Shown here piece after piece: positions 1 to 32,727 of a stretch of 32,727 nucleotides of DNA. Below the pieces are notes generated by a model. The model had not been told where the DNA came from. It saw only the letters and a program-made list of their open reading frames with translations, and did not search any database. The position numbers and the translations under genes were made by a program. How positions within the stretch are numbered: the first letter of the stretch is position 1; every line of letters begins with the position of its first letter. Source of the stretch: SAR202 cluster bacterium AC-647-P02_OGT_505m (GTDB taxonomy: Bacteria > Chloroflexota > Dehalococcoidia > Lucifugimonadales > UBA826); the NCBI GenBank assembly GCA_009391195.1, contig VEXB01000012.1, forward strand, positions 1-32,727, in the 5' to 3' direction.

Positions 1-407
1 GCGCAAACAAAGTATCCCGAATGCAAATTCTGAATCTCGCTATAGAGACTATAAAAGTTGGACGAGCTTTGGGGTACAGCGTTGTTCCTCCAATGGGTGA
101 CTTCAGTCTTGACGACATGGAGGAGGCAGCAGGTCCAAATGGACATCCTGAATTAGACAGAGTTTTATTAGGAGAGCCGCCAGCTGTACCTGGACGACCT
201 TCCATGGCTCAGGACGTTATCAAAGGAAGAGCTACGGAAATCGACTATTTGAACGGGATGGTATCGGATAAAGGCACTGAAATAGGGATAAAAACACCTT
301 ACAGTAATGCAGTAGTAGAAGTTCTCAAAGCAGTTGAATCAGGCGAGTTTGATGTCGGAGTGGACAACTTGGACAGGGTAGCTTCAATCGTAAGAGCATC
401 AGCATGA
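1..407 (+). CDS. Ketopantoate reductase family protein, C-terminal part (5' truncated by window edge)
   Basis: The frame is open to the left edge (first whole codon at base 3), so the Met codon at 21 is probably internal and the gene begins outside the window. The visible 135 residues match the helical C-terminal domain of the PanE/ApbA family, which reduces 2-dehydropantoate to pantoate with NADPH in pantothenate and CoA synthesis. The supporting segment is 'GRPSMAQDVIKGRATEIDYL' followed by the 'TPYSNAVVEVL' helix, the usual substrate-side region. The N-terminal Rossmann domain is not visible, so cofactor binding cannot be judged. The stop overlaps the next gene's start (ATGA), implying translational coupling to an SDR. 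PanE-like proteins include paralogues acting on other 2-oxoacids, so I do not assign panE firmly. Confidence 0.78.
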   Translation, partial: ANKVSRMQILNLAIETIKVGRALGYSVVPPMGDFSLDDMEEAAGPNGHPELDRVLLGEPPAVPGRPSMAQDVIKGRATEIDYLNGMVSDKGTEIGIKTPYSNAVVEVLKAVESGEFDVGVDNLDRVASIVRASA

Positions 408-1159
408 CAGACAAATCTTTAGTCGGTCGAATTGCTCTCGTAACGGGATCCGGCAGAAATATTGGTCGAGCCACTGCTATTGAACTTGCAGAAAAAGGTG
501 CCTACGTGGCAGTAAATTCGCGAGAAAATAGGGAAGAATGTGACTCAGTTAGAGACGAGATAAACTCTGCAGGAGGCAAGGCCATATCTGTAACGGCAGA
601 TGTCGGGGTTGAGGAAGAAGTTAGAGATATGTTCGATCAAATTGAATCCTCTCTTGGTAATGTAACGATTTTGGTGAATAATGCTGGTTTACGGGCTTCC
701 AGTAAACTTGCAGATATGCCTACTTCCGAATGGCGAAGGGTGTTAGCCGTGAATTTAGACGGCCCTTTTTTTTGTTCTCGAGCAGCCATTCCTGGAATGG
801 AGGAGGCTGGTTGGGGAAGAATAATTAATGTGTCAGGCCTAAATGCTTTTTCAGGCAGATCCGACTGGGGGCATGTGTCTGCTAGTAAAATGGGTGCTCT
901 TGGTCTTACCAGAGCGTTAGCACCAGAGCTAGCAGAAAAAGGGATATTGGTTAATCACATAGTTCCGGGAGCCTTTGACACAAGTAGAAGTACTACTACT
1001 GGATTACGTTCCAACCCTGTAGAATCAGAGAGTATTCCCATAGGGAGAATGGGGATACCAAGTGAAATTGGATCTACAGTTGCCTTTCTTGCATCCGATG
1101 CAGCTTCTTACATAACGGGGCAAACGATTCACGTCAATGGTGGCGCTCTCAGATACTAA
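404..1159 (+). CDS. SDR-family oxidoreductase, FabG-like, lacking the catalytic Tyr
   Basis: This 251-residue classical short-chain dehydrogenase/reductase has the nucleotide-binding motif TGSGRNIG (14-21), NNAG (92-95), an active-site Ser at 144 (INVSG) and a C-terminal 'ASYITGQTIHVNGG' typical of FabG-like enzymes. The catalytic YxxxK motif is altered: the sequence reads HVSASK, giving Val158 where Tyr is expected, while Lys162 is kept. His157 lies directly before it. The gene overlaps the upstream ketopantoate-reductase-like gene by 4 bases, so the two are probably co-translated. Substrate is unknown. Loss of the Tyr suggests a non-standard reaction, a different proton donor or a non-catalytic role; a sequencing error would need two base changes (GTG to TAY). 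Confidence 0.88.
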   Translation: MTDKSLVGRIALVTGSGRNIGRATAIELAEKGAYVAVNSRENREECDSVRDEINSAGGKAISVTADVGVEEEVRDMFDQIESSLGNVTILVNNAGLRASSKLADMPTSEWRRVLAVNLDGPFFCSRAAIPGMEEAGWGRIINVSGLNAFSGRSDWGHVSASKMGALGLTRALAPELAEKGILVNHIVPGAFDTSRSTTTGLRSNPVESESIPIGRMGIPSEIGSTVAFLASDAASYITGQTIHVNGGALRY

Positions 1160-1183
1160 TAGTTGATCCGGTCAAAAAATGAT

Positions 1184-1447
1184 ATGACAGAAGTAACGGT
1201 CTTGTATTTTGCCACCTACCGCGAACAGGCGGGAGTTAGCACCGAGCGTATGAGCGTCACGGGCGATAGGGTCAACCTTGGCGAATTAATGAGAAAAATA
1301 TGCCTCGAACATCCAAATATCACCAGCGAATCAAACAAGATCGTGGCAGCAGTAAATGAAGAGTATCAAGATCACGATCACATTCTTAATAATGGAGACA
1401 CAGTCGCACTTATACCTCCGGTAAGTGGTGGATGCCAGACGTACTAA
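1184..1447 (+). CDS. moaD: Molybdopterin synthase sulfur-carrier subunit MoaD with C-terminal extension
   Basis: An 87-residue ubiquitin-fold sulfur carrier that, as a C-terminal thiocarboxylate, would donate sulfur to MoaE for converting cPMP to molybdopterin. I chose the ATG at 1184, which gives MTEVTVLYFATYRE, the usual first beta strand. A TTG at 1163 in the same frame has no Shine-Dalgarno and adds only seven polar residues. The C-terminal 'PPVSGG' motif is clear, but the protein continues CQTY before the stop, so the diglycine is not terminal. MoaD normally ends in GG because its terminal Gly is adenylated. A protease would have to remove four residues, as described for the QbsE carrier (GGCF end, JAMM protease QbsD). 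moaE follows 15 bases downstream, which supports the MoaD identity. Confidence 0.85.
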   Translation: MTEVTVLYFATYREQAGVSTERMSVTGDRVNLGELMRKICLEHPNITSESNKIVAAVNEEYQDHDHILNNGDTVALIPPVSGGCQTY

Positions 1448-1462
1448 AGGTCCTTAATTACA

Positions 1463-1918
1463 ATGCTGACTGAAAGATATAGGGTACGAATTACAGAAGA
1501 GAAGCTTAATCCTTCAGATGCAACAGATTTTGCATCTTCTGAAAGACACGGTGCCACGGTGGTATTTCATGGAGTGACTCGAAATCACACTGACTCCAGA
1601 AAAGTAATTTTACTGGAATATGAAGCTTATATACCCATGGCGGTTAAGAAACTTGAGGAAATCGCTAGCGAAATGTGCTCCAAATGGGATGTACGTGTGG
1701 CTATCGACCATAGACTCGGAAGAGTCGATATTGGAGAAGAAAGTCTCGTAGTAGCAGTCGGATCCCCTCATAGACAGGCTGCATTTGAAGCTGCTGACTA
1801 CTCCGTTGATCGAATAAAACAAACTGTTCCCATATGGAAAAAGGAACACTTCGAAGGAGGGGAAATTTGGATTGGTGATGTAGACGGATTCAGACCATTG
1901 GAACAGAAATCCAACTGA
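1463..1918 (+). CDS. moaE: Molybdopterin synthase catalytic subunit MoaE
   Basis: 151 residues, the usual MoaE length. MoaE forms a heterotetramer with MoaD and inserts the two dithiolene sulfurs into cyclic pyranopterin monophosphate in the cytoplasm. Family motifs seen are the early strand 'ATVVFHGVTRNH', 'LEYEAYIPMA', 'HRLGRVDIGEESLVVAV', 'HRQAAFEA' and the active-site stretch 'VPIWKKEHFEGGEIWI', with the adjacent lysines that contact substrate in E. coli MoaE. An AAAGG sequence lies about 12 bases before the ATG. It forms a two-gene unit with moaD. No moaA, moaB or moaC is in the window. The organism therefore probably has molybdenum-cofactor enzymes encoded elsewhere. Confidence 0.95.
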   Translation: MLTERYRVRITEEKLNPSDATDFASSERHGATVVFHGVTRNHTDSRKVILLEYEAYIPMAVKKLEEIASEMCSKWDVRVAIDHRLGRVDIGEESLVVAVGSPHRQAAFEAADYSVDRIKQTVPIWKKEHFEGGEIWIGDVDGFRPLEQKSN

Positions 1919-2079
1919 CATAAACGTCTTTGTCGTGAAATCGGCACCTACTTGTTCATGCGTTACGAAAACATTTGCAAAAGGGATAATATGAAAACTA
2001 TTACCCATATAAATAGCATTTATTATTTCGTTTTCATCTCCATAGTTAATAATAGTTCCGGATTTCACAAAACCATTCC

Positions 2080-2108
2080 TTGATTGAGTCAACTCTCCAA
2101 CTTATAAT
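2080..2108 (+). promoter_or_regulatory. Sigma-70-type promoter for tRNA-Ser
   Basis: TTGATT (2080-2085) and a perfect TATAAT (2103-2108) are separated by 17 bases. Transcription would start near 2115, about 10 bases before the mature tRNA-Ser. The same promoter may read on into miaB, since only 34 bases separate the tRNA from that start codon and no terminator is visible between them. Confidence 0.7.
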
Positions 2109-2124
2109 TAGGCATTCATATAAC

Positions 2125-2213
2125 GGAGGGATCGCATAGAGGTCTAGTGCGGCCGCCTGCTAAGCGGTTAGGGGATGAAAGTCCTCTCATGGGTTCGAAT
2201 CCCATTCCCTCCG
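2125..2213 (+). tRNA. tRNA-Ser (anticodon GCT)
   Basis: An 89-nt tRNA with acceptor stem GGAGGGA (2125-2131) pairing TCCCTCC (2206-2212), anticodon stem GCCGC/GCGGT around loop CTGCTAA (anticodon GCT at 2159-2161), a long variable arm with GGGGA/TCCTC pairing, and T-arm ATGGG-TTCGAAT-CCCAT. The long variable arm and G discriminator (2213) are serine identity features. It reads AGC/AGU codons. No CCA is encoded: the following bases are CCG. The CAT-anticodon tRNA in this window does carry a genomic CCA. Confidence 0.97.
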
Positions 2214-2247
2214 CCGGTGGAACCAAAGACAGGAAGTTAAGAAAATT

Positions 2248-3558
2248 ATGAAGAGTTATCATATCTGGACTACAGGATGCCAGATGAATAAGGCTGATTC
2301 GGATCGGCTTTGTAGCGCTTTAGACCAACTCGGGTTGACTCCTTCTAGCTCGAGGACAGAAGCTGATATCGTGGTGCTTAATACTTGTGTTGTAAGACAA
2401 AACGCAGAGGACAAAGCCGTAGGCACACTGACAAGCTTGAAACCTAATAAAGAAGCAAATCCTGAAAAGATCATAGCTTTGATGGGCTGCATGGTCGGAC
2501 CCAAAACAGAACCTCTTGAACGAAGATTCCCGTTTGTTGACGTTTTCATGAGACCACAGCAATATGACCCTTTAATAGACCTGCTCTCGGAGAGATTAGG
2601 GGTAGACCCTGAAGGATGCATAGGCCCTCTGTCAGCGGCCCCTTCTGTGTCGACATTCATACCCATCATTCACGGATGTGACAAGTTCTGTTCTTTTTGC
2701 ATCATTCCCTACAGGCGTGGGCGAGAAACAAGCAGGGAAATATCGGAAATAGTATATGAATCAGAGATGCTGGTTGCGAGGGGAGTCAAGGAAGTCACTT
2801 TGTTAGGACAAAACGTAGACTCTTATGGTCACGATCTGTCAGGGTCCGTGAATTTAAGCAACCTGCTTGCTGCAGTAAATGAAGTGAAGGGAATTGAGAG
2901 AATTAGGTTCCTAACTTCACATCCCAACGATATGGACGACAGCATAATAGATGCAGTCGGAGGTCTCGATAAGGTATGTGAACACATCAACCTGCCCTTC
3001 CAGGCTGGTGATGATGACATTCTACAAAGCATGAGGCGTGGCTACACTAATTACGAATACAGGAAAATCATCGATAAGATCCGATGTAAAGTACCAGGAG
3101 TAAGTCTTAGTACGGATTTAATAGTTGGGTTTTGTGGTGAAACAGACCAGCAATTTGAAAGCACTCTACAGTTGGTTCGCGATATCAAATTCGATAAAGT
3201 CCACTCTGCAGCCTACTCCACAAGAAAAGGAACAATAGCAGACAGAAAGATGATTGATAACGTTCCTGAAGAGATTAAGAAGGATCGTCTGAGGCAGATC
3301 AATGATGAGCAGGAAGGGATTTCTACAGAGATAAACAGTAGGGTGCTTGGAGAATGCCACGAAGTACTGGTTGAGGGTACAAAAGATGGCAGATGGTTTG
3401 GTCGAAACCGTAATGACAAACTGGTATTTTTTGACAGTACCGAAACTGAAAAGGGTGACATGACAATAGTGAAGATAGAAGAGACGAGTCCATGGTTTTT
3501 ACAAGGATCTCTATATAACACTAAAAATGGATCGCCAGATAACCCAATAAACTCTTGA
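2248..3558 (+). CDS. miaB: tRNA-2-methylthio-N6-dimethylallyladenosine synthase MiaB
   Basis: A 436-residue radical-SAM methylthiotransferase that converts i6A37 to ms2i6A37 in tRNAs reading UNN codons. Order of domains: UPF0004 domain with the auxiliary 4Fe-4S ligands Cys11, Cys47 and Cys81; radical-SAM core with CDKFCSFC (Cys144, 148, 151); and a C-terminal TRAM domain (about 370-435). 'GCDKFCSFCIIPYRRGRE' and 'LLGQNVDSYG' are close to MiaB consensus and favour MiaB over RimO or MtaB. AGGAAG lies about 10 bases before the ATG. The gene follows tRNA-Ser(GCT), which is not an expected MiaB substrate because it reads A-starting codons, so the adjacency is probably incidental. Confidence 0.95.
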   Translation: MKSYHIWTTGCQMNKADSDRLCSALDQLGLTPSSSRTEADIVVLNTCVVRQNAEDKAVGTLTSLKPNKEANPEKIIALMGCMVGPKTEPLERRFPFVDVFMRPQQYDPLIDLLSERLGVDPEGCIGPLSAAPSVSTFIPIIHGCDKFCSFCIIPYRRGRETSREISEIVYESEMLVARGVKEVTLLGQNVDSYGHDLSGSVNLSNLLAAVNEVKGIERIRFLTSHPNDMDDSIIDAVGGLDKVCEHINLPFQAGDDDILQSMRRGYTNYEYRKIIDKIRCKVPGVSLSTDLIVGFCGETDQQFESTLQLVRDIKFDKVHSAAYSTRKGTIADRKMIDNVPEEIKKDRLRQINDEQEGISTEINSRVLGECHEVLVEGTKDGRWFGRNRNDKLVFFDSTETEKGDMTIVKIEETSPWFLQGSLYNTKNGSPDNPINS

Positions 3559-3625
3559 ACAGTGAATAAACTATAGATAGATTCAATTAGCTCTCATTTA
3601 AAAGAGGGGGAAGAGTCAAAATCAA

Positions 3626-4831
3626 ATGGTTATAAAAATAGATAGCCCGACGATCCCGATAACAGAAATAGAGCAATCTGCATTCTGTCAGACTGATGAC
3701 AATCTCAAATCAAAAAGTCTTGAGGATGAGTTTGGCGCTGGTGTTAGATGGCAAAAACTACCCATAAGCTATATGCGGACGAGCCCAGACGATCTGGAAA
3801 AAAACATACGTGAGGCTAGAGCAGCGTTAGGTAGTAAAGTCGTAATTCTCGGCCACCATTACCAGAGAGACGAGGTTATTCAATTTGCCGACATGCGTGG
3901 CGACTCTTTCAAGCTCTCACAGTTTGCTGCCGAGCAAAACGAAGCCGAATTTATCATTTTCTGTGGTGTACATTTCATGGCTGAGACGGCTGATATTCTG
4001 AGTACATCCGAGCAAAAAGTTATCCTACCTAATCTTACAGCTGGCTGCTCAATGGCTGATATGGCTCAGACCGACGACGTTCTTGACTGCTGGGACGACT
4101 TAACGGACATCATGGGATCCAATCAGATAGTTCCCATTACCTATATGAACTCTACAGCTGACATAAAATCTTTATGCGGGGAGAATGATGGAATCGTCTG
4201 TACCTCCTCAAATGCTGCAGCAACTTTTGAATGGGCTTATGCAAAGGGAGAAAAAGTACTGTTTCTCCCAGACCAACATCTGGGACGTAATACCGGTCTT
4301 AAAATGGGTATCAAATTGGATGAAATGATCGTATGGAATCCGTTCAAACCCCTTGGAGGAAACTCCGAAAAAGAAATAGAAGAATCCAAGCTAATTCTCT
4401 GGCAGGGTCATTGCTCAGTACACACCCGATTCACAGTAGAACAAATAGCGCAGGCAAGAACCGCTCACCCGGACGTCCACGTTGTCGTTCATCCTGAATG
4501 CACTAATGAGGTTGTTACAGCAGCTGACTCAAACGGATCAACAGAATACATAAAGAAACTTATTTCTGAAGCTCCAGCAGGAACTTCCTGGGCTGTTGGT
4601 ACAGAAATAAGCCTAGTAAACCGAATAGCTGCTGAGAATCCGGATAAAACCGTGTTTTGCCTCGATACAGTTGTATGTCCTTGTTCCACAATGTACAGAA
4701 TACATCCAGCCTACGTATCTTGGGTACTTGATGGTCTGCTTGAGGGTCAGGTTGTGAACCAGATCACAGTCGACGATAAAACTAGAAAATTTTCACGGAT
4801 TGCACTGGAAAGAATGCTATCCGTTGTTTAA
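3626..4831 (+). CDS. nadA: Quinolinate synthase NadA
   Basis: 401 residues. It condenses iminoaspartate with dihydroxyacetone phosphate to quinolinate in de novo NAD synthesis, using a 4Fe-4S cluster. Likely cluster ligands are Cys113 (FCGVHFMAE), Cys263 (WQGHCSVH) and the CPC at 351-353. 'LGHHYQ' (about 75-80) matches the substrate-binding HYY/HHY region. The N terminus carries about 30 extra residues compared with E. coli NadA, of low complexity and unknown role. nadC follows 87 bases downstream, but nadB (L-aspartate oxidase) or an aspartate dehydrogenase is not in the window. A weak promoter candidate (TTGAAC 3555-3560, 17 bases, TAGATT 3578-3583) overlaps the miaB end. A purine-rich GAGGGGGAAGAG lies upstream of the ATG. 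Confidence 0.95.
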   Translation: MVIKIDSPTIPITEIEQSAFCQTDDNLKSKSLEDEFGAGVRWQKLPISYMRTSPDDLEKNIREARAALGSKVVILGHHYQRDEVIQFADMRGDSFKLSQFAAEQNEAEFIIFCGVHFMAETADILSTSEQKVILPNLTAGCSMADMAQTDDVLDCWDDLTDIMGSNQIVPITYMNSTADIKSLCGENDGIVCTSSNAAATFEWAYAKGEKVLFLPDQHLGRNTGLKMGIKLDEMIVWNPFKPLGGNSEKEIEESKLILWQGHCSVHTRFTVEQIAQARTAHPDVHVVVHPECTNEVVTAADSNGSTEYIKKLISEAPAGTSWAVGTEISLVNRIAAENPDKTVFCLDTVVCPCSTMYRIHPAYVSWVLDGLLEGQVVNQITVDDKTRKFSRIALERMLSVV

Positions 4832-4918
4832 AGCAACCATCTAATTTATTGTTATTAACACGCTGATATCTTGCGACAACAAACTCCTGATTACTGATCC
4901 TTTTAACCCGGAGACCCC

Positions 4919-5764
4919 ATGAAAATCACACCCGATATGGAACGGCTTATCGAACTTGCCATCATGGAGGACTATTCGGCCGGGGACGCGACGACAGAGG
5001 CTTTAATATCTCCGAGCATAGATGGCAAAGCCACAATCGTATCTGACGAAAGCGGTGTTTTAGCGGGGCTGGATATAGCTCTCGAGGTCTTCCGCAAAAT
5101 GGCACCGGATGTGGAAACAGAACGACTTTTGTCTGATGGAGATTTTCTGGAAAACGGGTCCCGTATTGCGAATATACAAGGACCTCTGGGATCGATACTT
5201 ACAACAGAACGTACTTCTCTCAATTTCCTGAGAAAACTCAGTGGGGTAGCGACAGAAACCTCAAAATATGTCGACGCGGTCAAAGGCACCAGTGCCACAA
5301 TAATAGATACCAGAAAAACGACACCTGGTTTCAGGTCTCTACAAAAATATGCGGTCAGAATGGGTGGCGGTACCAATCACAGGCAAAATCTTGGTGACGG
5401 AATACTTATAAAGGACAACCATATACGGACGCTCGCACTTGAAGGTTTGAGTCTCAAAGACGTGATAAGAAAAGCTCATGCCAACGCCTCGCACACTATA
5501 AAAATTGAGGTAGAAGTTGAAGATGTAGTTCAAGTTAAAGAAGCTCTTGAAGCCGGGGCGCAAATAATACTTCTGGACAATATGACCCCGGGTGAAATGA
5601 AAAAGGCTGTTGATATGTGCAATGGGAAAGCCATAACCGAAGCCTCAGGTGGGATAAATCTCTCGTCAGTCCGGGCAGCAGCAGAGTCAGGAGTTGATCT
5701 CATATCTGTCGGCGCTCTGACTCATTCCGCTCCAGACCTGGATCTTAGCCTGGACATAGAATAA
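4919..5764 (+). CDS. nadC: Nicotinate-nucleotide pyrophosphorylase (carboxylating) NadC
   Basis: 281 residues, the normal length for quinolinate phosphoribosyltransferase. It turns quinolinate and PRPP into nicotinate mononucleotide, the step after NadA. Motifs: 'LNFLRKLSGVAT', 'DTRKTTPGFR', 'GGGTNHRQNLGDGILIKDNHI' (shown here as consecutive conserved blocks) and 'EVEVE', which carry the PRPP and quinolinate ligands. The ATG has GGAG about 7 bases upstream. Together with nadA it forms a de novo NAD unit. It converges on dtd with only 7 bases between stops, and no terminator hairpin is visible in that gap. Confidence 0.96.
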   Translation: MKITPDMERLIELAIMEDYSAGDATTEALISPSIDGKATIVSDESGVLAGLDIALEVFRKMAPDVETERLLSDGDFLENGSRIANIQGPLGSILTTERTSLNFLRKLSGVATETSKYVDAVKGTSATIIDTRKTTPGFRSLQKYAVRMGGGTNHRQNLGDGILIKDNHIRTLALEGLSLKDVIRKAHANASHTIKIEVEVEDVVQVKEALEAGAQIILLDNMTPGEMKKAVDMCNGKAITEASGGINLSSVRAAAESGVDLISVGALTHSAPDLDLSLDIE

Positions 5765-5771
5765 ATATCTC

Positions 5772-6236
5772 TTAAGTATTACGTGACTTTAATCTGTCTG
5801 CAGAGTCGACTAATAATGTGACAGGCCCCTCATTTACAAGTGACACGGACATGTCAGCTTGAAATACACCCGTTTCAATGTTGACGCCGGAATTCCTGAA
5901 ATACTCAGTCACCTTGATGAAAAGTTCTTTCGCCTCATGCACAGGCATAGCATCTGAAAATCCAGGCCTTCGTCCCTTTCTAGTATCGGCATAGAGAGTA
6001 AATTGACTCACAAGCAATATCTCACCGCCAACGTCCTGAACGGACCTGTCAAATTTACCCTGCTCATCTGAAAAAACTCTGAGATTAATTACTTTATCAA
6101 CCAAATAGGTCATATCGTCTTCAGTATCTGACTTACCGATCCCGAGGAATACCAAAAAACCTCTTCCTATTTGACCGGTAATGACACTATCAACGGAAAC
6201 GGAAGCAGAGGATGTCCTCTGAATCAGGGCCCTCAA
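5772..6236 (-). CDS. dtd: D-aminoacyl-tRNA deacylase Dtd
   Basis: 154 residues. Dtd hydrolyses D-aminoacyl-tRNAs (and Gly-tRNA-Ala) to protect translation. Conserved signatures are the N-terminal 'MRALIQR', 'GFLVFLGI', 'LLVSQFTLYAD' with 'KGRRPGF', and the C-terminal 'FQADMSVSLVNEGPVT', whose Gly-Pro forms the cross-subunit chiral-selector motif. The start is TTG, three bases after the fmdB stop; no ATG is available in frame near it and the family begins at this residue. No Shine-Dalgarno is obvious, so translation is probably coupled to fmdB. Confidence 0.95.
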   Translation of the reverse strand: MRALIQRTSSASVSVDSVITGQIGRGFLVFLGIGKSDTEDDMTYLVDKVINLRVFSDEQGKFDRSVQDVGGEILLVSQFTLYADTRKGRRPGFSDAMPVHEAKELFIKVTEYFRNSGVNIETGVFQADMSVSLVNEGPVTLLVDSADRLKSRNT

Positions 6237-6239
6237 TAT

Positions 6240-6602
6240 TCAGTCGCTGGAGGACGATTTGGTTGAGGATGAGGATGTAGAAGAGGAGGATTTAGAAGGA
6301 GAATCACTTTTTGGGGTACTTGAATCACTTTTTTCAGATGTACTTGAAGACTTGTCCGAGGAGTTGTCTGAACTCTCTTTCGTGGATGACGGGGAATCAT
6401 TCTGTTTACCGGATGAACTTCCCTTTTTACCGTAGTCATTGACATACCAACCACTACCTTTGAACACGATTGGAACCGCGGAGAATTGTCTAGTGGCAAT
6501 TTCTCCACACTGCTTACAGGGCTGATCAATATCATCACTGAACTTCAGTCTCAGTTCAAACTGTTCACCGCATGATTCACATCTGTAGTCGTATGTAGGC
6601 AA
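6240..6602 (-). CDS. FmdB-family zinc-ribbon protein with Ser-rich tail
   Basis: 120 residues. The first 40 match the FmdB zinc-ribbon family (MPTYDYRC start; Cys8, Cys11, Cys29, Cys32 as zinc ligands; then 'FKGSGWYVNDYGKKG'). From about residue 60 onward the protein is a low-complexity Ser/Lys/Asp tail, common in this family. The start is TTG at 6602 with a strong GGAGGAGAGGA just upstream; an out-of-frame ATG lies within that sequence. FmdB proteins are annotated as putative regulators by name only; the biochemical role is not established. It is in an operon with dtd. A terminator-like hairpin sits only about 30 bases upstream of the start. Confidence 0.9.
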   Translation of the reverse strand: MPTYDYRCESCGEQFELRLKFSDDIDQPCKQCGEIATRQFSAVPIVFKGSGWYVNDYGKKGSSSGKQNDSPSSTKESSDNSSDKSSSTSEKSDSSTPKSDSPSKSSSSTSSSSTKSSSSD

Positions 6603-6628
6603 TCCTCTCCTCCATCAAAAATACAAAG

Positions 6629-6653
6629 AAAAAAGCAGCCTTTCATGGCTGCC
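6629..6653 (-). terminator. Rho-independent terminator after purL
   Basis: Read on the minus strand: stem GCAGCC, loop ATGAAA, stem GGCTGC, then TTTTTTCTTTG. The 6-bp GC-rich stem is perfect and followed by a T run. It ends the purQ-purL transcript. Because it lies only about 30 bases before the fmdB start codon, fmdB either has its promoter inside or upstream of the hairpin, or depends on read-through. Confidence 0.8.
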
Positions 6654-6810
6654 TAGCCTGCTAATCAATCTAGCATTGAGGTGTTGACGTGTCAAACTAA
6701 AAACATGCTCAAAGAAAGGTTTCTCCAAGCCTGAATAGATAGCTTATCCGCTCCTATGCAAGGCAATTTATTATCGTACCTACAGGGAGGAACATCGACC
6801 AATAAACTCA

Positions 6811-9015
6811 TCACACAGTTGAAGGTTCCAACGCATTTTTCCATGTGTCAGAAATTTTTCTCATGTTGATATCCACCAGTCCTTCGATTTTAAACGAACC
6901 CGCGTGTACAGTCCCGATCTGGATCGATGGAACTTCATTTACAGAGCATATGAGGTTGAATTCTTCCAGATTCTCCGGATTCAATGAAAGTACTATTCTC
7001 GATTGACGCTCCCCAAATAGGGCTACATCCCACCTCTCTATATTTGGCAACGAACCCATAAATCCTAGTCCTCCGGATATGCAGGACTCCGCAAGAGCCA
7101 CCACAAGGCCGCCATCTGAACAATCATGGGCTGAACTAAGTAAACCGGCGCCTATAAGCGACCGACAGGATTTCTGTACTTTTAACTCTAATTCCAAATC
7201 TATACTAGGATTCCCTGCAACTTTACCGTGGATTACCTCTAGATATTCACTACCACTCAGAGAACTTATAGGCTCCTGAAATGAGTCTGCTCCTAGCAGA
7301 AATACCACATCTCCTTCATTTTTGAATGCTATGTCACAATTTTTGTCTACATTTTCCGTGAGACCTACGGCACCGATCACGGGGGTAGGATAAATCGCCT
7401 GATCTCTGGTTTCGTTATACAAGCTTACGTTCCCGCTAATAACCGGACTTCCAAAGACTTCACTAGCATGAGCCATACCCTGGACACAGTTCTGCAATTG
7501 GTAATAAATTTCCGGCTTCTCTGGATTACCAAAATTCAAACAGTTGGTGAGTGCAATAGGATCTGCTCCAGTACATGAGACATTTCGACAAGCCTCAGCC
7601 ACCGCAATTATTCCTCCAACGTAAGGATTCAGATAGCAGAGCCTGCCATTACCGTCAGTGGAAGCCGCCAACCCTTTTGTGGTGCCTTTAATGCGAATCA
7701 GGGATGCATCATTGCCAGGGGAAATCACTGTGTTTGTCTGAACCTGATGATCATATTGCCTAAACACCGGGTGCTTACTCGAAATGTTTGGAGAAGCTAA
7801 AATTTTTAACAGTGTTTCGGATGGACCTTCGGCGGGAATATCAATACTGTCCCAATCAAATGAGTGTAACTCATCCATGTAACCCGGTCTGATGCCATCA
7901 ATCTCATACAAAGGCGGATCTGTTAGAACATCAACAGGCAAATCCCCTTTAAGGATCCCCTCTTCAAATATCTCAGTCCGTAAGGTATTAGTCGTTCTAC
8001 CAATTACGTTACACGCAACATCCCACTTATCAAATATCCCACTTATGAAATCAAGGTTTTCAGGGGTGACCGTAAGTAGCATACGTTCCTGTGTCTCAGA
8101 CAACATAACTTCATACGGCTCCATGCCGGCATCACGCCTAGGCACTTTATCAATGTACAGCTGAATACCTGCATTACCATTCGCTGCGCATTCAACGGCT
8201 GCACTCGTAAGTCCAGCAGCGCCCAAATCTTGAAGACCCACCAGTTTTCCGGATGATGCCGCCTCCAAACACGCTTCTATAAGAACCTTTTCAAGGAAAG
8301 GGTTTCCTACCTGAACAGTCGGTCTCAATTCCCTATCATCATCAAAAGTCCTGGAAGCAAGTCCGGAAGCACCGTGAATCCCATCTCTTCCCGTTCCGGA
8401 ACCAACGAGGACCAACAGATTACCTTCGCCACCCGTTGTTGCCCTAGTCATGTCCTCCTGTCTAAGAATTCCTATACACATTGCATTAACCAACGGGTTT
8501 CCCGAATAGGACTCTGCAAACACAATTTCTCCACCAACGTTGGGAACACCTATACAATTCCCATATCCGGAAATACCAGAAACCACTCCATCAAATAGAT
8601 ATCTGTTATGAGGCTTATTTACAGATCCAAAACGTAGAGAATTTAGAAGTGCTATCGGGCGTGCTCCCATTGCGAAAATATCCCTCACAATTCCTCCAAC
8701 ACCTGTCGCAGCTCCTTCATATGGTTCGATGGCAGAGGGATGGTTATGTGACTCTACTTTGAACACAATCGCCAGCCCCTCGCCTATATCGACAACACCT
8801 GCATTTTCGTCGCCAGGATTAACCAGTAACCTTGGGCTATCTGATGTGAACATTTTAAGAAGCGGTTTTGAATGTTTATAACCACAATGTTCGCTCCACA
8901 GTGATCCAAACAAACCTAGTTCCAAATGATTAGGTTCCCTACCCAACCTATCTACAATCATTCCGTATTCAGGCTCGGAGAGAGCCAATTCATCTAAAAC
9001 TTGTTTGTCAAACAA
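6811..9015 (-). CDS. purL: Phosphoribosylformylglycinamidine synthase subunit PurL
   Basis: 734 residues, the size of the small (Bacillus-type) PurL. With PurQ and PurS it performs the ATP-dependent amidation of FGAR to FGAM, step four of purine synthesis. Seen: N-terminal 'LGREPNHLELGLFGSLWSEH', 'FKVESHNHPSAIEPYEGAAT' with the conserved HNHP, 'GVGGIVRDIFAMGARPIAL', and the repeated half with 'CNCLNFGNPEKPE'-like sequence (ALTNCLNFGNPEKPEIY), as expected for a tandem AIRS-like fold. Translation starts at TTG; the residues after it fit the family N terminus, so I keep it. It lies 31 bases downstream of purQ. No purS is adjacent. Confidence 0.96.
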   Translation of the reverse strand: MFDKQVLDELALSEPEYGMIVDRLGREPNHLELGLFGSLWSEHCGYKHSKPLLKMFTSDSPRLLVNPGDENAGVVDIGEGLAIVFKVESHNHPSAIEPYEGAATGVGGIVRDIFAMGARPIALLNSLRFGSVNKPHNRYLFDGVVSGISGYGNCIGVPNVGGEIVFAESYSGNPLVNAMCIGILRQEDMTRATTGGEGNLLVLVGSGTGRDGIHGASGLASRTFDDDRELRPTVQVGNPFLEKVLIEACLEAASSGKLVGLQDLGAAGLTSAAVECAANGNAGIQLYIDKVPRRDAGMEPYEVMLSETQERMLLTVTPENLDFISGIFDKWDVACNVIGRTTNTLRTEIFEEGILKGDLPVDVLTDPPLYEIDGIRPGYMDELHSFDWDSIDIPAEGPSETLLKILASPNISSKHPVFRQYDHQVQTNTVISPGNDASLIRIKGTTKGLAASTDGNGRLCYLNPYVGGIIAVAEACRNVSCTGADPIALTNCLNFGNPEKPEIYYQLQNCVQGMAHASEVFGSPVISGNVSLYNETRDQAIYPTPVIGAVGLTENVDKNCDIAFKNEGDVVFLLGADSFQEPISSLSGSEYLEVIHGKVAGNPSIDLELELKVQKSCRSLIGAGLLSSAHDCSDGGLVVALAESCISGGLGFMGSLPNIERWDVALFGERQSRIVLSLNPENLEEFNLICSVNEVPSIQIGTVHAGSFKIEGLVDINMRKISDTWKNALEPSTV

Positions 9016-9046
9016 TGTAAGTCACCAGTAAAAACATTCAGATTTA

Positions 9047-9748
9047 TCAGGAGCTTCGCATAGATAAGGTGTCCGAGATCGATCTAAATATTACCTCTCC
9101 ATCAGTACTCCCCAACAGAGGATCGCAACATCTTTCCGGATGTGGCATCATTCCCAGCACATTTCCTTCCCTGTTTGTTATGCCGGCAATATTGTTTAAC
9201 GAGCCATTAGGATTATTATCCATGTCGATACAGCCTTCCGGACTGCTATACCTGAAAATGACCTGATCATTTTTCTCAATTTCATCCAATGTCGCGCCAT
9301 CGGCGAAATAATTCCCCTCCCCATGCGATATAGGCACTGAAATAACCTGACCAGTCTCCGCCTTTGAAGTGAATGGTGAATCGGAATTCTCAATCCTTAG
9401 GTTGGTCCACTCACACCTAAACTGCAAATGATCATTCCTGATCAGGACACCGGGAAGGAGACCGGACTCACAAAGAATTTGGAATCCGTTACAGATCCCA
9501 TAGACAAGACCTCCAGCATTTGCGAAGGCTTCCACAGATTTCATAACCGGAGAAAACTTTGCTATGGCTCCACACCGCAAATAGTCACCATACGAAAATC
9601 CCCCGGGCAGAATTATGCAATCAAATCCAGTTAAGTTTGTATCTTTGTGCCAAATATACTCAACAGGCTGGTGAAGAACCTGATCGATAACATAAAAACA
9701 ATCCTTATCGCTCCATGTACCGGGAAATACAACGACGCCAAATTTCAC
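9047..9748 (-). CDS. purQ: Phosphoribosylformylglycinamidine synthase glutaminase subunit PurQ
   Basis: 233 residues. This class I glutamine amidotransferase supplies ammonia to PurL. The nucleophile Cys is in '[10 protein letters not shown]', and the catalytic His-Glu is in '[11 protein letters not shown]'. '[15 protein letters not shown]' gives the oxyanion region. The start is GTG, with AAAGGAG overlapping the end of yqeY 11 bases upstream, so expression is probably coupled to yqeY. In Bacillus-type systems purS normally precedes purQ. Here yqeY occupies that place and the purS gene must be elsewhere. Confidence 0.96.
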
Positions 9749-9753
9749 TTGGT

Positions 9754-10203
9754 TTATAACTCCTTTAACTTTGCGGTGACCATCGCATTAACTACCTTGC
9801 CATCCGCCCGTCCTTTTACCAGCGGCATTAGAGCCCCCATAACTTTTCCCATGTCGGAAGGCCCAGTCGCATCAACTTTCTTGAGTATATCGGCAATAAA
9901 CCCTTCAATTTCCACTTCGGTCATCTGCTCTGGTAGATATTCACTGATGATATTAAGTTCAGCAGTCTCTTTATCCACGAGATCTTGGCGACCAGCTTCC
10001 CCAAAGGCTTCTATACTGTCCTTCCTCTGCTGGGCTTGCTTGGACATTACTCCCTCAATGTCACCTTCCTGTAAATCTTTTTGTGCCGATATTTCAGCAT
10101 TGCGGATTTCTGACAAAAGAGTACGTATTACAGTCCGTTTGATAGCATCCTTATTTCGCATAGCATCTTTAAGATCCGCATTAAGTCTATCTTTAAACAA
10201 CAT
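9754..10203 (-). CDS. YqeY/GatB-like domain protein
   Basis: 149 residues, all helical in character, matching the YqeY family. Family members are homologous to the tRNA-binding C-terminal domain of GatB and are thought to act on tRNA or amidotransferase function; exact role is unproven. Signatures: '[23 protein letters not shown]', seen here as two blocks, '[13 protein letters not shown]', 'LPEQMTE' and '[11 protein letters not shown]'. ATG start with GGAG 8 bases upstream. It lies 67 bases after gltX and 5 bases before purQ. The link with gltX fits a role in Glu/Gln-tRNA biology, but this is contextual. Confidence 0.92.
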
Positions 10204-10270
10204 AGCTTTTACTCCAGTTTTAGAGGACGTTAAACCAACTAGATGAGTATAAAATTGTGCCTGTTCAGCG

Positions 10271-11755
10271 TCAAGAATTTACATCGCCAGCTAATATTTC
10301 TATGGCATTGTCGAGCAACACAACAACCCGGTCTCTACCCAATATTTCCAGTGATCCAAACAACGGCGGTGAAACCCTTTGACCAGATGTTGCCAACCTT
10401 ATCGTCCCAAGCAACTGCCCTACCTTTACGTCAACATCACCAGCTAATTTTCTAAGATCTGCTTCGATTTCATCAGATATAAAGATATTCATGGACGAAA
10501 GAATTTCACGAGCCCTAATTAAAAGATTGCGCGTTTGTTGGCTATCCATACCTTTTTGTATGAGTTCCTCCGACGTATAGACAATTTCATTCTTAAAGAT
10601 GAAAGAAGCCAGTGGTGCCGCATCACTGAGTGTTTTTAGGCGTTCCCGAACTAGTCCCGCAACTTCTACTGCATTCTCAAAAGTAGGGACTATGTCAAAT
10701 TCTTTAGGTGGAAATTCGGTCCAGAAATCAAAGAGCTCGGAGCCAAGTTCTTCTTCAGACAATTCCCGTATATAGTAACCATTCATCCAATCCAGTTTTT
10801 CAATATCAAAAACAGCTCCAGCAGAATTTATCCTCAACGGATTGAAATGATCCACAAGATCATCCCTACTGATGATTTCAGTTTCACCATCTAATGACCA
10901 GCCAAGTAAACTGAGGAAATTAACAACAGCATCCGGCAGATATCCTCTCTCCTTGTATTCCAAAACCGATGTGGCACCATGACGCTTGCTGAGCTTTGTT
11001 TTGTCAGGAGCTAGGATTGTGGGTAAATGAGCATAAATCGGAGTCTCCCAATCAAAAGCTCTGTAAATTTGTACATGCCGTGGAATACTCGAGACCCATT
11101 CCTCCCCTCTAAACACATGTGTGATCCCCATATAATGGTCATCCACGACTGACGCTAAATGATAAGTTGGAAACCCATCGGCCTTTAGGATCACAAAGTC
11201 TTCAACTAACTCATTGTCAAATTCAATTTTTCCTCTAACAAGGTCATCAATCTGGGAAACACCTTTATCAGGCATCAAAAATCGAACGACAAATGGGGTT
11301 GATTCTGACTCCATTTTCTGTAATTTTTCTTTTTTGAGAGACCGACACTTACCATCGTAACCAAGCCTGGAAGCCTTCTGTTGCTTCTGAGACTCCCTAA
11401 GAGACTCGAGGCGCTCCGGGGGGCAAAAACATTTATATGCTGCTCCTGTTGTTATCAGCCGTGAGACCGCATTTGCATAGTACTCAAGGCGTTCTGACTG
11501 AACATATGGACCCGATCCTCCGTTCTCGCCCAATCCTTCGTCCCAATCTAGTTTTAGCCACTTTAAAGATTCTTTCTGTAGTTCTATCGCACCGTCAACA
11601 CGTCGTGCCTGGTCTGTATCTTCCACCCTTATAATGAAATCGCCTCCTGTTTGACGGGCAAATAACCAGTCAAACAAAGCCGTGCGGATATTACCCACAT
11701 GAGGTTCCCCTGTCGGACTTGGAGCATATCGGACTCTAACTTTTCTTTCGGACAT
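10271..11755 (-). CDS. gltX: Glutamyl-tRNA synthetase
   Basis: 494 residues from the ATG at 11755; class I aminoacyl-tRNA synthetase. Signature 'RYAPSPTGEPHVGNIRTAL' carries the HIGH-like element (PHVG), and 'KTKLSKRHGA' is the KMSKS-like loop. The zinc-site region and the C-terminal helical anticodon-binding domain follow in normal order. I prefer the ATG because GAGGG lies 4-5 bases before it; a GTG five codons earlier (11770) lacks a ribosome-binding site. Non-discriminating GltX, used with GatCAB to make Gln-tRNA, is common in Chloroflexota, but specificity cannot be read from sequence by eye. It follows rluD by 105 bases. Confidence 0.96.
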   Translation of the reverse strand: MSERKVRVRYAPSPTGEPHVGNIRTALFDWLFARQTGGDFIIRVEDTDQARRVDGAIELQKESLKWLKLDWDEGLGENGGSGPYVQSERLEYYANAVSRLITTGAAYKCFCPPERLESLRESQKQQKASRLGYDGKCRSLKKEKLQKMESESTPFVVRFLMPDKGVSQIDDLVRGKIEFDNELVEDFVILKADGFPTYHLASVVDDHYMGITHVFRGEEWVSSIPRHVQIYRAFDWETPIYAHLPTILAPDKTKLSKRHGATSVLEYKERGYLPDAVVNFLSLLGWSLDGETEIISRDDLVDHFNPLRINSAGAVFDIEKLDWMNGYYIRELSEEELGSELFDFWTEFPPKEFDIVPTFENAVEVAGLVRERLKTLSDAAPLASFIFKNEIVYTSEELIQKGMDSQQTRNLLIRAREILSSMNIFISDEIEADLRKLAGDVDVKVGQLLGTIRLATSGQRVSPPLFGSLEILGRDRVVVLLDNAIEILAGDVNS

Positions 11756-11860
11756 TATTCCCTCGGACACACATTTTATTACTGGTCCGCGCGACGTGAA
11801 ATGTTTTTAAGGGTGCGAAAACATTATCACCCAGTCAGTAAATAGAATAAAGCAAAGAAT

Positions 11861-12757
11861 TCAACAAAAGTTCAAAAATTGAGCTATATCTCCCGGTAGA
11901 GAGGCTTCGTATTGGACGGTTTTACCGGTAGCGGGGTGAGAAAACTGCAAGATCGCAGAGTGAAGAAATTGTCTGACTAAATGATCAATTTCTCTTCCAT
12001 AAATCTTATCTCCGGCAACAGGATGACCTAAAGAAGCCATATGAACCCTGATTTGATGGGTTCGCCCAGTGAGCAATCTAATCTCCAGTAGATCAAAGTT
12101 TTCGTATCTACGAATTACTTTATATCTAGTGATTGCTTCCCTCCCATTTTCCAAAACTGACATTCTCTGTCTATCACCAGGTGACCTACCTATTGCTGCC
12201 TCAATAACGGCTTCTTCTCTTTCCAGATTGCCAGTCACGAGAGCCAAATATGTTTTTTCAACCGTCCTATTCTCAAACTGCCTAGCTATATTTAAATGAG
12301 CTTCCTGAGTCTTGGCCACCACCATAAGACCTGACGTATCCATATCCAACCTATGCACAATTCCAGGCCTGTCCACAGACCCCACATTTTTGACATTCGG
12401 GTAAATTTCTATAAGGGCATTGGCTACAGTCCCATCCTGATGGCCGGGCCCCGGATGAACTGGAATCCCAGCCTGCTTATTTATCACCAACATATCTGAA
12501 TCCTCATGGATAATGTTCAGATCTATGCTTTGTGGTTGCAAGCTGGATTCTTGTCTAACGGAAGGCAAAACAGTAACGACTTCTCCCGATTTAAGTTTCG
12601 TGGAAGATTTCCCGTCACGCTGCTCAACTAACACTCGCCCGGAATGGATTAAATTACTAACTCTAGAACGACTGTAGCCTTTTAAATTTACAGATAAAAA
12701 TTGATCTAGTCTCTGACCAGGTCTATCAACGGTAAATCTGAGTATTTCGTTACACAT
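11861..12757 (-). CDS. rluD: Ribosomal large-subunit pseudouridine synthase, RluA/RluD family
   Basis: 298 residues. An N-terminal S4 RNA-binding domain (about 10-65: 'RLDQFLSVNLKGYSRSRVSN') precedes the pseudouridine synthase domain with catalytic motif HRLDMDTSG (Asp138). 'GRTHQIRVHMASLGHPVAGD' is the other family hallmark. It probably makes pseudouridines in 23S rRNA helix 69; RluD against other RluA members cannot be separated with certainty. The ATG at 12757 overlaps the lspA stop (TAATG), giving stop-start coupling. A TTG nine codons upstream is less likely. The lspA-rluD pair is a common bacterial arrangement. Confidence 0.93.
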   Translation of the reverse strand: MCNEILRFTVDRPGQRLDQFLSVNLKGYSRSRVSNLIHSGRVLVEQRDGKSSTKLKSGEVVTVLPSVRQESSLQPQSIDLNIIHEDSDMLVINKQAGIPVHPGPGHQDGTVANALIEIYPNVKNVGSVDRPGIVHRLDMDTSGLMVVAKTQEAHLNIARQFENRTVEKTYLALVTGNLEREEAVIEAAIGRSPGDRQRMSVLENGREAITRYKVIRRYENFDLLEIRLLTGRTHQIRVHMASLGHPVAGDKIYGREIDHLVRQFLHSAILQFSHPATGKTVQYEASLPGDIAQFLNFC

Positions 12758-13236
12758 TACATTTTCTGGGTTTGTTCCGTCCAACCAAGCCTCTCACCAA
12801 ATATCATCGTAAATATCAAAAGAAACATACCAACAGAAATGGCTGAATCCGCAATATTAAATGACGGCCACCAACCGACACTAATAAAGTCCACTACTTT
12901 ACCGAACACGACACGGTCAAAAAGATTACCCAGCGCCCCACCTACGATGAGGCCCAACGAAATCCGGAGAGCTATAGCGTTGTTACCCTGTCTGTAAAAA
13001 TAGTAGAGCACTGCAGCTATTCCAAGGATAGAGGCAAGAATCAATAAATTAGTAAAACCGGCAAACAAACCGAATGCAGACCCTGTATTTGTTCCATGTA
13101 CTATTCGTAAAAAACCTGTTGAAGGCCAACTATCCCCGAGTGGCATCCACAATCTGATGAATTCTTTACTTATTTGATCAAAAATAAACACGGCACCGAC
13201 GATAAGATAAAAAACCCAATCTTTATACCAAATCAT
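12757..13236 (-). CDS. lspA: Lipoprotein signal peptidase LspA (signal peptidase II)
   Basis: 159 residues with four membrane segments. LspA cleaves the signal peptide of prolipoproteins before the diacylglyceryl-Cys. Catalytic aspartates are Asp107 in 'GGALGNLFDRV' and Asp130 in 'FNIADSAIS'; 'NTGSAFGLF' is also conserved. Several lipoproteins in this window (18753, 22153, 24806) would be substrates. Start ATG with GAGAGGTG just upstream. It heads the lspA-rluD-gltX-yqeY-purQ-purL run. Confidence 0.96.
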   Translation of the reverse strand: MIWYKDWVFYLIVGAVFIFDQISKEFIRLWMPLGDSWPSTGFLRIVHGTNTGSAFGLFAGFTNLLILASILGIAAVLYYFYRQGNNAIALRISLGLIVGGALGNLFDRVVFGKVVDFISVGWWPSFNIADSAISVGMFLLIFTMIFGERLGWTEQTQKM

Positions 13237-13250
13237 TTACACCTCTCAAG

Positions 13251-13279
13251 ACTATTCCCATTGTTAAATAGTAAGTCAA
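13251..13279 (-). promoter_or_regulatory. Candidate promoter for lspA operon
   Basis: On the minus strand, TTGACT (13274-13279) and AATAGT (13251-13256) are separated by 17 bases, a few bases upstream of the lspA ribosome-binding site. The -35 is good (5/6) and the -10 is weak (4/6). Confidence 0.4.
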
Positions 13280-13451
13280 TTTCTATTGTGAGTATATGAC
13301 TCATTAGGGACTTCTAATAGTAAGAGAGTTACTAGGGTTTTGGCATAACTTACTTTGTCGAAACGACCGCACCTATAAGGGAATATTACACATTATGTAA
13401 TCTAACATTTGATCCGTAGTTTCTTGATGTGTGGACAATAGAGTAGTTGCG

Positions 13452-15038
13452 TTAAAATGGAGTTTTAACGAGCTTGGGTTTCCTTGCAAAAAGCATAACA
13501 AAAGCTCCAACTATGTTGATAATGGCGTAGGCCAAAAATGGAACAGTGTACTGCCCATAATTATCAAAAACCCAGCCGGCCCATACTGGAGCAACGGCCA
13601 TTACTATCCCATTTGGAAGCATGGACCAGCCCATAATTGAGGCAAACGCTTTCCTGCCAAAATATTCACCTCTGATAGAGGTCATCAACGGAATCCTACC
13701 CCCAAAAGCAACGCCATAAAGTACCGCAAACAAAATCGCCATAGGTAGGGAGTTCCCTAAAGCTAATACAAGTGTGGATATACCCTGAATAAATAAAAAT
13801 ATCGTCACCAGATATTTTTTTGAGATCTGATCTCCAAGCCAGCCAGCCAAGAAAAGAATAGGAAGAGCTATAAGGGATTGCAATAGTTCGATTTTACTGG
13901 CGGTGCTGAGACTTAGACCCATATCAGTGAGACGAGGAGCCAGATGTATTGAGAGAGTTGAAAGCGAGATAGTGGATGAAAGATGGGCGAACGTAAGAAT
14001 CCAAAAAACTGGAGTTCTTAAAGCCTCAGTAACACTAAATTCCTGCTCCTCTTCAACCTCAAGCATGCCAGCATTCTGTGTACTTGGAAGTGTCTCCGTT
14101 GTAGTAATAGGAGAGCTATCGATTATCGTTTGGCTGGCATAAGCCTCCGCCAGCGCCAGTGCCTTCCGCCTACGTTTGTAATAGATGATGGAGACAAGCC
14201 CAGCAACAGAGCCTAATAAAATTCCAGGGACAAATTCTAATAATTTCGAAGATGGAGCCATGAAAAGCGTTAGGGCTCCAACCACCGCCCCACTAACCAA
14301 TAAAAAAGCCCCTAGAGATACTCCTATGTATTTGACTAACACCAAAGGATTAAGCTCTACCCGGTTAATCGGTCCACCATCTGGCATGAGTCCCATATCT
14401 TCAGGACGATTTCTAAGTATTTTGACAGCTGGAAGGGCTACGATAAAAATGATGAGTCCCAGGCAAAAAACTGTCCCTCTAAAGCTAAACTCTAAAGCCT
14501 GAGTGTATGGGGGTAGAAAAAAACCAGCCAAAATGATCCCAGACATAGCGCAAGCCAATGCCATAGTTCTTTGCCTATGAAACCAGTTGTTCAGAATTGC
14601 TATAACTGCCAGCCATCCTCCGATACCAGATCCGAGAGTAATCAGCAAAAATACCGCGTAAAATTGCCATATATTCTGAACGAGAGAAAAAAGTACAAAT
14701 CCCACAGCCATCAGTGAAAACCCGACAAGCACCATCTTGCGGGCTCCGATCCTGTCAATCAAATAACCTTCAATCGGTCCAAGGGCGGCGCCTTCTACCC
14801 TATTAAATAGGGAACTTAAAGATATCTGAGTTCTTGTCCATCCAAATTCTCTCTGGAGAACGACTGTCATCACACTCATGCCTCTGAAAACGCCTAAAGA
14901 CATCAGCGATAAAAGAAAAACTCCCACACCAACCAGCCACCAACCATAAAAAATTTTCCCAGTCTTTTTTGTTCTGATAGAACCAGAGGGAGATTGAGCA
15001 GAATCACTATCATGAAGTGGATTTATTGAACTAGACAT
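13452..15038 (-). CDS. MFS transporter with two extra central membrane segments
   Basis: 528 residues. A cytoplasmic Ser-rich N terminus precedes the first membrane helix ('GWWLVGVGVFLLSLMSLGVF'). The loop after helix 2 carries 'GYLIDRIGARKMVLVG', the GxLxDRxGxR signature of the major facilitator superfamily. The overall look (GWWxV start, FGW motif) is like the oxalate/monocarboxylate (MCT/OFA) group. Between the sixth and seventh canonical helices lie two additional hydrophobic stretches (about 231-255 and 268-285) followed by a charged KRRRK loop and an acidic linker, suggesting 14 membrane segments. It is divergent from the acid-sugar dehydratase gene, so a carboxylate or sugar-acid substrate is plausible but not shown. 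Confidence 0.85.
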   Translation of the reverse strand: MSSSINPLHDSDSAQSPSGSIRTKKTGKIFYGWWLVGVGVFLLSLMSLGVFRGMSVMTVVLQREFGWTRTQISLSSLFNRVEGAALGPIEGYLIDRIGARKMVLVGFSLMAVGFVLFSLVQNIWQFYAVFLLITLGSGIGGWLAVIAILNNWFHRQRTMALACAMSGIILAGFFLPPYTQALEFSFRGTVFCLGLIIFIVALPAVKILRNRPEDMGLMPDGGPINRVELNPLVLVKYIGVSLGAFLLVSGAVVGALTLFMAPSSKLLEFVPGILLGSVAGLVSIIYYKRRRKALALAEAYASQTIIDSSPITTTETLPSTQNAGMLEVEEEQEFSVTEALRTPVFWILTFAHLSSTISLSTLSIHLAPRLTDMGLSLSTASKIELLQSLIALPILFLAGWLGDQISKKYLVTIFLFIQGISTLVLALGNSLPMAILFAVLYGVAFGGRIPLMTSIRGEYFGRKAFASIMGWSMLPNGIVMAVAPVWAGWVFDNYGQYTVPFLAYAIINIVGAFVMLFARKPKLVKTPF

Positions 15039-15120
15039 CCTGAAAATTTTATCAGATAAAATGCCACCTGTGCCTTGTTATAATTTTTGCCTCCCATCTC
15101 TTAGCCTAAACGGGAAAAAT

Positions 15121-15158
15121 ATATATAGATGCCAGAGTCTATAAGTAGGCACTATATA
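15121..15158. promoter_or_regulatory. Imperfect inverted repeat between divergent MFS and dehydratase genes
   Basis: TATATAGATGCC (15122-15133) and GGCACTATATA (15148-15158) are inverted copies apart from one inserted base, with a 14-base spacer. The position, between two divergently transcribed genes likely to be co-regulated, fits a shared operator. No regulator gene is adjacent. Confidence 0.3.
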
Positions 15159-15212
15159 TTTGAGTGGCGTTTGGATTAGTGGAGATTTGTGAAATCAATA
15201 GAGGACTTTAAG

Positions 15213-16379
15213 ATGAAAATAACAGATTTAAAAGTATGGGTTACGGCTCCGGAAAAAAATGGGAGGAGCTTCGTTTACGTCCAGATAGATACCGATGCAG
15301 GAATTCATGGAATTGGAGAAGCAACCAGCTCCGGTGGGGGAGGAAGCATTGTTGTTGGGAATATGTTGCGGTTTCTTAGAGATTCCACTTTAGAACAAGA
15401 TTTCCGTGAATCCCTCATTGGAGAAAACCCCGAACATGTTGATCGCATATGGCACAAGCTATATCGACGTTTCACTGGGGGCGGAGGATCTGGAGGATTT
15501 GTGACAACAATGCTGAGTGGAATCGACATTGCTCTGTGGGACATTAAAGGAAAAGCAGCAGGAAAACCCATATATGAAATCCTTGGGGGAGGACCTGTTT
15601 GGGACGATATTGAAATGTACACTCACGTAGCCCCTGGAGACCCAGAAAGGGCCGCCAAACAGGCCCGTGAAGTGGTATCAAACGGCTTTAGAGCACTCAA
15701 AACAGACCCATTTATGCCGGAAATGAGACAGCACCACAGACGCTACAAACAAGGAACTATATCTCCAGAGGGCGCGTCTCTAGCTGTAGACACCATAGCT
15801 GCTATCCGGCAAGAAGTTGGTCCAGATATAGAAATTTTGATTGATTGCCACGGTAATTTTGACGTCCCCACTGCTATAGCAATGGCTCGACGTCTGGAAC
15901 CTTTCAACATCGGTTGGTTTGAAGAACCTGTTCAACCTAATAGTAATGAGGCACTCAGGCATGTAAAAGACTCCGTTGGAGTACCACTGTGTGTAGGAGA
16001 GAGGCTGTACACACGATGGGACTTCGTCCCGATTCTAAAAGACAGATTAGCCGAATACCTAATGCCAGACATATTATGGACTGGGGGCATCACAGAATTT
16101 TATAAAATTGCCGCGCTAGCAGAGTCATTTTATGTCCCTGTCAGTCCTCACGATGCCAGCGGGCCTATCAACATATTGGCTGGCGCTCACACTATGATGA
16201 CAGTGCCAAATTTCTACAAACTAGAAATGAATCATGCAAGTCTCGATGTTTTAAATAAGATGATTGATGAGCCACTTAAAATAGTTGAAGGTCGACTTCA
16301 GCTGCCGGACAGACCTGGTATTGGGGTGGACCTAAATCGAGAATTCATCGAAGCTCATCTAGACCAGGACTGGAATTAA
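15213..16379 (+). CDS. Enolase-superfamily acid-sugar dehydratase (mandelate racemase/galactonate dehydratase group)
   Basis: 388 residues. An N-terminal capping domain ('MKITDLKVWV') precedes the TIM barrel. Putative Mg ligands are Asp211 (LIDCHGNFD), Glu237 (WFEEP) and Glu263 (VGERL). His213 in DCHG and His313 in 'SPHDASGP' are at the catalytic His positions seen in galactonate/mannonate-type dehydratases. Such enzymes dehydrate aldonic acids to 2-keto-3-deoxy acids. I chose the ATG at 15213, which has GAGG 8 bases upstream and gives the usual N terminus; a GTG at 15189 is possible. A threonine-synthase-like gene follows after 5 bases. Exact sugar acid cannot be told. Confidence 0.9.
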   Translation: MKITDLKVWVTAPEKNGRSFVYVQIDTDAGIHGIGEATSSGGGGSIVVGNMLRFLRDSTLEQDFRESLIGENPEHVDRIWHKLYRRFTGGGGSGGFVTTMLSGIDIALWDIKGKAAGKPIYEILGGGPVWDDIEMYTHVAPGDPERAAKQAREVVSNGFRALKTDPFMPEMRQHHRRYKQGTISPEGASLAVDTIAAIRQEVGPDIEILIDCHGNFDVPTAIAMARRLEPFNIGWFEEPVQPNSNEALRHVKDSVGVPLCVGERLYTRWDFVPILKDRLAEYLMPDILWTGGITEFYKIAALAESFYVPVSPHDASGPINILAGAHTMMTVPNFYKLEMNHASLDVLNKMIDEPLKIVEGRLQLPDRPGIGVDLNREFIEAHLDQDWN

Positions 16380-16384
16380 TTGTA

Positions 16385-17509
16385 ATGAGTAATCACAAAT
16401 TTCAATGCTCCTCCTGTAGTAGCTCTTATGAGCCCAGTCCAACACTACTCGAATGTGATAGATGCGGATCCCCGCTAAATATAAGTTACGTAACCCAGCT
16501 GGGCTCAGACCTCCATCCCACCAGATGGTCCGGCCATCCGATTCCTCTACCACTTGATCATCAGAAAGACCTAATCACTCTTGGTGAGGGAAACACTCCT
16601 GTCGTTCAATTGAACAACGTAAAAAATCGGATCGGGGCAGAAATATATGTGAAACAAGAATATATGAATCCCACTGGTTCGTTTAAAGACCGAGGTACCT
16701 CAGTAATGATCTCTGCCTTAAAATCTTTTGGGATTAATGAATTGGTGGAAGATTCTTCTGGCAACGCTGGGGCATCACTGTCCGCCTATGCAGCAATGTC
16801 CAACATGAAGGCCCACATTTTTGTGCCTGAATCTGCTCCAGCGCCGAAAATTGGCCAGATACAAGTGTACGGCGCCACGATACACAAAATACCTGGAAGC
16901 CGCGATGCTACCACAGAGGCCGCAAAGGCCTTTGTTCGCAATAACAACCTCGTGTATGCCTCCCATAATCTAAGCCCTTTTTTCATAGAGGGCACGAAGA
17001 TTTTTGCCCACGAAGTTTTCAGAGAATTTGGAGACCACATACCAGAAGACATTGTTATCCCTGTAGGAAACGGGTCACTTTACCTGGGGATGTGGAAAGG
17101 GTTATGTGAGCTCAAAGAATCTAACCAAATCTCTCGAATACCACGTCTACATTTTGTACAGACAGAAGCTGTGAAACCTATATATTCCGCTGCAAACAAT
17201 GTAGCTTGGGATACTTCAATGATTCGTGAAACCCGATCTGGTGGAACGGCTGTTGGGTCTCCTCCTCGACAAGATCAGGTCATTGACGCACTTATTAGAT
17301 CAAAAGGTTCCTGCACGACCGTGACAGAAAAAGAGCTTATTGACTGGCAGAAATTTCTTGCATCAAAGGAAGGCATTTATGCCGAACCCACTTCAGCAAC
17401 AGCACTTGCGGGGACAGAAAAACTCATCAGATCTGGTGAGATTGGAAAAAATAGCAGAATACTCGTACCCATTACAGGCTCCGGGCTTAAAGATGATCAG
17501 CCAAATTAG
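16385..17509 (+). CDS. thrC: Threonine synthase (fold-type II PLP enzyme) with N-terminal zinc ribbon
   Basis: 374 residues. An N-terminal zinc ribbon (Cys8, Cys11, Cys24, Cys27) precedes the PLP domain. The Schiff-base Lys is Lys101 in 'NPTGSFKDRG', with 'SSGNAGASLSAYAA' as the phosphate-binding substrate loop and 'VPVGNGSLYLG' (as IPVGNGSLYLG) further on. The layout is that of ThrC, which makes threonine from O-phosphohomoserine. It is cotranscribed with a sugar-acid dehydratase, not with hom or thrB, so it may be a paralogue acting on another hydroxy- or phospho-amino acid; this is inference. It converges on an aminotransferase with a 19-base gap. Confidence 0.82.
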   Translation: MSNHKFQCSSCSSSYEPSPTLLECDRCGSPLNISYVTQLGSDLHPTRWSGHPIPLPLDHQKDLITLGEGNTPVVQLNNVKNRIGAEIYVKQEYMNPTGSFKDRGTSVMISALKSFGINELVEDSSGNAGASLSAYAAMSNMKAHIFVPESAPAPKIGQIQVYGATIHKIPGSRDATTEAAKAFVRNNNLVYASHNLSPFFIEGTKIFAHEVFREFGDHIPEDIVIPVGNGSLYLGMWKGLCELKESNQISRIPRLHFVQTEAVKPIYSAANNVAWDTSMIRETRSGGTAVGSPPRQDQVIDALIRSKGSCTTVTEKELIDWQKFLASKEGIYAEPTSATALAGTEKLIRSGEIGKNSRILVPITGSGLKDDQPN

Positions 17510-17528
17510 AAGCAACCTGCATACTAAA

Positions 17529-18710
17529 TCAACTGTATTGAGATATAGCCTTCGAGAGGCCGGGAAGTGCTCCCTCTATGGTTTCGTCTTTAAGGCAATA
17601 GGAAAGCCTAAAATAACCTGGTAATCCGAAACCTGTACCTGGTACTGCCAAAACCCTTTCCTCTTTAAGCTTATCCACAAATTCAACGTCATCATCTATA
17701 GGGGCTTTGGGAAACATATAGAACGCACCTTGAGGCCTTACAACCGAATATCCCATATCTGTCAATTTAGAGTAAAGAAAATTCCTCTTTCGTTCATAAA
17801 GACCAACATCAACTGTCACTGACTGCAATGAGGTCACCAGATGTTGTGCCAATGCTGGTGCGTTTACAAATCCTAGCGTCCTGTTACAAAAAACCATCCC
17901 GTCGATAATTTCCTGTTTGTCGGGACAATCCGGATGAATCGCAATATACCCGATACGCTCACCAGGGAGTGCCAGATCCTTAGAATGGGAAGTCGCCACG
18001 ATGCTACGCACATGATGGTCAAAAATATGGGGGTACTTTAGATTATCAAAAATAAGCCGCCGGTAAGGTTCGTCACTGACCAGATATATCTTCGTCCCGT
18101 ATTCCTCTTCCTTTTCACGAATGATTTCACACAGGTTCGATAAAACTTCAGACGAATACAAAACACCTGTAGGGTTATTGGGAGAGTTGATAAGCACGCC
18201 CCTCGTCTTCGGAGTAACTGCATCCCTAAAAGCATCTAGATCTGGCAGGAAGTTTCGATCAGGAGGAACCACTTTACAGGATCCTCCGTGATTGTCTGCG
18301 TAAAAATGATACTCGACAAAAAATGGTGCGAAAATAACAAATTCATCCCCGGGATCCATCAAGGTTTTCATGACAACATTTAGAGCCCCTCCTGCACCAC
18401 AGGTCATAATAATGTCATTAGCGGTAAAAGCTATCATCGTTTCATCAGTGAGTTGACCCGCCACTGCCTCACGTGTTTCCAGTAACCCAGCATTTGGCAT
18501 ATAACGGTGCATTCCACTGATAGGATTGTCAGCGATAGACTTTAATTTTGAAAAAAATTCTTGGGGTGGGTCTATCACTGGATTTCCCAACGACAAATCA
18601 AAGACGTTTTCTTCCCCAAACTGTCTTTTTAGAGAAATGCCTTCCTCAAACATTTTTCGAATCCAAGAACCTTGTTCCATAAAATTTTTTATCTTGTTAG
18701 ATACTGGCAT
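17529..18710 (-). CDS. Class I/II PLP-dependent aminotransferase
   Basis: 393 residues, fold-type I. Seen: 'SLGNPVIDPP' (40-49), 'GAGGALNVVMKTL', 'SPNNPTGVLY' (NNPTG at 178-182), Asp213 and Tyr216 in 'SDEPY', and the PLP Lys244 in 'SHSKDLALPGERIGY'. The substrate carboxylate Arg is in the C-terminal 'FRLSYCL'. It is closest in appearance to aspartate/aromatic aminotransferases of subgroup I-gamma; the amino donor cannot be decided. It ends 19 bases from the convergent threonine-synthase-like gene. Confidence 0.9.
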   Translation of the reverse strand: MPVSNKIKNFMEQGSWIRKMFEEGISLKRQFGEENVFDLSLGNPVIDPPQEFFSKLKSIADNPISGMHRYMPNAGLLETREAVAGQLTDETMIAFTANDIIMTCGAGGALNVVMKTLMDPGDEFVIFAPFFVEYHFYADNHGGSCKVVPPDRNFLPDLDAFRDAVTPKTRGVLINSPNNPTGVLYSSEVLSNLCEIIREKEEEYGTKIYLVSDEPYRRLIFDNLKYPHIFDHHVRSIVATSHSKDLALPGERIGYIAIHPDCPDKQEIIDGMVFCNRTLGFVNAPALAQHLVTSLQSVTVDVGLYERKRNFLYSKLTDMGYSVVRPQGAFYMFPKAPIDDDVEFVDKLKEERVLAVPGTGFGLPGYFRLSYCLKDETIEGALPGLSKAISQYS

Positions 18711-18752
18711 TATTTATTTTCCCAACCTAGAAGCGCTGATTTCCACATCCAA

Positions 18753-19610
18753 CTAATAAGATTTAGTAGTGATTAACTCAAATATTCGTTCAAGGCCATC
18801 AATCCCAAGGCGTCCCGCGACCCGGAGACTCACATCTCCATTGGAATCTATCACTATAAAGAATGGAAATGAGCTTACTCCCATTGCACGGGCAATGTCA
18901 CTATCCGAGTTGTCGACAATCACAGGAATATTCCATTGCTCATTCTCGAACCATTTGTGAGGAGGATAATTGGCTCGAGTAGGATTTATAGATGTAGCAA
19001 TACTTACGACTCTTATACCTTCAGGCAAGGGATTATCGAGAAAATAAGAAGCGAGCTCTCTTACTTCATTTCGGCAGTGGGGACACCAATGCGCCAACGC
19101 TATAACAATGGTAGTTTCGGCATCTTCCTGAAGTACTATTGGATTTCCAGCCAAATCAACACCCTTGATTAAAGGAGCTGTAAGACCGACTGCAGGGTCA
19201 AATCGATTCTCCATGGCGGGCAAGAATTCCCCTTCCACGTCAACCTGAATATTTTCATAAAATTCCTCGTCAATGTAAGAACCTGCTTGGGGTATTCTGG
19301 TTGCTTGAAAACTTAGTGGAGTCGCCGTAGGAATTAGTGGCACAACTGTCTGAGACAAGGGAGTAGGCATTTGTAAAGAACTAACCGTCGGTCTAGCCAG
19401 AGGGGTGTAAGTGGGTAATGGGGTATAAGTGGGTAATGGGGTATAAGTGGGTAATGGGGTATAAGTAGGTGCAGGTGATTGGATGGTTAAATTCTGGGTA
19501 TAACCAAGTGAGTCTTCTTTTAAATCATCACATGAAACCAAAATCAGTAATCCAAGAAACATGGATATTGGCAAAAGAAAAATGCGTCGGCACTTAGGAT
19601 GTTCAGACAA
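18753..19610 (-). CDS. Thioredoxin-fold (TlpA/ResA-like) lipoprotein with Thr-Pro repeats
   Basis: 285 residues. A signal peptide with lipobox LVSC (Cys27) would anchor it outside the membrane. Residues 47-72 contain four near-identical TPLPTY units, continued by a looser Thr/Pro-rich spacer to about 100, a linker type frequent in Chloroflexota exported proteins. The thioredoxin domain (about 140-283) has the redox motif WCPHC (Cys176, Cys179) and a cis-Pro in 'VSSFPFFIV'. It may reduce disulfides or serve cytochrome maturation at the cell surface; no ccm/ccs genes are nearby. The start is TTG with no clear Shine-Dalgarno; later Met codons would leave too short a signal peptide. Confidence 0.85.
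   Translation of the reverse strand: MSEHPKCRRIFLLPISMFLGLLILVSCDDLKEDSLGYTQNLTIQSPAPTYTPLPTYTPLPTYTPLPTYTPLARPTVSSLQMPTPLSQTVVPLIPTATPLSFQATRIPQAGSYIDEEFYENIQVDVEGEFLPAMENRFDPAVGLTAPLIKGVDLAGNPIVLQEDAETTIVIALAHWCPHCRNEVRELASYFLDNPLPEGIRVVSIATSINPTRANYPPHKWFENEQWNIPVIVDNSDSDIARAMGVSSFPFFIVIDSNGDVSLRVAGRLGIDGLERIFELITTKSY
19402..19473 (-). repeat. 18-bp tandem repeats encoding TPLPTY units
   Basis: Four consecutive 18-bp units at 19402, 19420, 19438 and 19456. Units two and three are identical, unit one differs at one base, and unit four diverges at its end. They encode the repeated hexapeptide of the thioredoxin lipoprotein linker. The near-identity at DNA level suggests recent slippage or unequal exchange. 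Confidence 0.9.
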
Positions 19611-19631
19611 AGGAAAGTAGCCTTAAATATT

Positions 19632-20384
19632 TCATCTACGAACTGTAATACCACCGTCTATAACGAGTTCGGATCCGGTGACGTAACGGGATTCGTCTGA
19701 GGCAAGATAGAGCACCCCAAGTGAAACATCCCTGGCATTCGCTATTATCCCCAGCGGAGTCCTATCAATCATCGACTGCCGACCGTCACCCGTCCCAATC
19801 AATCCCTCCACCATGTCAGTCTCAATTATGCCTGGGTGTACAGAATTACAGCGTATCTGTTCAGGGCCATATTCCACTGCTATTGATTTCGATAGTATCC
19901 TCACGAGACCCTTACTAGCCCCATAAGCTGTATATCTAGAACCTATAAGCCCCGCAATCGAAGATATGTTGACTATGGAACCTCCACCCGCATCTCTCAT
20001 TGCCGGGACCACAGTTTTCGCACCAAGAAACACACCACGGGAATTCACATCTTGTATAGATTCCCAATCAGCATTTTCTGTCTCTTCCAGTCCTTTCATA
20101 ATCAGAATCCCGGCGTTATTAACCAGAACATCTAATTTCCCATACTCAGTAACAGCTGTAGAGACGGCGTTTTTCCAGTCAGCCTCGTTGGTCACATCGA
20201 GGTGGACATAGGTAGCATTACCTCCTGACTCTCCAATCTCTGATGCAACTTGTTGTCCTTGTTCATCGATGATGTCACCAAGTACAACTGATGCGCCTTC
20301 TTCGGCAAAAAGGCGAGCTTCATCTGCTCCTTGCCCTCTGGCCGCCCCAGATATCAATGCAACCTTTCCTTCCATCCTTGCCAT
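19632..20384 (-). CDS. SDR-family oxidoreductase (3alpha/20beta-hydroxysteroid dehydrogenase-like)
   Basis: 250 residues from the ATG at 20384, which has GGAGGGATAGGA directly upstream. Features: SGAARGQG nucleotide-binding motif (12-19), Asp at the end of beta2 (GDIID, pointing to NAD preference), NNAG (89-92), Ser142, and a complete YGASK (Tyr154, Lys158). 'GKVALISGAARGQGADEARLF' (two conserved blocks) resembles bacterial hydroxysteroid-type dehydrogenases. Unlike the SDR at 404, the catalytic triad is intact. Substrate unknown. It is divergent from a cupin gene. Confidence 0.9.
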   Translation of the reverse strand: MARMEGKVALISGAARGQGADEARLFAEEGASVVLGDIIDEQGQQVASEIGESGGNATYVHLDVTNEADWKNAVSTAVTEYGKLDVLVNNAGILIMKGLEETENADWESIQDVNSRGVFLGAKTVVPAMRDAGGGSIVNISSIAGLIGSRYTAYGASKGLVRILSKSIAVEYGPEQIRCNSVHPGIIETDMVEGLIGTGDGRQSMIDRTPLGIIANARDVSLGVLYLASDESRYVTGSELVIDGGITVRR

Positions 20385-20506
20385 TCCTATCCCTCCGACC
20401 AAACCTCATTTTTCATTTATCATGTTAATTATCAAGTATGTTAGCAGAGCATCAAGTCGATACTCTGACTGCCAAAGCTAAATAATCTTTATTAATCGAG
20501 GTGGAG

Positions 20507-20971
20507 ATGTCTTTCAACATAAAAGAGGTGATCCTGGGACCGGACGAAGGGAGGAAACTAAACGCCGTAGACCATCCATTTACATTCAAAGCGATAAGTT
20601 CTGATACAGATGGACATTATGCGCTTTTTGAGTCGATCCTTTATGGGGGTGGGCCAGGACAACATACTCACGAGAATGAGGAAGAGGCATTTTATGTAAT
20701 AGAGGGTAATTTGAAGGTCCTGTTAGGGGAAAATATTATTGAAGCCAAACCAGGATCATTCGTGTTGGTACCGAGAGGGACAATCCACACATTTTTTAAA
20801 TCGGACGAAAATCCGGTGAAGATGCTTGTCATCATTTCCCCTGCCGGTTTTGAAGATTTCTTCTTTGAGGTTGTCGGACCAGACGAAGTAGACGCCCAGA
20901 TGATGGCAGACCGCGCTCTAGAGACTGGACACAAATACGGAGTCACATTCACAGGTCCACCATTAAGCTAA
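20507..20971 (+). CDS. Cupin-2 domain protein
   Basis: 154 residues with one beta-barrel cupin. Motif 1 is 'GPGQHTHENEEEAFYVIEG' (two His and a Glu as likely metal ligands) and motif 2 is 'PGSFVLVPRGTIHTFF' with the fourth His. It is a single-domain cupin of the kind found as small dioxygenases, isomerases or non-enzymatic binding proteins; function is not predictable. The ATG at 20507 has GAGG 5 bases upstream; a GTG two codons earlier is possible. It is divergently arranged to an SDR gene. Confidence 0.88.
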   Translation: MSFNIKEVILGPDEGRKLNAVDHPFTFKAISSDTDGHYALFESILYGGGPGQHTHENEEEAFYVIEGNLKVLLGENIIEAKPGSFVLVPRGTIHTFFKSDENPVKMLVIISPAGFEDFFFEVVGPDEVDAQMMADRALETGHKYGVTFTGPPLS

Positions 20972-20980
20972 TCTAACCAA

Positions 20981-21223
20981 CTATCTTGCCTTATATCTCA
21001 TTTTTAACACCTGAATATCGTCAAGCATTCTCTGCTCTGTAATCGATGTAGCTCTATTTGTAGAATTTAACAGTCTATTTTCAATCTCATGTAAATGTTC
21101 AGAAGCATGTTTCCTGCAAGTCCATATTTGGTCTAGCAGACAAAAAATTGAGTCAGGATCACATATATTTGATGCCGTCCGGAGACTTGTCCCACATTTA
21201 TTGCAATACTTTTCGTCTTCCAT
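20981..21223 (-). CDS. Small hypothetical protein with zinc-ribbon start
   Basis: 80 residues. The start 'MEDEKYCNKCG' (Cys7, Cys10), followed by Cys21, Cys28 and Cys36, suggests one metal site, and the remainder looks like a helical coiled segment ('HLHEIENRLLNSTNRAT'). An AGGTG lies about 10 bases before the ATG. It converges on the cupin gene (9-base gap). I do not recognise a family, and the coding status rests on the Cys pattern, a plausible start and lack of any competing frame. Confidence 0.6.
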   Translation of the reverse strand: MEDEKYCNKCGTSLRTASNICDPDSIFCLLDQIWTCRKHASEHLHEIENRLLNSTNRATSITEQRMLDDIQVLKMRYKAR

Positions 21224-21485
21224 AATTAAGACAACACCTTGACCATTTTCCTGTTATTGAACCTGGAATATATAGCAATGATTAAGAACAGTCAGCTGCA
21301 AAACCCATAGTCTTATTCCAACCATTTAACAATACAAGCACTAGCAATATACAATTTCTTGACTAGTGCATGACAGTACCAGACAATTAATTCGGACTTA
21401 ACTGAAAATGCAAACTTTGGCATCACCTGATTGAAAGTCAGACAGATAATACAGAATCAAATTTAACTTAAGTAATTTTAATTCC

Positions 21486-21561
21486 GGGCCCGTAGCTCAG
21501 TGGTTAGAGCAGTCGGCTCATAACCGATAGGTCGTAGGTTCGATCCCTACCGGGCCCACCA
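21486..21561 (+). tRNA. tRNA with CAT anticodon, probably tRNA-Ile2 (k2C) or elongator Met
   Basis: 76 nt including a genomic CCA (21559-21561). Acceptor GGGCCCG pairs perfectly with CGGGCCC, which excludes an initiator tRNA (needs an unpaired 1:72). The anticodon loop CTCATAA gives CAT at 21519-21521. The body 'GGCTCATAACC' and 'AGGTCGTAGGTTCGA' closely resembles bacterial tRNA-Ile(CAU), whose C34 is changed to lysidine by TilS to read AUA. Elongator tRNA-Met remains possible. Anticodon stem TCGG/CCGA, T-arm GTAGG/CCTAC. Confidence 0.95.
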
Positions 21562-21588
21562 CAGTTCCTGGAGTTCCTAATTTCAAAA

Positions 21589-22122
21589 ATGAGACACGTA
21601 TTTAACGGATCTGCACTGATAGTTACCCTATTTGTTTTTTGTTTTATAGCAACTAACCAAGTGTCAGCACACGGTGACATGAAAGAAATCTTTGTCGGTG
21701 AAGTCGACGACTATAAAGTCGCCGTAAGCGTGATTCCCCATCAACCAATGGTCGGGCACGCTCATTTCACTATTGAACCAACTGACGTTAAAACTAGTAA
21801 CCCAATTGAAGAAGCTATTATTACTATAATTGTCAGACACGGAGATGAAGCCTTCGAGTCACGTGCTGTAAACTCCCCTTCTTCAACGACAATGTACGAC
21901 GCCAACCTTACATTTTATGAGGAAGGAGACTGGGAAGCAGAAGTAAAAATACAAACTTTGCCGGACCATGAATCTAGCGTTTACTTCATAGTAAATGTAA
22001 GTGGGGAAAGTATCGTATCTGGCACTTCAGCAGGATATTTTTTCCTTTTTATTTTTGGGATTTTGGTTGTGGTGCCTATTATCTTGGTATTGAAATACCG
22101 TCGCGCAAATAAGACAGCGTGA
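21589..22122 (+). CDS. Exported, C-terminally anchored protein with YtkA/FixH-like domain
   Basis: 177 residues. Signal peptide about 1-27 (cleavage after VSA, before HGDMKE), a beta-rich extracellular domain (about 30-145) and one C-terminal membrane helix ('YFFLFIFGILVVVPIILVL') with a short basic tail. The pattern 'YKVAVSVIPHQPMVGHAHFTI' and 'EGDWEAEVKIQ' is reminiscent of YtkA/FixH-like domains, some of which sit near copper or cytochrome oxidase genes; no such neighbour is present here. It starts 27 bases after the tRNA. Function is unassigned. Confidence 0.75.
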   Translation: MRHVFNGSALIVTLFVFCFIATNQVSAHGDMKEIFVGEVDDYKVAVSVIPHQPMVGHAHFTIEPTDVKTSNPIEEAIITIIVRHGDEAFESRAVNSPSSTTMYDANLTFYEEGDWEAEVKIQTLPDHESSVYFIVNVSGESIVSGTSAGYFFLFIFGILVVVPIILVLKYRRANKTA

Positions 22123-22152
22123 GACTTTGCTAAAGGTTAACCAAAACCCATA

Positions 22153-22536
22153 TCAATTACCGTGGTAGTCCCTGACTGATACGGCAATAATAAGACTATT
22201 AGTGGTTTCCTTTTCGGAAAATATGACTTCAACTGGTTGTCCAGTAATCATGTGAGAGCGAAGATGGGAAGGGGTGAATTTACCCAAGTCGGTTTCTACC
22301 ATCACCTTGAATATGGCCCCCCCATCAGTTTCTAAAGAAAACCAACTCGTTTCAGTCAAGCTACGTGCAGACACCTCTGCAATTAAACCATGTACGACAG
22401 ATAAGTCCCTTTCTGCAACGCCTTCCTCACATCCAGTAAATAATAGTAGGAAACTAAATAGAAAAGCTGAAGAATACAGACAGTTCGTCTTAAATTTCCT
22501 CAAATTTCCAATAGTAAATATTTCTTTTTTGTTCAA
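22153..22536 (-). CDS. Small lipoprotein of unknown function
   Basis: 127 residues from a TTG start with AAGG 8 bases upstream. A basic n-region and hydrophobic stretch end in the lipobox FTGC (Cys36). The rest is a small beta-type domain ('DLSVVHGLIAEVSARSLTETSWFSLETDGGAIFKV'), in which 'VHGLIAEV...WFSLETDGG' resembles short OB-like exported domains. It is divergent from the 711-residue exported protein and convergent with the 177-residue one. I do not recognise a named family. Confidence 0.65.
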   Translation of the reverse strand: MNKKEIFTIGNLRKFKTNCLYSSAFLFSFLLLFTGCEEGVAERDLSVVHGLIAEVSARSLTETSWFSLETDGGAIFKVMVETDLGKFTPSHLRSHMITGQPVEVIFSEKETTNSLIIAVSVRDYHGN

Positions 22537-22607
22537 AAAGTGAACCTTAATCTAATTGACCTGTAAAAGCCTGATCACTAGTTTCTTTATATTAGGGGAG
22601 GGCTTAC

Positions 22608-24743
22608 ATGAAACTATCGATCCGGGCAGTAATACTTTCGATTTTTTTGCTAACGATTGCGGTGACTGGCAGCATCGCTTACGCTAGCGAAGAAAGCGGT
22701 TTTTCTAAAGGCCGTGTTGTAATAATGTCAGTAGACATAGACTCTATCAGTAATGGCAACAACTCTGCGTTATTTGAGTCTTTGACTGGCATATTATCGA
22801 CCCTCCAACCAGGAGAAAATTTCTATTTTTCTGACATGGATAATCCAGAGTTATTTCTAGGACCATTCGAGGCTGGCTCAAAAAACTTTGCCGATTACAA
22901 GCCTCTTATTGCAGAAAAAATAACCGCCTATATCCCTGAGAATGACATTAACATTCCGGAAGTAGTCTCGCAGGCATACAACATAATGGGCAAGGAATCC
23001 GCCTCTGCAGGATCAACGCTCTACCTTGTTGGGCAAAGAAAAGTCCTCGCAGATCCCGAGTACACAGCACGACGCCTCGACCCAATCGCAGAAATGTTTA
23101 GTGCGAGCGGATGGACAATTACTGGCATTACCCCTACCGATGCGGACCCGAGTATGAATTACATACTCGACAGAATAGCTACAAAAACTGGTTCTAAGAG
23201 ATATGAACTGACCATTGATGACGCTCTTAGAAATATAACCGACAAGATAATGACCCGAGACTCACTTGGTGCATTGTCATTATCAAGTCAAGCGTCACTA
23301 GCTAAAGATGAGGTATTGACCTCAACAATCAAAATAGCCCCCGGAACAAAAGATGCAACAGTCCTATTTTTCAAAGAAGATCAGTACGGTTCTCTAAAAC
23401 TCAACAGCCCTCAGATAGATGAACCGGCAACAAGTGGCACGGCCTCGTTAAACGTTGTCGAAACACCCCACACAGTAATATGGCAAATCAAAGATCCCAC
23501 CCCTGGTGTTTGGACTGTAGATGCCAACGGAATGGAAGGAAAGGTATCTTCTTGGCAAATATCTTCAAATAAATTCCGATTAAACCTTGGAATGCATGAC
23601 CTTATTCCGACTGGGGAACCATTAAATCTCATCACATACGTAACAGAAGAATCGGTAATGGTTTCACCAGGAGAAAATTCCTTAGTAAAAGTGACTGTCA
23701 CAGGTCCTGACGGTCGCAATGTCTTTTACAACTTAAATGATGACGGTGAGTACGGTGACGCTACTGCAGGTGATAACTATTATTCGGCTACTATAGCCAG
23801 TCCAGAAAGTGAGGGGGACTATGTCGTCAAAATGGAACTTGGATGGGCTGAATCACCTAATACTGTGATCGAACAACTCAGCTTTCGGGCACAAGCTTTC
23901 CCACAAATGGAAGTCACACAACTGAACACAGATAGAATGTACCTGGAGCGTAGATCAAACATAGCAACTATATTTGTGAACATCTCAGGGCAGTCGTTCG
24001 CAGTAGATCCCTCTTCAATAAGAGCTAGCTTCGGTGAGGGAGAAGACTTAGGCCAATTAGATATCGTTCCACGGGAAGGAACTTCAGATGGACGCGCTTG
24101 GATGTACGACGTTATATTCACACCAACTAAAGAAGGTATAACAACCTTAGCTCTTAACTTAGATATCGACTACGCTGGGCAGGTTCGTCAACAAGTCTCA
24201 GAATCTATAGCTCTTACCGCGATAAGCTTACCTAACCTCATGCCAGATCCAGCACCGGAGCCGTACAACACAACAGTGATCGAAGTGGCACCAGAAGTTG
24301 TTCAAATTGCTAAGTCTAATGCTGGAATTGCAGTGGGTTTGATCGGCATACCCATCGCTTTGATAGCATTAATAATAGCTGGATTTACCTATCATCGTGC
24401 TCAAACTCGACCATTCGGATTTATCGATAATGAGGATGGTTCCGTCCTCGTAGATTTTCAGTCCCTTGAGAGGTCATTTTTCAACAAACTACTATTCCCA
24501 AGTATGGTCAAAGGGAAAGAAACAGCTGTTTCAGAATTAGATGGAATAACCTTCAAGTTCCGAAAAGATAAGGTCGACATCGAAACTTTTAGAGTGTCTC
24601 CTACTGTACGAATAGATGACAAGCCGGTCGTTGGGGAGATAACTCTAAGGAACAGTTCCTGGATAGGATCGCACGGCCGATTGTTCAACTTTTTCACTGG
24701 CAGAGAATCAATTGTAGCTGAACACGGATTCGGCGATGACTAA
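22608..24743 (+). CDS. Large exported membrane-anchored protein with vWA-like and choice-of-anchor X-like regions
   Basis: 711 residues. Signal peptide (1-26), then an extracellular part with a vWA-like alpha/beta start ('KGRVVIMSVDIDSIS', with serine-rich loop and later 'GSTLYLVGQRKV'), several beta-sandwich segments, and at about 378-392 a 'DDGEYGDATAGDNYYSATI' motif typical of choice-of-anchor X type domains. One membrane helix (about 571-592) is followed by a 119-residue cytoplasmic domain I cannot place. The ATG has GGGGAGGG upstream. A large perfect inverted repeat follows its stop. It is probably a surface or sensing protein; the vWA call is tentative because a full MIDAS motif is not visible. 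Confidence 0.72.
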   Translation: MKLSIRAVILSIFLLTIAVTGSIAYASEESGFSKGRVVIMSVDIDSISNGNNSALFESLTGILSTLQPGENFYFSDMDNPELFLGPFEAGSKNFADYKPLIAEKITAYIPENDINIPEVVSQAYNIMGKESASAGSTLYLVGQRKVLADPEYTARRLDPIAEMFSASGWTITGITPTDADPSMNYILDRIATKTGSKRYELTIDDALRNITDKIMTRDSLGALSLSSQASLAKDEVLTSTIKIAPGTKDATVLFFKEDQYGSLKLNSPQIDEPATSGTASLNVVETPHTVIWQIKDPTPGVWTVDANGMEGKVSSWQISSNKFRLNLGMHDLIPTGEPLNLITYVTEESVMVSPGENSLVKVTVTGPDGRNVFYNLNDDGEYGDATAGDNYYSATIASPESEGDYVVKMELGWAESPNTVIEQLSFRAQAFPQMEVTQLNTDRMYLERRSNIATIFVNISGQSFAVDPSSIRASFGEGEDLGQLDIVPREGTSDGRAWMYDVIFTPTKEGITTLALNLDIDYAGQVRQQVSESIALTAISLPNLMPDPAPEPYNTTVIEVAPEVVQIAKSNAGIAVGLIGIPIALIALIIAGFTYHRAQTRPFGFIDNEDGSVLVDFQSLERSFFNKLLFPSMVKGKETAVSELDGITFKFRKDKVDIETFRVSPTVRIDDKPVVGEITLRNSSWIGSHGRLFNFFTGRESIVAEHGFGDD

Positions 24744-24747
24744 TCAG

Positions 24748-24795
24748 TTTTATGGATAAGTGCTCTCTATCATGGGTGAGTCCTTATCCATAAAA
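24748..24795. terminator. Bidirectional terminator-like inverted repeat
   Basis: TTTTATGGATAAG (24748-24760) and CTTATCCATAAAA (24783-24795) form a perfect 13-bp stem around a 22-base loop, between two convergent genes. T-rich and A-rich outer ends make it usable in both directions. The stem is AT-rich and the loop long, so an alternative role as a binding site or a mobile-element scar is not excluded. Confidence 0.6.
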
Positions 24796-24805
24796 TCATT
24801 CAAAT

Positions 24806-25495
24806 CTATTTCTCTATTATTGTTACCGATTTAATCACATCTCCCTGGGGGCCAGGAACAGACGGATCCCGCAGTGAAATAGAGTTAACAACGTCCATGC
24901 CGCTACTAACTTTGCCAAAAACAGAATGACAAGAAGTCTGAGGCACAGCGCAATTTTTCGGACTCCCGTCAGGCTTATACCCATCAAGAAAGTGTGTTTC
25001 TTTATACGTTATAAAGAACTGGGTGCCGTTTGTTCCTTTGCCATTGATGACTCCTCTGTTAGCCATTGAAATCACCCCTGGTCCATCATGTAGAGCATCA
25101 GGGTGAAATTCGTTATCGAAATAGTAACCTGCATTTCCTGACCCACTGCCAGTTTGGTCACCACCCTGAGCCATAAATCCTGATATTACTCTGTGAAATG
25201 TCACTCCATCATAAAAGCCTTCTCGAGCTAAAAACACAAAGTTGTTTACAGTAATAGGGACAAATTTTTCATAGAGATCTATCGTGAATTTCCCACCAGA
25301 TTCCATATCAAATTCGGCAAAGTAATCATTCTTTGTATCAATAGTGACTTCAGGTGCTGAGTCATAACTTTTATAGGTACTAGAAACCTCAGCAGCGATA
25401 GGAGTTGCCTCTTGTTTCTCATCCTCGCCACACCCTATAAAAGATGCGATGGAGGTGACAAAAACAACCATCAAGAAAAAATTCAAGAGTTTCAT
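24806..25495 (-). CDS. Cyclophilin-type peptidyl-prolyl isomerase lipoprotein
   Basis: 229 residues. The ATG at 25495 has AGGAG five bases upstream, so an ATG eight codons earlier is not used. The lipobox FIGC (Cys22) makes it a surface or extracytoplasmic lipoprotein. The cyclophilin domain (about 60-228) has 'FHRVISGFMAQGGDQTGSG' and 'NGTQFFITY', with the catalytic Arg in FHRV. It would assist folding of exported proteins by isomerising Xaa-Pro bonds. It sits downstream of the dehydroquinase-like gene by 120 bases. Confidence 0.94.
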   Translation of the reverse strand: MKLLNFFLMVVFVTSIASFIGCGEDEKQEATPIAAEVSSTYKSYDSAPEVTIDTKNDYFAEFDMESGGKFTIDLYEKFVPITVNNFVFLAREGFYDGVTFHRVISGFMAQGGDQTGSGSGNAGYYFDNEFHPDALHDGPGVISMANRGVINGKGTNGTQFFITYKETHFLDGYKPDGSPKNCAVPQTSCHSVFGKVSSGMDVVNSISLRDPSVPGPQGDVIKSVTIIEK

Positions 25496-25615
25496 TGATA
25501 CTCCTACCATATTCTGCATATATTTCTGTTTATTTCGCTGATACAGTCGCTAATATTACATACCCTGAGGGGAAGAAATATATACAACAGTGTCGAGTTT
25601 AAAGTGACAGAACCT

Positions 25616-26044
25616 TCAGTCAGCCATGTCCAAAATAGCTTTGATGGCTATGTTGTAACCAAACAATCCAAAACCTGTTATGACACCTTTACACGACCGG
25701 GCAATCTCAGAATTACCGCCCCGAGCAGCTGGATTTGATATGTGTACTTCGATTGTGGGAAATGCAACCTGTGTTATCGCTGCAGCGAGGGCAGGATGTC
25801 CAGAAGAATACCCTGCAGGATTGATAATGGCAGCATCAAATCCTTTTTCATGGCATTCATAGAATTTGTTGATGACCTCACCTTCTATATTGGAGTGAAA
25901 TATCTCAACATCAACACCAAGTTCGGAGGCATATTCATTAATTGCATTACTGTAATCATCCATGGTGTCCGTCCCAAATATCTCTACTTGAAACTTACCT
26001 CTCATGTTTATTCCCGCCCCATGTACAACGAGTATTTTTGTCAT
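25616..26044 (-). CDS. Type II dehydroquinase-fold protein lacking the catalytic residues
   Basis: 142 residues from the ATG at 26044 (GGAG upstream); a TTG eleven codons earlier is less likely. Fold signatures of type II 3-dehydroquinate dehydratase are clear: 'IINPAGY' (Asn75), 'PTIEVHISN' (His101), Arg108 and 'GVITGFGLFGYNIAI'. By eye against the M. tuberculosis enzyme, five key positions differ: Asn12 is His8, Arg19 is Phe18, catalytic Tyr24 is Phe23, His81 is Ser81 and Arg112 is Ser112. Shikimate-pathway activity is therefore unlikely, and no aro genes are nearby. It lies downstream of an E1 dehydrogenase gene and hyi, pointing to a different reaction. Confidence 0.85.
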   Translation of the reverse strand: MTKILVVHGAGINMRGKFQVEIFGTDTMDDYSNAINEYASELGVDVEIFHSNIEGEVINKFYECHEKGFDAAIINPAGYSSGHPALAAAITQVAFPTIEVHISNPAARGGNSEIARSCKGVITGFGLFGYNIAIKAILDMAD

Positions 26045-26131
26045 AACAAACGCTCCATTCTTAATAGATGTAACCAAGTTCCCAAGTCTAGCATAGCTAT
26101 AGCAACTCGCTTATTAGTATATTAGCCTTTA

Positions 26132-28534
26132 TCAATCATCTAACACAGTTATACATGCAGCTACTATCGACTCTGCATCAGTCTTGTACTCCTTGTAAAG
26201 GTCATCTCTGTTGCCAGACTGACCCCAGTCATCGACTCCAAGTTGTATCGCTTTACTGCCTAGCGCAGAGCCTAGCCATGCAAGGGAATGAGGATGGGCA
26301 TCCGCTACTGTAACGACAGGGGCGCCCGGCAAGGCACCTGGAATAAGCCGCCCAATATTTTGAGCAAGAGAGATTCCTTGTTCTACGGCACGCCTGGTCG
26401 ATTCACGGTAATGACGGTATAGCGGTCCTGGGCCCGTAACATTAATAACGTTGGTATAAACACCCTCTTCTAAGAGCCTATCCGCAGCCTCTAATGCCTC
26501 TGGCACCATAGCCCCACAAGCAATTAGGTTAACTACAGGACTACCCGCTGAAGCCTCTCGGGAGGTTATTGAGCTATCTCTCAAACAATAGGCCCCAGTT
26601 AAAACCTGCAGCCTGAGCTTTTCAAGTTCAACTGGATCCAGTGGGGTAGGCATGAGTGTCTGATCTGTTGGCTTACTAGTCAAACGCAAATAGGTGCAAC
26701 GACCCCTTTTACGAATTTGGTGCATTGCAGATAGCATAATCCACTCTAACTCTTGACCAAAACAAGGTTCGTAGGCGTCCAGTCCAGGCATCTCGGTGCC
26801 AATAGAAGGTGTCATCATTGACTGATGGGCTCCACCCTCAGGAGCAAGACTCAACCCAGATGGCGTACCCACCACAATAAATTTCGCTCCTGAGTAAACG
26901 CTGTATACAAAAGCATCCAAACCTCTCCGAACAAAAGGATCGTAGACGGTACCAATTGGAAAAAGTATCTCTCCATCACGTTCGTACGAAAGGCCCAACT
27001 GGCCCAACATCATAAAAAGATTGTTCTCTGAAATACCCAACTCAATATGTTGACCGTCTTTTGACTCTTCCCAACGCAGGGCTCTAACAACATCCTCACC
27101 GGGGAGATCTTCAGAGTCTCCCGTCTTCCAGACTCCTACCCTGTTTATCCAACCCCCTAGATTCGTGGAAGAAGCTACATCAGGACTGACAGTAACAACT
27201 CGCTTAGATATCTCCCCAAGAGTACGGGACATATCGGTCAAAACTAAACCAAAAATCTGCTGAGTCGACATATTACCTGAATATTTTCTACCGAAGTCCC
27301 AAGGAATCTTTTCTGTTGGTAGAGGTGAGGTAATAGTATCTGGTGCAAGAAGTTTTGACCGACTTTCTACAAGAATGCCAGCCTCAGATTTGTCATCAGG
27401 GACAGGCCATCTTTCCCCGGTTGGCAAGTCAAGAGAATCTCTCAATTCCTCCATCTGTGCATCACTCAAAGTCACCGAGTGATTTTGTGGGTCTCCCACT
27501 GAAGGAAGCCGATATCCCTTTAAAGTGTAGGCAAAAACTACATTTGGGGCATCTGTGCGATCAGACTCTTTAAACGCCTCTCTCAACGTTTGAAAATCGT
27601 GACCTCCTAGGTTGTGGAAAAGATCATCAAGTTGATTGTCATCCATATTTCCAATCAACCGTTTCATATCGTCAGGATACTTGCTGTAAATGGGCAATGC
27701 TTCTCTCAAAACAGGACTGTCAACCCTCAAGAGACGCTGGTAGACCTGGTTAGTCATATCATCGATTGCATCTCGAAGAATTTCGCCATTAGGTTCAACA
27801 AATGCAGCTTGCAAAAGGCTCCCGTATTTGGCTTCAATTACATTCCAACCGTTAGACTCAAACATTTCACGCCATGCTTTAACTCGAATACCCGGAATTA
27901 TGCGATCTAAACTTTGTCTGTTTAGATCGACTACCCATAGGACATTCTTGGCCTGTTCCATCTCGGGTTCAGCAATAGCCTCCCAAATGGAACCTTCATC
28001 TAGTTCCGCATCCCCCACTATGGAGATATACCTGTTTTCCTCAGTCCTATTTTCGGAATTGGAAAAATCATGAGATCGGTTGTAGGAACTTACAATGGAA
28101 GCAAAATTAGGTGCAACTGGTCCAAGTCCTACAGAACCAGTACTAAATTCAACTCCGTCCGGATCCTTGCTTCGACTTGGGTAGGCTTGAAGTCCATGAA
28201 ATGCCCTCAATTCAGTCATATACGAGGGATCTAAGTTACCAAGCAAATATTGAATAGCATGGTAAATGGGGGAACCGTGGGGCTTAACCGATATTTTATC
28301 TCCCCCATTCATGTAGTCAAAATATAGTGAGGTCATAATAGTTACGATTGAAGCACTGGAGGCTTGATGTCCCCCGACTTTAGTACCGTCGGGATTTAGC
28401 CTCACGTTGTTCGCGTAATGGACAAGTTCCATTGCGTTCCATAACACGTAGTCCTGTATCAACGAAAGGAGGTTATCCCCGTCTCTTTGTTCAGGAGTGT
28501 CTCCTATGATTTCGGTCCCAATTCCATACGCCAT
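26132..28534 (-). CDS. Homodimeric pyruvate dehydrogenase-type E1 component (transketolase superfamily)
   Basis: 800 residues. It resembles AceE: 'KVGGHQASSASIVTIMTSLY', 'GSVGLGPVAPNFASIV', the thiamine diphosphate motif beginning 'GDAELDEGSIWEA' and closing 'DLNRQSLD', and a transketolase-type C-terminal domain ('PVVTVADAHPHSLAWLG'). AceE proteins are usually near 890 residues, so this is about 90 shorter. E1 decarboxylates pyruvate or a related 2-oxoacid and passes the acyl group to an E2 lipoyl subunit, but no E2 or E3 gene is in the window. It lies 121 bases after hyi. 2-Oxoacid specificity, or a transketolase-like role, is undecided. Confidence 0.8.
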   Translation of the reverse strand: MAYGIGTEIIGDTPEQRDGDNLLSLIQDYVLWNAMELVHYANNVRLNPDGTKVGGHQASSASIVTIMTSLYFDYMNGGDKISVKPHGSPIYHAIQYLLGNLDPSYMTELRAFHGLQAYPSRSKDPDGVEFSTGSVGLGPVAPNFASIVSSYNRSHDFSNSENRTEENRYISIVGDAELDEGSIWEAIAEPEMEQAKNVLWVVDLNRQSLDRIIPGIRVKAWREMFESNGWNVIEAKYGSLLQAAFVEPNGEILRDAIDDMTNQVYQRLLRVDSPVLREALPIYSKYPDDMKRLIGNMDDNQLDDLFHNLGGHDFQTLREAFKESDRTDAPNVVFAYTLKGYRLPSVGDPQNHSVTLSDAQMEELRDSLDLPTGERWPVPDDKSEAGILVESRSKLLAPDTITSPLPTEKIPWDFGRKYSGNMSTQQIFGLVLTDMSRTLGEISKRVVTVSPDVASSTNLGGWINRVGVWKTGDSEDLPGEDVVRALRWEESKDGQHIELGISENNLFMMLGQLGLSYERDGEILFPIGTVYDPFVRRGLDAFVYSVYSGAKFIVVGTPSGLSLAPEGGAHQSMMTPSIGTEMPGLDAYEPCFGQELEWIMLSAMHQIRKRGRCTYLRLTSKPTDQTLMPTPLDPVELEKLRLQVLTGAYCLRDSSITSREASAGSPVVNLIACGAMVPEALEAADRLLEEGVYTNVINVTGPGPLYRHYRESTRRAVEQGISLAQNIGRLIPGALPGAPVVTVADAHPHSLAWLGSALGSKAIQLGVDDWGQSGNRDDLYKEYKTDAESIVAACITVLDD

Positions 28535-28655
28535 AGGCGAAAGCCCCCCAATGCGTATTCCTAGACTACAAGAATCCTATTCAACCGAGTATAGCACCCG
28601 AAACACAGATCCACGCCAAGAGCCAAGAATACTTCAACTACATCCATCACAAGGC

Positions 28656-29432
28656 TTACAAATAATCCTTGGCCCAACTCAGGCCTTCCTCTGTATTTCC
28701 TGCAGGAATATATTCACATCCAATCCAGCCGTCGTAACCCAATTTGTCAATAAAAGAAAAAAGGAATGGATAATTTATTTCTCCAGTTCCAGGTTCATGC
28801 CTTCCAGGATTGTCAGCAAGTTGCATATGACTGATTAAAGATAGATTAGATTCAATAGTCCTTGAAAGATCTCCTTCCATTATTTGCATGTGATAGAGAT
28901 CATGTTGTAAAGATAGATTAGGAGAATTCACATCCTGGATTATTTCCTTGGCCTGATCTGTATGGGTTAAGAAAAATCCCGGTATATCTATAGTGTTGAT
29001 ACTTTCAATAATTAATTTGACTCCGGCGCTTTCCAGAATCGGTGAAGCAAACTGCAAATTAGATATGAATGTATCTCTCGCATTTTCAACACTTACGTTA
29101 TCTGGCTTAACTCCGGCCAAACAATTAACCTGAGGACAATGTAGGGCGGTTGCATATTCCACCGCTACACCTACACTGTCTTGAAACTCCCCCACCCTAG
29201 CAGGGTCACAAGCTATTCCTCTATCCCCCGAATCCCAATCACCTGCAGGAAGATTATGCAGAACCTGAGAAAGATCATTTTCAGCGAGTAAATTCACTAA
29301 TTGATCTTGTTTATAGTCGTAGGGGAAAAGGTATTCCACCCCTTTAAATCCAGTTCTCCGAGCAGCTTCGAACCTATCCAAAAAATCGTATTCATTAAAC
29401 ATCATACTTAAATTTGCAGCTAGCTTAACCAT
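28656..29432 (-). CDS. hyi: Hydroxypyruvate isomerase Hyi (or 2-oxo-tetronate isomerase)
   Basis: 258 residues, a TIM-barrel xylose-isomerase-like enzyme. Very close to the Hyi family: 'NLSMMFNEYDFLDRFEAARR', 'GFKGVEYLFPYDY' and 'LHNLPAGDWDSGDRGIA'. Catalytic glutamates are Glu143 ('IIESINT') and Glu240 ('GCEYIP'), at the positions known for this family. It interconverts hydroxypyruvate and tartronate semialdehyde, or acts on 2-oxo-tetronates. ATG with AGGGAG upstream. First gene of the run hyi-E1-dehydroquinase-like, divergent from ssrA. Confidence 0.92.
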   Translation of the reverse strand: MVKLAANLSMMFNEYDFLDRFEAARRTGFKGVEYLFPYDYKQDQLVNLLAENDLSQVLHNLPAGDWDSGDRGIACDPARVGEFQDSVGVAVEYATALHCPQVNCLAGVKPDNVSVENARDTFISNLQFASPILESAGVKLIIESINTIDIPGFFLTHTDQAKEIIQDVNSPNLSLQHDLYHMQIMEGDLSRTIESNLSLISHMQLADNPGRHEPGTGEINYPFLFSFIDKLGYDGWIGCEYIPAGNTEEGLSWAKDYL

Positions 29433-29532
29433 TAATACTCCCTTAAGAAAATAATAACGAACTTACTTAATTGTAAATGTGATGAAGATTCTCTGTTGAA
29501 TAATTTACTCTGGTTGGAGATATGAATTGGGT

Positions 29533-29553
29533 CCCTGTGATAAAATTACAGGG
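29533..29553 (+). promoter_or_regulatory. ssrA promoter candidate inside an inverted repeat
   Basis: An extended -10 element TGATAAAAT (29538-29546) lies 20 bases before ssrA, giving a start near 29553. It is framed by CCCTGT (29533-29538) and ACAGGG (29548-29553), a perfect 6-bp inverted repeat. A repressor binding there would cover the promoter. Confidence 0.4.
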
Positions 29554-29566
29554 TAATTTAGTACGT

Positions 29567-29916
29567 GGGGACGCGTGGATTCGACAGGGGGTGTCACCGC
29601 GGAATTGCAGGTCGGGGCGCCTTCTACCTCGTTAAAAAGTGGGCAAAAAAGTTAACTGGCAATAAAGAGCTAGCACTAGCCGCTTAAGCGGCTACGTCCT
29701 TCATGACCGATCCCCGAAGGATATGAAAGGGCGCCAATAGACGGGGTGCAGCCAGTCAGACGCCGATAACACTGGCTAAAGATAATCGGCTAGTAGGGCC
29801 CAAGCGTCAGCCGATCGGGGCTGGGCCTTTCGAATATTAAGACCGGCTAAACCTGTAGCATATTCCGATCGGGGTGTCTTCTGGACGGGGAGTTCGACCC
29901 TCCCCCGTCTCCACCA
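29567..29916 (+). ncRNA. ssrA: Transfer-messenger RNA (tmRNA)
   Basis: About 350 nt. The 5' end GGGGACG with 'GTGGATTCGACAGGG' and the 3' end with T-arm GAGTTCGACCCTC, CGTCTCC and ACCA form the tRNA-Ala-like domain; the acceptor stem has one G:U pair. The resume codon GGC (29658) starts a tag reading GNKELALAA before TAA at 29685-29687; the ALAA end is the usual ClpXP degron. Pseudoknot-forming GC-rich segments follow. It rescues stalled ribosomes with SmpB, which is not in the window. Its 3' end is duplicated imperfectly at 31479-31508. Confidence 0.96.
29887..29916 (+). repeat. ssrA 3' end, candidate attL
   Basis: The last 30 bases of ssrA, partner of the degenerate copy at 31479-31508 (23 of 30 identical, including a 9-base run CCCGTCTCC and a final CCA). 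tRNA and tmRNA 3' ends are common integration sites, and the site is kept intact by integration. Confidence 0.55.
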
Positions 29917-29927
29917 AGAATACGATT

Positions 29928-29963
29928 CAGACGCCCAGCCTCAAGATGAGCCTGCGGCGTCTG
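29928..29963 (+). terminator. Strong hairpin after ssrA
   Basis: CAGACGCC (29928-29935) pairs with GGCGTCTG (29956-29963), and the inner bases continue the stem (CAG/CTG and CTCA/TGAG around an AGA loop) with one mismatch and one bulge. It begins 11 bases after ssrA. There is no T run, so it may be a weak terminator or a processing structure. Confidence 0.45.
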
Positions 29964-30067
29964 GTGTATTAGCGCAATTTCACTGCCCTCGCTGGTGGTG
30001 GCTATCTCAAAGAGTGGCCATCCGGCCCAATATGTGACAACCTGTTACAAGTAGGAGGTCCCGTAGC

Positions 30068-31321
30068 ATGAACATCAAGTTGCGTCGACATACGAAACCC
30101 CGCGTCACAGCTGCTGAAATGTACCAAGTGCAAGAATCGTACGTCCGTTTCAATCAAAAAGATCATATGGGCTCGCAGATGGTGTGGGATGCCCAACTCA
30201 AGGCTGAACGAGACAAACTAAAAGTCAAGCAACGAAAGCTTACGGAAAAGGGACGCCCCGGTTTCGAGGCTACTGCGTGGGGCCTTGATGCAGCGGCAGA
30301 CTCCTTGCTATATCTTATGGACTTTTCAAAGAATCAGGGGGACGCTCCGGCTACTGCATGGCAATCTAAGATGGAACCCGCGCCGACAGGCCGACCGAAG
30401 ACTTCCCCTAAAGAGGCCTCCCAGATTGTGCGTAAGGCCGCTCATTTGTTCGGAGCGGATCAAGTTGGATTTGCCGAACTGGACCGCCGCTGGGTGTACT
30501 CCCATTACTTCGATTCGGAGACAAAAAAGGATCACCCAATCAAGTTCTCGGATGAACCCGGTTACGAACAGTACGACCAACCCATTTGCCTTGAAGATGG
30601 GACACGGGTGATCCCGAAGGAGATGACCAACGTCGTGGTGTTGCTCCACGAATGGGGTAAGGATGTGGAGGGTACTGATTATGCACCGACCCTACTCACT
30701 GAGGGTCTCAGCACTCTGGCATATGCTCGAATGGCGCCGACCCTGTGGATGCTGACTGAGTTCATACGAGGACTGGGGTACAATGCCATCCCCGCGGCCA
30801 ATGACACAGCCTTAAGCATCCCTCTGGCCGTCGATGCAGGCCTCGGTCAGCTAGGAAGACATGGACTGTTAATCAACCCTAAGGTGGGATCACGCTGCCG
30901 TATTTCCAAGATATTTACCGACCTTCCACTTGAGGCCTTAGGCGCAGTGGACTCGGGCATTACTGAATTCTGCAACGCGTGTTTGAAATGTGTCCCGAAG
31001 TGCGGTACGGAAGCGATCACAACAGGCAACCGTGGTTTTGAGGCTTTGGGCGAGAGCAATGCGTCGGGAGTATTAAGCTGGAAGGTAGATGCTAAGAAGT
31101 GCATGACCTTCCAAATCCGTGTCGGGACTACCTGTAGTACCTGCGTCCGCAGGTGCGCATGGACCAAGCCGCCGCGGAGAAGATACGCTATACCTCGCTT
31201 CTTTATAAGGAATTTTCGGTGGCGATGGTTGAACAAATCATGGGTGTGGCTCGACGATAGGTTGGGACATGGAAAGTTTGACAAGCAGGCTGATGACTTT
31301 TGGGGCGTGAGTGGGAATTGA
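30068..31321 (+). CDS. Reductive-dehalogenase-like (RdhA-family) protein, no Tat signal
   Basis: 417 residues. RdhA-family markers: N-terminal 'VRFNQKDHMGSQMVWD', the corrinoid-domain segment 'LGQLGRHGLLINP' with 'IFTDLPLEALG', and two Fe-S sites: Cys302, 305, 308, 312 (CxxCxxCxxxC) and Cys345, 356, 359, 363. There is no twin-arginine signal or membrane anchor, and no rdhB neighbour, so it is probably cytoplasmic and not respiratory. Reductive dehalogenases remove halogens with cobalamin, but family members with other substrates exist. AGGAGG lies 9 bases before the ATG. It is flanked by ssrA and a partial ssrA copy. Epoxyqueuosine reductase is the nearest alternative. Confidence 0.85.
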   Translation: MNIKLRRHTKPRVTAAEMYQVQESYVRFNQKDHMGSQMVWDAQLKAERDKLKVKQRKLTEKGRPGFEATAWGLDAAADSLLYLMDFSKNQGDAPATAWQSKMEPAPTGRPKTSPKEASQIVRKAAHLFGADQVGFAELDRRWVYSHYFDSETKKDHPIKFSDEPGYEQYDQPICLEDGTRVIPKEMTNVVVLLHEWGKDVEGTDYAPTLLTEGLSTLAYARMAPTLWMLTEFIRGLGYNAIPAANDTALSIPLAVDAGLGQLGRHGLLINPKVGSRCRISKIFTDLPLEALGAVDSGITEFCNACLKCVPKCGTEAITTGNRGFEALGESNASGVLSWKVDAKKCMTFQIRVGTTCSTCVRRCAWTKPPRRRYAIPRFFIRNFRWRWLNKSWVWLDDRLGHGKFDKQADDFWGVSGN

Positions 31322-31440
31322 GGTCTGAAGACCATCTAATTCGTTCGGTCTAGGAGCCGACTTAACGACTGCATTACAAGGGACAGCAGTGCTAATTCCT
31401 AGTGGCGAAAACCGGATTCTTTATCCAACCAATCACCACC

Positions 31441-31470
31441 AGTGCCGCTAGATCCAGTACCGCTAGATCG
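31441..31470 (+). repeat. 15-bp tandem duplication
   Basis: AGTGCCGCTAGATCC (31441-31455) and AGTACCGCTAGATCG (31456-31470) match at 13 of 15 positions. It sits 9 bases before the degenerate ssrA copy. Confidence 0.75.
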
Positions 31471-31478
31471 TATCTCAG

Positions 31479-31508
31479 GCCGAGTTTAACTCTCACCCGT
31501 CTCCGCCA
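31479..31508 (+). repeat. Degenerate copy of ssrA 3' end, candidate attR
   Basis: Matches 29887-29916 at 23 of 30 positions with no gaps. It keeps the GAGTT of the T-arm start, the CTC partner, CCCGTCTCC and the final CCA. The T-loop and discriminator have changed, so it is not a functional tmRNA end. It lies between the RdhA-like gene and the aldolase gene. Confidence 0.5.
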
Positions 31509-31559
31509 TATTTCCATTTACCAAAATGACGCTTCCTTAAGGTACGCACCTCACAACAT

Positions 31560-32309
31560 TCAAGAAAGTTTTTTCAAAAATGATGCAGCACCAGATCCAA
31601 GCCATGGAGCCCATGGAATTCCCACAAACTTGACCCCTTTACTGAGATAGGAATCAAGGGTCGCGTCGTTAACTAACGCTCCTGCAATCTTGCCCGATTG
31701 AACAATTGTGTTGATGGCACGATCGACTGCGGCCTGAACATCAGGGTGTGAAGTCTGTCCCGTCAATCCCATGCTCTGGGCCAAATCTCCCGGAGCTACA
31801 TAGAAAACATCAATGTGATCAACAGTCACAATTTCCTCTAAATTCTCAATCGCGACAATATCCTCAATGAGGACTGTAACCAATGTTTCCCGGTTAGCTG
31901 CCTGGATATAATTATCAACGCCATAGCTTTGGCGTCCGCTCGCAGCTCCCCTATGACCGATTGGTCCGAATTTTGAGGCATCCACTACAGCTCGTGCTTC
32001 CGCAGCAGTGTTCACGTGAGGAACCATAATACCTTGAGCACCAAGATCGAAAGTGCGGTAAATAATGCCTGGAGAGTTGGAATTGACCCTAACAATTGAA
32101 GTCATTCCCCAAAGATCGCACGCCCTACTGAGGTTGCCGACTTGAGCGAAGTCTACTGGCCCATGTTCACCCTCAATAAATATCGAATCAAATCCATATT
32201 GACCTAAATAATCGATCATCTCGGGTGAGTTATGTTCACCCATTAACATGGTTACAGCCTCACCTCGTTCCAATTTGCGTTTTACCCTGTTCTCACGCAT
32301 TTTCATCAT
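31560..32309 (-). CDS. HpcH/HpaI aldolase family protein
   Basis: 249 residues from the ATG at 32309 (a GGAG lies 9 bases upstream; GTG at 32312 and ATG at 32306 are alternatives; the frame extends back to 32381 without support). A class II TIM-barrel aldolase: 'FIEGEHGPVDF' (catalytic His/Glu area), 'SIVRVNSNSPG' with Arg, 'GIMVPHVNTAAEAR', metal-ligand Glu in 'VLIED' and Asp in 'VAPGDLAQSMG'. The family cleaves 2-keto-3-deoxy or 4-hydroxy-2-oxo acids to pyruvate plus an aldehyde. It is a plausible partner for the acid-sugar dehydratase at 15213, though far from it. Confidence 0.9.
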   Translation of the reverse strand: MMKMRENRVKRKLERGEAVTMLMGEHNSPEMIDYLGQYGFDSIFIEGEHGPVDFAQVGNLSRACDLWGMTSIVRVNSNSPGIIYRTFDLGAQGIMVPHVNTAAEARAVVDASKFGPIGHRGAASGRQSYGVDNYIQAANRETLVTVLIEDIVAIENLEEIVTVDHIDVFYVAPGDLAQSMGLTGQTSHPDVQAAVDRAINTIVQSGKIAGALVNDATLDSYLSKGVKFVGIPWAPWLGSGAASFLKKLS

Positions 32310-32445
32310 CACTTGTATCTCCATCTCCAAATTTTTCCAATAAATCTGGGTGAGTGTAGGAGGGGAGGTAGAACAAGTCAATGATGCGAAATTTGAGGTC
32401 CTTCATTGAAAAAAGTGTCAGCTAATCGACGCGACATTACTCTAC

Positions 32446-32459
32446 TGAAACGGGTTTCA
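32446..32459. promoter_or_regulatory. LacI-type operator candidate upstream of aldolase gene
   Basis: TGAAACGGGTTTCA is a 14-base palindrome with 6-bp arms, one base from the TGAAACCGGTTTCA pattern of LacI-family sites. It lies about 137 bases upstream of the aldolase start (minus strand) and about 70 bases upstream of the consensus promoter on the plus strand. The 367-base gene-free stretch 32310-32676 holds this site, the promoter at 32530 and a leader; I see nothing else in it. Confidence 0.4.
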
Positions 32460-32529
32460 TTTAACTGGGCCCATTAAATTCATGTGAACTTTTATTCGTG
32501 AAATCCATAACAAGCCTCACGAAAAGTAT

Positions 32530-32559
32530 TTGACAGAAGAGAAATCTGAAACCTATAAT
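32530..32559 (+). promoter_or_regulatory. Perfect-consensus sigma-70 promoter
   Basis: TTGACA (32530-32535) and TATAAT (32554-32559), both perfect, are separated by 18 bases. Transcription would start near 32566, giving a leader of about 110 bases before the GTG at 32677. I did not recognise a riboswitch in the leader. Confidence 0.8.
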
Positions 32560-32676
32560 GCCCGCCATTGTTTAGAGATACGTGAGCCGGCAACAGACAT
32601 TTCATATTTGTCGAAGCCTGATCTGTGTCCCTGCACGATTTTTTGTGTGAAAACGAAAACTCAAGAGGAGGAAACC

Positions 32677-32727
32677 GTGAGTAATATGTGGAAAGGGATG
32701 CGACCCCTCTCAATACTTGCTCTCGCC
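32677..32727 (+). CDS. N terminus of an exported protein (3' truncated by window edge)
   Basis: AGAGGAGG at 32664-32671 precedes a GTG at 32677 by 5 bases. The 17 visible codons read MSNMWKGMRPLSILALA, with a basic n-region (Lys, Arg) and the beginning of a hydrophobic core, which looks like a signal peptide. Together with the consensus promoter upstream this supports a strongly expressed secreted or lipoprotein gene, for example a solute-binding protein. Identity cannot be told from the part in view. Confidence 0.6.
   Translation, partial: MSNMWKGMRPLSILALA

Follow-up and report, generated by a model that had tools for sequence, protein, structure and literature searches.

A reductive dehalogenase gene bounded by tmRNA-tail repeats in a SAR202 bacterium: a possible single-gene insertion unit at tRNA and tmRNA 3' ends

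Introduction

Reductive dehalogenase genes (rdhA) in islands at the tails of ssrA (the tmRNA gene) and of tRNA genes have been known before from the organohalide-respiring Dehalococcoides and Dehalogenimonas, where recombinase modules accompany them. Dehalococcoides genomes hold 31 ssrA islands with 47 rdhA genes, marked by 20-bp tail repeats and carrying a serine-recombinase module in 16 cases (PMC3146451), while the site of bvcAB in Dehalococcoides BAV1 is tRNA-Arg and its repeat measures 58 bp (PMC2764846), and the dcpA islands of Dehalogenimonas are located at ssrA (PMC13390414). Marine bacteria harbor tycheposons, which are 4-200 kb long, encode a tyrosine recombinase and cargo genes, and have tRNA-Met among their targets (PMC10872708).

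The locus described here lies in a 32,727-nt stretch of SAR202 cluster bacterium AC-647-P02_OGT_505m, contig VEXB01000012.1, hereafter the window. It resembles the Dehalococcoides ssrA islands (vcrABC and others; PMC3146451, PMC2764846) in its rdhA cargo, its apparent ssrA target, its tail repeat at the far end, and its class, Dehalococcoidia. Those islands are larger (vcr, about 12 kb), their serine-recombinase module (DsiB, in 16 of 31) lies by the left boundary, and their rdhAB operon is of the Tat type, whereas the window unit consists of one soluble-type gene, the Dehalococcoides-type serine-recombinase module is absent from it, and close copies of its gene are found at several tRNA targets. 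The bvcAB and dcpA islands likewise combine a tRNA or tmRNA tail, a reductive dehalogenase gene beside it, and a direct repeat that comes from the tail or flanks the island, but they hold integrase or recombinase genes and many others, which the window unit does not. With tycheposons the locus shares the tRNA-end setting in oceanic plankton, the presence of cargo genes and tRNA-Met as a target, but the window unit is about 1.6 kb long and has no internal tyrosine recombinase. In the available portions of the open-licence literature on SAR202 and reductive dehalogenases, no mention was found of an rdhA gene beside the tail of ssrA or of a tRNA gene in SAR202.

The repeat that bounds the gene

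The putative landing site, ssrA, occupies positions 29567-29916 on the forward strand (ARAGORN; RF00023, 161 bits) and encodes the tag GNKELALAA according to ARAGORN. Its conserved left neighbor is a hyi-like gene for hydroxypyruvate isomerase on the reverse strand (28656-29432; TIGR03234 above cut-off), and the right flank of the locus is an HpcH/HpaI aldolase-family gene, also on the reverse strand (31560-32381; PF03328). A strong, terminator-like hairpin without a T run follows ssrA directly (29919-29970, forward strand; -27 kcal/mol, z -5.0).

The initial annotation had described a second, degenerate copy of the last 30 nt of ssrA, and this was reproduced. The proximal copy (29887-29916), which is the functional ssrA 3' end, and the distal copy (31479-31508), both on the forward strand, are identical at 23 of 30 ungapped positions, including CCCGTCTCC and the terminal CCA; their 27-nt core (29890-29916 and 31482-31508) is 81% identical, a repeat search of the region returned no longer direct repeat, and the second-best match to the tail anywhere in the window reaches 18/30. 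In dinucleotide-preserving shuffles a score of 23 was reached in 0/1000 versions of the 1.7-kb region (mean maximum 16.2) and in 0/100 versions of the whole window (mean maximum 18.05). A chance origin is rejected on these results, and the repeat is confirmed as real.

An incomplete metagenome-assembled genome could also produce such a structure by chance or faulty assembly, and the state of this assembly (57 contigs, 55.7% complete), as well as a GC content of rdhA unlike that of the contig, would agree with this. We consider that explanation extremely improbable, given the shuffles and the fact that the longest exact run between the two copies is 9 nt, too short to mislead an assembler, which makes an assembly-graph artefact unlikely; moreover, in a congener this gene stands beside another tRNA gene, and a single-contig chromosome, described below, shows the same layout.

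Between ssrA and the end of the distal copy lies a unit of about 1.6 kb (29917-31508), whose sole credible gene is the forward-strand open reading frame 30068-31321, in agreement with the earlier view that an rdhA-family gene stands alone between the repeats. It is preceded by a leader of about 50 nt with a ribosome-binding site (..AATATGTGACAACCTGTTACAAGTAGGAGGT..; 30020-30067, forward strand), similar across 12 loci, and is followed by a 157-nt spacer (31322-31478). This leader, TATGTGACAA..GTTACC..GTAGGAGGT (within 30000-30067, and at the same position in the 11 other loci), is alike between families and moves with rdhA, and it may serve as a promoter or regulator site. Immediately inside the distal repeat, at 31439-31468, the window carries a 15-nt tandem duplication (CCAGTGCCGCTAGAT / CCAGTACCGCTAGAT), where the aligned sequences of NORP26 and UBA2158 have a 15-nt gap.

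A soluble-type reductive dehalogenase

The gene is complete and encodes a 417-amino-acid protein that scores 169.6 bits against TIGR02486, the NCBIfam reductive dehalogenase model (cut-off 160.35), and matches PF13486 above its cut-off. Alignment shows that it keeps equivalents of Tyr246, Asn272 and Arg305 of PceA, which we take to be reductive dehalogenase active-site positions, as well as both 4Fe-4S motifs. The alignment with Sulfurospirillum PceA (PDB 4uqu) extends over residues 50-403 with an E value of 4e-49; the catalytic core, the two iron-sulphur motifs and the Tyr/Asn/Arg positions are common to both proteins. QueG (epoxyqueuosine reductase) was considered as an alternative identity and rejected, at 45.2 bits against a curated cut-off of 200.

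Unlike PceA, the window protein has neither of the two marks of respiratory-type reductive dehalogenases, a Tat signal peptide and an adjacent rdhB membrane-anchor gene: inspection of its N-terminus (MNIKLRRHTKPRVTAAEMYQ) revealed no hydrophobic segment and no Tat signal, which bears out the earlier description of a Tat-less RdhA, and no rdhB was found in the region around the gene. Comparison with the congeneric copy gave a dN/dS of 0.05; the protein is therefore under strong purifying selection. A dehalogenating function of the predicted RdhA is inferred.

Distribution and horizontal acquisition

When carriers are defined by a near full-length match with E <= 1e-200, rdhA is present in 18 of the 250 genomes of the order, the window's own genome included, with the other copies at 78-95% amino acid identity. 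The distribution is patchy across the order, and within the window's family the congener TB06 (G001) is the only other carrier; the relatives that have names are SAR202 or Dehalococcoidia metagenome genomes. Outside the order, the best match in an even sample of 393 genomes of the class has 49% identity. Carriage by phages or plasmids was rejected: a search of IMG/VR returned no relative, and the plasmid and phage records gave only matches below 60% identity, about 33% or less among the matches listed.

PurL was used as a vertical marker. The window PurL is 89% identical to that of TB06, 58-59% to those of G235 (NORP26) and G240, 61% to that of G084 and 64-65% to those of G045, G057, G182 and G183, and the corresponding rdhA identities are 95%, 89-90%, 81% and 81-83%. 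At the DNA level the window gene is 96.0% identical to that of NORP26, which belongs to another family, versus 90.6% to that of the congener (Ns ignored). The comparison of gene tree and lineage proposed in the initial annotation revealed incongruence with the families: the window and TB06 copies are nested inside those of another family (f41/g96), and the copy of G045 (f31) lies inside f6/g11. The window and TB06 copies are still sisters, so that the trees fit either a single acquisition followed by relocation or two separate ones.

The GC content of the window rdhA is 52.9%, versus 39.6-46.8% for the other window genes examined and 44% for the contig; in G084 it is 54.7% in a locus of 59.8%. 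Upstream of the start, homology between copies mostly reaches no further than about 110 bp, or 124-212 bp for a few closely related pairs, and on the 3' side it mostly stops at the stop codon or close to it. Two groups depart from this: the copies of genus g81, which occupy a common locus, and those of the window, NORP26 and UBA2158, in which homology continues 121-202 nt beyond the stop. Horizontal acquisition of rdhA is shown by these comparisons.

Some relatives of the gene are damaged: that of UBA2158 (L057) is truncated and has frame breaks, and those of G234 (G234:C35) and G244 (G244:C50) contain in-frame stops. In genus g81, short palindromic repeats of the GTTCCCGCGAAGGCGGGAAC type occur near rdhA, in the flanks of L056, L079, L080 and L081.

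The ssrA locus in relatives

The hyi-ssrA pair is kept without rdhA in the window's family, where a hyi-like homologue of 70-72% amino acid identity adjoins ssrA in G002, G003, G007 and G014. In seven relatives, of which 7-20 kb downstream of ssrA was searched, no second tail copy was found, and the aldolase flank is next to ssrA in 0/15 family genomes; the contig of TB06 ends inside ssrA. Because the family shows no conservation downstream of ssrA, the native continuation of the distal copy in the window is unrecognisable. The proposed insertion of rdhA at the window ssrA is supported by this synteny, as it is by the patchiness of rdhA, its identity to the NORP26 gene and its foreign GC content. 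Neither outcome that the initial annotation had named as refuting its proposal was obtained: shuffles do not give 23/30, and the relatives neither have rdhA at ssrA nor show a gene tree that matches the families.

NORP26 and UBA2158 share with the window both the spacer and the tail-like sequence that follows it. The distal copy reads TTTAACTCT, the window's own ssrA tail TTCGACCCT, and the ssrA tail of genus g96 TTCGACTCT or, in NORP26, TTCAACTCT; counted by eye, the distal copy matches the NORP26 tail at 25/30 positions and its own at 23/30, a small difference. This suggests that the distal tail copy may have come along with the rdhA unit.

Other tRNA and tmRNA landing sites

Besides the window, three contexts are informative. 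One is in G084 (OX638324), a complete chromosome in a single 2.47 Mb contig, where tRNA-Met is followed after 134 nt by rdhA and then by a copy of its own tail that matches at 30/31 positions. The sequence beyond this distal copy (AGCTTGACAAAATCAAGAACCTTCACGCTGAGG) resembles that directly after the intact tRNA-Met in G029, of the same genus, and in G020, and by this comparison the tRNA-Met genes of both genomes are shown to be empty sites. A survey of 8-20 kb downstream of the tRNA and tmRNA tails of G084 revealed no further tail repeat of at least 20/26, except at neighboring tRNA genes.

In the congener TB06, the 3' end of tRNA-Val points towards rdhA and is separated from the end of that gene by 112 bp; here rdhA and the tRNA are oriented differently to each other than at the other sites. 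A 23/30 repeat (0/5000 shuffles) brackets the gene and covers only the last few nt of tRNA-Val, and around the tRNA-Arg/tRNA-Val genes the family synteny is present on the tRNA side and absent on the rdhA side. An MFS transporter gene beside rdhA at this site (L032 5655-7049) has 90% DNA identity to a gene of the window's genome (G000:C11; L122 9586-10854); the homology covers the gene only, with different neighbors on both sides, and this gene is possibly another single-gene relocation.

NORP26 has, 0.55 kb upstream of rdhA, a 21-nt ssrA-tail fragment with a terminator-like hairpin after it, and a tail-like, partly N-masked copy 0.16 kb downstream, while its intact ssrA lies on a separate contig. 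Between the upstream fragment and rdhA there is an inverted ssrA-like fragment (L048 7508-7555), as if several insertions had occurred at one site.

Known ssrA islands carry rdhA together with integration modules, the module being left in 16 of 31 only (PMC3146451), and the window gene might accordingly be the cargo of an integrase-bearing ssrA island from which all else was later deleted. The wear of the distal copy in the window (23/30) and the occurrence of tRNA-adjacent tyrosine recombinases in the order speak for this main rival for the window. It agrees poorly with G084, whose 30/31 repeat encloses rdhA alone, so that age does not explain the minimal state, and with the several independent sites that have the same bare gene, where homology stops close to the ends of the gene; on balance we regard a decayed island as unlikely. 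The initial annotation had proposed a decayed or minimal insertion; in view of G084, there is no need to assume that a large island has decayed, as the unit may have been minimal from the start.

Three of 15 rdhA contexts lie within 200 bp of a tRNA or tmRNA 3' end, for which P is about 2e-5 with random positions and 0.017 when intergenic positions alone are counted (intergenic share assumed to be 10% of the genome). About eleven of the 15 contexts lack both a neighboring tRNA and a clear flanking repeat; among these other loci no flanking repeat was found at p < 0.01, that of G057, without a tRNA, being set aside at p = 0.0199, and isolated T-arm remnants near other copies were absent, the sole exception being in G197, at a complete tRNA-Ser that lies 1.1 kb away from rdhA. 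With most contexts away from tRNAs and the modest P of adjacency alone, ordinary transfer could be considered, in which homologous or illegitimate recombination brought the gene into the tolerant surroundings of tRNAs and the repeats arose from unrelated events. This is improbable to our minds, since in three cases the tail of the abutting RNA gene bounds rdhA on both sides, and the rdhA of G084 is the only such structure in that genome.

An intact ssrA adjoins rdhA in the window only, among about 15 contexts, and near-identical copies stand at the tails of tRNA-Met and tRNA-Val elsewhere. The suggestion that ssrA is a phylum-wide entry point for rdhA goes beyond what is shown, and 'tRNA/tmRNA 3' ends' is a more accurate name for the landing site.

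Proposed mechanism and implications

No recombinase is located inside the tail-bounded units of the window, tRNA-Met or tRNA-Val, in agreement for the window with the earlier remark that no recombinase was visible in the insertion, and PF00589 has no match in the window's 55.7%-complete assembly. PF00589 tyrosine recombinases lie just beyond tRNA 3' ends (within about 1 kb) in about half of 18 cases in G235 and in 3/6 in G084. Since the units have no recombinase, while tyrosine recombinases adjoin other tRNA tails in the order, an enzyme acting in trans is favored.

The preferred reading is that a horizontally acquired single-gene unit of about 1.5-1.6 kb, comprising the leader and rdhA, would have been inserted at the ssrA 3' end. 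The functional ssrA would have retained one tail copy, and a displaced or donor-derived copy (31479-31508), decayed since, would mark the far end. The same gene would have been inserted likewise at the tRNA-Met tail in OX638324 and the tRNA-Val tail in TB06, by site-specific recombination with a putative recombinase supplied in trans. Repeated insertion of this unit at tRNA and tmRNA ends, with the enzyme probably provided in trans, is the account that we consider reasonably likely. The more general proposal, that rdhA spreads between marine SAR202-type bacteria in single-gene units of about 1.5 kb which lack a recombinase, attach at tRNA and tmRNA 3' ends and are moved in trans by resident tRNA-targeting recombinases, is put forward tentatively, as one that may well prove wrong. 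A single enzyme acting by a single route cannot account for all copies, because the orientation switches and about eleven contexts are not at tRNAs; for the latter reason, tRNA and tmRNA tails are not the only route of rdhA. Other points against the preferred reading are that no excised form of the unit was seen, that the window's incomplete genome gave no PF00589 match, that the distal copy is worn with an unrecognisable continuation, and that adjacency to tails alone has a modest P.

What is new relative to the organohalide-respiring genera is that the same targeting is found in oceanic SAR202-type bacteria, that the rdhA concerned is bare and of the soluble type, and that several tRNA genes are involved, with repeats of their tails and, for tRNA-Met, empty sites. 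The unit is far smaller than the rdhA islands described at ssrA and tRNA genes (PMC3146451, PMC2764846, PMC13390414). If such units are mobilised in trans, searches led by integrases would miss these insertions, and minimal cassettes can carry catabolic genes between bacterial families with no recombinase left behind.
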